From the NCBI GenBank assembly GCA_016176605.1, contig JACOWW010000002.1, positions 188,846-252,845 on the forward strand: DNA of 64,000 bases, read 5' to 3'. Source of the stretch: Candidatus Saccharimonadota bacterium (lineage in GTDB: Bacteria; Patescibacteriota; Saccharimonadia; Saccharimonadales; UBA10212). The position numbers and the translations under genes are program-made. The notes beneath the pieces are model-generated. The model searched no databases. It was not told where the DNA came from and saw nothing but the letters and a program-made list of their open reading frames with translations. Within the stretch, counting starts at the first letter, position 1; the number at the start of each line of letters is the position of its first letter. Shown here piece by piece: positions 1-64,000 of this stretch.

Positions 1-2
1 GG

Positions 3-953
3 GTGGCGGAAGCCATTATAATTTTAATAGTACTGGGTGTGATTGGGTTCGGCGCCTGGAAGGTCTACTCCAGCCGCAGCGATAAAAACGCATCTCAGAC
101 CACTACTCCATCTGTTAGTGCGCCTAGTCAAAACTCCCAAGCTTGGCAGTCCGGCGGCGTGGCTGTGGCCGGCAATTATGCTGACGCCGATGTGGTTGAT
201 TTGGGTGATGGGCGGTATCGCCTGTATTATTCGCTGGAACCGGAAGTGGACGGATTCAACGGGCAAGTTTATTCCGCCCTTTCTTCCGATGGCAAGAATT
301 GGACCAAGGATGAGGGCACCAGGATTGAACAAGCAACCTTTCCGTCTGTCCTTAAGTTGCCTGACGGCAAGTTCAGGATGTACTACCAAAATGCCGGCGC
401 GATTAAAAGTGCTGTTTCTTCGGACGGTCTGGTTTGGAACGCAGAGTCCGGAACAAGAATTGATACCGGAAGTTCCGCAGGCCTTTCCTTGACGAATGTC
501 GGTGCCCCTACGGTGGCAAAAATTGGTGACAGATACGTTATGGTTTATTTTGGCGCGATAAACGAAAAATACACCGCCGCGGGAATGGTTCCAAATAATG
601 AAACTCATCCTCTTTTGTGGGCGACCTCCAAAGACGGCCTGGCGTATGAGCAGAAAGGAATAGCCCTTGACAGCAGAAACAGTGTGTTTAAAGGCTGGAT
701 GGATGGACCGGAACTGGTGGCGTGGGACGGCAATGAGAATCGCCTTTACTTCTGGGGATATAAAGGAATTTATTACTCTGCCTTCGACAATGATAAGTTT
801 TCTGAACCGAAGCTGACTTTTAGCACAGCTACCGGCAATCAGGACTTTCCCGAAAACCCCCCAGGCGACCCGACGCTGCTGAAAGTCGGTGGCACCTGGT
901 ACATGTACTATGGCCAACACACCAAAGGTATCTACTACGCAACCCTTAAGTAA
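3..953 (+). CDS. Membrane-anchored beta-propeller (glycosidase/sialidase-like fold) protein; N-terminus may be cut by window edge
   Basis: N-terminal TM helix; repeated blade-like motifs (YYSxLSSDGKNWTKDEGTR, YYQNAGAIKSAVSSDGLVWN, WATSKDGLAYEQ); GTG start at window edge. Confidence 0.6.
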   Translation: MAEAIIILIVLGVIGFGAWKVYSSRSDKNASQTTTPSVSAPSQNSQAWQSGGVAVAGNYADADVVDLGDGRYRLYYSLEPEVDGFNGQVYSALSSDGKNWTKDEGTRIEQATFPSVLKLPDGKFRMYYQNAGAIKSAVSSDGLVWNAESGTRIDTGSSAGLSLTNVGAPTVAKIGDRYVMVYFGAINEKYTAAGMVPNNETHPLLWATSKDGLAYEQKGIALDSRNSVFKGWMDGPELVAWDGNENRLYFWGYKGIYYSAFDNDKFSEPKLTFSTATGNQDFPENPPGDPTLLKVGGTWYMYYGQHTKGIYYATLK

Positions 954-991
954 GACAAACTTTCAGCAGCTGCCAAAGGCCTATGGTCTAT

Positions 992-1642
992 TTACAACAA
1001 GTCAGCACTGACGGTCATGAAGATGCCGCTGATCTTGCCGCTGGAATCAAACTGAAACGATACAACATAATCATTAGCCGATTGGCCGACTAACGCTGTG
1101 GCCGGGAAATACTGCTTGTAATCGCCGGATTGGTATTTAGCAAGCGTAGCACTAGCTAGGGCAAAGTCCCAGGGGTCCGTGGCGTTATTAAGATATTCGA
1201 GGTCTTTGATGGCCTGCGTTGGCGTCTGTGGGCCGTAAGCTTCCGAAGCCGCCAATATTACATTGACACTAGGAGCCATATAGCCTTCCAGGGCCGCGGT
1301 ATTGCCGGATTTAATGGCGTCTTTGATACTATCCAGCACCGCGGCGCTGGGCGCAGTACTTTCACCAGTAGAACTACTAGCGGCAGCCTTTTTCTTGGCC
1401 TCGGCCAGGTCATTTTCCAGATTGGTATTTTTTTGCTTCAAGCTGGATATTTCATCGGTGCGAAGTTTATCCAGATTGTTAGCTTCGCGGTCGCGCCAGA
1501 TATAGCCGCCGGCGGCGCCAAAGGCCAGCATCACCAGTGCCAAAACGATCATTTTTGCTATTTTCTTAGCGTCCTTATCGCTGCCCTGCGGCTTTGGCGG
1601 CTGAGGCAGCTCCTGCCCCCGATTTTCCGTTTCCATCTCCAC
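992..1642 (-). CDS. Hypothetical membrane protein with coiled coil
   Basis: Open ORF with TM segment (MIVLALVMLAFGAAGGYIW) followed by coiled coil and a globular domain. Confidence 0.6.
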   Translation of the reverse strand: MEMETENRGQELPQPPKPQGSDKDAKKIAKMIVLALVMLAFGAAGGYIWRDREANNLDKLRTDEISSLKQKNTNLENDLAEAKKKAAASSSTGESTAPSAAVLDSIKDAIKSGNTAALEGYMAPSVNVILAASEAYGPQTPTQAIKDLEYLNNATDPWDFALASATLAKYQSGDYKQYFPATALVGQSANDYVVSFQFDSSGKISGIFMTVSADLL

Positions 1643-1699
1643 ACCCTCCGTTAATACTGTAATTTTACATTAACATAACAAATATCAAAAATGCCCGCT

Positions 1700-2146
1700 T
1701 TAGCGCGCGGCTTTATAAGCCAGCCAAAAGGCCAGCGCACCTAGTGAGTTAGCCAGCAGGTCCCACCAGGTATCCCAAGACCCGACATAGGTAATACCGG
1801 TTTTTTCGATTAAGAGTTCAAATAGCTCGTTGGCGACACCCAGTCCACTGACCAGGAAATAAAGGCTGGTCAGCTCTAGCCAGGCGGGCATTTTCCACCT
1901 GAGGCTTTGCTTAAGGTATAGCCACAAAAAGCCGCTAAAAAGCCCGCCGCCCACAAAATGGGTGGCAAAGGAAGTGTCCTGACCTTCTATATGGAAGGTC
2001 GGCAGATAAAACGAGACGAAATAAAGCACACAGGCAGCTGCTAGTAGATTCCTGGGGGCGGGCTTATAACCCAGATTTTGCAGCCAGCGCGGCAAATAAC
2101 TATAGATAGCTATGGGGACAATAATTGACAGGGCGACAGATACCAC
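1700..2146 (-). CDS. VanZ-like/DUF2238-like small integral membrane protein
   Basis: Several TM helices; C-terminal GSWDTWWDLLANSLGALAFWLAY resembles VanZ-like families. Confidence 0.5.
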   Translation of the reverse strand: MVSVALSIIVPIAIYSYLPRWLQNLGYKPAPRNLLAAACVLYFVSFYLPTFHIEGQDTSFATHFVGGGLFSGFLWLYLKQSLRWKMPAWLELTSLYFLVSGLGVANELFELLIEKTGITYVGSWDTWWDLLANSLGALAFWLAYKAAR

Positions 2147-2164
2147 AAGTTATGATAATAGCCC

Positions 2165-3187
2165 TTAACGCTGCGGATTGGCAACCTTGTAAATCATCAG
2201 CCAACTGCCGTCGTCGAGCTGCACGGGTGATGGGTCGCAGATGATCTTACCGGCCGGCGCGGCCAGATTGGCGCCTTCATCCGTCCAACTAATGCCGTCA
2301 GATGTAATTGAACTACTTATGCCTTTGTCGCAATAAAACTGGCGGTATTTGTCGCCGCTAGTTGACACAGTCTTAGATACGGAACCCTGTTGACGAGTTA
2401 CACCCTTGTAGCTAAAGCTCAGGCCGTCTGAAGAAGTGGCATAAATTTGCTTTTGACCTTGGGCGGCGTACATAAACCAGGTACTGCCGATTTTTATTAC
2501 GTCTGGATCGGTAATCTGGGCATATTCCAAACGATCACCTGATTCTTTGGTGAAGTTAATGCCATCGGTCGAGGTAGAGCTGTCGACCGTGTTGACGCTA
2601 GCCGGTGGCTGGCCGGGAACTGGCGGCCCAGGAAAGACCAAATAGTAAAGCCGCAGCTGGCCACTGTCGGTTATGGTGATTTGCGGGTCGGCTATGCCGC
2701 CGCTAACGCCGCTTAACTGCATCGAGCCAAGTTTCCATGTCTTACCGTTATCGCCAGAAACGCCCATCAGTACTCCAGACTTTGAACGCTGGGCGCCGTC
2801 CACGGCGTAAAACACCAGCTGCCCGGAGGGTAGCTTAATGGCATCTGGTACAGAGGCATGCTCGGCAATCTTGTTACCGCTAGCTGTAAAATGTAATCCG
2901 TCAGTCGAGCTGGCTGTGTAGACGTCATGGTAGAACGGGCCGTTTTTGTCGCCAATTGGGTCACTAGCTGCCGCCTGCTGGTCAAAAGCTAGTTTGGCGG
3001 TATCGATTTTGCTGATTTCTCCGGATGTATCTGGGGTTGAAGCAGAGGTCTGGCTGGTAGTGTTCTTTGGTTGGTTTTTAGAGCTACTTTTAATTACCCG
3101 CCATGCCACCAGCCCAGCGACGCCCAAGACCACAATAATTAACGCTAAGGCAGTAAGATGAAAACCACTTTGATTTTTGCTAGCCAC
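2165..3187 (-). CDS. Membrane-anchored beta-propeller (sialidase/glycosidase-like) protein, paralogous in style to 3..953
   Basis: N-terminal TM; repeated SSDGLxF/W motifs; GTG start at 3187 avoids the overlap of the longer ORF with the upstream gene. Confidence 0.55.
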   Translation of the reverse strand: MASKNQSGFHLTALALIIVVLGVAGLVAWRVIKSSSKNQPKNTTSQTSASTPDTSGEISKIDTAKLAFDQQAAASDPIGDKNGPFYHDVYTASSTDGLHFTASGNKIAEHASVPDAIKLPSGQLVFYAVDGAQRSKSGVLMGVSGDNGKTWKLGSMQLSGVSGGIADPQITITDSGQLRLYYLVFPGPPVPGQPPASVNTVDSSTSTDGINFTKESGDRLEYAQITDPDVIKIGSTWFMYAAQGQKQIYATSSDGLSFSYKGVTRQQGSVSKTVSTSGDKYRQFYCDKGISSSITSDGISWTDEGANLAAPAGKIICDPSPVQLDDGSWLMIYKVANPQR

Positions 3188-3203
3188 TAAACTTCCGCCG
3201 GGA

Positions 3204-3707
3204 TTATTTGATTTCGTACCCGTATATACACCATTGACCATTTTTCTTCAGCAGGCTTACATCCAGAGTAGAATTTGGGTCTAGCGGGCCGACGGAGCCG
3301 CTAATTTTAGCTTGGTTATTGCGGACATCAACCGAGCTATACTCAACCTCCGAGAGATCTATGGTTTGAAAACCACGTGAGCTGCTAATGCTGGACTGGA
3401 ATTTCTCAAAGCTTGCCAAATCGCGGAACTCCTTACAAGTTTCGTTATCGTAGGCTTCCTGGTACTTTTTTTGGTAAACCAGCGTAAAGTGAGCTTTGGC
3501 AGCTGCTTTAACAGCTGCTTCATCGCTGGCTTTACTGGTTGCAGACGAGCTGGCCGCAGTGCTTGTGGCGACCGTGGCATCCTTGGACTTGCTATCGTCA
3601 TTATTTTTCTGAATAACAAAGTAGCCAACACCACCTATCACCGCCACCACCACAACCGCGGCTACAATTGTTATATGGGCGAAGCCATTTTGGTTATTAA
3701 CTTTCAT
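3204..3707 (-). CDS. Membrane-anchored hypothetical protein (DUF4878-like)
   Basis: N-terminal TM plus NTF2-like-looking C-terminal region. Confidence 0.5.
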   Translation of the reverse strand: MKVNNQNGFAHITIVAAVVVVAVIGGVGYFVIQKNNDDSKSKDATVATSTAASSSATSKASDEAAVKAAAKAHFTLVYQKKYQEAYDNETCKEFRDLASFEKFQSSISSSRGFQTIDLSEVEYSSVDVRNNQAKISGSVGPLDPNSTLDVSLLKKNGQWCIYGYEIK

Positions 3708-3869
3708 ATTTTTGGTCCTTTCGGTCCATGTTTAGGGATATAATATCTGTGAGTGTAGCACCAACTACAACGTCTCTGCAAGCCGCTTGTGTTTAAACAT
3801 TTATCTAGCCGCACCTTTCTTGAGTTTTGTTGTAGCTGGCAGAGCGGAGGTAGCGGATAATAATTATAT

Positions 3870-3978
3870 GGATCCCGCTAGAACCCAAAAGACCTACAAT
3901 GTTGATATGCGTCTTGAAACATGCACACGTGTTCAGACGTTCATTAATAGTTATAAGTTAAGTGGGTTCTAACGGGAT
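3870..3978 (+). repeat. 109-bp dispersed element with terminal inverted repeats, copy 1
   Basis: GGATCCCGCTAGAACCCA...TGGGTTCTAACGGGAT; gapless hand alignment to 41402..41510 (reverse complement), about 89/109 identical. Confidence 0.85.
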
Positions 3979-4004
3979 TTAATAAAGTTAACCGGAGAAA
4001 CTTT

Positions 4005-4529
4005 GTGCTACCAGACCTTGTCGGCAGCGCCGATTTTGATATGCCGCTGCCGATTGGTTTTGGACAAACTATCAGCCAGCCAACAACTGTGCGGCTAATG
4101 CTTGGCTGGTTAGAACCGCAGCTTGGCGATAAAGTGCTTGACGTTGGCTCCGGTTCGGGCTGGACAACTGCTCTGCTGGCACATTTGGTCGGGCCATCGG
4201 GCAAGGTCTACGCCGTCGAACTGGTACCAGAGCTGGTTAAATTCGGCCGCCAAAACTGCAGCCGGATCGGTATCAAGAACGCCCGCATTTACCAAGCCGG
4301 CAGAAAATATGGTTTGCCCAAGGAGGCGCCATTTGAGCGAATTTTAGTTAGTGCGGCGGCCGAAGAATTACCAACCGAACTGATCGACCAGCTAAGTGTT
4401 GGCGGCAAAATGGTGATACCCGTACGCAATGACATATTGGAAATCGAAAAGACATCCGCTAAAGACACTGAAGTTGTTGTGCACTCCGGCTTCGTATTCG
4501 TACCACTGGTCCCCAGTGAGCGGGTTTGA
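4005..4529 (+). CDS. pcm: Protein-L-isoaspartate O-methyltransferase
   Basis: IGFGQTISQPTTV, VLDVGSGSGWTTALLA, PFERILVSAAAEELP motifs. Confidence 0.85.
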   Translation: MLPDLVGSADFDMPLPIGFGQTISQPTTVRLMLGWLEPQLGDKVLDVGSGSGWTTALLAHLVGPSGKVYAVELVPELVKFGRQNCSRIGIKNARIYQAGRKYGLPKEAPFERILVSAAAEELPTELIDQLSVGGKMVIPVRNDILEIEKTSAKDTEVVVHSGFVFVPLVPSERV

Positions 4530-4679
4530 ACTCTCCTTGGCCTCAAAATAACCAAGGCAATGAGCGATGACGAATGCTTACGTTTTTTACCCGTGTATAA
4601 ATTTAGAGGTTGCACTTGTTGCACTAACGTGTAATATTAAAAATAAGCGTTATGGGAAATAAAACAAAAAGGATACTCA

Positions 4680-5312
4680 ATGGCTGAAAAGGCTTTTCCG
4701 CGTCACAAAAGCGGACTGGTAGCCATCCCGCAAGAACGTATTTTATTGCCACAAGTAGAAATTGCAGAACTAGATTGGCCGGTGAATGATATAAGGTTCA
4801 ATAGGAAAGCGTGCGTTCTTATTGTTGATGTCGACGAGCCTGGTCTAGTTGATAGGTTGATTGATCAACCCGCCTTATCCGAATTTGGCGAACTAGGTTT
4901 TCAGCCCAAGCAGGGGCTACATATGACCGTTATTGGCTATGAAAATGGAGGGCAGATTTTAGAGGCTTTAGACCTACTGTCGACAGAAGAACAAGATGAA
5001 TTGATTAAAGCTGTCACGGATACGGCTGGAAATATGGATTGGTCTTGGCGACCTTCCGGGGAACTAGAATCTTTTCGGGGGCGTAAAAGAAAAGTTCTGA
5101 AAATTATTTCTCGAGTCGAGTGCCCGACTTTTAATCATTTTTATAATGAATTGGGCCGGCTAATACCATCTGCTAAATTCAAAATTTATCCACCCCACAT
5201 TACGATTCTCAGACAGCCCGGAGAAGTAAAACAGCCTGTTCCTTCAAGCATTGGCGGAGTTGCCTTAAACCGACCAATTCTAAGCATGAACCATCCAACT
5301 TTTGAGGGTTGA
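4680..5312 (+). CDS. 2H phosphoesterase superfamily (LigT/CPDase-like) protein
   Basis: Two HxT motifs (HMTVIG and HITILR) separated by roughly 95 aa. Confidence 0.55.
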   Translation: MAEKAFPRHKSGLVAIPQERILLPQVEIAELDWPVNDIRFNRKACVLIVDVDEPGLVDRLIDQPALSEFGELGFQPKQGLHMTVIGYENGGQILEALDLLSTEEQDELIKAVTDTAGNMDWSWRPSGELESFRGRKRKVLKIISRVECPTFNHFYNELGRLIPSAKFKIYPPHITILRQPGEVKQPVPSSIGGVALNRPILSMNHPTFEG

Positions 5313-5321
5313 AACTAGCAA

Positions 5322-5813
5322 TCATTTTTTTCGTTCGAGTATTAGGAAGTCGTAGTCGTAAGGATTTTTGTCGTCGGCCTTGTGCTCTTCACGAGAGATT
5401 TCGCGCCATTTTGATTCATCAAATAAGAAGAATTTATCGCCCTCAATCTTCGTGTGTATGCGGGTTAGATAGATACGATCGGCGAGCGGTAATGACCCCT
5501 TATAAATTTCTGCCCCGCCGATTATGAAGACTTCGGGATCGGCTTTAACTTTAGGCAGATTTAGAGCTTCATCGAGTGAGTGCACTACCACACAGCCGTC
5601 GGCAGCTTTGTAATCTATTTGACGAGTTATAACAACGTTATAACGGCCGGGTAAGCTCTTGCCGATGGACTCATGTGTTTTTCTGCCCATGATAATCGGG
5701 TGTCCCATTGTTGTATTTTTAAAGTGGGCTAAATCGGCCGGCAAATACCAAGGTATCCCGTTTTCTTTGCCGATAACATTATTTTTAGTGGCAGCAACTA
5801 TGAGTGAGATCAT
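5322..5813 (-). CDS. folA: Dihydrofolate reductase
   Basis: MISLIVAATKNNVIGKENGIPWYLPADLAHFK; MGRKTHESIG; VFIIGGAEIY. Confidence 0.95.
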   Translation of the reverse strand: MISLIVAATKNNVIGKENGIPWYLPADLAHFKNTTMGHPIIMGRKTHESIGKSLPGRYNVVITRQIDYKAADGCVVVHSLDEALNLPKVKADPEVFIIGGAEIYKGSLPLADRIYLTRIHTKIEGDKFFLFDESKWREISREEHKADDKNPYDYDFLILERKK

Positions 5814-5844
5814 TCACCTACCTCCTTTCACCTGCCTAAGTTTT

Positions 5845-6780
5845 TTAAACTGCAATTGGCGCAGATATGGCAGGATGCGGGTCATAGCCCACCAGTTCAA
5901 AATCATCAATTCTAAAAGCCGAGATATCTTTAACTTTGGGATTAATTTTCATTTTCGGTAACGGCTTAGGTCGGCGGGAAAGTTGTTCGTCAACTTGCTT
6001 GAGGTGATTTACGTAAAGGTGCGTATCGCCAAATGTGTGAACAAAGTCGCCTGGCTTCAGACCGCAGATTTGGGCCATCATCATGGTCAACAAAGAATAT
6101 GAGGCGATGTTAAATGGCACACCCAAAAAAGTATCGGCACTGCGTTGATACATCTGGCAGGAGAGTTTACCATTGGCTACATAAAATTGAAAAAGCAAAT
6201 GACAAGGCGGTAAGCCGGCTCTATTCATTTCTTCTATATCAGCCACGTTCCAGGCGGAAACAATGATCCGGCGTGAATCGCGATGGTTCGGATAAGTTTT
6301 GACTGCTTTGATGTTTTCTATCGCTTTGGCAATCTGGTCAATTTCGTTGCCGTCAGGTGTGCGCCAGTGCCGCCACTGATAACCATAGACTGGCCCAAGC
6401 TCACCCCACTTGGCGGCGAAGTGCTCATTATTTTTAATCTTCTTTGTGAACTTCCTGATTCCTGTCTGCCACTTCTCGCTATTAGTATCTGGCACCTCCT
6501 CGCCCTGCTCTTGTAAGTAGTGCTTATAGGGCCATTCGTCCCAAATATGCACGTCATTATCTACCAGATATTTGATGTTACTTGAACCTTTTAAGAACCA
6601 TATCAGCTCATGGATTATGCCGCGCATAAAAAGTTTTTTTGTGGTTACGGCAGGAAAACCTTTGGAAAGATCAAATCGCATTTGACGGCCAAAGACCCCA
6701 ATCTGGTCTACACCAGTACGGTTACTTTTCCTTATGCCGTTTGTTTTTATATCGCGTAAAAGGTCTAAGTACTGCCTCAT
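5845..6780 (-). CDS. thyA: Thymidylate synthase
   Basis: [58 protein letters not shown]. Confidence 0.95.
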
Positions 6781-6869
6781 GGTTCTTAGATTTTAGCACA
6801 GCACTGTTGCGTTAAGCCGATAGTTGGAATATGCTTAGGAATATCAATCCTTAAGGAGGAGCAACGACA

Positions 6870-7382
6870 GTGGAGTTACTCAATAAAATCGAAGCCGCGC
6901 TCGCCGGCCTATATAAAGGCGCGCCAAAACTTTCACAAAACGCCAAAAAAACAATAGTAAATATCTGGCCAATAGCGGCTTTGGTTTTTGGAGCGCTACA
7001 GCTATGGGCTGCCTGGGTACTATGGGATTGGGGCCGAAAGGTCAACCAAGTGGTCGATGTCTTTAATGCCTATCTCGGCACAGACGTCGGTGTTCGTAAC
7101 CTCAGTGCTATATATTGGATAAGCCTTGTTGTCCTGGTTCTTGATGCAATCTTGCTGCTAGCCGCCTACAGAGGTCTAAAAGCCCGAGCTAAATCCGGCT
7201 GGAACCTGCTGTTTTATGGTGCTCTTTTAAACGCGCTTTACGGTGTTTTCTCCGCCTTCAATGACTACGGCGGCGCTGGCTCGCTAATCATTCAGCTAAT
7301 TGTCAGCGCGATTGTGCTTTACTTTTTGTTCGCTATCCGCGACCAATACAGCGGTGCTAAAAGCTCCGCTAACGCCGTTTAG
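6870..7382 (+). CDS. Multi-spanning membrane protein, hypothetical
   Basis: Four predicted hydrophobic segments; upstream AAGGAGGAGC SD-like sequence. Confidence 0.6.
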   Translation: MELLNKIEAALAGLYKGAPKLSQNAKKTIVNIWPIAALVFGALQLWAAWVLWDWGRKVNQVVDVFNAYLGTDVGVRNLSAIYWISLVVLVLDAILLLAAYRGLKARAKSGWNLLFYGALLNALYGVFSAFNDYGGAGSLIIQLIVSAIVLYFLFAIRDQYSGAKSSANAV

Positions 7383-7435
7383 GCACAAAAACCCGGGGTT
7401 GCGCGTCTTCGATATACCGCTTAAGCTAAAGTGGT

Positions 7436-9088
7436 ATGCATCGATTCATTGAGCTGCTGAAACAAAGGGGTTTTGAAGGTGACATAGATAGCTCTAAGCA
7501 GACGCGGGAGTTTTATAGCCACGACGCTTCGCTGTTTGAGATGGTGCCCGAATTGGTTGTCTTCCCAAAGACGACCAAAGATTTGCAAGAGCTGGTTATT
7601 TGCACACACCTTTCAAAAAAAGAAATCCCTAATCTGTCGCTGACGGCCCGCAGCGCCGGTACCTGCATGTCCGGCGGCGCTATCAATGATTCCGTGGTCG
7701 TCGACTTTATGCGCTACATGAATAAAATCGAGGACGTTTTGGACCTTTCTGCTCGGGCTCAACCCGGCGTTTTTTATCGCGATTTTGAAAAAGCCACGCT
7801 AGCCAAGGGGGCGCTATTACCCACCTTCCCTGCTAGTCGCGAACTAGCGGCTATCGGCGGCATGGTTGCCAACAATGCCGGCGGCGAAAAATCGCTGCAG
7901 TACGGTAAAACCGAGGATTATGTTGATAAACTGAGCGTTGTTTTAAGTGACGGCCAAACCTACGAGCTAAAAGCGCTGAACAAACAAGAATTAGAAGCAA
8001 AAAAGACCCAAAATAACTTTGAGGGGCAAATTTATAATCAGATGTTTGACCTGCTTGATAAAAACTACGAGAAGATTAAAGCGGCCAAGCCGCACGTCAC
8101 CAAAAACTCAACCGGCTATAACCTGTGGGACGTCTGGAATCGCGAAACCGGCATTTTTGACCTGACTAAAATTTTCTCCGGCTCCCAAGGCACATTAGGT
8201 TTAATAAGCGATATTAATTTCCGTTTAGTTCACGACAAACCGTATTCGGGGGTGCTGGTCTGTTTTATGAAAAATTTGGACGGCCTTGGCGAGTTAATAA
8301 ACACAGTCACGGCCAGAAAACCGGCCAGTTTCGAAGCCTTTGACAACCACACTTTGATGCTGGCGATTAAGTTCTTCCCTTATTTCAGAAAAACTCTCGG
8401 TTGGGGCGGTTTGGTAAAACTGGGCTTTCAACTTCTCCCTGACGCTTTTCTGCTTTTTCGCGGTATCCCTAAAATGGTGCTATTAATCGAATTTACGGGT
8501 GAAACACCTCAGGAAGTCAAACAAAAAGTCCACGAGATGAAGCTGGCGCTGCAGCCATTCAAGCTGGAAGCCACCGAGGAAGATGACACCGAAGCTAAAG
8601 CCTGGAAGTTTAGGATCATGCGCCGTGAAAGCTTTAATTTACTGCGCAAAAAGGTCAAAGATAAGCACACGGCGCCATTCATCGACGATTTTGTGGTACC
8701 GCCGCTGCACCTGGCGGAGTTTTTGCCCAAACTACAGGCGATTATTAAAAAATATAGCTTGCTAGCGACGATTGCCGGGCATATGGGCGATGGCAACTTT
8801 CACGTTATTCCTTTGATGAAGATCGAAGATCCGCGGGAGCGTGCCAAGCTAGCGCCGGCTATGCGCGAGGTTAACGAGCTGGTATTAAGCTACGGCGGCA
8901 GTATTTCTGGCGAACACAACGACGGCCTGATCCGTGGCCCGTGGTTAAAACAGATGTACGGCGAAGAGATATTCGAATTATTTAAACAAACTAAAAGAAT
9001 TTTCGACCCGGAAAATATCTTCAATCCCCACAAAAAAACCGATGCCGATTGGGACTACTCAATGTCCCACATCCGCCAGCATTTTTAA
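7436..9088 (+). CDS. FAD-binding oxidase/dehydrogenase (GlcD-like)
   Basis: PELVVFPKTTKDLQELV, SLTARSAGTCMSGGAI, GHMGDGNFHVIPL, SGEHNDGLIRGPWL. Confidence 0.85.
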   Translation: MHRFIELLKQRGFEGDIDSSKQTREFYSHDASLFEMVPELVVFPKTTKDLQELVICTHLSKKEIPNLSLTARSAGTCMSGGAINDSVVVDFMRYMNKIEDVLDLSARAQPGVFYRDFEKATLAKGALLPTFPASRELAAIGGMVANNAGGEKSLQYGKTEDYVDKLSVVLSDGQTYELKALNKQELEAKKTQNNFEGQIYNQMFDLLDKNYEKIKAAKPHVTKNSTGYNLWDVWNRETGIFDLTKIFSGSQGTLGLISDINFRLVHDKPYSGVLVCFMKNLDGLGELINTVTARKPASFEAFDNHTLMLAIKFFPYFRKTLGWGGLVKLGFQLLPDAFLLFRGIPKMVLLIEFTGETPQEVKQKVHEMKLALQPFKLEATEEDDTEAKAWKFRIMRRESFNLLRKKVKDKHTAPFIDDFVVPPLHLAEFLPKLQAIIKKYSLLATIAGHMGDGNFHVIPLMKIEDPRERAKLAPAMREVNELVLSYGGSISGEHNDGLIRGPWLKQMYGEEIFELFKQTKRIFDPENIFNPHKKTDADWDYSMSHIRQHF

Positions 9089-9094
9089 ATCCAA

Positions 9095-10513
9095 TTACTC
9101 CTCAAAATTTGATTCTTTGCCTTTTTGCCAAGGAGCGTTCTGCAAAAAAGGCGCGAAAAGATCATCGCCGCTTATCGGGATATAAAAATCAGCTAGTTCT
9201 TTTTGGCTCGGGTTGTGCGATTGAAACTGAACGAAAGGTAGGTTTTCAATTATGGCAATTGGTGTTTGCTCAATCCCTTCGCCCATTTGTAGCGCCGCAG
9301 CCGCAGCCAGACCTCCGGCAACACTTGATATACTGACTTTGAATGGTCGGTCAAAGAGGTCGGGTTTACCCCGGTAGTCGTTGGCAGCTAAAAAACCGCT
9401 GTGTGAAACTACTATACCAACTGTGCCATAACGCAGTGGCATGACGGAACTATCGGTTATGATGACGCCAACTTTTTTAAGTCTAAAGCGCTTAACTAAA
9501 TATTCACGAATTTCATTGGCCGATTTCTGAGGCTCCTTGGGCCATAGTATGTAGTTACCATTACCGTTTGATTCATCGATTCCGGCCATAGGGATCAGGG
9601 TATTTTTGGTAATCGAGAAACTGATGCCGTATTTACTAAGTGAGGCCGGTAGATAATGTTTGGACTGTGTTTTTATCAGTTCTTCTTTGTCAATGCTGCC
9701 AATCGGAACAACATTTCCTTCACAAATAGCAACTATTTTGGATGTAATGGCCACTACCGAGCCTTCCTTAAGTGCGGCAAGATATTTATCGAGCAGTTCA
9801 AAAATAGTTGGCCCACCAGCTACTATCTTGTCTGTTTTAACCGTTTTTATGATCATACGGTTTTTTTTGTCTCCCTTTAACCACCACACCCCTAGATAGA
9901 CTAACGGTGTCTCAACTACAGACAGTGTACAGCGGATTAGCCAGTAAGGGATGATCAGGCTGAACAAAAAGCTTAGATTTGCTCCTAAACTTTCGTGCAG
10001 TGCGTAAAAAGCCAAGAATATAAAGACTGTTGAATCGGCAAACTGGGAAATGAAATTAGAAACGTTATTACGCAGCCAAAGTGCTTTCTTGTGCATTTTC
10101 TCACGTAGTTTAGCAAAAACTGCTATGTCCAGTAGTTCGGACACTGCAAATGCCGTTAAGCTGGCAGCCGATATACGGGCTGTGGCACTAAATATCTTGT
10201 CATAAGCCGATTCGGTGCTAGCGAATCTGTGTGACGGTGGTAAGTTGGTTGCTAGTAGCGAGAATAAAAGCAGTAGGGTGATAACAATCAAGCCTGACCA
10301 TACCAGGCTACGAGCCCTTTGCTTACCGTGGACTTCAACCACAACATCAGTCAGTGTAAATAGTAAGGGCAAAACGAATATTGCCACGCTGGCATTTAAG
10401 TGCATCCAGCTGAAGTTTGTCAGCGGGAACGTTTTGGGGCCAAAAATCTCAGCGGTCATTACGCCGAAGATATAAAGTGCTACAACCAAATCGAACTTGC
10501 GGATTTTAAACAT
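9095..10513 (-). CDS. Fusion: queuosine precursor transporter (YhhQ/VUT family) + CofE-like gamma-glutamyl ligase
   Basis: N-terminal ~220 aa multi-TM with VVVEVHGKQRAR and NFISQFADSTVFIF; C-terminal VVAITSKIVAICEGNVV, AGIDESNGNGNYILWP, VGVIITDSSVMPLRYGTVGI typical of CofE. Confidence 0.75.
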   Translation of the reverse strand: MFKIRKFDLVVALYIFGVMTAEIFGPKTFPLTNFSWMHLNASVAIFVLPLLFTLTDVVVEVHGKQRARSLVWSGLIVITLLLLFSLLATNLPPSHRFASTESAYDKIFSATARISAASLTAFAVSELLDIAVFAKLREKMHKKALWLRNNVSNFISQFADSTVFIFLAFYALHESLGANLSFLFSLIIPYWLIRCTLSVVETPLVYLGVWWLKGDKKNRMIIKTVKTDKIVAGGPTIFELLDKYLAALKEGSVVAITSKIVAICEGNVVPIGSIDKEELIKTQSKHYLPASLSKYGISFSITKNTLIPMAGIDESNGNGNYILWPKEPQKSANEIREYLVKRFRLKKVGVIITDSSVMPLRYGTVGIVVSHSGFLAANDYRGKPDLFDRPFKVSISSVAGGLAAAAALQMGEGIEQTPIAIIENLPFVQFQSHNPSQKELADFYIPISGDDLFAPFLQNAPWQKGKESNFEE

Positions 10514-10524
10514 CTTAACCTCCT

Positions 10525-10573
10525 CGTTAGTTTTTTGGGAGGTAGTTTTAAACTAGCTCCCCACGTAGGGAGC
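10525..10573 (-). promoter_or_regulatory. Riboswitch-like 5' leader with mutually exclusive helices including a Shine-Dalgarno sequester
   Basis: Minus strand GCTCCCtacgtGGGGAGCtagtttaaaactaCCTCCCaaaaaactaacgaGGAGGttaagATG. Confidence 0.45.
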
Positions 10574-10640
10574 AAAAATCAGCAAAACCCAGACCAAGTT
10601 CGAACTCGTTTGTTGTTGAGCATAATTTTAGTATTATAGC

Positions 10641-11180
10641 CTATTTTAAGAATGGGAGGGCTTTGGCAAGTTTGGTTTTAGCCCACCAGGCATTCAAGCT
10701 CCAAGCTTGGTGGTCGCTTGTTAAGGCTACGCCGAAGAGAACGAGGGCGTAAATAATATGTTCATCAACGCCGGGAACGTTAGCTGGCCAAAGCAGCGCG
10801 CTCCATATAAGGAGTAACATAACAATCCCAACCAGTGACGCAAAACGTATCCAAGTACCTAGTAGTAAGCCCACACCTGCAACCAGCAGGCCGAGCATGA
10901 ATAACCAGTCAACCCAAGCCTGGCCAGCCAGGTTGTGGTAAAAGTCGGCAAAGGGGCCGGTTGCGGCGTTGCCCAAGAAACCCTTGGTCGGTGAGCCGCC
11001 ATTAATCCAGGCTGATGAACAACCAACATCTACCAAGCCGGTAGCCTTAGCTTTGCAGGTAGCAAACCCCAGCCCGAATAGTTTGTCTAAAAACGCCCAC
11101 AAAAAAACGTATCCCAGCGCTATCCGAAGCAGAGCCCAAGTGTACATGCTAGCGTCCGTGACATATTTTTTAATAGCCAT
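10641..11180 (-). CDS. DoxX/DoxD-like integral membrane protein
   Basis: Four-TM architecture with WALLRIALGYVFLWAFLDKLFG. Confidence 0.65.
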   Translation of the reverse strand: MAIKKYVTDASMYTWALLRIALGYVFLWAFLDKLFGLGFATCKAKATGLVDVGCSSAWINGGSPTKGFLGNAATGPFADFYHNLAGQAWVDWLFMLGLLVAGVGLLLGTWIRFASLVGIVMLLLIWSALLWPANVPGVDEHIIYALVLFGVALTSDHQAWSLNAWWAKTKLAKALPFLK

Positions 11181-11281
11181 ATAAATATCCTTTTTACATT
11201 AACTATTTTTAGATTACGCTTATTCTTATTTTCTGACAACAATTTTAATGCTGCCTGCGCTTTCACTGTTAATACATTTAA

Positions 11282-12409
11282 TTACTGGTTCAACTCATCA
11301 ATGGCTGTTTGGATTTGCAGGTAGTTTTCTATGCCGGCGGCTGGGATTAACGCCGATTGGCCATCGGGGGCATAGCTGGCTAGCAGATTTTTGCCATTAA
11401 TATTACGCAGTGAAACAGACTGCAGTTTATCGTCAGCAATTGAATTAAAAATCTGTAGCAATGAGCGCGCTTCGCCCAGCCTAACATCGGATTTTACATT
11501 TTTACCAACGGCCTGAAATATCTGGCCGTTCTTGAGGGGGTTGAGGATGAGAGTCCAGCTTAACTTACCTTTGATGGCAGTTAGAACTTGGCGCTGGTGC
11601 TGGGTACGGTCAAAGTCGGCTTGCGGGAAACCGTAGCTGCCATAGGCGTCGCCGCGGGCGCGCGTAAAGTTTAACGCTGTTTGGCCGTCCAATTTTTGCT
11701 GGCCATTGGCTAGCTTGAGCGGGCCGCCGTCGACCGGACTGATATTGGGGTCATAAAGCCCCCTAGGGTCCGGGCTTTTGACCTCGACATTTATCCCGCC
11801 CAAGGCATTAACGCTGTCACGCACGGCCGAGTAGTTAATCAACGCGTAATAATTTACCGGGGTTGCAAAATCTTGCTCAACTATTTGCTTCAGCAGCTCG
11901 ATGCCTCCGTCTTTGTAGACTTCGTTGATTTTGCCGTAACCAAAACCGGGAATTTTGACATAAAGGTCGCGCGGAATACTCAAAATATAGCCGCTATCAT
12001 TTCTGTTGTTCATTGAAAGCAGCATGATGGAATCCGTCAGGTCGGCGCCTGGGTGGCCGGGATCGTCAATCGAATAGCCGACCAGTAGTACATTGGTGCG
12101 GCCGTTTTGGCTGAGGGCTTCGCTGCCGCTAATAAGGCTGAAGAGATTGCCGGAACCAAAAATGCCGGCCGAGGCCCTGGAGATATTAATGGCGTCCCAA
12201 ACGCCAATGACTATGAAAAAGCTAAGTACGCTTAGCGACAACCAAATTAGGGCGCGCTTCCAAAGCGGTCGCTTTGTCTCGGGTGTTTCCGTACCTACGG
12301 GTCGTACCCGGGGCCAGGTACCATCCGGTACCCGGGGGTGGGGGGCGGGCAGTGTTTTATGAATATCGAACGCTCTTTTGCCGTGAGGTCTGTTACTGTC
12401 TTTTCTCAT
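11282..12409 (-). CDS. LytR-CpsA-Psr (LCP) family cell-wall ligase/transferase
   Basis: NVLLVGYSIDDPGHPGADLTDSIMLLSMN; ILSIPRDLYVKIPGFGYGKINEVY; NFTRARGDAYGSYGFPQADFDRTQHQRQVL. Confidence 0.9.
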   Translation of the reverse strand: MRKDSNRPHGKRAFDIHKTLPAPHPRVPDGTWPRVRPVGTETPETKRPLWKRALIWLSLSVLSFFIVIGVWDAINISRASAGIFGSGNLFSLISGSEALSQNGRTNVLLVGYSIDDPGHPGADLTDSIMLLSMNNRNDSGYILSIPRDLYVKIPGFGYGKINEVYKDGGIELLKQIVEQDFATPVNYYALINYSAVRDSVNALGGINVEVKSPDPRGLYDPNISPVDGGPLKLANGQQKLDGQTALNFTRARGDAYGSYGFPQADFDRTQHQRQVLTAIKGKLSWTLILNPLKNGQIFQAVGKNVKSDVRLGEARSLLQIFNSIADDKLQSVSLRNINGKNLLASYAPDGQSALIPAAGIENYLQIQTAIDELNQ

Positions 12410-12420
12410 GCCGGACTTTC

Positions 12421-13416
12421 TTAGCGGGCTAATGGTAAGCGGACAGTGAATGTCGAGCCTTTGCCTGGCGCCGAGCGAACATCTATTTGCCCTTTGTGTA
12501 ACTGCACTATTTTTTGGGCGATGGCCAATCCCAAGCCATGACCACCGGTTGTAGTTTTAGAACGAGCCTTATCGGCCCTATAAAAACGTTCAAAAATGTG
12601 CGGCAGATCCTGCTTGGCAATTCCTTGTCCGTGATCAGTGACGGTGATGTGCGCCTGCCTATCTTTGGTCTTCGCCGACAGCTTCACCTCACCGCCCTTG
12701 GGGCTATACTTGACGGCGTTATCAAGCAAAATACTTAACAAGTTAAGTATTTGTTGATGATTGCCGATTACCGTGATGTCTTTAGAGGAGTTTTTTATTA
12801 AAATCCGGCGTTCCCTAGCTCGTTTATTCACCTGCCCGATCGCATCGTTGGCTACATTCTTGAGCGACACTTGCTCGTTTGGTGTGTCTTTGCCTGCCGT
12901 AGCTAGCTCCAGCAAACCCTCGCTTAATGATTTTAATTTACCAACTTCTTCGAGGTTACTTTTTAGCAGGTTGATAGCCTCGGCCTGGCTAAGACCGGGG
13001 TTGCGCAGGGCTACTTCTATTTCGGTCTGCATGGCCGTCAGTGGCGTGCGTAGTTCGTGGCTGGCGTCACCGGTAAAGCGTTTTTGCAGCTCCAACGTTT
13101 CTTCTAAGGGTTTAAGCGTCCGCCGCGCCAAGAAATAACTGGCGCCGCCGCCCAGCAATAAAACGGCTCCGTTAAATAGTATTAAATTAGACCTTAAATG
13201 GTTTTTATCCTTTTGGGCTTGAGCGGCGCGCAGGCTGTTGATGCCGGGGTTATTGGGGCCAAATAGCAAGTTATAAAGGTCTGATGGGCGGCTGGCGCTG
13301 GCCTCCAGCTCCGAACTGGACAACCGATAAATTGCAAAAGAAAAGCCAATAGATAACGCCATTATGATGGTCAAATACCAGAGTGTCAATTTTAGCGCTG
13401 CTGACTTAAACATCAA
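12421..13416 (-). CDS. Sensor histidine kinase
   Basis: H-box FTGDASHELRTPLTAMQTEIE; N-box ILDNAVKYSP; G-boxes DHGQGIA, GGHGLGLAI. Confidence 0.93.
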   Translation of the reverse strand: MMFKSAALKLTLWYLTIIMALSIGFSFAIYRLSSSELEASASRPSDLYNLLFGPNNPGINSLRAAQAQKDKNHLRSNLILFNGAVLLLGGGASYFLARRTLKPLEETLELQKRFTGDASHELRTPLTAMQTEIEVALRNPGLSQAEAINLLKSNLEEVGKLKSLSEGLLELATAGKDTPNEQVSLKNVANDAIGQVNKRARERRILIKNSSKDITVIGNHQQILNLLSILLDNAVKYSPKGGEVKLSAKTKDRQAHITVTDHGQGIAKQDLPHIFERFYRADKARSKTTTGGHGLGLAIAQKIVQLHKGQIDVRSAPGKGSTFTVRLPLAR

Positions 13417-13501
13417 GCACCTCCGGTGCTATTAACCATTTTCCCTTTACCATTTACCATGCATTTACCATTAGCCATTAATCCTGCACCATGGATAACG
13501 G

Positions 13502-13556
13502 TAAACCCAGCACTTAGCTTAAGTATCTTAGAGGCTCGAGCTAAGTGCTGGGTAAA
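13502..13556. repeat. Inverted repeat in RR-HK intercistronic region
   Basis: ACCCAGCACTTAGCT ... AGCTAAGTGCTGGGT perfect 15-bp arms, flanked by outer word-repeat arms. Confidence 0.85.
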
Positions 13557-13609
13557 CGGATAATGTACGGTGAACGGTGAACGGTTAACGGTGAACGGAA
13601 ATGACGCAG

Positions 13610-14290
13610 TCATTTCTTGGCCTCTATCTTGTAGCCGAAACCGCGCAAGGTATGCAGTAGCGGCCGGCCTTTAAAGGGTTTGTCTATTTTGTTGCGTAAG
13701 TAGCCGATGTACACCTCTACCGTGTTGGGTAGAATGTCGGCGTCGAAGTTCCAGACATGGGCGATGATATTGTCTTTGGAGTGTACTTGCCCGGCATTAC
13801 GCATCAAATATTCCAACAAAGCAAATTCCTTGGAGCTTAGGGCGATGGTTTTACCAGCGCGGCTGATGTTGTAGTTGGTAGTATCGAGCGTTAAATCGCC
13901 GACCTTTAGCACGTTGCCTTTAGTTTCGCTGGGCCGGCGCAGCAGTGCCCGCACGCGGGCCAGTAACTCTTCGAAGCTAAAAGGCTTAATAAGATAATCG
14001 TCGGCGCCAGCGTTGAGCCCGGTGACACGGTCACGGATTTGATCCTTGGCGGTCAGCAGTAACACCGGCGTGTGGATTTTCTTTTCACGCAGTTTCTTTA
14101 CGATGTCTAGGCCCTCCATACTGCCCGGCAGCATACGGTCGATTATCATAACGTCGTATGGTTCGTTGAGAGCTGCGCCGTAGCCGTTGTCAGCGTCATA
14201 TTCGACGTCAACGGCGTATTTTTCCTGTTCTAACCCCTTTTTAATAGCCCCGGCAATTTTATGCTCGTCTTCAATAACTAATATTCTCAT
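13610..14290 (-). CDS. OmpR/PhoB-family response regulator
   Basis: MRILVIEDEHKIAGAIKKGL receiver, LLLTAKDQIRDRVTGLNAGADDYLIKPF, winged-helix C-terminus. Confidence 0.95.
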   Translation of the reverse strand: MRILVIEDEHKIAGAIKKGLEQEKYAVDVEYDADNGYGAALNEPYDVMIIDRMLPGSMEGLDIVKKLREKKIHTPVLLLTAKDQIRDRVTGLNAGADDYLIKPFSFEELLARVRALLRRPSETKGNVLKVGDLTLDTTNYNISRAGKTIALSSKEFALLEYLMRNAGQVHSKDNIIAHVWNFDADILPNTVEVYIGYLRNKIDKPFKGRPLLHTLRGFGYKIEAKK

Positions 14291-14506
14291 CCCGAGCCTC
14301 CTTCAGAGGCAATGGTCAATGAACAAGTGTCAAGTGTCAATGAATGCTCAATGCTTGAATGATTCAATACATTAATACATTGTTTATTACTGCATTTATT
14401 GAACATTGAGCATTGAGCATTGATCATTTGTTTCTATTGTAACCCTTAAACTGAGAATTTTCTGAGAGTTTTCGTTATTTCCCCTTGAGGTACAATATGG
14501 AGTGAA

Positions 14507-15454
14507 GTGAAACTTTCCAGAGAAAGAGTTGGGCAGGCTATCGGCGTAGCGGGGACGGCTGCCGGTCTTTTTGTATTTATTGCTAATCCGAGTTTTCCAA
14601 CTCCCGATAAGCTCGCTATATTTCTGTTTTTCTTCATGATGATATTTAAGCAGGCATTTTTTGTTTTGAAGCGTCTGCTGCCCTTCGTCGCTATACTTTT
14701 GGTTTATGATTCGTTCCGCGGAATTGCTGATAACTTGAATACTCATGTTAATTACACATTCATGATCGGGGCGGACCGGTTTTTATTTGGCGATCTGCCA
14801 ACTGCCACTTTGCAGAACTGGTTATGGGACGGTCGTGTCCAATGGTTTGACATCGCCCTTTATTTGCCTTATATGCTCCATTTTGTCTTGCCGGTCGGTA
14901 TGGCAATCGTGATCTGGGAAAACCGCCGCAAACACTATTGGAATTACGTAACGGCTTTCTCGATCGTATCTTTTGCGGCCTTTTTTACTTTTCTGCTCTT
15001 TCCGGCCGCGCCGCCCTGGCTGGCAGTCGAGAATGGCTATATAGAAGATATACGGCGGATTTCCAGTGATGTTTGGTTCAGCTTAGGAATTTCAGATTTC
15101 CCGTCGGTATATAACCAAATATCGCCTAATCCGGTGGCGGCCATGCCCTCGCTGCACGCCGCCTGGGCGATCCTTCTATACATATTCGTCCTTAAATTAT
15201 ATGGTCGCCGGTGGGGTCTTTTGGCTCTATCTTATCCGCTTGTCATCACCTTTGTCGTTGTCTACCAGGGTGAACACTATGTGATTGATGCCTTGGCCGG
15301 AATTATTTATGCCCTGGGAGCCTATTTTAGCGCGCCGTATTTGGTACGCTTCATTGAAAGAAAAATAGCGCCGCTGCTTCACCGCCACCATTACGCCAAG
15401 GCCCATGCCAAAAAACAGATGTCGTCCAAGCAAAAAACCGCTAAGTCGCTATAA
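14507..15454 (+). CDS. PAP2/inositol phosphorylceramide synthase-like membrane protein
   Basis: MPSLHAAWAIL and YQGEHYVIDALAGIIYALGAY phosphatase motifs; multiple TMs; GTG start. Confidence 0.8.
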   Translation: MKLSRERVGQAIGVAGTAAGLFVFIANPSFPTPDKLAIFLFFFMMIFKQAFFVLKRLLPFVAILLVYDSFRGIADNLNTHVNYTFMIGADRFLFGDLPTATLQNWLWDGRVQWFDIALYLPYMLHFVLPVGMAIVIWENRRKHYWNYVTAFSIVSFAAFFTFLLFPAAPPWLAVENGYIEDIRRISSDVWFSLGISDFPSVYNQISPNPVAAMPSLHAAWAILLYIFVLKLYGRRWGLLALSYPLVITFVVVYQGEHYVIDALAGIIYALGAYFSAPYLVRFIERKIAPLLHRHHYAKAHAKKQMSSKQKTAKSL

Positions 15455-15461
15455 TGAAACC

Positions 15462-16274
15462 ATGCATCTAGCATGGCATGTTACACGAAAAATTTTGCTG
15501 TTTGTTTTTTTAGCAATAGCGGTGGCAGTAATTGTTTGGTGGCGCAATGATCGCTCTGAATTCAATCAACAAACTTCCAGTTCCAGCCAATCGGCTATCC
15601 AGGTTAAAACTACTCCAACCCAGACCAGCTTTAGCAAAAAGCAATATTCGGTCAATGACCCTACCAGTATTTGGGCGGTGGTCAACAAGGGCCGCGTCCT
15701 GCCGAGTGATTACATTCCAGCCAATCTAACGTCACCTAGTATCGATTTAAGTGACTCTTCAGCGGCCGATAACATGCATTTGCAAGCCAGTGCTTCGGCC
15801 GCGCTAGAAAAACTGGTTACCGCGGCCAAGGCTGACGGGCTGAAGTTAATGCTGGTCAGCGGCTATCGTTCATACGCCACACAGAGCAGTGTTTATAGCG
15901 GCTACGTTTCATCCAGCGGCCAGGCTTTTGCCGATTCAACCAGCGCCCGGGCTGGCCACAGCGAACACCAAACCGGTTTGGCGGCAGATCTTGGCGCGCT
16001 CAACGGTCTTTGCCAATTGGAAAAATGTTTTGGCGACACACCCGAGGGTAAGTGGCTGGCCACTAATGCCTATAAATACGGCTTTATCATCCGCTACCAG
16101 AAGAACAAGACCGCTTTAACTGGTTATGATTACGAGCCCTGGCACCTCCGGTACGTCGGCGGCGAACTAGCGGCGGAAATTAACAAAACCGACCAAACAC
16201 TGGAACAATTCTTCGACCTTCCGTCATATACCGGTTACCCGGCTAACGGCTATCAGCTAAAGGCCGGAAATTAA
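15462..16274 (+). CDS. D-alanyl-D-alanine carboxypeptidase (VanY family), membrane anchored
   Basis: LMLVSGYRSYATQ, ARAGHSEHQTGLAADL, EPWHLRYVG; ATG at 15462 preferred over ORF-track start. Confidence 0.88.
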   Translation: MHLAWHVTRKILLFVFLAIAVAVIVWWRNDRSEFNQQTSSSSQSAIQVKTTPTQTSFSKKQYSVNDPTSIWAVVNKGRVLPSDYIPANLTSPSIDLSDSSAADNMHLQASASAALEKLVTAAKADGLKLMLVSGYRSYATQSSVYSGYVSSSGQAFADSTSARAGHSEHQTGLAADLGALNGLCQLEKCFGDTPEGKWLATNAYKYGFIIRYQKNKTALTGYDYEPWHLRYVGGELAAEINKTDQTLEQFFDLPSYTGYPANGYQLKAGN

Positions 16275-17185
16275 TCCGCCTGTGGCGGATTAATTTTGTG
16301 TCCGCCGAACTTAGCGCGCAGGGCCGCTAAAAGCTTAGTCGCAAAATTAATTTCGCCTGCTTGGCTGGCCAGCCTTACTTCAAACGAAGCTTGGATGGCT
16401 GGTAGAGGAATGCCGAGCTCCTTAGCAGTTTCCAGCGTCCAACGGGTTTCACCGCTTTCGGCAACCACGCCGTTAATGCCTTCTAGGTTAGGGTTTTGTG
16501 CTAGAGCTTGGCGGCTAAGTTCGTTCAGCCAAGACGTCACGACACTACCATGCTGCCAGACCTCGCCGGCGGCGGCCAGATCAAGGTTCTTGTAAGCTCC
16601 CTCTTTGAGCAGACGGTAGCCTTCGGCCAACGATTCCATCATGCCGTACTCAATGCTGTTATGGACCATCTTGACAAAGTGGCCGCTGCCGCTGACGCCA
16701 AAATAGCGGTAGGCGCCAGCTGGTTTGGCCAAGGTTTGGAAAATAGGCTCGATAGCCGCAAATGCCGCTTGATTGCCGCCGACCATCATTGAAAAACCAT
16801 TTTTTTGGCCCCATATCCCGCCGCTAGTTCCACAGTCAAGTAGAATCGAGCCTTTAGAAGCTACAAGCTCCGAGCGCTTTTTCGTTAATCTAAAATCAGA
16901 GTTTCCACCATCGATTAAGATGCTCCCCTTTGGTATCAGGCCGAGCCATTCGTCTAATTGGTCATCAACGACATTTGCCGGAACCATTAACCAAACAATC
17001 AATTTTTCATTAGCAAAAGCTTGAAGCACATCAGTCTTCTCATAGGCCGGTTTGGCGCCGAACTTTACGGCCTCGTCAATGGGCTCCTTGCTGCGGTTAT
17101 GGACAATAACCTCATGGCCGTCTTCGGTGAGTTTGCGGGCAATTTGCATACCCATGCGGCCCAACCCCGCAACTGCAATCCTCAC
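16271..17185 (-). CDS. gnd: 6-phosphogluconate dehydrogenase (decarboxylating, short form)
   Basis: MRIAVAGLGRMGMQIARKL; LIDGGNSDFR; DCGTSGGIWG; SGHFVKMVHNSIEYGMM. Confidence 0.9.
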   Translation of the reverse strand: MRIAVAGLGRMGMQIARKLTEDGHEVIVHNRSKEPIDEAVKFGAKPAYEKTDVLQAFANEKLIVWLMVPANVVDDQLDEWLGLIPKGSILIDGGNSDFRLTKKRSELVASKGSILLDCGTSGGIWGQKNGFSMMVGGNQAAFAAIEPIFQTLAKPAGAYRYFGVSGSGHFVKMVHNSIEYGMMESLAEGYRLLKEGAYKNLDLAAAGEVWQHGSVVTSWLNELSRQALAQNPNLEGINGVVAESGETRWTLETAKELGIPLPAIQASFEVRLASQAGEINFATKLLAALRAKFGGHKINPPQAD

Positions 17186-17199
17186 AGTTCGCCTCCTTG

Positions 17200-17288
17200 T
17201 GTCGGCTCAGAAACTAGAAAACAGGAATTAGGAACTAGTATTTCTACTTTTTGCTGATTGCTATTTGTTAATTGCTTGATGCGAAGCA
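17200..17288 (-). repeat. Intercistronic stop-to-SD hairpin module, copy A
   Basis: Minus strand TGA-TGCTTCGCATCAAGCAATTAACAAATAGCAATCAG...AATACTAGTTCCTAATTCCTGTTTTCTAGTTTCTGAGCC. Confidence 0.8.
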
Positions 17289-17969
17289 TCATATTTCGGC
17301 TCCTTTGTAATCATTATAGACTGTTAGTTTTCGGACTGTCTTAAGATATTGGGCTGGCTGCTGCTTTGGCGGAATTGATTTATCTAGCTCATCAAGTACT
17401 ACATGCTTTTCTTTGCCAATGGCATAGACCACAATTTCATCAAGCCTTTCGATGGCACTTGGAGCCAATGTTAAACGTACGTAATCATCCCACGCGTAGG
17501 CGCTAACCAGCTCCTGGCTGTAAGTAGCTGGGCTGTTTGGCTTAATGCCAAAGGTATGCCCGTCGGACCCAATACCGGTCAAAGCGACACGGTAATCTGC
17601 ATCATGCAGATCTTTTTCGATAGCCTGGGCGTAATCCTTAGCCGTTTGTTCCAAACTCTTGTTCTTAAGCACCGGCTGCAGTTTTGCGTCCTTAATCGCA
17701 AAGCCTGCGGCTTTTAGCTTCTGCCAGTTAGAACCGGGGTGGCCGGCCGGTCCGTAGCGCTCATCCGTCAAGCTAACGGTTAAATGCTCGATCGCCTCAA
17801 TATGTTCGGCGTCAAGCATTATTGATATATCAACCGCCACACCAATTGCTGACCCGCCAGGTACCAGCCAAAGGACTTTGTCCTTGTTGGCGAGATGTCG
17901 GCTGATTGCCAGTGCCAGGTGTGCCGCTACTGGTTTAGAGGACGCAGTTGTGAAAAATTCGATAGTCAT
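17289..17969 (-). CDS. pgl: 6-phosphogluconolactonase
   Basis: LWLVPGGSAIGVAV; LTDERYGPAGHPGSNW; LTGIGSDGHTFGIKP. Confidence 0.88.
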   Translation of the reverse strand: MTIEFFTTASSKPVAAHLALAISRHLANKDKVLWLVPGGSAIGVAVDISIMLDAEHIEAIEHLTVSLTDERYGPAGHPGSNWQKLKAAGFAIKDAKLQPVLKNKSLEQTAKDYAQAIEKDLHDADYRVALTGIGSDGHTFGIKPNSPATYSQELVSAYAWDDYVRLTLAPSAIERLDEIVVYAIGKEKHVVLDELDKSIPPKQQPAQYLKTVRKLTVYNDYKGAEI

Positions 17970-18124
17970 CTACGCCATAATATAGCAAAGTTATCGTAGT
18001 ACTTATTTGTGAACAGTTGAAAGCGCTTAAGCTAAAATATATTATTTACAAGCTGTCATACATATGTAACAATTAAAGCACCTATAAATAAGGGGCTATT
18101 TATCAAATAAGTAAGGGAGGAAAC

Positions 18125-18664
18125 ATGAAAAGACTGCTTAAATTTTTAGCAGCAGCCATCGTTTCTGTTGGCGCATTAGGGACCGGTGCGGCAGCTCAAA
18201 CTAGTTCGATCAGTAATACGGGACCAGATTCGACAAACACGGTCACTATCACGGAAGAAAATAAACTCGACATAAAGTGTAATAACGATGTAAATGTAGA
18301 AAATAATAACACCCAGAACTCATCTTCTGGGAACGCTACAACCAGTGGCAACACTACTGCCGGTGACGCTACTTCTGGAGGCGCCAACAATGCTAACAGC
18401 ACCAGCACAAGCGTTGATTCATCGTGCGCCCAAGCTGCAGCAGCTCCGACTGAGGGCGGACAAGGCGGCGGAGCGCCTAGCGGCGTAGCATTGGCTGAAG
18501 GTGGTGTGGGTGCGGCTGAGCAGGTCGCAGCGGCTAAGGCCGGCGAGTTGCCCCAAACTGGCACTAACCCGTTGGCTCTAACTGGTATTTTAGGAGCTAT
18601 ACTAGGCGGCGCAGCCCTGGCTTCACGCCTGGCGGCTAGCAGTTTACGACGAGTTGTACTTTAG
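18125..18664 (+). CDS. Secreted surface protein with TGPDS/GDATSG module and LPQTG sorting signal
   Basis: Signal peptide; module SISNTGPDSTNTVTI...TTAGDATSGGANNANS; C-terminal LPQTG + hydrophobic segment + basic tail. Confidence 0.8.
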   Translation: MKRLLKFLAAAIVSVGALGTGAAAQTSSISNTGPDSTNTVTITEENKLDIKCNNDVNVENNNTQNSSSGNATTSGNTTAGDATSGGANNANSTSTSVDSSCAQAAAAPTEGGQGGGAPSGVALAEGGVGAAEQVAAAKAGELPQTGTNPLALTGILGAILGGAALASRLAASSLRRVVL

Positions 18665-18693
18665 ATAGTCAACCAAAGACTAGGAAGCAATAA

Positions 18694-19287
18694 ATGCGAA
18701 GCGAGCCCAAAGCAGTAACAAAAGCTCGTTATATAAGCAGCGTTACTATCGTATACGGCGTAACGCTGCTTTTCGCGTGGTTTATCATTAACCCTGGCGT
18801 TATTCAGCAGAGTAAGGTTCAGGCATTGCCTAGCGCACCTATACCCAACTCGCCATATAAGAAAATCATGGCTGGTTTGCCTGCTCGTATAGTCCTGCCT
18901 GACCTGGGCATAGACCTACCGATCGATCCGGGCTTTTATAATCCAGCCGACAAATCCTGGACGCTAAGTGGTTACCGAACCCACTACGCTATGGTCACTA
19001 CCCTGCCCAACAACCACGACGGTAATACATTTATTTACGGGCACAACAACAAATACGTTTTTGGCCCCGTCAAATCCATACAGCCCGGCCAAAAAGCGCT
19101 GGTATATACCCAGAACAACTATATTTTTACCTACTCCTACGTTTCAACGGTTGGCGTGGAGCCGGATGATACTTCGGTTTTTGATTACAGCGGGCCGCCA
19201 ATACTGACCATCCAAACCTGCAGCGGTAACTGGAACGAGGTTCGCCAGATGTATACATTTAAGTACCAAAATTTCAATAAGCTATGA
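18694..19287 (+). CDS. Sortase
   Basis: N-terminal TM; NTFIYGHNN (His), LTIQTCSG (Cys), NEVRQMYTF (Arg); adjacent LPQTG substrate. Confidence 0.85.
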   Translation: MRSEPKAVTKARYISSVTIVYGVTLLFAWFIINPGVIQQSKVQALPSAPIPNSPYKKIMAGLPARIVLPDLGIDLPIDPGFYNPADKSWTLSGYRTHYAMVTTLPNNHDGNTFIYGHNNKYVFGPVKSIQPGQKALVYTQNNYIFTYSYVSTVGVEPDDTSVFDYSGPPILTIQTCSGNWNEVRQMYTFKYQNFNKL

Positions 19288-20453
19288 TAGACGGCATTTT
19301 ACATAATATTAGCCTTGGGGTGATTGGAGCCGGTATATTCGGTGCGGCCGCCGCCATACTAGGCAGCAGCGTCTACGACGTTTCCTATTCTCTGAAAAGG
19401 CGTTCACTAGCCCGCCTAAAGCCTGGGCTGGGGGCTAAAAAGCGCCCCTTGATCACAACTATTGTCTATAGCTACAAACAGCCAGAGCAAACGCTGGAAT
19501 GTTTGGCTGGCTTGGTCAAAAGCACGCACCGTAAAATTCAAATTATAGTCGTGGATAATGCTTCTAAAGACAACACCAAAGCTAGCGTCAAACAATTTAT
19601 GGCCAACCATCCTAAAAAAGACATCAAGCTTATAAGCAAATACCAGCATAGCCCTCTGCCAGAGGCTATCAAAACGGCCCTGAAGGCGGCTCGCGGCGAT
19701 TTGGTCCTTATCCTTGAACCAAACCATATAGTCGAGCGCCAAGCCTTGCAATTAGCCGCCAATTACCTGGCGCAAAATGGTGTAGAAGCTTTGATGCCCG
19801 CAGTTGTTCTTAGCCAGCAGCCGTCACTTCTGAACCTGTGGGCCAGGTATAAGAATTTCGCCAGCCTAAGTAAACAAAAAACCCTTAGTTTACTTAGCGA
19901 TCAAGGCCGCAGCTTCAAATTTGGCATATTTTATCGCTCACAACTGCTTAAACACAAAAAAATGGAGCTTAGCGGTGTCTACACGAGTGATGTGACCATC
20001 TACTACGACCGTATCCCCGGCATAGCCAAGCCTGGACTGGATTACTATCGCTTAGTTTCCAAAAGATCCGACAGCGGGCCGAATCCGCTGCTGGAGCTAT
20101 TTAAGTTAATGAAACTGGCCTCAAAGGTGTTGATATTGCCGATGTTTCTTTGGTACAGTGCTTATTTGGCGCTTAATTCAAAATACCCTGACCTTTTGGT
20201 AATCAGCTGGGGCGTATTTACTTTTTTTATGATTATCGCCGCCTGGGCAGTTGAACAGTTAAACTTAGTCCAAAAAATCAAATACACTGCCTTGGCACCG
20301 GCTATGTTCAGCCTGTTCTTCGTTATGTCCTATATTGAGTCCGTAGGGATTCTATTAAACCTAGTTATACGGTTTGCGATCGTTGTAAAAAGAAAGACTG
20401 CGTTATCTTTGCCGCTGCTAAAACAAAGGCAGCTTCCAGCTAAGGCCTCTTAG
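19284..20453 (+). CDS. Family 2 glycosyltransferase-like membrane protein
   Basis: LITTIVYSYKQPEQTLECLAGL...IIVVDNASKDNTK; C-terminal TMs. Confidence 0.75.
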   Translation: MIDGILHNISLGVIGAGIFGAAAAILGSSVYDVSYSLKRRSLARLKPGLGAKKRPLITTIVYSYKQPEQTLECLAGLVKSTHRKIQIIVVDNASKDNTKASVKQFMANHPKKDIKLISKYQHSPLPEAIKTALKAARGDLVLILEPNHIVERQALQLAANYLAQNGVEALMPAVVLSQQPSLLNLWARYKNFASLSKQKTLSLLSDQGRSFKFGIFYRSQLLKHKKMELSGVYTSDVTIYYDRIPGIAKPGLDYYRLVSKRSDSGPNPLLELFKLMKLASKVLILPMFLWYSAYLALNSKYPDLLVISWGVFTFFMIIAAWAVEQLNLVQKIKYTALAPAMFSLFFVMSYIESVGILLNLVIRFAIVVKRKTALSLPLLKQRQLPAKAS

Positions 20454-22481
20454 CCATTTCCTAATTGAGAGCGAAAAGTTTTTTGTGCCGGCCTTACGGT
20501 TACTGATACGTGTAACGCGGGCGGCCCACAATTTGTCGTAAAGTTCGGTGGCCGCACCCAGCGAGAAGACAGCCAGCGCTACAGCGGCTCCAATTACAGG
20601 GAGCAGCCATCCGGGTATACCGCCTCCGTTATTGGTAGCTGGTTTAGCAGCAACTGATGGTTGGTCGGAACTTTGCGTCGAGGCCGCGGCAGCCGTTTGA
20701 ACCTGGCTGGATGTAGAAGCGCTGCCTGAGCTAGTCCCGCCAAAGAATGGGGCTAGAACGAACTTATCACCATCGTCATTATTTGGTACAAATTGGAAAA
20801 CTTTGGCAAAGGCTGGCGTTGATCCACCGCCCAGGCTGCCCGCAGTTGTGCTGGCAAGACTACCGGCAGCGGTGTTTATGCCAAAACTGCCGTTCCAAAA
20901 CCCGTTGACGTTGATAAACAGGATGCCTAGCCAGTCTGTGGTTTTTAGGTCGCTTCCCAGAATGTTTAATATGTTCGCTGAAGCACTGGAGTTGCCAGAG
21001 CGGGCATTACCGCCCTTTGTATTGTTGCTAACTAAAGCGTTCCCGCTCAGGGCATCAAGATCAAGATTATTAGTAATTGTGAAGTTTGACTTGGCATTAA
21101 TATCAACGTCGTTATCAATCAAAGATGAAATCTGGCAATCGCCGCCGCAGAAGGCCGCGCTGTTGCTGCTGCTTGGCGCGTTGACTAACATACCTACCCA
21201 TTGGCCCAACACGTTAACGAATACTAAAAGCGTGTTGGCGTCGATGACTTGTTTGCCGGTCAGGTTCAATACGTTCAGCTTAGTCTCGGCGTTGCCGGTA
21301 GTTGCCGAGCCGCCGGCTGTATTGCCGGTTACAGTTGCCGAGCCTGTGGCGGCATTTAATTTGCTGATGTTATTAATTGTCTGAGTGTTATCAAAATTGG
21401 CTACTACATCGTTGTTTATTACATTAGATAGGTCTACCGTCGAGTTTGGGCCGCTGTGAGCGATTAATTGGTCAAGGAAATTGGGCGGCAAAAGAATGTC
21501 GCCGTTAAAATTACCGTTAATATTAAGATTACCGATAAAAGACTTACCGGCGTTGATGGCGCTGTTAAGCATGTTGACAATATTAGCTACTACGCGGGCA
21601 TCGCCGGTGACAGCATTGCCAGCTTCGGTATTGCCAGCAACGGTCGAATCGCCGCTGACTGCGTCCAGATTAATATTATTGGTAATCGCGCCGTTGGCTT
21701 CGTAATTAATAGTCAAATTGTTATTTTTCTGGCTGTCGATGGTGGCCGTAGAGCCTGGCCCGGTTGTGTTGATGCTATTTGGGTCGAGAATCAGGTCACC
21801 GGTCACGTTACCATTGATATCGGCACTGAAAAGTAATGGCATGGCTCCCTGCGGGTCCCAGTTTGACTGCAGGAGATTAAGTATATTGGCGATTGAGGCC
21901 GCGCTGCCGCTAGTGCTGCTGCCGGCTAAGGTGTTGCCGGCAACTGTGGCATTGCCGGTTTTGGCGGTGGCAGTCGAGTCGTTGCTGATAGCGGCATTAT
22001 AAAAAAGGTCAAAGGTGCCATTGTTGTTTTGTGTTTGGCTGATTGCATTGTTAGAGTCGGGGCCAGCGTTTGTGATGCTTGAAGCACTCGGCGCGGGATA
22101 GTTTGCGTTGGCGCTAGGGCTACTCGCCGCTGTTGGATTATTAGCGCTGGTTTGGGTGTTTGGTACATATTTATTAGACGGCGCGTCCCAGACCCATTCG
22201 GTTGTGTCCCACATACCGGTTGTGGGGTTATAGCTGTATGATTTGGGTGTTTTGGGGCTGGTCTGTTTAGTAACTGGGTTCCAGGTGTAATAATCGTTCT
22301 CCCAAAGACCAGTTGATGCATTGTAGGTATAAGATGAAGAGTCTGCGCCAGTTGGCGAAGTAGGACCGGTTTCGTCTGCCTCTGCAATCGCCACAGCGCT
22401 CAATGGATAAGCTACTATCAACACAGCTGCGACGAGCAAGTTCAGACTCCTGGCTGTCGATAGCGGTTTGATGCTAAGCAT
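20418..22481 (-). CDS. Large surface protein with several degenerate copies of the TGPDS/GNATVxGNTxAG module and a C-terminal TM
   Basis: Signal peptide; repeated SITNAGPDSNN / INTTGPGSTAT / AHSGPNSTV / SLIDNDVDIN blocks each followed by SGxxxVxxNTxxGxAxxGxA; C-terminal TM and basic tail. Confidence 0.75.
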   Translation of the reverse strand: MLSIKPLSTARSLNLLVAAVLIVAYPLSAVAIAEADETGPTSPTGADSSSYTYNASTGLWENDYYTWNPVTKQTSPKTPKSYSYNPTTGMWDTTEWVWDAPSNKYVPNTQTSANNPTAASSPSANANYPAPSASSITNAGPDSNNAISQTQNNNGTFDLFYNAAISNDSTATAKTGNATVAGNTLAGSSTSGSAASIANILNLLQSNWDPQGAMPLLFSADINGNVTGDLILDPNSINTTGPGSTATIDSQKNNNLTINYEANGAITNNINLDAVSGDSTVAGNTEAGNAVTGDARVVANIVNMLNSAINAGKSFIGNLNINGNFNGDILLPPNFLDQLIAHSGPNSTVDLSNVINNDVVANFDNTQTINNISKLNAATGSATVTGNTAGGSATTGNAETKLNVLNLTGKQVIDANTLLVFVNVLGQWVGMLVNAPSSSNSAAFCGGDCQISSLIDNDVDINAKSNFTITNNLDLDALSGNALVSNNTKGGNARSGNSSASANILNILGSDLKTTDWLGILFINVNGFWNGSFGINTAAGSLASTTAGSLGGGSTPAFAKVFQFVPNNDDGDKFVLAPFFGGTSSGSASTSSQVQTAAAASTQSSDQPSVAAKPATNNGGGIPGWLLPVIGAAVALAVFSLGAATELYDKLWAARVTRISNRKAGTKNFSLSIRKWLRGLSWKLPLF

Positions 22482-22602
22482 TACTCCCCATACCTCACAA
22501 TCTGGAGATTAAATACATGTTCTATCCCACCCGGGAGGAGGTGTCCCGCCGTAGGCGGGAACCCCCTATTTGGTTTAGAACTGCTAATTATCGGTAAGAT
22601 AA

Positions 22603-23181
22603 TTAGTTATTAATGTTAACGCTGTTTGAAACAGTGTTGTCGTTGGAGGCGTCGCCGCTAGTGGCGTCACCAGCCGTGGTGTTGTCTTTGACTGTTGCAT
22701 CACCAGATGTAGCAGTTTGATAGTTATCGTTCTTAACTTTTACATCGTTATCATTGTCAATTTTTAGCTTGTTGGTAGTGGTTATTTTAACTTCGTTTTT
22801 TGAGTCTGGACCGGTGTTGCTAATTGATCCGTCTGCGTCACTAGCAGGCGGTGTCAGGCTCCATGTGCCGCCGCCGCTGTTGCTGACGCTGACGTCAGAG
22901 CTAGCAGAGTTTGAGTTACTGCTGTTACCGCTGGTAGCGTCACCGCCAGTTGTGTTGTGTTTGACTTTGGCGTCACCTGAGTCTGCGCTTTGGTAATTTT
23001 TGTTCTTAACTTTTACGTCGTTATCGTTATCGATCTTGGCCTCATTTTTTTGTTCGATCTTTACTTTATTTTCTGAGTCCGGCCCAGTCGTGTCGATAGA
23101 CCCGGATTGAGCTGCCGCAAAACCAGTGGTCAGGCCAGCACTGACCAAGGCAGCCGACAGTATTTTAAGTAACTTTTTCAT
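22603..23181 (-). CDS. Secreted protein with two tandem TGPDS/GDATSG modules
   Basis: Signal peptide (ALVSAGLTTGFAAAQ); two ~65-aa tandem modules; no C-terminal anchor. Confidence 0.75.
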   Translation of the reverse strand: MKKLLKILSAALVSAGLTTGFAAAQSGSIDTTGPDSENKVKIEQKNEAKIDNDNDVKVKNKNYQSADSGDAKVKHNTTGGDATSGNSSNSNSASSDVSVSNSGGGTWSLTPPASDADGSISNTGPDSKNEVKITTTNKLKIDNDNDVKVKNDNYQTATSGDATVKDNTTAGDATSGDASNDNTVSNSVNINN

Positions 23182-23234
23182 AGTTACCCCTTTCTTTATA
23201 ATATTATTTAGTTATTTTCCCCGGGTATTCAACC

Positions 23235-23270
23235 CGACTTCAGGCCGTTTTTGCAAACGGGCTGAAGTCG
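23235..23270. repeat. Long hairpin upstream of 22603..23181
   Basis: CGACTTCAGGCCGTTTTTGCAAACGGGCTGAAGTCG, near-perfect stem. Confidence 0.8.
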
Positions 23271-23308
23271 AGTGAAATAACAGTTTATCAATAGACACAG
23301 CCTCTCAT

Positions 23309-23758
23309 TTAATTAATTACGCTTTGCCCCTGGCTCTTCACGGTCGAGTTGCTATGGCTGGAAATATGCAGGCTATTTTGTGAACGTGTCGTGCTATTGT
23401 CTGACGAACTGCTGTTTTGAGTGGTTATATCAATAGTTGTCAAACTGTTACCTGTTTTGATTTCCTTATGCACTGTGCCGTTAGCTGGAACTTCTATGTT
23501 CTGACCATCGACGGTTACGGAGGTTTCGGTCGAGCCGTTGCTGGAGCTTTGATCAACTTTAGTGGTAGCTGAACTGCCCTGCCCCGGATCTGTGCTTTGG
23601 GTGGCTGCGTCGGATGTGATTATTTCATTCTGAGCTGTGGTATCGTCTGGCGCCTGGATGCGAAGGGCTAGCGCCCCAGCGGGGGCGATGATTATCGTTG
23701 CCAATCCAGCTATTCCAGCTTTGCTCGTCAGCCAAGATCGGACGTTTTTCAGATGCAT
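23309..23758 (-). CDS. Secreted Ser/Thr-rich hypothetical protein
   Basis: N-terminal hydrophobic segment, low-complexity S/T/N-rich C-terminus; located in the surface-protein cluster. Confidence 0.5.
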   Translation of the reverse strand: MHLKNVRSWLTSKAGIAGLATIIIAPAGALALRIQAPDDTTAQNEIITSDAATQSTDPGQGSSATTKVDQSSSNGSTETSVTVDGQNIEVPANGTVHKEIKTGNSLTTIDITTQNSSSSDNSTTRSQNSLHISSHSNSTVKSQGQSVIN

Positions 23759-23976
23759 ATAAACCCCTCCATCACCCCAACTTTAGGTTTTGTGCCATTA
23801 GTGTAACATATTTTATATAAGCGAAAAGTGATTATATTGCTGTAATTTTTTTTACAGTTTTGTATCTAACAATAAAACATTAGCATGATAAAACAAGACA
23901 TCCGTGAAACACATTTTTATACTTGTCAATCCCAAGTGGCACCGGCAAATCCGTCCACGAAAACGAAGTTCAAATG

Positions 23977-24008
23977 AAAAGGGCGCTCTTTTTACGGAGC
24001 GTCCTTTT
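23977..24008. terminator. Bidirectional terminator-like hairpin
   Basis: AAAAGGGCGCTCTTTTTACGGAGCGTCCTTTT. Confidence 0.5.
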
Positions 24009-24265
24009 CGATAAAGAAACTATTGCTAGTATCTCTACCGCCACCTCACGGTGGTACCCCCAAATTTACTCCCGCCTGCTTAGCTTGTCAACTGCTTATG
24101 CTGTGATTTAATGTTGTAATTTAGTCAATGGCTGAGTATTATGGCCTGGATCCCTTATCTTGTTATCTTATGAAGCTATATACTTGGGAGTAATGTTAAG
24201 CTCAAAAAAGGCTCGCTACAACGGACAGTGTTTTTTGCGGTGGCTGGCCGTCAAGGTGGCAGCGG

Positions 24266-25492
24266 ATGAATAGTTCTGCTAACAAGCAAGACGAAATATA
24301 CAAAAGGACAATCCGTGTTCTGATGGGCTCACAACTTATGGCCGGCGCCGGGCTGGCAGCAGGAATAGCCGTCGGAGCATTGCTGGCCGAGGAAATGACC
24401 TGCTCGACTGGAGCAGCTGGTTTGCCAGCGGCGCTATTTATTTTAGGCTCGGCTGTGGCTGCGGGGCTCGTCGGCCGTCTTTCTCAAGGTTACGGCAGGC
24501 GAATCGGGCTAGGTATCGGCTACTTTGTAGGCGCCATAGGTGCCGCCGGCATCGTTTTAGCAGCCATACTAAGTAGTCTTCCTCTGCTCTTTATCTCGCT
24601 GCTGCTATACGGCTCGGGCACAGCAACGAACCTACAAGCCCGCTATGCTGGAGCAGACCTTGCCAAGCCGTCCAGAAGAGGACGGGCAATTAGTACCGTT
24701 TTGGTGGCCACTACACTAGGAGCTGTACTTGGCCCAAATCTTATAGAGGTAACAGGATCAATTGCCGGGTCGCTAGGAATCAGGGAACTAGCCGGACCTT
24801 TCATGCTGGCCGTGCTGGCTTACGGGACTGCCGCCGTCATAGTCCTGGCCTTTATGAGACCTGATCCCTTACTGACGGCTCGCGCCTTGGCATCACGTGT
24901 TTCGCAGAAGACTAAAGACCAAAAACAAACTGCCATCGCCAGCGATTCGCAGCCCACAGTTAGACTGGCGGCCGCGGCCATGATAATCACCCAAATGGTC
25001 ATGGTCGCAGTGATGACCATGACGCCGATACATATGAGATTACACGGCTATAGCCTAGCAGCCGTAGGACTGATAATTTCGATTCACATAGCAGCAATGT
25101 ACCTGCCATCTCCCCTAACCGGATGGCTCGTTGACTGCTTCGGGTATCGTCGTGTACTGGCCTTAGGCGGGCTAATCTTGCTCGCGGCTGGAACCTTAGC
25201 TTCGGTCGCACCAGCCAGCTCCATGATTCTACTGGGTGCTACCCTTGGTTTGCTCGGACTTGGTTGGAATTTCGGCCTAATTGCTGGCAGTTCTGCTGTC
25301 ACGCAGAATACACCTCTTAGCCAAAGAGCCAGCACTCAGGGCTCGGTTGACCTTACGGTTTCTCTAGCTGGCGCAACAGGTGGGCTGGGAAGCGGTTTCA
25401 TTGTTGCTAGCAGCAGCTACGGCACACTGGGGCTAGTTGGAGGCTTGCTGGGACTGGCGATCCTGCCGTTGCTTATAGCCTACCGTAAGTAA
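24266..25492 (+). CDS. MFS transporter
   Basis: ~12 TM helices; GRLSQGYGRRIGLGIGYFVG MFS loop motif; GWLVDCFGYRRVLALGG. Confidence 0.85.
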   Translation: MNSSANKQDEIYKRTIRVLMGSQLMAGAGLAAGIAVGALLAEEMTCSTGAAGLPAALFILGSAVAAGLVGRLSQGYGRRIGLGIGYFVGAIGAAGIVLAAILSSLPLLFISLLLYGSGTATNLQARYAGADLAKPSRRGRAISTVLVATTLGAVLGPNLIEVTGSIAGSLGIRELAGPFMLAVLAYGTAAVIVLAFMRPDPLLTARALASRVSQKTKDQKQTAIASDSQPTVRLAAAAMIITQMVMVAVMTMTPIHMRLHGYSLAAVGLIISIHIAAMYLPSPLTGWLVDCFGYRRVLALGGLILLAAGTLASVAPASSMILLGATLGLLGLGWNFGLIAGSSAVTQNTPLSQRASTQGSVDLTVSLAGATGGLGSGFIVASSSYGTLGLVGGLLGLAILPLLIAYRK

Positions 25493-25678
25493 TGGAGCAG
25501 AAGCCAGCAAAACCAACAGTCGCCAAACAGCCTAAAAGTAATGGTCTTATTTGGTGCAAGTCGTGGCTGAGCATCTAGGTCTGGTACCATTTCAACAGGG
25601 GCAGCAAAAATGGGACACTACATCAACGTGCTAGTTAGTTCGCAACTTGCTAAGAATAGCTCTATATGTTCTAAGACT

Positions 25679-27043
25679 TTAGCGTTTTGCTATTTCTGGA
25701 GCACGGCCGATGTAGGTTGAGGGCCTAAGACTCTGCAAAGTAGCTTTTGCCTCATCCGGGATATCTAAACAATTAACCAAGTTCTGATAATCAGCTTCGG
25801 TCATTTCCTGACCTCTAGAAGCATTTTTTATGATGCCATAAGCTCCTTCCACACCGTAACGACGCATTACTGTTTGTACCGCTTCGGTTAAAACTGCCCA
25901 TTGGCTGTCTAGGTCTTCCGCGATTTTATCTTTATTCGGATCAACTTTTTTGAGGCCTCTTTTCAAAGAAGAATGCGCCACTACAGTGTGCCCGAATGCT
26001 TCGCCGATTGTACGTTGTGTGGACGAATCGCTGAGATCGCGTTGCAGGCGAGAAATGGGCAATTTAGCTGCGAGATTGCCTAATATAGCGTTAGCTGAGC
26101 CGAAATTGGACTCGGCATTCTCGAAGTCTATTGGGTTCACTTTATGAGGCATTGTAGAAGAACCAACCTCACCAGCTTTAACTTGCTGCTTGAAATAGCC
26201 CATAGAAATATAGGTCCACATGTCGCGTGACAAGTCGGTCATAATCTGATTATTAAGACCTAGCTCGTTGCACAATGCCACCAACCAATCATGCGGCTCT
26301 ATTTGGGTTGTAGTCGTGTTAAATTCAAAGCCAAGCGACTCAACGAAGCGTTGTGAAACGGCTGGCCAGTCAACTTCGGGATAGGCAACCGACACGGAGT
26401 TGTAGTTGCCAGTCGCTCCGTTAAATTTACCTAAGATTGCTATCGATCCTAAGCGACCTTTGCTTCTATCAATTCTTTCATAAAAAACCGCCATCTCTTT
26501 GCCTAGTGTCGTAGGCGTAGCAGGTTGGCCATGGGTGTGGGCTAACATTGGTAGATTAGCAAAAGCTAAAGATTTATCCCCTAAATCTTCAAGAACATTG
26601 TTAATGCCCGGTTCAATAACGAGCTTTTTCGCATCCCGAACCATCATCGCATAAGCCAGATTGCTGATATCTTCTGACGTACAACCAAAATGAATAAACT
26701 CTAGGTATTTTTCTAGCTCCGGGTCGCCCGAAAGTTTCTGCCGTAACCACATCTCGACAGCTTTTACGTCATGATTCGTGGTTTTTTCGATATCTTTAAC
26801 TTCTATAGCGTCATTGACTCTAAAATCGGTGACGACTTCTTTTAGCTGATCTCGTGCAGCGTCGCTTAGCGGATCCATATCAGGTAGTACGCCACTTCCC
26901 AGCACATCCAACCAAGCGGCTTCAACGGCAACTCTCCTTTGTATAAGACCGTATTCCGAAACAATCGGCGATAGAGACTCAACTCGGTTCGCATAACGCC
27001 CGTCTATTGGAGTTACGGCAAGAAGTTGTTCTTGGATTCCCAT
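25679..27043 (-). CDS. purB: Adenylosuccinate lyase
   Basis: TPIDGRYANRVESLSPIVSEYGLI; FIHFGCTSEDISNLAYA; AHTHGQPATPTTLGKE; GSSTMPHKVNPIDFENAE. Confidence 0.95.
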   Translation of the reverse strand: MGIQEQLLAVTPIDGRYANRVESLSPIVSEYGLIQRRVAVEAAWLDVLGSGVLPDMDPLSDAARDQLKEVVTDFRVNDAIEVKDIEKTTNHDVKAVEMWLRQKLSGDPELEKYLEFIHFGCTSEDISNLAYAMMVRDAKKLVIEPGINNVLEDLGDKSLAFANLPMLAHTHGQPATPTTLGKEMAVFYERIDRSKGRLGSIAILGKFNGATGNYNSVSVAYPEVDWPAVSQRFVESLGFEFNTTTTQIEPHDWLVALCNELGLNNQIMTDLSRDMWTYISMGYFKQQVKAGEVGSSTMPHKVNPIDFENAESNFGSANAILGNLAAKLPISRLQRDLSDSSTQRTIGEAFGHTVVAHSSLKRGLKKVDPNKDKIAEDLDSQWAVLTEAVQTVMRRYGVEGAYGIIKNASRGQEMTEADYQNLVNCLDIPDEAKATLQSLRPSTYIGRAPEIAKR

Positions 27044-27154
27044 AATTTAGATTTAGAGTAACAGCCGCCAATATTAGTAGCAAGTATAAGCAAGATGTAA
27101 CCGTTTATTGGTTATGGTTGCCTCTGAATACATCCTAAAGCATACTTGCTAATT

Positions 27155-27811
27155 ATGAGCGGTGTAGACCTAGAGCTTTATTGGATGCGCCACGGCGAAT
27201 CTGAGATGAACACACTGCCGATTTTTAGCGGCAGGAGTAATGAAACCCCATTAACTCCAAAAGGCATAGAACAATCAAAGAAACTGGGTGAATTTCTAAG
27301 CCGCCAAGAAGTCTTTCCGTCTGTGGTCTATGTGTCACCTGCTTTAAGAACTATACAAACGGCTGAATACTGTTTGGCCGAGATGGGTTTGGATATAGAA
27401 CCGTTAATCCATGATGCCCTGCAAGAACTTGACCAGGGTGACTGGGTTGGACGCGTGCGTAGCGAAGTTTATGCTGATCCCGCTGTAATTACTGAAATCG
27501 AGAGGCTAGGAAAAGACTTTAAGCAAGGGGGTGGTGAATCCATAACCGACGCCGCCTTACGTGGCCTCGGCTGGATAAGTGAAACCTTTGATGAACACGG
27601 ACCGGCTGCTATACCCGAACGGCGATTTGTTTTTAGCCATGCAATAATAATTAGCAGCATGGCTTCGCACATCAACAATTGGTCTCATCAAGAGACTAGA
27701 GCGAGTAAAATTCCAAATGCGTCTATGAGCCTTTTTGTTAGGCGTCAAAATAGCTGGGAGCTGGAATATTTTGGGCTAGAACCTGAACAGATATCTAATC
27801 AGCCGCAATGA
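27155..27811 (+). CDS. Histidine phosphatase (phosphoglycerate mutase-like) family protein
   Basis: YWMRHGESEMNTLP; VYVSPALRTIQTAEY; VFSHAIIISSM. Confidence 0.85.
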   Translation: MSGVDLELYWMRHGESEMNTLPIFSGRSNETPLTPKGIEQSKKLGEFLSRQEVFPSVVYVSPALRTIQTAEYCLAEMGLDIEPLIHDALQELDQGDWVGRVRSEVYADPAVITEIERLGKDFKQGGGESITDAALRGLGWISETFDEHGPAAIPERRFVFSHAIIISSMASHINNWSHQETRASKIPNASMSLFVRRQNSWELEYFGLEPEQISNQPQ

Positions 27812-27890
27812 ACTTGCATTACTTAAAACACTCGTCGATAATTACACTATCAATTAGCTGGGTGGGCAGTCTGCACTAACAGGAGGTGTC

Positions 27891-29510
27891 ATGGCCGGAA
27901 AAGAAAATGCCCTAATCTCGGTTTATAACAAAGATGGACTAGAAGAATTTGCCGATGGTTTATCTACCCAGGGTTTTAATATTTATGCTTCTGGCGGCAC
28001 GGCCAAAAGAATTGGTGAAGCTGGAATCCAAGTTACGGATGTAGCTGAGTTGGTTGGCGGTAATGCTATTTTGGGCCACCGAGTCGTCACGCTATCCCGT
28101 GAAGTTCATGCCGCACTGTTAGCTCAAAAAACTCCTGGTGATATTGCAGAGTTAGACCGCCTTGGCATACCACTGATTGACCTAGTAGCAGTAGATATGT
28201 ACCCTCTCCGGGACACCATAGCTAACCCTGACAGCACAGAACATGACATTATAGAACAAACAGATATCGGCGGCCCGACTATGTTAAGATCGGCCGCCAA
28301 AGGCCGCAGAATTGTTTTATCTAGAGTTGAGCAAAGGCCTGAAGTGCTTAAGTGGCTGGCAGATGGCCGACCAGACGAGGAAGAATTTCGTAGGCAGTTG
28401 GCTGGTATCGCTGAACTGGAGGCAGCCGCTTATATCCTTGAATCCGCGAAATATATTGGCGGCCCTGCCGTATTTGGCTTTATAGGTGAGAAGGTTGCTG
28501 AACCACTTTATGGGGAAAATCCTTGGCAAGGCGGAGCCTGTATATATATGGAGCGTAACGGCAAAAACCCCCTAGCCTATGACCGATACGAGCAGCACGG
28601 TGGGATTGAAACAAGCTACAATAACGTGGTTGAGTTTGCGGAACGTATGACCCAGACGATAACTCACATTGCAGCCGGCTTTGAGCATAACTTTGGCGAA
28701 GTACCAGCACTTGCGCTTGGGGTAAAGCATGGCAACGCTTGCGGGGCAGCTTACGCTGATACACCCCAAGAAGTTATCAAAAAGATGCTCGAAGGCGATG
28801 AGCGAGCAATCTTTGGCGGCTCCATTATGCTCAACTTTGAAGTAGATGAAGAGTTGGCCGAACTGCTAGTGGGTCATGATATGAAGGATGGCCAAAAAAG
28901 GTTGCTAGATATTGTGATAGCCGCTGGCGTTACAGACGAAGCAAAGGACATCTTACAACGTAAAACCGGTAAGCTGAGACTCCTGACTAATCCGGCTTTG
29001 GTCAGTCTTGGCATGGATTCTTTAGACACAGCTCAGAGATTTAGATACATACCGGACGGTGTGGCCGTGCAAGATAACTACACCTATATACCAAAAATAC
29101 GTCGGGCTGAACTATTGGCGGGTGGGTGGATAAACCCAGAGCAAGAACGAGATCTGGTGCTAGCATGGGCAGTTGGCTCAACCAGTAACAGTAATACTAT
29201 CACTGTAGTAGAAAATGGAATGGTTATTGGTAACGGGGTTGGTCAGCAAGATCGAGTGGGGGCGGCTGAACTAGCTCTCAAGCGAGCTGAAGATGCCAAG
29301 CACGATAGTGATGGAGCCGTGGCTTACAGTGATAGCTTCTTTCCATACCCTGATGGAGCTGAAGTATTGGCTGATGCGGGCGTGAAGGTAATTTTAGCTA
29401 CCAGTGGTTCTGTGAACGATCCAAATGTTGCGGATGCTCTAAAAGCCAAAGGTATTCAAAGCTTCTTAACCCTCCCCGATAAAACTTCTCGCGGTTTCTT
29501 TGGCCACTAG
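27891..29510 (+). CDS. purH: Divergent bifunctional PurH (AICAR transformylase / IMP cyclohydrolase)
   Basis: MGS-like N-terminus ISVYNKDGLEEFADGL...ASGGTAKRI; DIGGPTMLRSAAK; YGENPWQ; GVKHGNACGAA; SDSFFPYPDG. Confidence 0.85.
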   Translation: MAGKENALISVYNKDGLEEFADGLSTQGFNIYASGGTAKRIGEAGIQVTDVAELVGGNAILGHRVVTLSREVHAALLAQKTPGDIAELDRLGIPLIDLVAVDMYPLRDTIANPDSTEHDIIEQTDIGGPTMLRSAAKGRRIVLSRVEQRPEVLKWLADGRPDEEEFRRQLAGIAELEAAAYILESAKYIGGPAVFGFIGEKVAEPLYGENPWQGGACIYMERNGKNPLAYDRYEQHGGIETSYNNVVEFAERMTQTITHIAAGFEHNFGEVPALALGVKHGNACGAAYADTPQEVIKKMLEGDERAIFGGSIMLNFEVDEELAELLVGHDMKDGQKRLLDIVIAAGVTDEAKDILQRKTGKLRLLTNPALVSLGMDSLDTAQRFRYIPDGVAVQDNYTYIPKIRRAELLAGGWINPEQERDLVLAWAVGSTSNSNTITVVENGMVIGNGVGQQDRVGAAELALKRAEDAKHDSDGAVAYSDSFFPYPDGAEVLADAGVKVILATSGSVNDPNVADALKAKGIQSFLTLPDKTSRGFFGH

Positions 29511-29663
29511 AACCCTCCTAGTCGGTTTCTATCTATTGGACAATTTACAAAATGAACTTAAGTCTGATTTTCTTTTGCTGCATCTGGCTGGGGAGGAGGG
29601 ATTCGCCATGTCATTCGACATGGCGCCCTATCGAATGATAGGGCGAACCAGGATTGCTGGGAT

Positions 29664-29778
29664 CCCAGCACTAAAAAAATTCTTTAACTTGGCTTCGGGA
29701 CTAGGATTCGAACCTAGATTGCTGGGACCAAAACCCAGTGTCCTACCATTAGACGATCCCGAATTATTTAGTGCTGGG
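29664..29778. repeat. Inverted repeat enclosing tRNA-Gln
   Basis: CCCAGCACTAAA at 29664..29675 and TTTAGTGCTGGG at 29767..29778. Confidence 0.85.
29690..29763 (-). tRNA. tRNA-Gln (anticodon TTG), CCA encoded
   Basis: Minus strand TTCGGGA-TC-...CTGGG TTTTGGT CCCAG...CTAGG TTCGAAT CCTAG-TCCCGAA-G-CCA. Confidence 0.92.
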
Positions 29779-29978
29779 CAGGCAAAACCCTGTGCCTTAT
29801 TGTACCCCGCTCCTTTTCCTGAGTGGAGTAGTCTGCAATCCACGGCATGTCGCCATGGCATGCAGATTACGGAACTTCAAGTAAAGCTGAGGGGCCACTT
29901 ACTTGCCCGCCAAAGCCTTGGCGAAGGCGGGGCCACTCCCCACCGTATAATTATTTTGTCAGAGTCTCTAAAAATACT

Positions 29979-30569
29979 CTAGTGCTTAGCAAAGTATATT
30001 CTAAATTCGTCCGGTACTCGAACCGTACCCTCAGGGGCTTCAAGCTCATAGTCTCCCGGGTTTATATAAAGTTCTAATTCACCAAAATTGGCAGGCGGTT
30101 CGTAGTAACCCGATATCACCAAAGGTCCTGCACCGTAATCAACGGCTTCAAGCGCATAAAAACGTCCGGGTGGAAGTGTTACTTGCGGCGTGATCTCTGG
30201 GTCAAGTTGGAAAACATTTGTTGACTCGTTCTTTGGATTACCGACGACTAATACGCCATTGCCTCTATGGACTGCCAGTAACTTACGGTCCGCGGCTTTG
30301 GTCCAATAGGCTAATTCAGCACGGAAGCCAGGATAAATGGTCGCAATCATTCGATTAGCGCGTACTTCCTCCCCTTCGCAATATTCAAGCTTCGTAAAAA
30401 GATAGTTAGCGCCATTCTCGCCGACTTCCATAGAAGTGCTACCTTCTGCGTTTAGTTCTGCTAATCGAGGTATCCAGGTATTAGGTCCAATATCAGCTGA
30501 AGTATCGATACCCAATTGATCAGTAAATTCATATACTGAGGGCTTTGGATTTAGGGCATTGTAGTTCAT
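29979..30569 (-). CDS. Hypothetical protein, possibly cupin-like
   Basis: Complete ORF; beta-rich sequence with VTLPPGRFYALEAVDYGAGPLVISGYYEPP. Confidence 0.5.
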   Translation of the reverse strand: MNYNALNPKPSVYEFTDQLGIDTSADIGPNTWIPRLAELNAEGSTSMEVGENGANYLFTKLEYCEGEEVRANRMIATIYPGFRAELAYWTKAADRKLLAVHRGNGVLVVGNPKNESTNVFQLDPEITPQVTLPPGRFYALEAVDYGAGPLVISGYYEPPANFGELELYINPGDYELEAPEGTVRVPDEFRIYFAKH

Positions 30570-30667
30570 AGTTAAAGTATAACAATACTAAAACCTTAAT
30601 GCAAGATCCTGTCAATTCTTAAGGTTTTTACGGATCTGTTAATATATCGTATAATTACTCTTTAGTT

Positions 30668-31600
30668 ATGCCTAAAGCTACCAAAGCCCCGGCAGATTAT
30701 ATTCTGCCGCTATATATCAATGGACTTTCGGGCCGGATGCTCAGGATGAGCCAGCCCAAGGATACAAAACGTGAGATTCTGTTTGTATATGGTTATCATG
30801 CGAGCCTGGAACGCTACTTTGGAGTAGCTGACCTTTTAAACAAATATGCAGGGGTCACAATGCCCGACCTACCCGGTTTTGGCGGCATGGACTCCTTTTA
30901 TAAAATTGGTGAAAAGCCCAACATCGATACCTATGCTGATTATCTGGCGGCATTCATCAAGCTTCGTTTTCGTAACAAAAAATTCGTAATCGCCGGCTAC
31001 AGTTTGGGCGTACCAATAATCACACGGATGCTGCAAAAGTATCCAGAGCTTAGTAAGAAAATCCAAATGCTAGTCTCGATTGCCGGCTTTACCCATAAAG
31101 ATGACTTTAACTTCTCTAAGAAGCGTTATTGGATTTACCGTCTAGGAGCGGCTTTTTTCTCGGCAAGACCGACAGCGGCGCTTTACAAGCTCCTTGTTTT
31201 GCGTCCGATATATATTAGGTATGTATATCGTCACTTATTTAATGCTAAGCAAAAATTTAAAGATAAGCAGGCTCAAGTACTGGCCCGCGCCATAGAGATG
31301 GAAGTCAATCTGTGGCGTAGTAACGACCCCAGGACCTATATGGCCACGGGCAATATGATGTTTAAGCTAGAATTACCCAACAAGGGCCATGTCGGCTTGC
31401 CTATCTATCACGCTGGAGTCGACAATGACCATTATTTTAATAGCGTCAAGGTGGAGCAGCATATGCGCATGATTTACTCCGATTTTGTTCATGGTAAGGT
31501 AAAGTCCGCTTCTCATGCTCCGTCTATAATCGCCACGGCCAAAGACGCTGCCTATTTCGTGCCTAAAGAGTTTATTCGTGTTATGAATAAGATAAGCTAA
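30668..31600 (+). CDS. Alpha/beta hydrolase
   Basis: ILFVYGYHASLERY; MPDLPGFGGMDS; FVIAGYSLGVPIITRML nucleophile elbow. Confidence 0.8.
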   Translation: MPKATKAPADYILPLYINGLSGRMLRMSQPKDTKREILFVYGYHASLERYFGVADLLNKYAGVTMPDLPGFGGMDSFYKIGEKPNIDTYADYLAAFIKLRFRNKKFVIAGYSLGVPIITRMLQKYPELSKKIQMLVSIAGFTHKDDFNFSKKRYWIYRLGAAFFSARPTAALYKLLVLRPIYIRYVYRHLFNAKQKFKDKQAQVLARAIEMEVNLWRSNDPRTYMATGNMMFKLELPNKGHVGLPIYHAGVDNDHYFNSVKVEQHMRMIYSDFVHGKVKSASHAPSIIATAKDAAYFVPKEFIRVMNKIS

Positions 31601-31615
31601 ACTATAGCTAAGATT

Positions 31616-32866
31616 ATGAAGATTGGCCTAGTCTGCCCATACAATATGTTCGACAAGCCTGGCGGCGTGCCTCAGGTAGTTATGCATCTTCACGCCGGCC
31701 TGAAGAAAAAGGGCCATCAAGTTAAGATTATTACCCAACGTCCAACTAGTTTTAAAGGTAATCCACCTGAGGATTACATTTTATTTGGCGTAACCCGAAC
31801 ATTTAAAGGTGGTTTAGGTACTGAAGGTAACTGGGGTATGCCGTCCGATGGAGAAGAGATCGCTAGAGTGCTGGATAAAGAAAAATTTGATGTACTAAAC
31901 TATCACGAAGCGTGGATACCAATGCTGGCCTGGCAAATTGTTAAGCATTCTAAAGCGACAAACGTAGCAACCTTTCACGCCAATCTAATGGATACGTCTG
32001 CTGGTAAGTCATGGACAGGAGGTATTTTTACACCATATGGCAGAGCATTACTTACTAAAATGCACTTGTTTACAGCCACATCGCCTGCATCTTCAGGCAT
32101 GCTTATCAGCCGCGCTAATATGAAAATTACCCATCACCGCCAAATGATTGAAAACTTGCGCTATATAGGCTGTGGCGTTGAGCTAAGTCAGTTTAGGCCG
32201 GTTAAAAAACGACAGCCTCTGAATGGACCTGGCACTAAAACTATTGTCTACATCGGCCGGATTGAAAAGCGCAAAGGTGTTGATTGGCTACTGACAGCTT
32301 TTGCTGAGCTGGTAAAAGAAATGCCCCAAGCTCATCTGATTATTGCTGGCGCAGGCCTATGGTCTAACAAACTTAAACGAGCGGTTGAAGACGAGGATAT
32401 TAAGAATGTATCATTTCCGGGTTATGTATCGGATGAAGAAAAACTGCGACTTTTGTCTAACGCTGACCTAGCATGCTTCCCCTCGCCATATGGCGAGGGT
32501 TTCGGAATAGTCCTTTTAGAGGCAATGGCTGTAGGTACTCCATTATTGGCAGGCAATAATCTGGGGTATATAAATGTTATGACAGGGCATGGCCGGATTG
32601 GTCTAATTGATCCTATGGCAACCAAGGATTTTACTAACCGCCTGGCAGTGTTCCTAACTGATGATGCCTTACAGAAGCTTATGGTTTCATGGGCTCTGAA
32701 AGAAGTAAAAAAATATGACTATCCTAAAATAGTTGAGCAGTATGAAACGGCGTTCAAAGAAGCCATTAGGTTTAAAAACACGCACAGTTATAAGAAGTCT
32801 ACAGAAGATGAAAAAAGATCAAAAAAACTTATCCATCGGCTTTTGTTACGACGACAGCCTGGATAA
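31616..32866 (+). CDS. Glycosyltransferase family 4
   Basis: MKIGLVCPYNMFDKPGGVPQVVMHLHAGLKKKGHQV; YIGRIEKRKGVDWLLTAF; FPSPYGEGFGIVLLEAMAVGTPLLAG. Confidence 0.9.
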   Translation: MKIGLVCPYNMFDKPGGVPQVVMHLHAGLKKKGHQVKIITQRPTSFKGNPPEDYILFGVTRTFKGGLGTEGNWGMPSDGEEIARVLDKEKFDVLNYHEAWIPMLAWQIVKHSKATNVATFHANLMDTSAGKSWTGGIFTPYGRALLTKMHLFTATSPASSGMLISRANMKITHHRQMIENLRYIGCGVELSQFRPVKKRQPLNGPGTKTIVYIGRIEKRKGVDWLLTAFAELVKEMPQAHLIIAGAGLWSNKLKRAVEDEDIKNVSFPGYVSDEEKLRLLSNADLACFPSPYGEGFGIVLLEAMAVGTPLLAGNNLGYINVMTGHGRIGLIDPMATKDFTNRLAVFLTDDALQKLMVSWALKEVKKYDYPKIVEQYETAFKEAIRFKNTHSYKKSTEDEKRSKKLIHRLLLRRQPG

Positions 32867-33959
32867 GCCAGACGGAGTTTCTCAATACGTCAAGACGGTG
32901 GGCGCCTGGTTAAGCGGTCAGGGCCACGAAGTGGCATATATTGTTGGGGAAACAACAATTGCGCAGTGGGCTGGCGCACCGGTCTACAGCCTATCCAAAA
33001 ACTTATCAGTAAGATTTAACGGCAATCTCATCAACACGCCTTTGCCTGCCAGCAAGAAATTAATAAGCAGCGTTTTACATAAACACGACTTTGACATAAT
33101 CCACGTCCAGATGCCCTATTCGCCATTCATGGCGCAAAAAGTGATAAATTTGACAAATCCTCGTACTGCCATTATAGGGACCTTCCATATATATCCTGCA
33201 GGGGTCCTGGCTCGAGTTGGTTCACGGCTTCTTAGACTGGTATATCGTGGGTCATTAAAAAAATTTACAGGCGTGCTTAGCGTTAGTCCGCCAGCTGCCA
33301 AATTCGCCAAACAGTTTTTCACCGTTGATAGCGAATTATCTTCCAATGTTGTTGAGCTGAAGAAATATAAAAAGGCAAAAAAAAGCAACCAAAAAAATCA
33401 CATAGTTTTTTTAGGCAGGCTGGTTCAGCGCAAAGGCTGCACAGAGCTGCTGCGAGCCTTCAAACTTTTAAAAGAAACTGTTCCTGAAGCCAAATTGACT
33501 ATTGCCGGGGATGGACCCATGAGGAGAAAACTCGAGCGTTTTGTTAAAAATAATCATTTGGAGTCATCAATAACATTCCTGGGATTTATAAATGAGCGTG
33601 ACAAGCCCAAGCTTTTGGGCAGTGCGGCTATTGCTTGTTTCCCCTCTTTGGGCGGCGAAAGCTTTGGCATAGTATTAATCGAAGCAATGGCGGCTGGAGC
33701 TGGGGTCGTTGTCGGCGGCAATAATCCGGGCTACGCCAGCGTGCTTGGCGGGCGGCCGGAAACACTGTTCGACCCTAAAAATACCGCGCAGTTTGCCAAA
33801 ACATTAGAAATTTTTTTAACCGATAAGCGCTTGGTCGCTAATATTCAATCCTGGCAAAGTAAGCTTGTCAAAAATTATGACATTGAAACCGTCGGCCCAG
33901 TTTTGGCAGAAGTATACAGACGGGCAATTGCTAAAGCTGGCCGAAGCCGGCATAATTAA
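32808..33959 (+). CDS. Glycosyltransferase family 4 (paralogue)
   Basis: FCYDDSLDKPDGVSQYVKTVGAWLSGQGHEV; FLGRLVQRKGCTELLRAF; GGESFGIVLIEAMAAG; ATG at 32808. Confidence 0.9.
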   Translation: MKKDQKNLSIGFCYDDSLDKPDGVSQYVKTVGAWLSGQGHEVAYIVGETTIAQWAGAPVYSLSKNLSVRFNGNLINTPLPASKKLISSVLHKHDFDIIHVQMPYSPFMAQKVINLTNPRTAIIGTFHIYPAGVLARVGSRLLRLVYRGSLKKFTGVLSVSPPAAKFAKQFFTVDSELSSNVVELKKYKKAKKSNQKNHIVFLGRLVQRKGCTELLRAFKLLKETVPEAKLTIAGDGPMRRKLERFVKNNHLESSITFLGFINERDKPKLLGSAAIACFPSLGGESFGIVLIEAMAAGAGVVVGGNNPGYASVLGGRPETLFDPKNTAQFAKTLEIFLTDKRLVANIQSWQSKLVKNYDIETVGPVLAEVYRRAIAKAGRSRHN

Positions 33960-33963
33960 CATA

Positions 33964-35037
33964 GTGGAACCCAAGGAAGTTACTGTCAGGATAGCCAACC
34001 GCACCATCGTGCGAACCATCCTGTGGGTAGTCGCGGCCATTTTGGCTTATCGTTTCATTGGCAATGTAACGCACGTTTTAACCTTGATTGCCGGAGCTGT
34101 CTTTCTGGCTTTGGCTCTTAATCCGGTGGTGGGCTGGATACGGCGCCGTCTGCACATTCATAGCCGTGTAAGGGCGACAGCCGTAGCCTATTTAATGGTC
34201 GTGGCGTTTTTGACGGCATTTTTTGCTTTGATTATCCCACCGTTAGTCAGCCAGACCCGCGATTTCATCAAAGATGTTCCCCGGACCATTGAAAATTTCC
34301 AGAAGCAGGATTCATCGCTCGCCAGGGCGGCCAAACGTTATGACCTAGATGAAAAATTAACCCAAGGCGCAAGAGATCTAACATCAAATTATGGCAATTT
34401 CGGCGCCACAATTCTCAATACTGGCAAACGAGTAATCGAAGCCGCGGTGTCATTCTTTGTAGTTTTAGTCCTGACATTCATGATGCTGGTAGAAGGTCCG
34501 AAGTGGGTAAGATTATACCTTGGCACACTGCGCGAAAAACAACGGGTTCGCCAAAAGAATATCTTGGACCGGATATATAAGGCGGTTAGCGGCTTTGTGA
34601 ACGGCCAGGTTATCTTAGCTGTCGTGGCCGGCTTCTTTGCATTCCTTGCGCTGGAGATTGCCAGCCGGGTGATGGATGTAAACATTAATGCCGTGGCGCT
34701 GGCTGGCATTGTCGCCGTCTTTGGCATAATCCCGCTATTTGGCAATCCCATCGCCGCAGTTTTGGTGGTATTGGCCAGCTTGCTTAATTCCGTTTCACTT
34801 GGGTTAGTCATGGCTATTTATTTTGTAATTTACTTTTTTATCGAAAATCATACTTTTCAACCATATATCCAAGCCCGCCTGACGGAATTATCGCCTTTGA
34901 TGGTCTTTATTGCGGCTCTTATTGGTGTTGGTTTTGCCGGTATACTGGGAGCGATAATCGCCATTCCGGCAGCCACAACAGTTAAAATTATCTTAGAAGA
35001 TCAGTTTGCCCATCGCGGCATCAATACCAAAGGCTAG
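33964..35037 (+). CDS. AI-2E family transporter
   Basis: Multi-TM; FFIENHTFQPYIQARLTELSPLMVFIAALIGVGFAGILGAIIAIPAA; GTG at 33964 avoids the overlap. Confidence 0.85.
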   Translation: MEPKEVTVRIANRTIVRTILWVVAAILAYRFIGNVTHVLTLIAGAVFLALALNPVVGWIRRRLHIHSRVRATAVAYLMVVAFLTAFFALIIPPLVSQTRDFIKDVPRTIENFQKQDSSLARAAKRYDLDEKLTQGARDLTSNYGNFGATILNTGKRVIEAAVSFFVVLVLTFMMLVEGPKWVRLYLGTLREKQRVRQKNILDRIYKAVSGFVNGQVILAVVAGFFAFLALEIASRVMDVNINAVALAGIVAVFGIIPLFGNPIAAVLVVLASLLNSVSLGLVMAIYFVIYFFIENHTFQPYIQARLTELSPLMVFIAALIGVGFAGILGAIIAIPAATTVKIILEDQFAHRGINTKG

Positions 35038-35206
35038 CGCCACACATGCACCGCCACCCTGCCAGCCAGCACAGCCGGCTGCACCGGTGGCTCTTGGCGC
35101 ATTGCTGCGTCAGAAACTGCGTTGCTCGCTCACTGTATGTCAAATACAGCTTGCTCCGCTACTCACTTCTTCCTTGCATTGCATCCAAGTGCATGCATGG
35201 TGCTTG

Positions 35207-36601
35207 TTATGCGCGTGACCAGACCGGGCCGTGAGGTGTATCGTTTATATCTATCCCCTGATTTGCGAGCTCATCACGCAGGTGGTCGGCTTCTGACCAG
35301 TTTTGATTTTTGCGGGCTTGTTCACGCCTGAATATAAGCTTCTTGATCTGTGGGCTTACGTCTTTCCTGTTTGCCAGGCCAAGGCCCAGCGCTTGGTCAA
35401 GTTTTTTCAACATCGGCTGCAGTTTTTCAATAACTACACCTTCAGACTCCGCTTGAGTTACTAATTTGGAAATCTCAGCCAAGGCTTCAGCCGTATTTAA
35501 GTCTTCAGACAATGCCCGCACCAACTTTTTAAATACAGTGTCGTAATTATGTCCGGCGTTACTTTTATGTCCAAGAGCAGGCTGAAATTTTAAATCAGCC
35601 CACGCCTGCAGGCGCTTTAAGAATGATTGGGCTGCGTCTAATGATTCCCAGGTAAAGTTTAGTTGTGACCGGTAATGGGCCTGCAGTGTAAGTACTCTAA
35701 AGGCCAACGGATCAAATCCTTTAGTCAGGATGTTGTCGAGCGTGTAGAAGTTAGCGCGAGTTTTACTCATTTTGTGACCATCAACCAATAAATGTTCGCT
35801 ATGAACAAAATAGTTTGCCAGGGGCTTATTTATTGCGGCCCGACTTTGGGCAATTTCGTTCTCGTGATGCGGAAATATCAGGTCAACGCCGCCGGTGTGA
35901 ATATCGAATGGCTGGCCAAGATATTTAACCGACATGGCCGAGCATTCAATATGCCAGCCTGGGCGGCCAGCAATATTTTTTCCGTCTATTCCAAATTCCC
36001 AGCTTGGCTCGTCTTTTTCTGCCGTTTTCCACAGCGCAAAGTCGGCTACATGGTCCTTGTCATATTCGTCGTTATTAATACGGTGATGCTCATGGGTTCG
36101 ATCCAATTTGACCAATGTGCCATAGTTTTTATCCTGGGAAATGTCAAAATAAATACCGTCATCACTCGTGTATTTATACGGTATTCGCCTAATCAATTCC
36201 CGCATATCATTGATATGATTGGTAGCCCTGATGATTTTAGAGTGCGAAAAATCAATACCAACCTTGTAGGCATCTTCATAAAATAGCTCTTCGTATTTGC
36301 GGGTCAATTTCCCAAGCGCTTGCTTTGGCTTTTCGCCGGGGAATTCTTGTTTGCTGCGCAATATGGTTTTGTCATCAACGTCTGTAATATTCATTACGTG
36401 CTGCACTTGAAAGTTGTTTGATATTAGTACCCGGCGGAGGATGTCTTCAAAAATATACGTCCGTAAATTCCCGATGTGGACATGGTCGTAAACAGTCGGG
36501 CCGCAGGTGTAGAGTTTCACTTCGCCGGCCTTGATTGGCTTAAATTCCTCTACTCTTCGCGAAAGGGTGTTATAAATTCGCATGGGCCTTTTCCTGCTCA
36601 A
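35207..36601 (-). CDS. cysS: Cysteinyl-tRNA synthetase
   Basis: LYTCGPTVYDHVHIGNLRTYIFEDILRR; GRPGWHIECSAMS; HHENEIAQS; HKMSKT. Confidence 0.96.
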   Translation of the reverse strand: MSRKRPMRIYNTLSRRVEEFKPIKAGEVKLYTCGPTVYDHVHIGNLRTYIFEDILRRVLISNNFQVQHVMNITDVDDKTILRSKQEFPGEKPKQALGKLTRKYEELFYEDAYKVGIDFSHSKIIRATNHINDMRELIRRIPYKYTSDDGIYFDISQDKNYGTLVKLDRTHEHHRINNDEYDKDHVADFALWKTAEKDEPSWEFGIDGKNIAGRPGWHIECSAMSVKYLGQPFDIHTGGVDLIFPHHENEIAQSRAAINKPLANYFVHSEHLLVDGHKMSKTRANFYTLDNILTKGFDPLAFRVLTLQAHYRSQLNFTWESLDAAQSFLKRLQAWADLKFQPALGHKSNAGHNYDTVFKKLVRALSEDLNTAEALAEISKLVTQAESEGVVIEKLQPMLKKLDQALGLGLANRKDVSPQIKKLIFRREQARKNQNWSEADHLRDELANQGIDINDTPHGPVWSRA

Positions 36602-37604
36602 TGTCCTTTAGGAGTTTAATAGCTAAATCGATGGTTTCGCTTTTAATGTCTTCGTAGCTGCGGCCATCGGTTATCTTAAAGCCGCTGGCCATAGGGTGCC
36701 CGCCGCCGCCAAAATGCTCGGCCAGTTTATCGGCAATACCGTAACCATAGTTACAGCGTATTTTAGCCGTCACCTTACCATCCTTGTATATCTTAAAAGC
36801 AATAGCAATGTCAGTACCTTTAGCCAAACGCATATCATCAATTACTAACATTGACGGATTGTAGTGCGGGCTATATTCTTCAATTTCTTCCCAAGGAATA
36901 GACACTATGGCGACCCGATTATCGCCATAAAACTCAACCCTTTGCAGTAGTTCGCCTTTGTAGTGAATAAGTTCCACATCTTTGCGCAATGTTTCACGGC
37001 GCAAGCTTTCCAACTCGGCCAGGTTGACTCCGGCTTCTACCAGCTCACCTATGATATGAATCGACCGAGACGAGGTGGATTGGCTCATTAGACCCAGGCT
37101 GTCACTTAAAATACCCATGGCCAGCAATTCATTGGTCTGCTTATCGAGAGGCCACTGGAGTTTATTTGCCAGCTCATAGATAATCTCCGCGGTGGCCACA
37201 GCCGGATAATTGCATATTACAGTGGCGAAAGTGATGGTAGCATCTGTGACGTGGTGGTCTATAACTATCACTGGTTTGCTAGCCAGCCAGGATTTAGCGC
37301 CATTTTTACCAAGCTTCTCCAGTAGGCTGTCACTGCTGGTGTCGATAATAATTGAGGCATCAAACGACTTAGGCATATCTTTGACTACTCTTCCCCAGCC
37401 GGGCAAATAATGTAAATAGCTGGGGATGTCAACGCCGCAGTAAAGCAGGACTTGCTTGCCTTGATCCTCCAAAATAGCCTCAAGAGCCAGCGAGCTGGCC
37501 AGGCTGTCGACATCGGGGTTATCGGCCTGCACAATTACGATCTTTTGGGCAGCGCTAATAATTTCACTAATTTTTTGGGCTTCAGCTAAATTGGTCACTT
37601 GCAA
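36570..37604 (-). CDS. DHH-family phosphoesterase (NrnA-like)
   Basis: QADNPDVDSLASSLAL; VIDHHVTD; HFGGGGHPMASGFKI. Confidence 0.88.
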   Translation of the reverse strand: MQVTNLAEAQKISEIISAAQKIVIVQADNPDVDSLASSLALEAILEDQGKQVLLYCGVDIPSYLHYLPGWGRVVKDMPKSFDASIIIDTSSDSLLEKLGKNGAKSWLASKPVIVIDHHVTDATITFATVICNYPAVATAEIIYELANKLQWPLDKQTNELLAMGILSDSLGLMSQSTSSRSIHIIGELVEAGVNLAELESLRRETLRKDVELIHYKGELLQRVEFYGDNRVAIVSIPWEEIEEYSPHYNPSMLVIDDMRLAKGTDIAIAFKIYKDGKVTAKIRCNYGYGIADKLAEHFGGGGHPMASGFKITDGRSYEDIKSETIDLAIKLLKDIEQEKAHANL

Positions 37605-37693
37605 TCCATTGTAACCCAGACGCCTTGGGTCCGCGACTATCCGTTATAACCGATACTTGTAAAAACCGCGGCCCTAGGTGCTGGGAAACAGTT

Positions 37694-38299
37694 TTAAAGG
37701 GTCTGTCTGCCTTCTAGGGCACGAGTTAAGGTAATTTGGTCAGCATACTCCAGATCAACACCAACTGGTAAACCGCGGGCCAAGCGGGTGACTTTAACTT
37801 TCTTACTTTCGACTGCTTGGGTTAGCAGTAGTGCGGTACTTTCGCCTTCAACGCCGGCGTTAGTAGCCAAAATCAGTTCTTTCACATTATCTTCATCGAT
37901 GCGTTTTAGTAACTCAGCGATATGAAGATCGTCAGGGCCGATACCCTCTATCGGCGAAACCAGACCGCCCAGGACGTGGTAAGTACCAAAAAAGCTGTTG
38001 GTTTTTTCTAGTGCCATAATATCGAACGGGTCGGCTACAACAGCGACTATTTGCTTATCCCGTTTGGGATTAGTGTATAGCGGGCTTAACTTCTGGCCGC
38101 TCTCTATTAAAGCGAAAGTTTTTGGGCAATATGAAACGCTTTGGTGCAATTTAGTCAGCGCTTCGGTAATTTCCTTTGCTTTCATAGGATCAGCCCGTAG
38201 TAAATAATAGCCGTAGCGCTCGGCTGTCCTGGGTCCCACTCCCGGCAATTGGCCAAACGCTTCAATCACTCGCGCTAAAGATGCTGGTATCACAGACAT
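37694..38299 (-). CDS. recR: Recombination protein RecR
   Basis: FGQLPGVGPRTAERYGYYLL; YHVLGGLVSPIEGIGPDDLHI; VTRLARGLPVGVDLEYAD. Confidence 0.93.
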   Translation of the reverse strand: MSVIPASLARVIEAFGQLPGVGPRTAERYGYYLLRADPMKAKEITEALTKLHQSVSYCPKTFALIESGQKLSPLYTNPKRDKQIVAVVADPFDIMALEKTNSFFGTYHVLGGLVSPIEGIGPDDLHIAELLKRIDEDNVKELILATNAGVEGESTALLLTQAVESKKVKVTRLARGLPVGVDLEYADQITLTRALEGRQTL

Positions 38300-38326
38300 A
38301 GCAGTTGGATAATTGCAATCTAGCGC

Positions 38327-38620
38327 TCAAAGTCCAAGATTGCTTAACGCTCCCATCATTGGCTGCATTTTTTCAGCCGCCAATTTTTGACTTTCAGATA
38401 TTGCCGCTTTGACGGCTTCCTCGATCCAGTTTTCCAACTGGCCGATATCGTCCAGATTTATCGCTTCGGGATCGATGTGGATTTTCTGTATTTTCTGTTC
38501 ACCAGAAATCTCGACCTTTACTGCTCCGTCGCCGGCTTCAGCGACGATAATTTCTCGTTGCAGTTCTTTCTGCAATTTGCGAGCCTTCATCAAAAGTTTC
38601 GCTTGGTCAAACTTAGCCAC
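38327..38620 (-). CDS. YbaB/EbfC family nucleoid-associated protein
   Basis: Size, MxKARKLQKELQ and VKVEISGEQKIQKIHIDPEAI; position next to recR. Confidence 0.88.
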   Translation of the reverse strand: MAKFDQAKLLMKARKLQKELQREIIVAEAGDGAVKVEISGEQKIQKIHIDPEAINLDDIGQLENWIEEAVKAAISESQKLAAEKMQPMMGALSNLGL

Positions 38621-38629
38621 AAAAAACTC

Positions 38630-38762
38630 CTTTCAGTCGTTTCAATGATCAATGAACAGTGATCAATGTTCAATGAATGGTCAATGAAGCAATGAATTAA
38701 ACGCGATTGATAAAAAACATTCGTCCATTTGTCCATTTGTCCATTGGACATTGATGCTATTT
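38630..38762 (-). repeat. CAATG-word intercistronic hairpin region
   Basis: CAATGATCAATGAACAGTGATCAATGTTCAATGAATGGTCAATGAAGCAATG ... GTCCATTTGTCCATTTGTCCATTGGACATTGATG. Confidence 0.8.
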
Positions 38763-39941
38763 TAGCATGAAGGTAGCACGAGTTTCCGTCGTATTAGGCC
38801 AGGCCACCAGGCTATAGCGCAGACCATAGCTAACGTGCAAGAGCACCAGGCTGGAGAGAAGAACAATAGCCATGTATTTAGGGATCGGGTTCAATGGAAA
38901 AACGCTTTTCCATTCCATGTACAGATAACGCAGACCGGCGGCCAAAGCGACAGCTACAGCCGCTAAGGCAAAAGTTAAAAAAACTAAATTACGGTTGATT
39001 CCAGCAGTTATGATCCCGAAAGCGGCTATAAAAACCAAAAGATACATTTTCGGCCTGGCAAGCTTATAAAGAGCAAAGCAGCCAAATGTTGCTAGCGCGA
39101 TTTGGGCGATATTTAACATCGGTAGGCGGCCGATTATGTGCTCGGCATGAGTTGGAGTCCGCCAGACTAGGGCCAAGAAACTCCAAACAATGGACTTTAG
39201 GCTGATTAATGCCGCTGCCCACTGCTCGGGTACCAAGAATATACTTTTAATAATCTCTAAATTATTCACACTGGCATATATTAGCGGCGCAATGATCAGC
39301 GCCGAGAGTAAGTAGGCGCCAAACTTACTAACTCTGCTCAGATTGGCACTGTGCACGCCAAAGTCTTTTCTCGCCAATAGGAGCCCGAGCAGAATTAGCC
39401 ATATCATGCCGGGCACGTAAAGGCTCAAGGCGCAGGTGACAATAAGCACGTAAAAAGCGCGCGAACTTTCAGATCTACCGAACCAGTAATATGAGGCTAG
39501 TATAGCCAGGGGTGCTAACAGCAAGATAGCGGGCGAGCCATTACGGGCGATTAGGATAAACCACGGTGTTGCTGCCAAAAATGTGGTAGAGAGCAAGCTG
39601 ATCATTTTTCCAAACCAGCCGCGGACAAGCTTATAAAAACAGACTAAAAAAAACAGCGCTGATAAAACCGAAACAATCCGGATGTCGGCCGCTCCATGAC
39701 CAAAAATTTTTTGGGATACAAATTGCGCTATTTTGTGAGGCCCGTAGGTGGGATCATTTACTATGGTGCTTAGTGATGAACTGGCCGCCGCAGCCGCCGC
39801 CTCGCTGGCGCTTTGGCCGCTGGTTAACGTACCCAGGCGCCAAAAATAGGCAAAGAATATAAAGGCGGCTATGGAAAAAATCGCTAAACCATATTTAAAG
39901 CCTAGCTTGGGTATCTTGCGCAGCCTACCAAACATAGCCAC
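38757..39941 (-). CDS. Polytopic membrane protein, PMT/ArnT-like glycosyltransferase style
   Basis: About 10 hydrophobic segments; LVRGWFGKMISLLSTTFLAATPWFILIARNG motif region. Confidence 0.6.
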   Translation of the reverse strand: MAMFGRLRKIPKLGFKYGLAIFSIAAFIFFAYFWRLGTLTSGQSASEAAAAAASSSLSTIVNDPTYGPHKIAQFVSQKIFGHGAADIRIVSVLSALFFLVCFYKLVRGWFGKMISLLSTTFLAATPWFILIARNGSPAILLLAPLAILASYYWFGRSESSRAFYVLIVTCALSLYVPGMIWLILLGLLLARKDFGVHSANLSRVSKFGAYLLSALIIAPLIYASVNNLEIIKSIFLVPEQWAAALISLKSIVWSFLALVWRTPTHAEHIIGRLPMLNIAQIALATFGCFALYKLARPKMYLLVFIAAFGIITAGINRNLVFLTFALAAVAVALAAGLRYLYMEWKSVFPLNPIPKYMAIVLLSSLVLLHVSYGLRYSLVAWPNTTETRATFMLK

Positions 39942-40038
39942 AATTATAGCGGACTTTCAGTTGGAGAAACCAGGAAATGGAGACTAGGAAATAGTAAAAG
40001 ACCGGATTTACTAATTACTGTTTTCTAATTTCTATTTT

Positions 40039-41403
40039 CTAAGTTTCGAAGGGTTCTTGGTGCTTAGTGTCAAGGTCGCGGAATTTCTGACGATTGCGAT
40101 CAAAATATAGCTCCAGCTTACCTACCGGTCCGTTACGGTGCTTTTTTATAAATACATCGGTTATGTTCTGACGGTCTGTTTCTGTATTGTAAAAATCTTC
40201 TCTGTAAAGGAACATAACTACGTCGCTATCTTGCTCAAGGGCACCCGACTCGCGTAAATCCGCTAACTGGGGGATCTGTGGGCTTCGGTTCTCAACCGAT
40301 CGATTAAGCTGACTAAGCGCGACTACTGGTACATTAAGTTCACGAGCCAGTATTTTTAAACTACGGCTGATTTCTGAAATTTCCTGGACACGGTTGGCGA
40401 CTGAGGCAAAGCGTGACCCGCCGCTCATTAACTGAAGATAGTCCACCATAATAGCCGCTAGTGGGTGTTGGTGATGCAGCCGCCTAGCCTTAGTTCGTAG
40501 GTCGCTGACAGTTATACCAGAGGTATCATCGATAAAAATCGGCGCTTCAGCCAACTCACCCATAGCAGCGCTAATCCGTTCAAAATCTTCGTCTGTTAAG
40601 CCTTCACCAGTACGCAGGCTCCAAGCATCAACTCCGGCGTCGGCGGCCAAAAACCTGTCAACCAGCTGTTCCTTACTCATCTCCAGGCTAAATATAAGTA
40701 CGGCGCCTTGTTTGGCTTTGGTCGCAATACTAAGCGAAATATTAAGCATCAAAGCAGTTTTACCCATAGATGGTCTACCGGCAATGATATCGAGGTCCGA
40801 ACGCTGCAGGCCGGCAAGCATTTTATCTAGGTCTTTTAAGCCGGTCGGAATGCCGCGGATACCACCCTTATGGCGGTGCAGATCATCGAGGCGATCAAAG
40901 CTCTCACCTAAAATAGACTCCAGACTGGTTATATTCTGGCGCACATGTTGTTGGCTAACTTCAAACAGGCGCGTCTCAGCTTCTTCGATCAACTCTTGCA
41001 ATGATTTTTTTTCTTCTGAACCAATAACAGCAATATCTTGGGAGGCTTGGATCAGCTGACGACGGACAGACTTATCAGCCACAATTTGGGCATACTGTTC
41101 TAGGTGAGCAGCCGTTGGTACAAAGTTGGTCAGCTCTGTCAAGTAGCTGGCACCACCAACCTGGTCCAGCTGACCATTATTTTTTAGCTGTTCACTGAGA
41201 GTTAGGATGTCGATCGGACTACGCTTATCATGCAGTGAGCGCATGGCGCTAAAGATTAAGCGATGCTGGTCGTTATAAAAGTCGTCAGCATAAATTTGAT
41301 CAGCTATCTTGACAAACGAATCGCTGTCGATAATCAGGCTGCCGAGCAAAGAGGCTTCGGCATCTAGATTCTGCGGCGGCTTGGTAGTAGTATTTGGATC
41401 CAT
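40039..41403 (-). CDS. dnaB: Replicative DNA helicase
   Basis: NLDAEASLLGSLI; DIIAGRPSMGKTALMLNI; LFSLEMSKEQLVDR; MVDYLQLM; ATG at 41403 preferred to GTG 15 nt upstream. Confidence 0.95.
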   Translation of the reverse strand: MDPNTTTKPPQNLDAEASLLGSLIIDSDSFVKIADQIYADDFYNDQHRLIFSAMRSLHDKRSPIDILTLSEQLKNNGQLDQVGGASYLTELTNFVPTAAHLEQYAQIVADKSVRRQLIQASQDIAVIGSEEKKSLQELIEEAETRLFEVSQQHVRQNITSLESILGESFDRLDDLHRHKGGIRGIPTGLKDLDKMLAGLQRSDLDIIAGRPSMGKTALMLNISLSIATKAKQGAVLIFSLEMSKEQLVDRFLAADAGVDAWSLRTGEGLTDEDFERISAAMGELAEAPIFIDDTSGITVSDLRTKARRLHHQHPLAAIMVDYLQLMSGGSRFASVANRVQEISEISRSLKILARELNVPVVALSQLNRSVENRSPQIPQLADLRESGALEQDSDVVMFLYREDFYNTETDRQNITDVFIKKHRNGPVGKLELYFDRNRQKFRDLDTKHQEPFET

Positions 41404-41510
41404 CCCGTTAGAACTCACTTAACTTATTGTCTTTGGTTAACGTCTGAACACGTGTGCCTGCTTCAAAACACATATTGATATTGTAAGTCATTTGAGTTCT
41501 ATCGGGATCC
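41402..41510 (-). repeat. 109-bp dispersed element with terminal inverted repeats, copy 2
   Basis: Reverse complement GGATCCCGATAGAACTCA...TGAGTTCTAACGGGAT aligns without gaps to 3870..3978; nearly fills the dnaX-dnaB spacer. Confidence 0.85.
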
Positions 41511-41516
41511 ATCATC

Positions 41517-42896
41517 TTATGATTCTAGCAGTTCCGTATTGCCAAATATATTGTTAATGGTAGCTAGCTCTGGTGACTTTTCTGCCGCTAGCGAATTAGC
41601 AAGGGGCTTAACTTTACTGGCGCTACTGGCCTTTTTATCAGCTAATTGGCAACGGACTTCGACTTTTGCACCGCTAAGTTCTTCAATAACATCACTGATA
41701 AACTTTAAATGGCGCGCTTCATTTACCTTTTTTTTATGCAGTGGAAACTGGAAACTGAGGTTTAAAACATTGTCGTCAAACCGGGGCTCAGCCAACCGAA
41801 GAGCTGTATAGAGCGCTGCGGCGCGAGCTTTGACTTGGGCTACGACCTCGGGCCATAAGGCCAGTCTAAAGTCACCGGCTACCATGTGTGACTCGTCTGC
41901 CGGCAGGTCGACCGAAGCATCGATTGACGGTGGTTGGTCGCCAGTATTTTGGTGAGCGGCTTGCAGAGTTACGATTTCCAAAAATTCAAATGGTTGCTTA
42001 GCGCTGCTGACATCTATCAAACCTTTGAGCAGGTCTAGGGCCCAGCTATAGTTTGTGTCGGCCAGTATTTGGGCGCGTATTTTCTTGCTCAGCTGCGCGG
42101 CCACTAAAGCCGGACTGGCGCCGTCGCTGCGCAGCTCACCTAACAAATTAAGGGCGCTTTTTGAATCGCCAGCGCCAATAGCCTCGATTAACTGTTGCAA
42201 GACGACGTCTGGCACGACGCCAAGTAATTCACGGACATTGTGCGTCGTGAGCGTCCTGCCAGCTGCGCTCAGCTGGTCGAGCATATTAATGCTGTCACGG
42301 AAACTGCCGCCGCCGTGCTCGACCAAAAGTTCCAGGGCGCCAGGTTCGACATCGATTTTTTCCGTTTTGGCAATTGATTTTAGATGGGAGATAACTTTGT
42401 CTTTTTCGATTGGTTTAAAGTTAAAGCGCTGGGTGCGGCTGATAATGGTTTCGGGAAGTTTATGCGCTTCGGTCGTTGCTAGGATAAAGATACAGTGCTC
42501 TGGCGGTTCTTCAAGCGTTTTTAAAAGGGCGTTAAAGGCCTCTTTTGTCAGCATGTGGACTTCGTCAATAATATATACTTTGTATTTTGCGGAGGTTGGC
42601 GCGATATGGACCTTTTCGCGAATATCACGAATTTCGTCAATGCGTCGGTTGCTGGCAGCATCGATCTCGATAATATCCAAATGCATAGCCTCGCCTTTGT
42701 AGGGCAGCTTATTAACTTCGTGGGCGATAATTCTAGCTACGCTAGTCTTACCCACTCCTTTCGGTCCGGTCAGCAGATAAGCGTGGCTTATACGATCGCT
42801 TTTTAAAGCTTTTGACAACGTGTCGGTTATCGGCTCCTGGCCTATCACCTCGGAAAACGACTTCGAACGGTACTTTCGATATAAAGCTTGCCCCAT
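41517..42896 (-). CDS. dnaX: DNA polymerase III gamma/tau subunit
   Basis: ALYRKYRSKSFSEVIGQEPITDTL; LLTGPKGVGKTSVARI; YIIDEVHMLTKEAFNALLKTLEEPP. Confidence 0.95.
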   Translation of the reverse strand: MGQALYRKYRSKSFSEVIGQEPITDTLSKALKSDRISHAYLLTGPKGVGKTSVARIIAHEVNKLPYKGEAMHLDIIEIDAASNRRIDEIRDIREKVHIAPTSAKYKVYIIDEVHMLTKEAFNALLKTLEEPPEHCIFILATTEAHKLPETIISRTQRFNFKPIEKDKVISHLKSIAKTEKIDVEPGALELLVEHGGGSFRDSINMLDQLSAAGRTLTTHNVRELLGVVPDVVLQQLIEAIGAGDSKSALNLLGELRSDGASPALVAAQLSKKIRAQILADTNYSWALDLLKGLIDVSSAKQPFEFLEIVTLQAAHQNTGDQPPSIDASVDLPADESHMVAGDFRLALWPEVVAQVKARAAALYTALRLAEPRFDDNVLNLSFQFPLHKKKVNEARHLKFISDVIEELSGAKVEVRCQLADKKASSASKVKPLANSLAAEKSPELATINNIFGNTELLES

Positions 42897-43049
42897 GTAT
42901 TAATAACTAGGAACTAGAGATTAGTAACTAGTAACCCTCCTTCTATAATATGCACTCTGTGACTATAGTATATCGATACTAGTTGTACTTGTCATGAATA
43001 ACAAATACTACAGTTATTTGCTACTTCCTAATTACTGTTTACTAATTCT

Positions 43050-43562
43050 CTAAAGAGCGGCTTCGAGGGCGGCCCACTCGGCGTCGACGCTATCGTCTTC
43101 CGGAATATTGACACTAACTTGGTCGCCAGGTTTAGCTTTGAAATACGTAACGCTAGCCAGCAGGACACGATACTCTTTTTTGCCAACCTTGACAAAATAG
43201 TGGCCGTCTTTCTGGTCCAGTGCTCCTACGACCTGCTTTCTGGGTATGGGGCCAATTTGCTTATACATGAAAGCGCCATCATCGGCAATCGTGAGTTTTA
43301 AAATGTCACCCTGAACCAGCTTAGATTTGCTGGCGTAATTAGCTGGTACAGGATAAGTCTTAGCGTCGCTGCCGACCATATTTTGTCCGTCAAAAACGCC
43401 CTCAATCACTTTACCGAGAGATTTGCCTTTTACTTTTTCGGTCAGTACCGGGTCGTCGCCAACCAGGCTAACCAGTAATTCTTTAGCGGCCGCCAGGCTA
43501 GTTTCGGCCTCGTTAATCAATGACCGCAATCTTTTAATTTGTTTTTCAGGAATATCTGACAT
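43050..43562 (-). CDS. Hypothetical protein (coiled coil + small beta domain)
   Basis: Complete ORF, N-terminal helical region then beta-rich region; no family recognised with confidence. Confidence 0.55.
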   Translation of the reverse strand: MSDIPEKQIKRLRSLINEAETSLAAAKELLVSLVGDDPVLTEKVKGKSLGKVIEGVFDGQNMVGSDAKTYPVPANYASKSKLVQGDILKLTIADDGAFMYKQIGPIPRKQVVGALDQKDGHYFVKVGKKEYRVLLASVTYFKAKPGDQVSVNIPEDDSVDAEWAALEAAL

Positions 43563-43771
43563 CTTTTATTATTTAACTCCAAGTCCCCGTCTTTGTTTGC
43601 AGATAGACTCTTCAAGCTAAAATTAACATAGTTGGATAGCCAAGTCAAAGTGTCAAGTGGGCCACTGTGGATAAATAATTTGCTCTTTAGGAAATTATTT
43701 TTGCTTATTTAGGCAGCTCTGCATAAATTTAGTAGTCGCTTAGACTGACTTAACAGTGGCGCCAACTCGAT

Positions 43772-44284
43772 TTATGTTAATTCTACTGTCGCGCCGGCGC
43801 CCTCTAGGACCTTTTTAGCCTCCTGCGCTTCGTCCTTTTTGACTTTTTCCTTAACAGTCTTTGGCGCGCTATCAACGATCGCTTTAGCTTCGCCCAAGCC
43901 CAGGCCGGTAACATCTTTAACGGCTTTTATGACAGCTACTTTTTGGGCACCGGCATCCTTCAATATGACGTCGTACTCGCTCTTTTCCTCAGCAGCTGGT
44001 GCAGCGCCTTCGCCGCCGCTAGCCGGAACGGCCACAGCTACTGCCGGAGTGGCAGCTGATACGCCCCAGTGCTCTTCCAAAAACTTAACGAATTTACTAA
44101 TTTCGAGCGCCGACAACTTGTCCAGCTCTTTTACCAGCGAAGCGAATTCCTTTGGAGCTTCAACTTTTTTCTTTTCTTTGGGCTTGGTTTCGGCCTTCGC
44201 TGATGCTCCCGCCTCGATCTTTACTTCGGCGGACAAGTCGGCCTTTGCTTCATCTTTCGCCGTTACTACTTCATTCTCTACCAT
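43772..44284 (-). CDS. rplL: Ribosomal protein L7/L12 with N-terminal extension
   Basis: Core [19 protein letters not shown] ... [46 protein letters not shown]. Confidence 0.93.
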
Positions 44285-44337
44285 AATTTCCTCCTCTTAC
44301 CCGCAATCCGCCTCAGGCGGACGGTGGGTTACTTAAT

Positions 44338-44868
44338 TTAACTTATAACCTCACTTCTCGCGTTAAGGACATTCATTAATCCTCTAATATTACCTGCCAA
44401 TACGTTAACAAAGCCGCTAAGCGGCGCGCCGATGGTACCAATCAGTTGCGCCTTAAGTACACTTTTAGTTGGCAAACTGGCGAGCTCCTTAACGGCGACT
44501 ACATCAAACAACTGGCCGTCAGATGTGATAGCTGCCACGAACTCAATTTGGGGGTTGCTTTTAGCAAAGTCAGCTAGGCTTCTGGCTGGCGCAATCTCGT
44601 CCTGGCTATTGAAAGCATATAGCAACTGGCCAATAAACTCAGTTGTGTCAACTTCTTTGAGCTTATCGTTGCCAGCCAAGGCTCTTTTAAACAGACGGTT
44701 TTTGACTACCCGTAGCGTTGTGCCGCCGTCCGCCGCCTCACGACGTAGTTGCTGTATAGCCTTGACGGGCGTACCCTGATATTTGGCGACTACTGTCAAT
44801 TTAGAATCAGACAGCAGTTTTCCAACACCTGCGACGACTTGTTCTTTTTTTTCTCTAGTCAGCGCCAT
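44338..44868 (-). CDS. rplJ: Ribosomal protein L10
   Basis: MALTREKKEQVVAGVGKLLSDSKLTVVAKYQGTPVKAIQQLRREA; followed by rplL. Confidence 0.93.
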   Translation of the reverse strand: MALTREKKEQVVAGVGKLLSDSKLTVVAKYQGTPVKAIQQLRREAADGGTTLRVVKNRLFKRALAGNDKLKEVDTTEFIGQLLYAFNSQDEIAPARSLADFAKSNPQIEFVAAITSDGQLFDVVAVKELASLPTKSVLKAQLIGTIGAPLSGFVNVLAGNIRGLMNVLNARSEVIS

Positions 44869-44910
44869 AACTCATGTCTCTCTCTTAATTATTTATCGAC
44901 CTCTTAAACC

Positions 44911-44939
44911 AAAAAACCTTTGGTTATAAATACCAAAGG
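44911..44939 (-). terminator. Terminator/attenuator-like hairpin in the L10 leader
   Basis: Minus strand CCTTTGGTATTTATAACCAAAGGTTTTTT upstream of rplJ. Confidence 0.65.
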
Positions 44940-45125
44940 CCTGAGTAAACTTGTAATCCTTCGACTTTGCTCAGGCCTTCAGCTCTGAGGCTCAGGCTCG
45001 AAGAGATTTCATTTCATCCAACCTCGGTAGCTCCGCCAACTGGCGGATTAAGCCCTGTATCTCAGGCGGCTACGGTCTTTGGTAACTGTAATAAATTTAG
45101 CACATCTACAAGGAGTTGGCAACAG

Positions 45126-46829
45126 TTATTTTCGGCTTCTACGCTTTTTTTGCTGCGGCTTTGGGGGCAATCCCAGCGATGGCTCGGTCCTGTTTATTGC
45201 TTGAGCGGTCAGTGGATGTGATTCAGCGATTTTTTCAACAAGCACATCAATAAATTCGCTAGCTTTAGCATTTTTTCGGGCTAGACGCAAGTCGGCTGCA
45301 CTCAAATTTATTTTCCACCTACCGCGGTGACCCAAAAGCAAGCTAGAGACTGCTAATTTTGTTTCGCGGCGGGAAATAAGCTGGCTGTAAAGGTCATTCG
45401 CTAGTTTAAAAGACTTATTATATTGCTCTGCTAATCCTGCGGCCTCGATAATTTCCGGAACTTTATAACCATAGCGCGGACCTAAGCCTTCGAGTATTAA
45501 CTGGCTCGCCGTACCTCTCTCAATCATAAAGTCTAACGTCAGCAGGTCGGCGACTATATCAAAATGGTAAATAACCCGGTCTAAAAGGTTAGCGCTTGGT
45601 TTATTAAATTCATCTTTAAGTTTCTGCTGCTTTTCTCGGTACGAGAGAGCGTCGATGTTCTTGCCCAGCAGTTCAAATTCATTCCGAGGTACTTTTTCAA
45701 TCAGCTGGACTTCATCATCTGTGGATATATTAGGTAGATGTTCCTGCGCCAGATCTTTAATTATTGTTTCCATAGCTTGTGGCTCAGCCGTTTTGTCAGC
45801 TGGCGACTTAATCTGGACCGCCTTCAACAAATTGATTTTAGCGGCCAACGCCGGTCTCTCCGATAGCGGTACGGTTGATTGCAAAGCTGCTTTAAGTTCG
45901 TTGCGATTTATACTAGTGTCAATAAGTGATTGATTGAGCATTTGGCTGCGCAGCTTCTTGATTTCGCCTATAGTTTTTTTGTATTTATTCGCCAAAGCAG
46001 CCTCTGGTTCTTTTGACACCGCGGCCCTTTTGGGCGGTTTATCTGTGGCTTTTTTAGGCTGGTTTTTCCTGGTTTTTGGTTCTTCGTTTAATTTTCCAAT
46101 TAATGCGTCATCTAGTTTCAAAATTGCGCTTCGGCCGCGATGTCTTGGCGGCGGCAACAATGGCTGAATAGTTTCCCAGATAAGATTATTGATCTCGATA
46201 ATACTTAGAAGCTGGCCGCTTTTTGTGCAAATAATTTCCCTAAAATCCTTAGGGAACAACTTGCAAAGAAGATCATAAGCATTTACTGCGCGCTCAAGAT
46301 GGTTGGTATTTTTCTCGTGCTCGTCTAACTTAGCGTCTTCAGAGCTGGCTCTTCTTTTAATTAACTTCCGGGAGATGGTTACGGGAACCTTAAGAAAGAG
46401 ATTTATGTCAGGTCTGGGGATGCCCAATTGTTGAAATTCCAAACTGTCCGCCCATAAGAAAAACCCCCTTTGTTCACTAAAATTTGTAAATTTTGCTCCT
46501 TGATGTGCCATATTTGCGCCGACATATCGGTCACAGAGTACTATTTTTCCTTTCTCAAGTGCCTCACGGATGAGCGGTGCGGCTTCGAAACGGTCCAGCG
46601 CGTAGAAGATAGAAGCGGTATAGGGGCTGACAGTGTCTGCGGGACCATAGGCTCCAGCCAAATATTGCCTAACGAAATAACTCGAATCGTGATCATAGCG
46701 CGGAAATTTAATAATTTCAATTTCATGGCCAACGGCCTTTAAGCGCTCAGCCAGCAAGCTAAATTGTGTGGATTTGCCTGAGCCGTCAGATCCCTCTATT
46801 GCTATAAATACGCCAGGGCGGTTTTGCAT
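45126..46829 (-). CDS. tmk: Thymidylate kinase fused to a C-terminal ThyX-like (degenerate) domain
   Basis: FIAIEGSDGSGKSTQFSLLAERL; VLCDRYVGANMAHQGAK; C-terminal YHFDIVADLLTLDFMIERGTASQLILEGLGPRYGYKVPEIIEAAGLAEQY resembles ThyX-family helices. Confidence 0.75.
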   Translation of the reverse strand: MQNRPGVFIAIEGSDGSGKSTQFSLLAERLKAVGHEIEIIKFPRYDHDSSYFVRQYLAGAYGPADTVSPYTASIFYALDRFEAAPLIREALEKGKIVLCDRYVGANMAHQGAKFTNFSEQRGFFLWADSLEFQQLGIPRPDINLFLKVPVTISRKLIKRRASSEDAKLDEHEKNTNHLERAVNAYDLLCKLFPKDFREIICTKSGQLLSIIEINNLIWETIQPLLPPPRHRGRSAILKLDDALIGKLNEEPKTRKNQPKKATDKPPKRAAVSKEPEAALANKYKKTIGEIKKLRSQMLNQSLIDTSINRNELKAALQSTVPLSERPALAAKINLLKAVQIKSPADKTAEPQAMETIIKDLAQEHLPNISTDDEVQLIEKVPRNEFELLGKNIDALSYREKQQKLKDEFNKPSANLLDRVIYHFDIVADLLTLDFMIERGTASQLILEGLGPRYGYKVPEIIEAAGLAEQYNKSFKLANDLYSQLISRRETKLAVSSLLLGHRGRWKINLSAADLRLARKNAKASEFIDVLVEKIAESHPLTAQAINRTEPSLGLPPKPQQKKRRSRK

Positions 46830-46851
46830 ATGCTATCTATCATTATCCCAC

Positions 46852-47553
46852 CTATCTTTTTAAGCCTTTGATTTTAAGAGGATCGCGCCGGACATCTTTG
46901 TAGGCTTTGGGCAGCATTTGTTCTGGCGACCAATCACGGACAAGTTTCTTAAGACTCGCGGCACTGCCAGTTTGGTATTTACCACTAAGATTCTTGTATT
47001 CGCCCTCCACTGGACCAGTTTCATAAAAAACCATCTGGGCAATTCGCTCGCCAACTGGCAACACAACGCTTTCATGCTGATTCATGTTGTAGACCTCCAG
47101 GGTCCAGCGATTTATATAGCCGGGATCGCCCCAGCCGGCATCGATGCAAACGGCTACGCCATTGCGGCCCCAGGTGCTCCGAGCTTGAAGAGTGCTGGTT
47201 CCGGGCGCTTTGATACCGATAAACTCATGAGTGTGGCCAAGCAGTCGCTCGCCTGGCCGGACAACAATAATCGGTTGGTTGGGCGGGATGCCCTCAAATA
47301 GCTGCCGCCCGTTATTTTTAGCCCAGTCCTTGTGTATCTCTGCCTCATACGGCCCGTCAAAGTAACGGTCCACGTCCTTAAGATCAAATGGATTATAAAA
47401 ACCACTAACACCAGTCCTTTCCGTCCTGTAAAACCAATTGCCTAGGGTAACATCGATACTGCTACCAGCAATGTTCTCTTCAATAAGTGGATGACAAATA
47501 ATATGGCCTCGCTTAATGGCTTCTTTGATTTGAACGTTACTATAAACAGACAT
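46852..47553 (-). CDS. dcd: dCTP deaminase / dUTPase family
   Basis: AGSSIDVTLGNWFYR; GTSTLQARSTWGRNGVAVCIDAGWGDPGYINRWTLEV. Confidence 0.88.
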   Translation of the reverse strand: MSVYSNVQIKEAIKRGHIICHPLIEENIAGSSIDVTLGNWFYRTERTGVSGFYNPFDLKDVDRYFDGPYEAEIHKDWAKNNGRQLFEGIPPNQPIIVVRPGERLLGHTHEFIGIKAPGTSTLQARSTWGRNGVAVCIDAGWGDPGYINRWTLEVYNMNQHESVVLPVGERIAQMVFYETGPVEGEYKNLSGKYQTGSAASLKKLVRDWSPEQMLPKAYKDVRRDPLKIKGLKR

Positions 47554-47596
47554 TAATTAATTACCCCTGTTTTTACTAGTTTACAAGAGCCTTGCC

Positions 47597-48589
47597 TTAG
47601 ACAGCAACTTTTATGCTCGGGCCCATGGTTGAGCTCACGTAGATCGAATTAATGTAAGTACCCTTGAGACTTGCTGGTTTAGCCCCGCGGATACTGCTAA
47701 GAATTAAGTCGGCATTCTGATGCAGTTTTTCAGGTCCAAAACTTACCTTACCAATCCCAAGATGGACGATGCCGGCTTGGTCGACACGGTACTCCACGCG
47801 GCCGGCCTTAGCTTCTTTGATGGCTTTGGGTATATCTGTAGTAATGGTGCCGCTTTTGGGGTTGGGCATCAGGCCTTTGGGACCGAGTAATTTGGCGTAT
47901 TTGCCAAGACGGGCCATCAGATTGGGACTAGATATTAAAACATCAAAATCAATCTCTTCTTTGTCTAGCTTGGCAAGCAAATCAGCCTCACCGGCTATAT
48001 CAGCGCCAGCGGCTTTGGCTTTGGTGACTTCATCACCTTCGGCAAAGACTGCGACGCGCAATGTCTTGCCTGTTCCGGCGGGCAAAGTTACGTTGTCACG
48101 GACATTTTGGTCGGCTTGGGTAGGATCAACGCCGAGATTAACGTGCAGCTCAACCGTCGCATCAAATTTGGTGGTTGATGTCTTCGTGGCCAAATCCAAT
48201 GCTTCCGCTAAAGGGTATAGCCGGCCTTTCTCGACCAATTTAGCCATTTCGCGGTATTTTTTGCCGGCTCGTTCCAAACGACTGCGAGGCGGTTTTTTAG
48301 CCTCTTTTGGTGCTTCAGGAGCAACTTTTCCAGCCCTTATCCGCTCCTGGCGGGCTCGCTCTTCCTCAGCTTCTTTAATTGCCTTTGCACTACGCCTCCC
48401 CGCCTTGGCGGCCGCCTTCGGCTCGGCAGTAACTAGTAATTCGGAATTAGGAATTAGCCTTTCCGCTTCTTCTGGCTCTGGCTTTACTTTTTCCGTCTTT
48501 ACTTTGCTATTTACTAATTTCTTTTTGCTAGTTTCTAATTTCTGCGCCTTCGGCGCTTTGGGCTTGACACCTGTTTTCTTATCTACCAT
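47597..48589 (-). CDS. rplA: Ribosomal protein L1 with ~95-aa N-terminal extension
   Basis: Core KFDATVELHVNLGVDPTQADQNVRDNVTLPAGTGKTLRVAVFAEG; MPNPKSGTIT; ORF open through the extension with SD (AGAGGAT) before ATG. Confidence 0.92.
   Translation of the reverse strand: MVDKKTGVKPKAPKAQKLETSKKKLVNSKVKTEKVKPEPEEAERLIPNSELLVTAEPKAAAKAGRRSAKAIKEAEEERARQERIRAGKVAPEAPKEAKKPPRSRLERAGKKYREMAKLVEKGRLYPLAEALDLATKTSTTKFDATVELHVNLGVDPTQADQNVRDNVTLPAGTGKTLRVAVFAEGDEVTKAKAAGADIAGEADLLAKLDKEEIDFDVLISSPNLMARLGKYAKLLGPKGLMPNPKSGTITTDIPKAIKEAKAGRVEYRVDQAGIVHLGIGKVSFGPEKLHQNADLILSSIRGAKPASLKGTYINSIYVSSTMGPSIKVAV
48428..48546 (-). repeat. Intercistronic-module sequence embedded in the rplA coding region
   Basis: Minus strand GCAGAAATTAGAAACTAGCAAAAAGAAATTAGTAAATAGCAA ... 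AGGCTAATTCCTAATTCCGAATTACTAGTTAC matches arms of the module at 49082, 61752, 62288, 62934. Confidence 0.7.
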
Positions 48590-48637
48590 TTCTATCCTCT
48601 ACTTCCATCTTTCGACTTCGCTCAGGGTTTCGGTCGA

Positions 48638-49066
48638 TCATTGATCGACCTCAACGCCCATGCTGCGGGCTGTGCCGGCGACCATTTTTTTAATAGCTTC
48701 TACGTCCTCGGTGTTCATATCGGCGGCTTTGGATTGGGCTATTTCGGCCAGCTGGGCTTGGCTCAATTTCTTCTCTAGTTTTTCCCTGTTCGGCTCGCCC
48801 GAACCTTTCTCAACCTTGAGGGCAGCCAAAATCAGCTCGTCAGTTGGCGTCCCCACCACCCGCCAGCTCATGGTGCGATCGTCGTAAATGCTAACATGCA
48901 CCGTTAGCATTTGTCCCATCCGGTCCTTGGTCTGGTCATTGAATGGGTTAATAAAGTCCATCATATTAACACCGTATTGGCCCAATGTCGAACCAACGGG
49001 CGGCGCAGCACTAGCTTGTCCGCCGCGGACTTTTATTTTTAGCGTCGCTTTAACTTCCTTGGCCAT
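48638..49066 (-). CDS. rplK: Ribosomal protein L11
   Basis: KIKVRGGQASAAPPVGSTLGQYGVNMMDFINPFNDQT. Confidence 0.95.
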   Translation of the reverse strand: MAKEVKATLKIKVRGGQASAAPPVGSTLGQYGVNMMDFINPFNDQTKDRMGQMLTVHVSIYDDRTMSWRVVGTPTDELILAALKVEKGSGEPNREKLEKKLSQAQLAEIAQSKAADMNTEDVEAIKKMVAGTARSMGVEVDQ

Positions 49067-49081
49067 CAGATGCTCCCTTCG

Positions 49082-49168
49082 GTCACAGAAACTAGAAAAT
49101 AGAAACTAGGAACTAGTATTTCTGCTAATTTCTGATTACTAATTTCTAATTTCTTAATACGTAGCATG
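49082..49168 (-). repeat. Intercistronic stop-to-SD hairpin module, copy D (nusG-rplK)
   Basis: Minus strand TAA-CATGCTACGTATTAAGAAATTAGAAATTAGTAATCAGAAATTAGCAGAAATACTAGTTCCTAGTTTCTATTTTCTAGTTTCTGTGACCGAAGGGAGC. Confidence 0.88.
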
Positions 49169-49735
49169 TTAGACTCTCTTTACTTGTAGGCCGTCCAGCT
49201 CCACTGGAGTTTCTCGGCCAAACATATTAACTAATACTTTTAGTTTACCTTTTTGGGCATCAATTTCATTAATTGCGCCGTCAAAGCCCTTAAATGGCCC
49301 GTCGATAATATTAACAACTTCACCCACGCGGTAATCAAATTTATGCTTGGGTTCCTCGCGGCCCATGCGCTTCATAATTTTATTAATTTCATCCTGCTCC
49401 AAAGGAGTTGGCTCGGTACCCGTACCGACAAAACCAGTAACATTGGGTGTATTGCGCACGATATACCAGGCGTCTTCAGAGAGTTTCATCTCGACTAAAA
49501 CATAACCTTGGAAAATACGCTTCTCGACAATTTTACGTTTGCCGTTTTTTATTTCTATCATTTTTTCTTTAGGTACTAGAACTTGGAAGATTTTATCACC
49601 CATGTCTAGCGAGTCAGCCCGCTGACGGATGCTTTCGGCCACTTTTTCCTCGTACCCGCTATAGGTATGGATAGCGTACCAATGTTTGGTTGAATCATAC
49701 CGTTTAACCACAGGCGCCTCCCTTTGTCGGCGCAA
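49169..49735 (-). CDS. nusG: Transcription termination/antitermination protein NusG
   Basis: WYAIHTYSGYEEKVAESIRQRA; FQGYVLVEMKLSEDAWYIVRNTPNVTGFVG; VGEVVNIIDGPFKGFDGAINEID. Confidence 0.95.
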   Translation of the reverse strand: MRRQREAPVVKRYDSTKHWYAIHTYSGYEEKVAESIRQRADSLDMGDKIFQVLVPKEKMIEIKNGKRKIVEKRIFQGYVLVEMKLSEDAWYIVRNTPNVTGFVGTGTEPTPLEQDEINKIMKRMGREEPKHKFDYRVGEVVNIIDGPFKGFDGAINEIDAQKGKLKVLVNMFGRETPVELDGLQVKRV

Positions 49736-49810
49736 TGATCAATGCATTAGACCATTGGCTATTTATACATTCATTGACATTTGAGCATTGACACTTGAGC
49801 ATTTCCTGCT
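49728..49810 (-). repeat. CAATG-word intercistronic hairpin region (secE-nusG)
   Basis: CAATGATCAATGCATTAGACCATTGG...CATTCATTGACATTTGAGCATTGACACTTGAGCATT. Confidence 0.75.
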
Positions 49811-50218
49811 TCATTGTTTTAGAATTACTTTCTTAAATATCTGATCTAGGATCCAGTCCACGCCGGCGACTAATGCTCCGAACACAATCGCGAAGATGAA
49901 TACAGCCACTGTTAAGCGCCATGTTTCACGGCGGTTAGGCCAACTAACATGGCGAAGCTCGCGCCAGGAATTTACAAAATAAATTGGCATTAACCAGCGC
50001 AAAGGCCGCACCAGCGGCCCTAGCGGTCGGAAGATGAGCGCAAAAACTTCTCCGATTTTTCGTATTACGCCGAGTCGTGGTATTTTTTTTCTGACTTTGG
50101 AGACTTTGGGCGGCATTTGGCTGGCTGGCGCTTTGGATCGAGCTAATTCTGCCTGTTCACGAACGCTCAGCGCTTTACGTATCCTAATTTTTTTCGGCTT
50201 AGGGCGTACTTTAGCCAT
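49811..50218 (-). CDS. secE: Preprotein translocase subunit SecE with basic N-terminal extension
   Basis: YFVNSWRELRHVSWPNRRETWRLTVAVFIFAIVFGALVAGVDWILDQIFK; upstream of nusG. Confidence 0.92.
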   Translation of the reverse strand: MAKVRPKPKKIRIRKALSVREQAELARSKAPASQMPPKVSKVRKKIPRLGVIRKIGEVFALIFRPLGPLVRPLRWLMPIYFVNSWRELRHVSWPNRRETWRLTVAVFIFAIVFGALVAGVDWILDQIFKKVILKQ

Positions 50219-50377
50219 TAATCCGCCTTAACCCGCCTAAAAATCTGTGAATTTTGTGCGGGTAAACTTTCTTTAAATTAATACAATCGGTCATAGAACA
50301 CTTTGCTCGCCACGGGTTGGCGGACAATCTACTCCTCTGCTCGCCTAAAACTGCGCAGAAACTTAGGCGAGTGAACT

Positions 50378-50403
50378 AAAAAAGCCTACGCTAATGTGTA
50401 GGC
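50378..50403 (-). terminator. Rho-independent terminator
   Basis: Minus strand GCCTACACATTAGCGTAGGCTTTTTT downstream of 50446..51150. Confidence 0.8.
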
Positions 50404-50445
50404 CAATAAGTCAATACTACCAGATATTATTATCTGTCGCAATCC

Positions 50446-51150
50446 CTATATTGGCTGGATGCGCGGTTTGTGAGTTTTAATAACTTTCTGCAGCGGTTTA
50501 GCATTCGGCATCAGTTCCTCTAATACCTGCCAGAACCTTGGACTATGATTTAAGTACTTGGTGTGTACCAATTCGTGTAAAATGACATAGTCAATCAGTT
50601 CCCAGGGTAATTGCATTAGGAAATAACTGAGGGTAATAACTTTATGGCTTGAACAGCTACCCCAGCGCGAGGTCAGTTTCCTGATTTTAAGCTCTTTGTA
50701 CGAATAATTGTGCAGAGCGCTCAGGGACTTTACGCGCTGCGGCAGGATAACCCTAGCTTCGTTATAAAGCGCCTTCTCACTGATCATCCGGGCCTTCAAC
50801 TGGACCCGCTCGTCTTGGTCGCCGTATGGTCCGGTTATATAAATTCCGATTTTATCAATACGCGTTTTTATGTATGAAAAATGTGGATCGTGATTGAAAT
50901 AAAGGGTATGAGCCTTGCCAATTTTCATTCCGTCTCGCAATTGAGCGTGTTGGTTGAGTACCTGCTGTTCATTTATCCAGTCTGCGCGGCTTTTAGCGAA
51001 GCTTATGCCTGCGGCGTATGAGGCCCAGTAGGGTAAGCCAATTCTGACGCGCCCGGCGGCGTTAATACTTAACCGTAGGCTGTGGGTACCTCGCCGCTTG
51101 GCGAGAGTAATTTCACCTATGCCTTCGATATATACCTGGCGCTGTGCCAT
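50446..51150 (-). CDS. YgjP-like (DUF45) metallopeptidase
   Basis: LTSRWGSCSSHKVITLSYFLMQLPWELIDYVILHELVHTKYLNHSPRFW. Confidence 0.9.
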   Translation of the reverse strand: MAQRQVYIEGIGEITLAKRRGTHSLRLSINAAGRVRIGLPYWASYAAGISFAKSRADWINEQQVLNQHAQLRDGMKIGKAHTLYFNHDPHFSYIKTRIDKIGIYITGPYGDQDERVQLKARMISEKALYNEARVILPQRVKSLSALHNYSYKELKIRKLTSRWGSCSSHKVITLSYFLMQLPWELIDYVILHELVHTKYLNHSPRFWQVLEELMPNAKPLQKVIKTHKPRIQPI

Positions 51151-51178
51151 TCGACTCCTTTGGGTCGCCCGTAGTAAA

Positions 51179-51859
51179 CTATTGAGTTATTGAAATGTTG
51201 CGCCTGGCCACGTCCAGTGGAACAATTGGCCGGCGCGGAATAAGGTTGACTAGTTCCGGCTTGGTGATGTTACTTTGCACGGTATCGCTCGGAATCAAAC
51301 CCATCTGATACAGCCGATTCACGATGGCACTCTTTTGTGTCACGAAGGCGTGTTTGCCGCTAATCACTAGATATTGCTCGTCTTTGGGGTTTTGCATTGT
51401 CGACAGCTGGCGGTTGAAACTCTCATGCGTTTGCGGCTCGGCGTATTTGTCGTCGTAGGTGCGACGGTCACGACGTTGGGTCCGGATATAAGCGCTTTCA
51501 ACGTCTATCTGCAGCCAAATAAGAAGATGGGCAGCTCTATGCTTAGCGGCTAATTCCCGCAGTCCTCGGCGCTGGCTGACCCGCAAGGTATTGGCGTCGT
51601 AGGCCACACTCAGGCCAGCGCTTAAAAACTCCTCGCTCATATAATTCATAAGGTGGCTAACTATAGCGTTTTCTTGATTGTCGTAGCGCGGATTAGCAAA
51701 CAATTCGCTGCGTACACGGTCGGCGCTGACATGTGCTAAGCTAATGTGCTCCGTTAAATTTCTGGCCACAAAGCTTTTTCCCGAGCCCGGAAAACCATAT
51801 AAACATATCAAAACTGGTTTATTTAAAATTATTTTAGCCATTCTATTAAAGCCTTCCAA
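51179..51859 (-). CDS. P-loop ATPase/kinase (AAA_33-like)
   Basis: LICLYGFPGSGKSFVARNL Walker A; DRVRSELFANPRYD; RRTYDDKYAEP. Confidence 0.75.
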   Translation of the reverse strand: MEGFNRMAKIILNKPVLICLYGFPGSGKSFVARNLTEHISLAHVSADRVRSELFANPRYDNQENAIVSHLMNYMSEEFLSAGLSVAYDANTLRVSQRRGLRELAAKHRAAHLLIWLQIDVESAYIRTQRRDRRTYDDKYAEPQTHESFNRQLSTMQNPKDEQYLVISGKHAFVTQKSAIVNRLYQMGLIPSDTVQSNITKPELVNLIPRRPIVPLDVARRNISITQ

Positions 51860-51969
51860 CTGATACTATCACCTCTGTGCCTTATCATAAAATGCTTATG
51901 GTCCTTCGACAGCGCTCAGGATCATTCGTCTCGCAGATGGTTTACCATGAGCAAGCGGAGCGAGTCGAA

Positions 51970-52046
51970 TGGCAGGGGTGGAGGGACTTGAACCCCCTAC
52001 CTTCGGTTTTGGAGACCGACGCTCTAGCCAGATGAGCTACACCCCT
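51970..52046 (-). tRNA. tRNA-Trp (anticodon CCA), CCA encoded
   Basis: Minus strand AGGGGTG TA GCTC...TCGGT CTCCAAA ACCGA...CACCCCT G CCA. Confidence 0.92.
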
Positions 52047-52178
52047 TCGTCAGATAAATTATACATTGTTATATGCCTCTATAGGGAAAGGTAGTAGCGC
52101 TGGTCCCGCCAACGGCGGGATTTGGATTCATTCCAAAAAGCGCGTTGAAGGAAAACCGTATGGTTGTCCTTCAAATTT

Positions 52179-52382
52179 TTAGCGGCGAGGCTTAACGACG
52201 TTGCGGCCTAAGTTTTTCCTGGTCTCTGATTGTTTGGCGATGATGCGCTTAACCGGGCAATATTTTTTAAGTTCAACTTTATCAGGCACATTCATAGTAT
52301 TTTTGGTTGAGTAATAGTGACGCCCGCCACAGGCGTCGCAGACCAATCCGATAATTTTCCGCTTCTCACTTTTCTTAGCCAT
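52179..52382 (-). CDS. rpmG: Ribosomal protein L33
   Basis: [46 protein letters not shown]. Confidence 0.88.
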
Positions 52383-52534
52383 TCGACTCGATCCTCTCAC
52401 TCATGGTTATAACCATTCAGCTCACTCAGTTCACTCACGGCTATAACCATATCCAATAAATCCTAGCAAACAACAGATAAAAAAACAACACCGCCTATCT
52501 TTCAGAAATGGTATAGTATGTTCAAGCAGAACAT

Positions 52535-53257
52535 ATGTTGTACCCTATCATAACAGAGAAAAAACTAAGGAGCCTGTATCTTGACCAGAACATGTCGATG
52601 ATGCAGATTTCTAGACACTTAGGCTGCTCGCAACGAAAAATTGCCTATTGGATGAGTGAATATCGCATCGAGCGTCGCACACACAGTCAGGCGACCTATT
52701 TAACACATAATCCGACTGGCGATCCTTTTAAAATTATATTACCGGTAACTTCTAATGAATTGATATTATTCGGTTTAGGTATTGGGCTTTATTGGGGTGA
52801 AGGATCGAAATCAAATAAAAACGCTGTGCGTCTTGGCAATACCGACCCAGGTATAATAAAGTGCTTCGTCAAGTTCCTAACTGATCTTTGCGGTGTTAAT
52901 GTGGATTCGTTAAAATTTGGTTTACAAATTTTTTCCGATCTAGATCCAAGTCTCTGCTTAAAGTATTGGGTAAATCAACTGGGGTTACCCGAAAGTCAGT
53001 TTTATAAACCAGTTATAACAAAGTCAGGTTCAATAGGGACTTATCGTGTCAAAAATAAGTACGGAGTTGTTACAATATACTTCGGTAATACGAAACTGCG
53101 TAATATAATTGCAGGGCAAATTGCTGAAGCGGCTTCATTATTTGGAAAGACAGGCCGACGTAGCTTAGTGGTAAAGCACACGCATGGTAAGCGTGAGAGC
53201 ACGAGTTCAATCCTCGTCGTCGGCTCCATAAATCAGAAAAATAAGATTGTTGCTTAG
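52535..53257 (+). CDS. HTH + LAGLIDADG-like (homing-endonuclease-type fold) protein; 3' end overlaps tRNA-Thr
   Basis: N-terminal HTH (MSMMQISRHLGCSQRKIAYWMSEYRI); LILFGLGIGLYWGEGSKSNKNAVRLGNTDPGIIKCFVKFL; final ~25 codons lie within tRNA-Thr(GGT). Confidence 0.6.
   Translation: MLYPIITEKKLRSLYLDQNMSMMQISRHLGCSQRKIAYWMSEYRIERRTHSQATYLTHNPTGDPFKIILPVTSNELILFGLGIGLYWGEGSKSNKNAVRLGNTDPGIIKCFVKFLTDLCGVNVDSLKFGLQIFSDLDPSLCLKYWVNQLGLPESQFYKPVITKSGSIGTYRVKNKYGVVTIYFGNTKLRNIIAGQIAEAASLFGKTGRRSLVVKHTHGKRESTSSILVVGSINQKNKIVA
53154..53228 (+). tRNA. tRNA-Thr (anticodon GGT), CCA encoded
   Basis: GCCGACG TA GCTTAGTGGTAAAGC ... CACGC ATGGTAA GCGTG ... CGTCGGC T CCA. Confidence 0.92.
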
Positions 53258-54294
53258 TTTTTTGATTGCTGGATGGCGTCTTGGACTTTCTGGAGGGCTT
53301 CTTGGACGCTATTGGCTTGGATTTTAGCGCCGGCGGCTTGTTTGTGACCGCCGCCGCCAAGCTTGTGAGCCAAAGCTGCCACGTCAATTCCGCCAGTGAC
53401 AGATCGGAAAGAAACTGAGTATACATTCGGGCCTGATGCTAGTTCTGGATAGATGATAAAGCCCCAATTGTTGTTCTCGAAATTCCTAGCGAATTGGCTA
53501 GTAAATATTTCAGCTGCAGCCTTTAATGCCGATACTTTGCTCTCTTGGCTCATTGAATGGTCTGGTGAGTCCTTATCGATGAACGAATAGGTGTACCCTT
53601 TGCCGCTGTCTTTGATGTTAGCAGTTACTGCTGAGATGGCCCGCAGCTGGCCAGCGCTATAGCGCTCAGTTTTGTTTTCCAGCTGTTCGATGCTGGCGCC
53701 AGCGTCAATCAGCTCACTGACGATTTTGAATGTTTCTCGATGGCGATGATTGTCATATTTATGGCGGGCAGTATCGGAAATTATGCCCAGTAACGTAGTT
53801 TGGGCATAACCTGTTGGCTTGTTTAGCTTTAAGTCAAAAAACAGCAATTCGTAAAGCTCTTGTGCCGTTGCTGGATTTTTCTTGTTGAAGTATAAAGCTC
53901 CTTCTTCGACATCTAGTTCTTCATGATGATCAATGGCAACGATCTTCGAACTTAGTTGATTAACAATTGTCCGGATAGAACCAGCGTCCGATCTTGAACA
54001 GCGTTCGAAATTCATAGCATCAACCATGATTAGTAAATCAGGGTGCAATTCCTGGACTGCCTGGGGTAAAGACTTAAATTCTAACACTGAATAGTTATCT
54101 AGGAATGAAATGTTCTTCGATGGTTTTTCTTCCAAAACCATTTTAATTTTTTTATTCGGAAAATTCGCTTGCAGCGTAGTCCCCGCAAGTAATACCGAAG
54201 CTACAGCGTCAGGATCCGGCGAAATATGCGAGGTAATTAAGATTTTATTCGCATTATCAACAAGCGACTTTAACTGCTCAATTTGTGATTCCAT
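53254..54294 (-). CDS. DHH-family phosphoesterase (second paralogue)
   Basis: ITSHISPDPDAVASVLLAG; LLIMVDAMNFERC; VAIDHHEELDVEEG; KLGGGGHKQAAGAKI. Confidence 0.88.
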   Translation of the reverse strand: MESQIEQLKSLVDNANKILITSHISPDPDAVASVLLAGTTLQANFPNKKIKMVLEEKPSKNISFLDNYSVLEFKSLPQAVQELHPDLLIMVDAMNFERCSRSDAGSIRTIVNQLSSKIVAIDHHEELDVEEGALYFNKKNPATAQELYELLFFDLKLNKPTGYAQTTLLGIISDTARHKYDNHRHRETFKIVSELIDAGASIEQLENKTERYSAGQLRAISAVTANIKDSGKGYTYSFIDKDSPDHSMSQESKVSALKAAAEIFTSQFARNFENNNWGFIIYPELASGPNVYSVSFRSVTGGIDVAALAHKLGGGGHKQAAGAKIQANSVQEALQKVQDAIQQSKN

Positions 54295-54359
54295 TTGGGC
54301 TAACTATACCATAATCTCGTTGATTCTTATCTGTTATTTTGCTAAACTTACCCTTGTGC

Positions 54360-54435
54360 GCCGACGTAGCTCAGTGGCCAGAGCAGCTGTTTTGTAAACA
54401 GCGGGTCAGCGGTTCGACTCCGCTCGTCGGCTCCA
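54360..54435 (+). tRNA. tRNA-Thr (anticodon TGT), CCA encoded
   Basis: GCCGACG TA GCTCAGTGGCCAGAGC ... GCTGT TTTGTAA ACAGC ... CGTCGGC T CCA. Confidence 0.92.
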
Positions 54436-54535
54436 CAGTTCCTTGATACTTCATCCGGAAAATACCCCGAGTGTCGGATTCATTCCGCACCCGGCGGTGA
54501 TAAGAAACCGCGAAGGGGCGTCTTATGTATTATGT

Positions 54536-54621
54536 GCTGGGGTAGTGAAGCGGTCAAACACTGCAGACTGTAAATCTGCCGGCTTCGGCCTTCGTAGGTT
54601 CGAATCCTACCCCCAGCACCA
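54536..54621 (+). tRNA. tRNA-Tyr (anticodon GTA), long variable arm, CCA encoded
   Basis: GCTGGGG TA GTGAAGCGGTCAAACAC T GCAGA CTGTAAA TCTGC CGGCTTCGGCCTTC GTAGG TTCGAAT CCTAC CCCCAGC A CCA. Confidence 0.93.
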
Positions 54622-54724
54622 TCCTTAATTACCTCCGTTATTTTAAGATAGAGCGAGCGGGACGTTAGAACTTTTTAACATGCTAGTGCTTGCCTTAAGC
54701 TTTGCTACAGAATAATCTACGTTT

Positions 54725-55294
54725 ATGACCTGCGAAACGTTTACTCCACAACATGAAGCTTTTGAACGCATTGAGCTAGTACGTGACTACCTCGGAGCAG
54801 CTCGCGCCGGAGATTTAGATGGGGTTCGCAGTTTAACGCCTCAACTACACGAAACATATAGGGGAGTTACCGACACTTTTGTCCACGAAGTTGAGGAAAC
54901 TGAAGGACTTTTACAAAGAGGTGTGGGAGGTGGTATAGCATCTATAGTGCCTGGTCTAAAAGCGATTAGCAGACTTAGAAGACTTCATCACCTGCCCCTA
55001 AATCTAGTTACTGGATACGAGGCTTATAATGTAGATGTTTTGGTTGACCCGCAGGAGGCATTTGCAGTCAGTAAGGAAGTTATTGACTCTTTGGACGACT
55101 GCGGAGGAGAAGGAAAGAAATACGTTGCATCACATCTAGGCTTTATATACGGACAACTAAAGGCTGAACAACAGTTTGCTAAAGCAGCTCAATTAAACGA
55201 CTTAATGCGGGAGCTAGGAGTCGTAAATAGGTTTACGTATGGCTTTAGAAGCCATCTTTTAGCGCGAAGGGTCCAGCAGTCAGCAGCATCCTAG
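54725..55294 (+). CDS. Hypothetical protein, helical
   Basis: Complete ORF; no family recognised. Confidence 0.5.
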   Translation: MTCETFTPQHEAFERIELVRDYLGAARAGDLDGVRSLTPQLHETYRGVTDTFVHEVEETEGLLQRGVGGGIASIVPGLKAISRLRRLHHLPLNLVTGYEAYNVDVLVDPQEAFAVSKEVIDSLDDCGGEGKKYVASHLGFIYGQLKAEQQFAKAAQLNDLMRELGVVNRFTYGFRSHLLARRVQQSAAS

Positions 55295-55609
55295 CCTCGG
55301 CAACTACGCTGCATCATGGTTCGACAAGCTCACCATTTGCGTGAGGTTGGCGAACCATTTTGTTTGAGAGGGGATTCGAACAGGCGGAGCGATGTCGAGC
55401 CATTCAGCGAGACCGCGAGACGGGTTCGCGACCATTTTGCAAGGCAAAATGAGTTGTGAATCGAAATCCATCCCCTATTCAGCCTGAGCGAAGTCGAAGG
55501 CCAGCACCACACCTTAGAGCGTTAGGGACGTCAGAACAAAAAATATTGTGTTTTAGTAACAAGCTGTATACTTTTTATATAAATAACGTGGTGGGCAGAG
55601 GGAAATACT

Positions 55610-56329
55610 ATGGCTGAGCTACCAGCACGTGAACGCATCATTTTAGCCATTGACACATCAAAAGAGGCGGATGCTGAGCGATTAGCAAGAATAGCCCAGG
55701 AAGCAGGTGCGCGATTTGTGAAATTAGGCATCGAGCTATCTAGCGCTACTAGCTGGCGTTATTGCTCTGAACTGGCTGCTGGACACGGGCTTGATTGGGT
55801 AGCAGACGCAAAGCTAGATGACATTCCGAATACAGTTGTGGGTGCGGTAAAAAACATCAAGGCATTAGAGCACCAACCCCTTGGCATTACGATGCATGCT
55901 ACAGCAGGGGCTGAAGCCATGCGTACTGCTCAAGAGGAGGCAGAGGACATTAAAATGTTGGCCGTCACAATACTCACTTCTATTGAGGACGAAGAGGTCA
56001 AGAAAATTTACCGTGTGCCAGTGGGCCAAAAGGTCATGGAGCTTGCTCGTGATATTGTAGCTGCTAAGGCTCTTGGTATCGTTTCATCGCCCCTAGAAGT
56101 AGGAATGATAAAAGGAGATCCAGAAACTCGCAATTTGTTTGCAATGATACCTGGCACACGCTCTGCGACCGCCGAGCATGACGACCAAGCGCGAGTTGGC
56201 ACTCCTGCAGCAGCCATTAAAGATGATGCAGATTTGCTAGTCATAGGCCGACAGATTACTCAGTCTGAGGACCCTGCCCAAGCATACGAGGAACTGGTTG
56301 AAGAAATAGAAGGAGCCATAAGTGGGTAA
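55610..56329 (+). CDS. pyrF: Orotidine 5'-phosphate decarboxylase
   Basis: IILAIDTSKEADAERLARIAQEAGARFVKLGIEL; WVADAKLDDIPNTV; GTRSATAEHDDQARVGTPAAAIKDDADLLVIGRQIT. Confidence 0.9.
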   Translation: MAELPARERIILAIDTSKEADAERLARIAQEAGARFVKLGIELSSATSWRYCSELAAGHGLDWVADAKLDDIPNTVVGAVKNIKALEHQPLGITMHATAGAEAMRTAQEEAEDIKMLAVTILTSIEDEEVKKIYRVPVGQKVMELARDIVAAKALGIVSSPLEVGMIKGDPETRNLFAMIPGTRSATAEHDDQARVGTPAAAIKDDADLLVIGRQITQSEDPAQAYEELVEEIEGAISG

Positions 56330-57044
56330 CGTTTCACCCGACATCGAAGAGATGGTCTATGGTCTGCATGTGATAGGAGAAATTAAATATGCAGACCCAC
56401 CACCAGATGATGCTGAAGTTCAGGATAGAGATTATCCGGATGAAGTTTTCTGGACATTAAAATCTGGCCGCAAGTCTCCCTTTTACGTCGGTGGCCGAGA
56501 TTTTACGTCATTTTCCCGTAACTTTCCAGTAGCGGTTGAAGAACAAAGGCGAACACGCGATTTAGTAGTTGCGTCTTTCTCTGAGCTACTAGACCAACAG
56601 CAGAGTGAATATAACCACCTAGTAGGTATTCCGGAGGCTATGACGTGTTTAGCTGGTCTTGTAGCACAATTTCGAGGTGACTCTGTTCTTTGGATGAGGG
56701 TCGGAGAAAAGAAATATGGCTCACATAAAAGCGTACAAGGACATTATTCACCAGATGATAAAGTTACGGCACTAGATAACGTAGTGACAGATGGTGCCTC
56801 TAAAATAGAAATGATTGAGCCACTTGTGGACGCAGAATTGAGAATTGCTCGTTTTGATGTTTTGATTGACCGTGAAGAGGGAGGCAGGGAGGCTCTTGAG
56901 TCTGCAGGCTACCCATTTGCTGCTGTAGTTGGCATGGGTGCAGTTACTGCAATATTAGCTGACTCCGGTCGCATAACTGCTCAACAACAAGAATGGACAA
57001 GCACTTACTATGAGAAGTTAAGAAACCAAGGCATTATCACTTAA
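56322..57044 (+). CDS. pyrE: Orotate phosphoribosyltransferase-like
   Basis: LKSGRKSPFYVGGRDFTSF; LVGIPEAMTCLAGLVA; PRPP-loop-like VTALDNVVTDGASK; overlaps pyrF end. Confidence 0.8.
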   Translation: MGNVSPDIEEMVYGLHVIGEIKYADPPPDDAEVQDRDYPDEVFWTLKSGRKSPFYVGGRDFTSFSRNFPVAVEEQRRTRDLVVASFSELLDQQQSEYNHLVGIPEAMTCLAGLVAQFRGDSVLWMRVGEKKYGSHKSVQGHYSPDDKVTALDNVVTDGASKIEMIEPLVDAELRIARFDVLIDREEGGREALESAGYPFAAVVGMGAVTAILADSGRITAQQQEWTSTYYEKLRNQGIIT

Positions 57045-57172
57045 ACATTAGTTGACATTGTAGAATAAGAAAGTATCGTCCTAGCTTACATCCTTCGCCG
57101 GGCTTCGGAGGACAGGTCGGTAACTACGCTGCATCAAACTATTTTTTTTGTTTTTTGTTTATTGTTCTTTGT

Positions 57173-57826
57173 TTATATTACAACCCGGCGGGGGCGGAGG
57201 ATCTTCTTTGCCCTGCTGGAAGCCAAGCTGCGTTTGTTAAGTTTTTTTCTGATGGTTGCCGCTTCCTCCATCATACCGCGAGATTCATAGGAGTTAGCCA
57301 GTAATGTATATGTTTCGACGTTCGGTTCAAGTTCGGCGGCCTTTTCAAGTTCCTGCAACATTAATTTGTCATTGCCAAGCTTTTCCAGCACCTTGGCGTA
57401 AGCTATGTGGCGCGCGGCTAGACCATTTTCTAGTTTAATAGCTTGCTCAAATGCGGTAGCAGCTTTTTGGTAGTTTTCTGTTTCGTAATATATCAAGCCC
57501 AGATTATGCAGACTGGAGGCGCTGGGTTCAATACTGCTAGCAATCTCAAAGCAGTCAATTGCGTCGCGGTATTCGCGCTGCTTGGCATATAAAATACCTA
57601 GACGATTATAGGCAGCGGCATTTTTTTCATCAATTTTTAGAATAGTTAAAAGGGCTTTTTCGGCCCGCAAAAAACGATTTTCGCGCATCCCAAGGTGGGC
57701 TATTTCCCAAAGTTTGGCTAGGCGTGTACCTAGCCGGCGTGGCACAACGGACACCTCTTGAGATAACTGGTGCCCATGGCGGTAGACCAAAAACCCAAAA
57801 AGTAAAAGGAGTATTATTGCGTACAC
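57173..57826 (-). CDS. TPR-repeat protein, membrane anchored
   Basis: N-terminal TM; NAAAYNRLGILYAKQREYRDAIDCFEIA / SLHNLGLIYYETENYQKAATAFEQA. Confidence 0.85.
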   Translation of the reverse strand: MYAIILLLLFGFLVYRHGHQLSQEVSVVPRRLGTRLAKLWEIAHLGMRENRFLRAEKALLTILKIDEKNAAAYNRLGILYAKQREYRDAIDCFEIASSIEPSASSLHNLGLIYYETENYQKAATAFEQAIKLENGLAARHIAYAKVLEKLGNDKLMLQELEKAAELEPNVETYTLLANSYESRGMMEEAATIRKKLNKRSLASSRAKKILRPRRVVI

Positions 57827-57871
57827 TTGACGTCTCCTGCTGTCGGCTCAATTAATAGTTTACAATTTTCC

Positions 57872-57943
57872 CCAGCACTAAATCTTGAAGCTCCATAATC
57901 TGATTGCAGACTACTGCGCTCAGGATTTAGTGCGGGGCAAGCA
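57872..57943. repeat. Palindromic element related to the tRNA-Gln flank
   Basis: CCCCAGCACTAAATC...GATTTAGTGCGGGG arms; core CTTGAAGCTCCATAATCTG / GATTGCAGACTACTGCGCTCAGG. Confidence 0.7.
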
Positions 57944-57983
57944 ATTTTCAACGATTTCACATTTGCCATTTTACAAGCACCCA

Positions 57984-58871
57984 TTATAGCAAATTGAGAG
58001 CTAGTTCTAGGGTGATGAGCTTTGGTGAGGCGTTGGTATCGAGGGCTTCCTGCAATTTATAGGCTAATTTTCGGCTGGATAGAATTTTTTCCTGTTGCGT
58101 TTTGTTACCTCGAGCGACCATAGCGTGATGCAAGGCTGACAATAGCCTGAGCAGGGCCTCCAAAAACAGAGCGAGTTGTTTTTTATCCTTACTCAAACTA
58201 TCTACCAGTAACAGGCGCTCATACTTATCTTTTTTCAGATACGCTTTGGCGTTATCTATGGCTATTTTTAGCGGATGCTTCTTATCGTCTTTGAGAATAG
58301 CCATCAATAAACCAACGCATCCCTGGCTCAAGTTCCAGGCGCTTTCGATTTGCTTGTGCGAAAAATTATTCCCAAAATAATCCAGAGCATCATTAAGCGC
58401 TACCGGCTGGACGTCGAGCTTCTGCGTCCGCGAAGCAATTGTTGGCAGGAGGCTCTGCGTTGACGAAACCGTCAGAATAAACACGCAATCTGGAGCCGGT
58501 TCCTCGAGCATTTTCAGCATTGCACTGCTGGCTTCTTCATTCAGATCTTGGGCGTCCTCGATGATGACTATTCGCCGGATTGCTCTATCTCCCGGTACCT
58601 TTAGTTTTAGTAATTTAGTGATCAAGCGCACAGAGTCTATTGGAATATCTTGTTTGCCATCGGGTCTTTTGACGTGTGTAAGATATGCGTATTTTCTTGA
58701 CTCCTTTACGGAAGGAAGGCCCAGTAACGCGACAGCAATACCCCTAGCAACCATTAATTTTCCGCTGCCGCTGGGGCCGATTACCGCTAGGGCGTGGGAT
58801 GGGTCATTAATAAAGCTTGTAAGGTGTTTTTTTGTTCTGGGGTGCAGTAACAAGCCCATAAATGCCTTCAT
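57984..58871 (-). CDS. DNA polymerase III delta'-like clamp-loader ATPase
   Basis: ALAVIGPSGSGKLMVARGIA; RIVIIEDAQDLNEEASSAMLKMLEEPAPDCVFILTVSS. Confidence 0.8.
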   Translation of the reverse strand: MKAFMGLLLHPRTKKHLTSFINDPSHALAVIGPSGSGKLMVARGIAVALLGLPSVKESRKYAYLTHVKRPDGKQDIPIDSVRLITKLLKLKVPGDRAIRRIVIIEDAQDLNEEASSAMLKMLEEPAPDCVFILTVSSTQSLLPTIASRTQKLDVQPVALNDALDYFGNNFSHKQIESAWNLSQGCVGLLMAILKDDKKHPLKIAIDNAKAYLKKDKYERLLLVDSLSKDKKQLALFLEALLRLLSALHHAMVARGNKTQQEKILSSRKLAYKLQEALDTNASPKLITLELALNLL

Positions 58872-59803
58872 GATTGAGCCAACTCCAAAAAGTAGCCAGG
58901 CTCAGGCGCTTCGAACACTTTTCTTCGGCCGCCTGGCAGAGTTAACTCCAGAGATTTGGCGTGCAAGAGTAAATGCTTGCCCGCCTGAAATTTCTTTGAA
59001 ATTTTGGTGGGGTCACCGGCGCGGCCGTAAACACGGTCGCCGACTATCGGATGGCCGATGTATTTGAGGTGTACCCTCAGTTGGTGCGTCCTGCCCGATA
59101 AAGGCTGCAGTTCAAGCAGTGCCAATTTATCCGACAAGCTTGTCTCGTTAAAAATACTTGACTTGTCAAGTATTTTTATAAGTTTGTATTCCGTTTGAGC
59201 CGGCCGGCCGCTGCTGCTGACTCGAAATGTCTGTGGTTTATTGGGGTTGCGCTCAATCGGCGCATCAATTATGGCTGCCCGGGGCTCGGGCACACCTTCC
59301 ACAATCGCCAGGTAGGTTTTTTTGACTTTTCGTGTCGAGAATTGCTTCTGCAGCCATTTTAGAGTTTTTTCATTTTTGGCCGCGGTAATAACCCCGCTGG
59401 TGCCTCGATCTAGCCGATGCACAATCCCCGCCCTGTTACCTTTAAGGTTCTTGTCAGCTACTTTTGGCTCTATAAAACTAGCTAGGGTCGCTTCGGTATT
59501 CAGCGCGCCTTTAGAATGCGTCAAAACGCCCGCCGGTTTATTCATAACGATCACATCTTTATCTTCGTAGATAACGGGGATATTTATAGTCTTTGGCCGA
59601 GCGTATAGTAGTGCTGTATCGATAGCTAGCTTTTCACCGGCCCGCAGTTTACGGCTGGCTTTTATCGGCAATTTATTGACACTTACCATCTGTTTATCGA
59701 ACAATCCGGATAGGCTGGAGCGTGAATACTGCGGCAGATTCCCGGCTAAAAAAACATCCGCCCGTTGGTTAGCGTCTGATTTTGTAACTTTAAGGTTGAG
59801 CAT
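58868..59803 (-). CDS. RluA-family pseudouridine synthase
   Basis: VIVMNKPAGVLTH; AGIVHRLDRGTSGVITAAKN; LQPLSGRTHQLRVHLKYIGHPIVGDRVYG. Confidence 0.93.
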   Translation of the reverse strand: MLNLKVTKSDANQRADVFLAGNLPQYSRSSLSGLFDKQMVSVNKLPIKASRKLRAGEKLAIDTALLYARPKTINIPVIYEDKDVIVMNKPAGVLTHSKGALNTEATLASFIEPKVADKNLKGNRAGIVHRLDRGTSGVITAAKNEKTLKWLQKQFSTRKVKKTYLAIVEGVPEPRAAIIDAPIERNPNKPQTFRVSSSGRPAQTEYKLIKILDKSSIFNETSLSDKLALLELQPLSGRTHQLRVHLKYIGHPIVGDRVYGRAGDPTKISKKFQAGKHLLLHAKSLELTLPGGRRKVFEAPEPGYFLELAQS

Positions 59804-60829
59804 CTATGCCGGCCGCAGGCCCACCGCTTTTTGGACTCTTAGTAATGTAGCGTCAGCTACCTTACGCATAGCTTCTTCGTCAGCTTCTAGTTTTTGCATC
59901 AATTGCTTGTCATCTATAGCTGCCAGTTTGATTTGCAAATCCTTCAAAAATTCCGACACCGTTTCTGCTACTATTACCTTAAATTCCTCATAAGTCAGAT
60001 CGCTAACCCTATGTTCGTCATCTGGTTTAAGTAATTTTAATATTTGCAACAAGTTTGCTATACCAGGCCGCGATTCAAAATTAGGGTTAAGTACTTTTTT
60101 CTCTAGGTTATCTGTTGTGGCGGCCATAATTTTTTTAGCGCCGTCCTGCGGCTTATCACTTAGCATGATTGTTCCAGCCGGATCCTCTACGCTCTTGCTC
60201 ATTTTCCTTTCCGGATTACGGAGACTGCGAATGCGAACTGGCTTTTCACGTCCGGCAAACTTTAGTTGCTCGTTATTGTCGGCAGGCAGTACAAAAATAT
60301 CGCCGAATTTATTGTTGATCCGCATGGCAATATCGCGGGCAAATTCCACGTGCTGGCGTTGGTCTTCACCAACAGGCACATATTTAGCACCGTATATAAG
60401 GATATCGGCGGCCATCAAGACCGGATAGTTAAACAGCCCGACAGATATTCTGTCTTCACCGATTTGCTTAGCTTTATCTTTGAACTCTGTCATGCGGCTC
60501 ATTTCACCAAAGCCGGTGAAACAGTCCAATATCCATGTCAGTTCGCTATGGGCAGGGATGTAGCTTTGGCGGTATATAAAAGTATCAGGCTGGTCTATAT
60601 CCAATTCAGCCGCAACAAAAACCTTCAGGTTCTGGTGCGTCTGTTCGTAGAGCGCTCCATGGTCTATAGGCGTTGTGAAACTATGTAGGTCGGGAATGAA
60701 CATATTGAGCTGATACTCACCCGCATGCCTCTTCTGCAACTGGACCATAGGTAAAATACCACCTAAATAATTACCTAGGTGGAACTCAGCATTAGCCCTC
60801 AGACCCGTGAGAATTACGTCTTTTACCAT
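59804..60829 (-). CDS. trpS: Tryptophanyl-tRNA synthetase
   Basis: LTGLRANAEFHLGNYLGGI; VPVGEDQRQHVEFARDIA; RKMSKSVEDPAGTIML. Confidence 0.95.
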   Translation of the reverse strand: MVKDVILTGLRANAEFHLGNYLGGILPMVQLQKRHAGEYQLNMFIPDLHSFTTPIDHGALYEQTHQNLKVFVAAELDIDQPDTFIYRQSYIPAHSELTWILDCFTGFGEMSRMTEFKDKAKQIGEDRISVGLFNYPVLMAADILIYGAKYVPVGEDQRQHVEFARDIAMRINNKFGDIFVLPADNNEQLKFAGREKPVRIRSLRNPERKMSKSVEDPAGTIMLSDKPQDGAKKIMAATTDNLEKKVLNPNFESRPGIANLLQILKLLKPDDEHRVSDLTYEEFKVIVAETVSEFLKDLQIKLAAIDDKQLMQKLEADEEAMRKVADATLLRVQKAVGLRPA

Positions 60830-60859
60830 TATCTTATAGTATAGCTCAAACCAGGTGTT

Positions 60860-61123
60860 TCAATACGCCATAAATTGACGACGTTCAGCCAATCTCCGTT
60901 CCCTTTGTTCTTCATAACATCCCGGAGTTTGTCTTGGCACATTGACAGGCAACTCTCCAGTTTCCAGAGCGATTGCGCCCAAGCCGTTTACAGATTCAAT
61001 TGAAAGCTCTCTCATGGCTATAGATTGGGTCTCGGTGTGATTTGGCCGCAAAACTCTTCTTAGCGGATCCGACGATGGGTAACACAGTTCCTCGTCCTGC
61101 ATTCCTGATATTCGTTTTCCCAT
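60860..61123 (-). CDS. Small hypothetical protein
   Basis: 87-aa ORF with upstream AAGGAG (minus strand AATAAGGAGAAAAAAATG). Confidence 0.4.
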   Translation of the reverse strand: MGKRISGMQDEELCYPSSDPLRRVLRPNHTETQSIAMRELSIESVNGLGAIALETGELPVNVPRQTPGCYEEQRERRLAERRQFMAY

Positions 61124-61142
61124 TTTTTTCTCCTTATTTAAT

Positions 61143-61168
61143 TTAAAAAACCGCCTCTTGGCGGTTTC
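61143..61168 (-). terminator. Rho-independent terminator of the rpoA-L17-L13-S9 run
   Basis: Minus strand AAACCGCCAAGAGGCGGTTTTTTTAAA. Confidence 0.85.
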
Positions 61169-61345
61169 CTCAATGTTTTCGAGCTATTTTTACGAACGCA
61201 CTGAACAAACCGCCAAATGTGTTGGTGCAAACCAATATTCAAAAACGGAATGTAAGTTACTCATCGAGAATAAAATATACAGATTGTCTTTTGGAAAGTC
61301 AAATCTATGAGGTGTCTTATAAGGCGTAGCGAGAGCGAAGCCGCT

Positions 61346-61744
61346 TTAACGTTTGGTGAACTGGCGTTTCTTGCGGGCTCCTCTGAGACCGAATTTCTTG
61401 CGTTCTTTCTCACGCGGGTCCCGACCCAGTAGTTCCGCTCGTTTAAGCGTTCCACGATAATCCTCGTTTAACTCAACCAGAGCTTTGGATATACCTAGGC
61501 GAATAGCATCTACTTGGCTGGCGTGACCGCCACCGTCGACTTTGACGCTGACATTATATTTTTCTGGATCAACTTCCAAAATTGTAAAAGGTTTGAGCAG
61601 CTCATGATGCAAATATTTACTGCCGGCAAAATATTCACCAGCCGGCTTATCGTTGATAATAAAGTTACCTTTACCACTAGAAAGTCGGACGCGGGCAGTG
61701 GCGCTTTTGCGCCGGCCTAAGGCGTAAAAATAATTATCAGCCAT
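61346..61744 (-). CDS. rpsI: Ribosomal protein S9
   Basis: FYALGRRKSATARVRL; DGGGHASQVDAIRLGISKAL; RRAELLGRDPREKERKKFGLRGARKKRQFTKR. Confidence 0.96.
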   Translation of the reverse strand: MADNYFYALGRRKSATARVRLSSGKGNFIINDKPAGEYFAGSKYLHHELLKPFTILEVDPEKYNVSVKVDGGGHASQVDAIRLGISKALVELNEDYRGTLKRAELLGRDPREKERKKFGLRGARKKRQFTKR

Positions 61745-61751
61745 TAAAAGC

Positions 61752-61844
61752 TCCTTTCGGTCGCAGAAACTAGAAAATAAGAACTAGGAAATAGTATCTT
61801 TACTAATTTCTGATTGCTAATTACTAATTTCTTAATGCGTAGCA
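61752..61844 (-). repeat. Intercistronic stop-to-SD hairpin module, copy E (L13-S9)
   Basis: Minus strand TAA-TGCTACGCATTAAGAAATTAGTAATTAGCAATCAGAAATTAGTAAAGATACTATTTCCTAGTTCTTATTTTCTAGTTTCTGCGACCGAAAGGAGC. Confidence 0.9.
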
Positions 61845-62279
61845 TTATTTTCTTTTTTGCTTAATTTCAAATAGTTGCGGGTTTTGCCCTTTATGGCCGT
61901 GCTCTGCACCGCTATAGACTTTCAACCGTGCCAAACGGCCTTTTCGGAGCTTGTTATCCGGTAACATGCCTCGGACAGAATGTTCAATAACAGCCACCGG
62001 ATCCATCTCGCCCAATGTGCGCTTATACAGCCCTCCAGGAAAGCCGCTGTGTCGATAGTAAGTCTTTTTAGCTGCCTTATTGCCCGACACGATTAAAGAG
62101 TCGGCGTTGATAACAATTACGTAATCACCGGCGTCAATATGGTGGGTAAAGCTTGGTTTATCCTTACCTAGCAGCAGTCTAGCAGCCACGGTTGAAAGAC
62201 GGCCTAGTGGTGTTTTGGAGGCATCTAAAACATGCCAAATACGAGTTATATCAGTTGGTTTAGCACTATAAGTCCTCAC
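61845..62279 (-). CDS. rplM: Ribosomal protein L13
   Basis: WHVLDASKTPLGRLSTVAARLLLGKDKPSFTHHIDAGDYVIVINA. Confidence 0.95.
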   Translation of the reverse strand: MRTYSAKPTDITRIWHVLDASKTPLGRLSTVAARLLLGKDKPSFTHHIDAGDYVIVINADSLIVSGNKAAKKTYYRHSGFPGGLYKRTLGEMDPVAVIEHSVRGMLPDNKLRKGRLARLKVYSGAEHGHKGQNPQLFEIKQKRK

Positions 62280-62287
62280 AAGCTCCC

Positions 62288-62376
62288 TCCAGTCGCAGAA
62301 ACTAGAAAGTAGGAATTAGGGACTAGTATTCTTGCTAATTTCTGATTGCTAATTACTAATTTCTTAATGCGTAGCA
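62288..62376 (-). repeat. Intercistronic stop-to-SD hairpin module, copy F (L17-L13)
   Basis: Minus strand TAA-TGCTACGCATTAAGAAATTAGTAATTAGCAATCAGAAATTAGCAAGAATACTAGTCCCTAATTCCTACTTTCTAGTTTCTGCGACTGGAGGGAGC. Confidence 0.9.
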
Positions 62377-62922
62377 TTAGCGGTTGCCTCTCCTGCCTGT
62401 GCGGCGGATAGCTCGGGTGATGGCCGTCTTAGCACTAATCTTCTGCTTGCCTTCACCGAGCGTTTTAACGGGTTTATCGGTAGTTTCTGGTTCTTTGGCT
62501 TCAGCTGCCGATTTTTCAGCCTTTTTGACGGTCTTAGCTGCCTGTTTTGTAGCCTTTTTAGCTAAGTCGTCGACAAAGCTGACCTTAGCCATCTGGGCGT
62601 TGTCACCACGGCGGGTAGTTGTACGAACAACCCGGAAATAACCGCTACTGCGGCTCCCGAGCTTTGGCGAAATTTCATCGACTAATTTATGGGCGGCTTC
62701 CTTAGTGGAAAGAGCGCTGATAACCATGCGGCGGTTGTGCAGATCGCCTTTTTTAGCCTTTGTTATAAGTTTTTCAGTATACCTTGCCACTTCTTTAGCT
62801 TTCGGCAAAGTTGTTTCGATCGATTCTCGCAAGACCAATGAATCTGCCAATGACTTTAGCAAGGCGCGGCGTTGGTCGCGCTCCCTACCGAATTTAGTTC
62901 CTTTGTAGCCATGCCTATGCAT
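62377..62922 (-). CDS. rplQ: Ribosomal protein L17 with C-terminal extension
   Basis: MHRHGYKGTKFGRERDQRRALLKSLADSLVLRESIETTLPKAKEV. Confidence 0.95.
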   Translation of the reverse strand: MHRHGYKGTKFGRERDQRRALLKSLADSLVLRESIETTLPKAKEVARYTEKLITKAKKGDLHNRRMVISALSTKEAAHKLVDEISPKLGSRSSGYFRVVRTTTRRGDNAQMAKVSFVDDLAKKATKQAAKTVKKAEKSAAEAKEPETTDKPVKTLGEGKQKISAKTAITRAIRRTGRRGNR

Positions 62923-62933
62923 CAGCGAACTCC

Positions 62934-63021
62934 GTTCGCAGAAACTAGAAAATAGAAACTAGGAACTAGCATTTTTGCTAATTTCTGATTGCTAATTACT
63001 AATTGCTTAATGCGCAGCATT
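62934..63021 (-). repeat. Intercistronic stop-to-SD hairpin module, copy G (rpoA-L17)
   Basis: Minus strand TAA-AATGCTGCGCATTAAGCAATTAGTAATTAGCAATCAGAAATTAGCAAAAATGCTAGTTCCTAGTTTCTATTTTCTAGTTTCTGCGAAC. Confidence 0.9.
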
Positions 63022-63969
63022 TTAGAGTTCCAGTTCGGCCATTTTTTCTTTAACTTCGTCTAGTGCCTTGTTGCCAAAACCCTTTAGGTCGCGCAGTTCG
63101 GCTTCGCTAAGGCTTAGCAGATCCTTGATGGTCTGTATGTCATTGTTGATCAAAGCGTTGGTGGTGCGGGCGCTGAGATTCAAGTCTTCGATAGAGGTCA
63201 TGAGTTCAGCCGGTTCCTCGACTTCTTCGGCGCCTTCTGGTACAGATTCTGGTGTGCCAAGCGAGGCGCCGGCTTCGACTCTGGTCTGGCCAGCCAAAGC
63301 AGTGTATTGGTTAACCAAAATTGCCGCGGCTTCTTCAAAAGCTTCACGCGGCGTGATAGATCCGTCCGTTTCGACTGTGATCAAGAGTTTGTCGAGGTCG
63401 GTCATCTGGCCAACGCGGGTATTTTCGACCTTGTAACGAACGCGCAGCACTGGCGTGAACAGCGCATCAAGCATTATCATATCAGTTGATTTTTTACCTG
63501 TGGCTTGCTCCTCCAGAGCCCGGTAGCCACGGCCGGTTTCTACTAGCAGTTCAGCTTCAACCGAGTTTTTGGCGTCATCAATCGTGCAGATAACGTGGTT
63601 TGGATTAACGACTTCGACGTCGGCGCTAAGCTTCAAGTCTTTGGCTTTAACAAGACCTTTACCTTTTTTACTAAGACGGACGAATTGCGGTTCTTCACTA
63701 AAAACTTTAAAGCGAATACCCTTTAGATTTAACATAATAGTTACAACATCTTCTTTAACTCCCGGAATGGTAGTGAATTCGTGACTGACGCCTTCAATCC
63801 TAAAACCGGTAACGGCCGCCCCGGCGATACTAGAAAGCAACACCCGGCGCAGGCTGTTACCTAAAGTCATACCATAACCGGTGTGCAGCGGTTCAATAGC
63901 AAAAGTAGCACTAGTAGGGCTATGGTCAGTGATGGCGGCTAGCGTTGGGGCGTGGATTAGTTTACTCAT
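63022..63969 (-). CDS. rpoA: RNA polymerase alpha subunit
   Basis: FAIEPLHTGYGMTLGNSLRRVLLSSIAGAAVTGFRIEGVSHEF; C-terminal domain LNLSARTTNALINNDIQTIKDLL. Confidence 0.96.
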   Translation of the reverse strand: MSKLIHAPTLAAITDHSPTSATFAIEPLHTGYGMTLGNSLRRVLLSSIAGAAVTGFRIEGVSHEFTTIPGVKEDVVTIMLNLKGIRFKVFSEEPQFVRLSKKGKGLVKAKDLKLSADVEVVNPNHVICTIDDAKNSVEAELLVETGRGYRALEEQATGKKSTDMIMLDALFTPVLRVRYKVENTRVGQMTDLDKLLITVETDGSITPREAFEEAAAILVNQYTALAGQTRVEAGASLGTPESVPEGAEEVEEPAELMTSIEDLNLSARTTNALINNDIQTIKDLLSLSEAELRDLKGFGNKALDEVKEKMAELEL

Positions 63970-64000
63970 ATCTTAACCTTTCTCGTCGCATCCTTAGCGT

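What the first reader, a model, noticed from the sequence alone, without database searches (positions are those of the whole stretch)
10525..10573. Riboswitch-like leader with three mutually exclusive helices upstream of the YhhQ-CofE fusion
Minus strand: GCTCCC tacgt GGGGAGC tagtttaaaactac CTCCC aaaaaactaacga GGAGG ttaag ATG. GCTCCC can pair with GGGAGC, GGGAG with the downstream CTCCC, and CCTCC with the GGAGG Shine-Dalgarno, so forming one helix frees or hides the SD. The tail CTCCC-AAAAAACTAA resembles the 3' part of preQ1-I riboswitches, and TAG/CTA pairing could give the pseudoknot. The regulated gene would transport a queuosine precursor. The P1 loop differs from the preQ1-I consensus, so a divergent or new class is possible. 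A TATAAT-like -10 lies at ~10633..10638.
Basis: partly seen in the sequence, partly recalled or inferred. Interest (0 to 1): 0.75.

Follow-up and report, generated by a model that had tools for sequence, protein, structure and literature searches.

The report
Folate-linked leader peptide attenuator in CPR
The suspected riboswitch is the tail end of a leader-peptide switch: a 14-codon gene, conserved in distant ultra-small (CPR) bacteria and usually placed before folate-related genes, whose translation probably decides whether the next gene's ribosome-binding site is open.

Summary
The three mutually exclusive helices are real and at the stated place, but this is not a preQ1 riboswitch. No Rfam preQ1 model matches, and the preQ1-like tail exists only here and in the nearest relative. 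It is conserved with synonymous changes across Saccharibacteria and other CPR lineages: M-[LIV]-x2-K-x3-T-W-S-[GS]-F, with Phe at residue 13 in 21 of 22 cases. It precedes yhhQ-like transporters (mostly with a TIGR04132-like folate gamma-glutamate ligase), the ligase alone, NlpC/P60 genes, a folE operon and folB-folK. After it comes a hairpin hiding the next gene's Shine-Dalgarno (here in the ermC 1:2/3:4 versus 2:3 design) or, in other lineages, a terminator-like hairpin. In folding models a ribosome paused at Phe13 or the next codon flips the window RNA to the open state; a pause at the Trp codon does not. Best explanation: a leader-peptide attenuator responding to folate status. Peptide and RNA architecture are shown from sequence; arrest and ligand are inferred. 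The transporter is more likely a folate or pterin importer than a queuosine one. I found no earlier description in Rfam or the literature searched.

The parts
10633..10638 (-). -10 box TATAAT, 9 nt upstream of the uORF start codon, so the uORF mRNA is probably leaderless or nearly so
   Evidence: 12 of 26 uORFs have a -10-like hexamer (>=5/6) 6-10 nt upstream of the ATG, 1.7 expected; no -35 box identified
10579..10623 (-). uORF encoding the leader peptide MLNNKRVRTWSGFC* (codons 1-13 end in the conserved T-W-S-G-F)
   Evidence: conserved peptide with synonymous codon changes, Phe at residue 13 in 21 of 22 loci
10567..10573 (-). segment 1 (GCTCCCT), 5' arm of helix 1:2, starting 11 nt after the Phe13 codon, at the edge of a ribosome paused there
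10551..10562 (-). segment 2 (GGGGAGC-TAGTT), pairs with segment 1 when no ribosome covers it, or with segment 3 when segment 1 is covered
   Evidence: P(2:3) rises from 0.03 to 0.90-0.97
10537..10547 (-). segment 3 (AACTA-C-CTCCC), anti-SD: pairs with segment 4 (OFF) or segment 2 (ON)
10518..10525 (-). segment 4 (GAGGAGGT), Shine-Dalgarno of the fused yhhQ-cofE gene, hidden by segment 3 in the 1:2/3:4 fold
   Evidence: SD core unpaired 0.01 free, 0.56-0.79 when mRNA is covered to Phe codon +14 to +16 nt
9095..10513 (-). regulated gene, 472 aa: YhhQ-family transporter (PF02592, TIGR00697) fused to a folate-type gamma-glutamate ligase (best match TIGR04132, below its cut-off)
   Evidence: the two domains are separate genes in G015 and other relatives
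5322..6780 (-). nearby folate genes: DHFR-like ORF (5322-5813, assigned from its sequence) and thymidylate synthase (5845-6780)
   Evidence: ThyA PF00303 1.2e-114

Best explanation
The element is a leader-peptide attenuator. Transcription starts close to the uORF ATG and a ribosome translates the 14-codon leader. If it runs through and leaves, RNA segments 1:2 and 3:4 pair, the SD of yhhQ-cofE is hidden and the gene is off. If the ribosome pauses with Phe13 of ...TWSGF (or the next codon) in the P site, its leading edge covers segment 1; segment 2 then captures segment 3, the SD is freed and the transporter-ligase is made. Other CPR lineages use a simpler anti-SD hairpin or a terminator-like hairpin as output for the same peptide. 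The pause is most likely set by the nascent peptide together with a folate-related signal, so that low folate turns on folate or pterin uptake, synthesis and polyglutamylation genes. Shown from sequence: the conserved peptide, its placement, the alternative folds and their geometry, and the folate neighbourhood. Inferred: that the ribosome arrests, and that the signal is folate status.
For: (1) The seven family-level leaders, taken upstream of yhhQ without using any motif, all encode the peptide; in a motif-free count over 65 loci TWSxF is the commonest shared uORF motif (12 loci). (2) Among 22 type A uORFs (window, other Saccharibacteria, and loci from other CPR genomes), T, S, G/S and F use different synonymous codons while Phe stays at residue 13 in 21 of 22. 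(3) Downstream genes: yhhQ alone or with cofE (15), cofE (1), NlpC/P60-like (3, one followed by cofE), folE operon (1), folB-folK (1), unknown (1). (4) Anti-SD complementarity in the spacer exceeds dinucleotide shuffles, Fisher p 1.6e-5 over 11 leaders; in the eight simple-hairpin leaders the arm starts 7-13 nt after the Phe codon, and segment 1 starts at 11 nt in the window. (5) In the window and G015 the fold flips 1:2/3:4 to 2:3 between Phe+12 and Phe+14 covered nt; all ten translational leaders stay closed (SD unpaired <=0.27) when covered only to Phe+3, as in a Trp-codon stall. (6) Terminator-like hairpins with U-runs follow the uORF in G630, G632, G420, G672, L120, G028. (7) 38 of 63 related yhhQ loci have a folate-gene homologue within about 4 kb, often the next gene.
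Against: No expression, ribosome profiling or toeprint data exist for these uncultured bacteria, and arrest is not demonstrated. In longer folds SD release by a Phe13-only footprint is partial (window 0.20 to 0.32; lower rather than higher in G233), and for the window alone the anti-SD complementarity is not beyond chance (p 0.28). G420's target is unknown and the NlpC/P60 targets of G630 and G672 are not clearly folate genes. Most yhhQ loci from other lineages lack the uORF. TGT is present in this genome, so queuosine salvage is possible. The folate signal rests on gene neighbourhoods only.
Confidence: 0.72

Rival explanations
1. A divergent preQ1-I riboswitch, or a new ligand-binding RNA, controls the SD and the uORF is incidental.
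For: CTCCC-AAAAAACTAA tail resembles preQ1-I; the gene is in the queuosine precursor transporter family; TGT is present in the genome.
Against: No preQ1 match at E<=10 in the leader or RF00522 match in the genome, and no riboswitch match in fifteen related loci that carry the uORF. The tail is found only in the window and G015; other leaders share the peptide but not the RNA sequence. The region 5' of the helices is coding, conserved at peptide level.
Confidence: 0.04
2. Classical charging-type attenuation: the uORF stalls when Trp-tRNA (the invariant Trp codon) is scarce.
For: One Trp codon is invariant in all type A peptides.
Against: A ribosome with Trp in the A site covers only to about the end of the Phe codon, and the SD stays closed in all ten leaders tested. 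Only one conserved Trp codon is present, and T, S, G/S and F around it are equally conserved. The target genes are not tryptophan genes.
Confidence: 0.07
3. A general translation-stress or antibiotic-sensing uORF of the ermCL or toiL type.
For: The 1:2/3:4 versus 2:3 layout is that of ermC (own knowledge); stalling in the ermB/ermC uORF alters the downstream RNA structure, and small molecules binding the ribosome are known uORF inducers (PMC12121999).
Against: Target genes are folate and vitamin genes, not resistance genes, in almost all lineages. A strict TWS[GS]F with fixed 13-residue length suggests a dedicated signal.
Confidence: 0.12
4. Passive translational coupling: passage or termination of ribosomes on the uORF opens the hairpin and the peptide sequence is irrelevant to stalling, or the peptide is a small protein with its own function.
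For: Stop codons often lie close to the hairpin, so a terminating ribosome would also open it.
Against: Coupling does not need a conserved TWS[GS]F at a fixed distance from the start; the C-terminal length after Phe13 varies from 1 to 12 residues; and a terminator-like output replaces the anti-SD output in other lineages.
Confidence: 0.08

Closest known systems
ermCL-ermC translational attenuator (also cat leaders)
   Same: Short uORF, segments 1:2 and 3:4 hiding the SD, 2:3 antisequester formed when a paused ribosome covers segment 1
   Different: Different peptide, 13 residues to the proposed pause site; target is a vitamin-type transporter plus folate ligase; inducer not an antibiotic as far as the gene context shows
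TnaC and SpeFL metabolite-sensing arrest peptides (own knowledge; amino acid and polyamine sensing noted in PMC12121999)
   Same: Conserved nascent peptide before metabolic genes, ribosome pause as switch; terminator or SD outputs
   Different: No sequence relation seen; candidate signal is folate-related, not known for any arrest peptide in what I searched
preQ1-I riboswitch (RF00522)
   Same: Small leader before a YhhQ-family gene, CTCCC-A-rich-CTAA tail
   Different: No covariance-model match, loop differs, not conserved in relatives, and it sits downstream of a coding uORF
THF riboswitches (RF01831, RF02977; accessions from memory)
   Same: Would also couple folate to folate transport and synthesis genes
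   Different: No match in the window or in fifteen related loci that carry the uORF; here the conserved unit is a peptide

Membership tests
preQ1-I riboswitch (RF00522) | Match to the covariance model at its gathering score | tested here: not met
   no match in window or genome, nor at E<=10 in the leader
preQ1-I riboswitch (RF00522) | Motif conserved in homologous leaders | tested here: not met
   tail only in window and G015; no riboswitch match in fifteen related loci that carry the uORF
preQ1-I riboswitch (RF00522) | Binds preQ1 with structural change | not testable with these tools
   needs in-line probing
uORF translational attenuator (ermC/cat type) | Translated short uORF upstream, under selection at peptide level | tested here: met
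   peptide conserved with synonymous changes; translation itself not measured
uORF translational attenuator (ermC/cat type) | Downstream SD sequestered in the default fold | tested here: met
   SD core unpaired 0.01 in the local fold; Fisher p 1.6e-5 over 11 leaders (window alone p 0.28)
uORF translational attenuator (ermC/cat type) | Ribosome paused in the uORF would free the SD | tested here: met
   (in silico only; weaker in the longer folds)
uORF translational attenuator (ermC/cat type) | Signal-dependent ribosome arrest in the uORF | not testable with these tools
   needs toeprinting or a reporter
Amino-acid charging attenuator (trp/his type) | Several codons of the regulated amino acid, stall at them opens the structure | tested here: not met
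   one conserved Trp codon; stall there leaves SD closed
Queuosine precursor transporter (TIGR00697) | Score above the curated cut-off | tested here: met
   121.6 bits versus 50.95
Queuosine precursor transporter (TIGR00697) | Genomic link to queuosine rather than folate genes | tested here: inconclusive
   neighbours are DHFR-like, FolC, CofE and ThyA homologues, but queuosine genes were not searched for among the neighbours; TGT is elsewhere in the genome
TIGR04132 folate metabolism gamma-glutamate ligase | Score above the curated cut-off | tested here: not met
   best hit, 236 bits, cut-off 350, so nearest family but not a curated member

The most novel reading that the evidence does not exclude
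A CPR-wide family of arrest peptides that senses folate status on the ribosome, either by a folate bound with the nascent chain in the tunnel or through the formyl group of the peptide's own initiator Met (fixed 13-residue length, Fmt present, near-leaderless start). It would drive two outputs (SD release or antitermination) over a folate regulon that includes the missing CPR folate or pterin importer.
Probability: 0.35. Interest if true: 0.92.

Novelty: new variant of a known kind. Interest (0 to 1): 0.8.

Why it matters
If right, this is a leader-peptide regulon across several lineages of uncultured CPR bacteria, linked to folate, which these reduced bacteria are thought to exchange with hosts (PMC11974145). 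That paper found no homologues of known folate transporters in the CPR genomes it examined; the yhhQ subfamily here, usually beside DHFR-like, FolC or gamma-glutamate ligase genes and in part under this leader, is a direct candidate. It would also add a possible new signal class, a folate or formyl-Met, to the short list of metabolites known to be read by a nascent peptide. Both claims can be tested in a standard laboratory translation system.

Tried and rejected
preQ1 and other Rfam families: none. A class search with GGY in the pattern missed the window's own uORF (GGG codon) and was replaced by a looser one. Chance pattern hits inside long ORFs or without a proper start were discarded: L020, L023, L029, L158, L159, L161-L163, L166, L167, L171. 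A second peptide type, M-N-x-R-[VT]-[ND]-x3-[NS]-[YF]-S-P-[HQ], sits before yhhQ in five loci (L098, L042, L130, L133, L148), but a phylum pattern search found none in 382 genomes, so it is kept only as a side note. Its many His/Asn/Tyr/Asp codons suggested queuosine-tRNA sensing, but where neighbours were identified they are again DHFR-like, FolC and CofE genes. Trp-codon stalling was rejected on geometry. FolC is absent as a true match in the family.

Full report
What is there. Its ATG lies 9 nt after TATAAT 10638-10633.

The peptide is real. Upstream regions of yhhQ in six relatives of the same family, taken without any motif, all start with an equivalent uORF: MLHSKRIRTWSGFC, MLLCKRVTTWSGFVREASFFK, MLLNKRTTTWSSFAD, MLLNKRVTTWSGFAC, MVMNKRLQTWSGFIDETS, MLINKRTVTWSGFVDC. 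Codon changes within the conserved residues are mostly synonymous (AAA/AAG, CGA/CGG/CGC/AGA, ACT/ACC, TCT/TCC, GGG/GGT/GGC, TTT/TTC). Scans of fetched loci and pattern searches over 393 class and 382 phylum genomes added more. In all, 22 distinct type A uORFs were tabulated, and Phe of TWS[GS]F is residue 13 in 21 of them. The window's genome has exactly one match to the pattern. A motif-free count over 65 yhhQ loci returns TWSxF as the most shared uORF motif (12 loci). Two facts temper this: reversed control patterns also gave hits in the same searches, and about half of the forward phylum hits were chance hits inside other ORFs.

What it precedes. Targets of the 22 uORFs: yhhQ alone or with cofE in 15, cofE alone in one, NlpC/P60-like genes in three (one followed by cofE), a folE operon in G028, folB-folK in G463, unknown in G420. 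The CofE-like domain matches TIGR04132, a putative folate gamma-glutamate ligase, best (236 bits, below that model's 350 cut-off). Of 63 related yhhQ loci, 38 have a DHFR-like, FolC, CofE, FolE or ThyA homologue within about 4 kb, often as the very next gene. In the window, ThyA and a DHFR-like ORF lie about 2-4 kb beyond the cofE end. This points to folate or pterin import rather than queuosine, although the YhhQ domain passes the TIGR00697 cut-off and TGT is in the genome. Queuosine genes were not themselves searched for among the neighbours. No true FolC is found in the window's family.

The output. In the window, hairpins 1:2 and 3:4 form with P about 0.95 and the SD core is unpaired 0.01; covering the mRNA to Phe+14 to +16 nt shifts the ensemble to 2:3 (0.90-0.97) and frees the SD core to 0.56-0.79. 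G015 behaves the same. In eight other leaders one hairpin pairs directly with the SD and its 5' arm starts 7 to 13 nt after the Phe codon; they begin to open when the mRNA is covered to between Phe+6 and Phe+18. Anti-SD complementarity beats dinucleotide-shuffled spacers over 11 leaders (Fisher p 1.6e-5; strongest G012 0.0055, window alone 0.28). In G630, G632, G420, G672, G028 and L120 a GC hairpin followed by a U-run stands where the anti-SD hairpin would be, so transcription attenuation probably replaces translational attenuation there; this was read by eye, not scored. With RNA models that include more flanking sequence the effect in the window is smaller (0.20 to 0.32).

How it probably works. 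The layout is that of ermC and related attenuators, where a stalled ribosome changes the downstream fold (PMC12121999; the 1:2/3:4 segment scheme is own knowledge). Using the usual ribosome front edge of about 15 nt past the first P-site base (own knowledge), a pause with Phe13 or codon 14 in the P site fits the flip point; a Trp-codon stall does not reach it. The invariant TWS[GS]F and the fixed length from the initiator Met suggest that the nascent chain itself is read. Which signal is read is not shown. Because the shared theme of the targets is folate, I favour folate status, through a folate in the tunnel or through formylation of the initiator Met (Fmt is present). The near-leaderless start in the window's family (12 of 26 uORFs with a -10-like box 6-10 nt upstream, 1.7 expected) would make initiation depend directly on the initiator tRNA; this is inference.

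What it is not. No preQ1 class matches, fifteen related loci that carry the uORF match no riboswitch, and the preQ1-like tail is private to the window and its sister. Literature searches found no folate-linked leader peptide in CPR and no paper printing TWSGF or TWSSF as a peptide in a relevant context; the library is open-access papers only.

Noticed in passing
window 9095-10513: YhhQ and CofE domains are one 472-aa ORF here but two separate, slightly overlapping genes in the sister genome G015; a recent fusion or an assembly-level indel.
   Followed up: partly
L098 3897, L042 1394, L133 1831, L148 3792, L130 upstream of 4001: A second conserved leader peptide, M-N-x-R-[VT]-[ND]-x3-[NS]-[YF]-S-P-[HQ], before yhhQ in other CPR lineages; rich in His/Asn/Tyr/Asp codons; relation to the TWS[GS]F peptide unclear.
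   Followed up: partly
window 44901-45100 (-): Rfam L10 leader (RF00557, 50.8 bits), a ribosomal protein leader.
   Followed up: no
G109, G183, G232: Two yhhQ paralogues per genome: one close to the window's gene, one distant (about 30% identity) that may be the real queuosine precursor transporter.
   Followed up: no
L139 809-1076: Group I intron match (57.4 bits) about 3 kb from the yhhQ locus of an uncultured CPR genome.
   Followed up: no
L028 1623-2225: A 201-aa protein with no Pfam or NCBIfam match between the uORF and folE; possibly an unknown folate-pathway protein.
   Followed up: no
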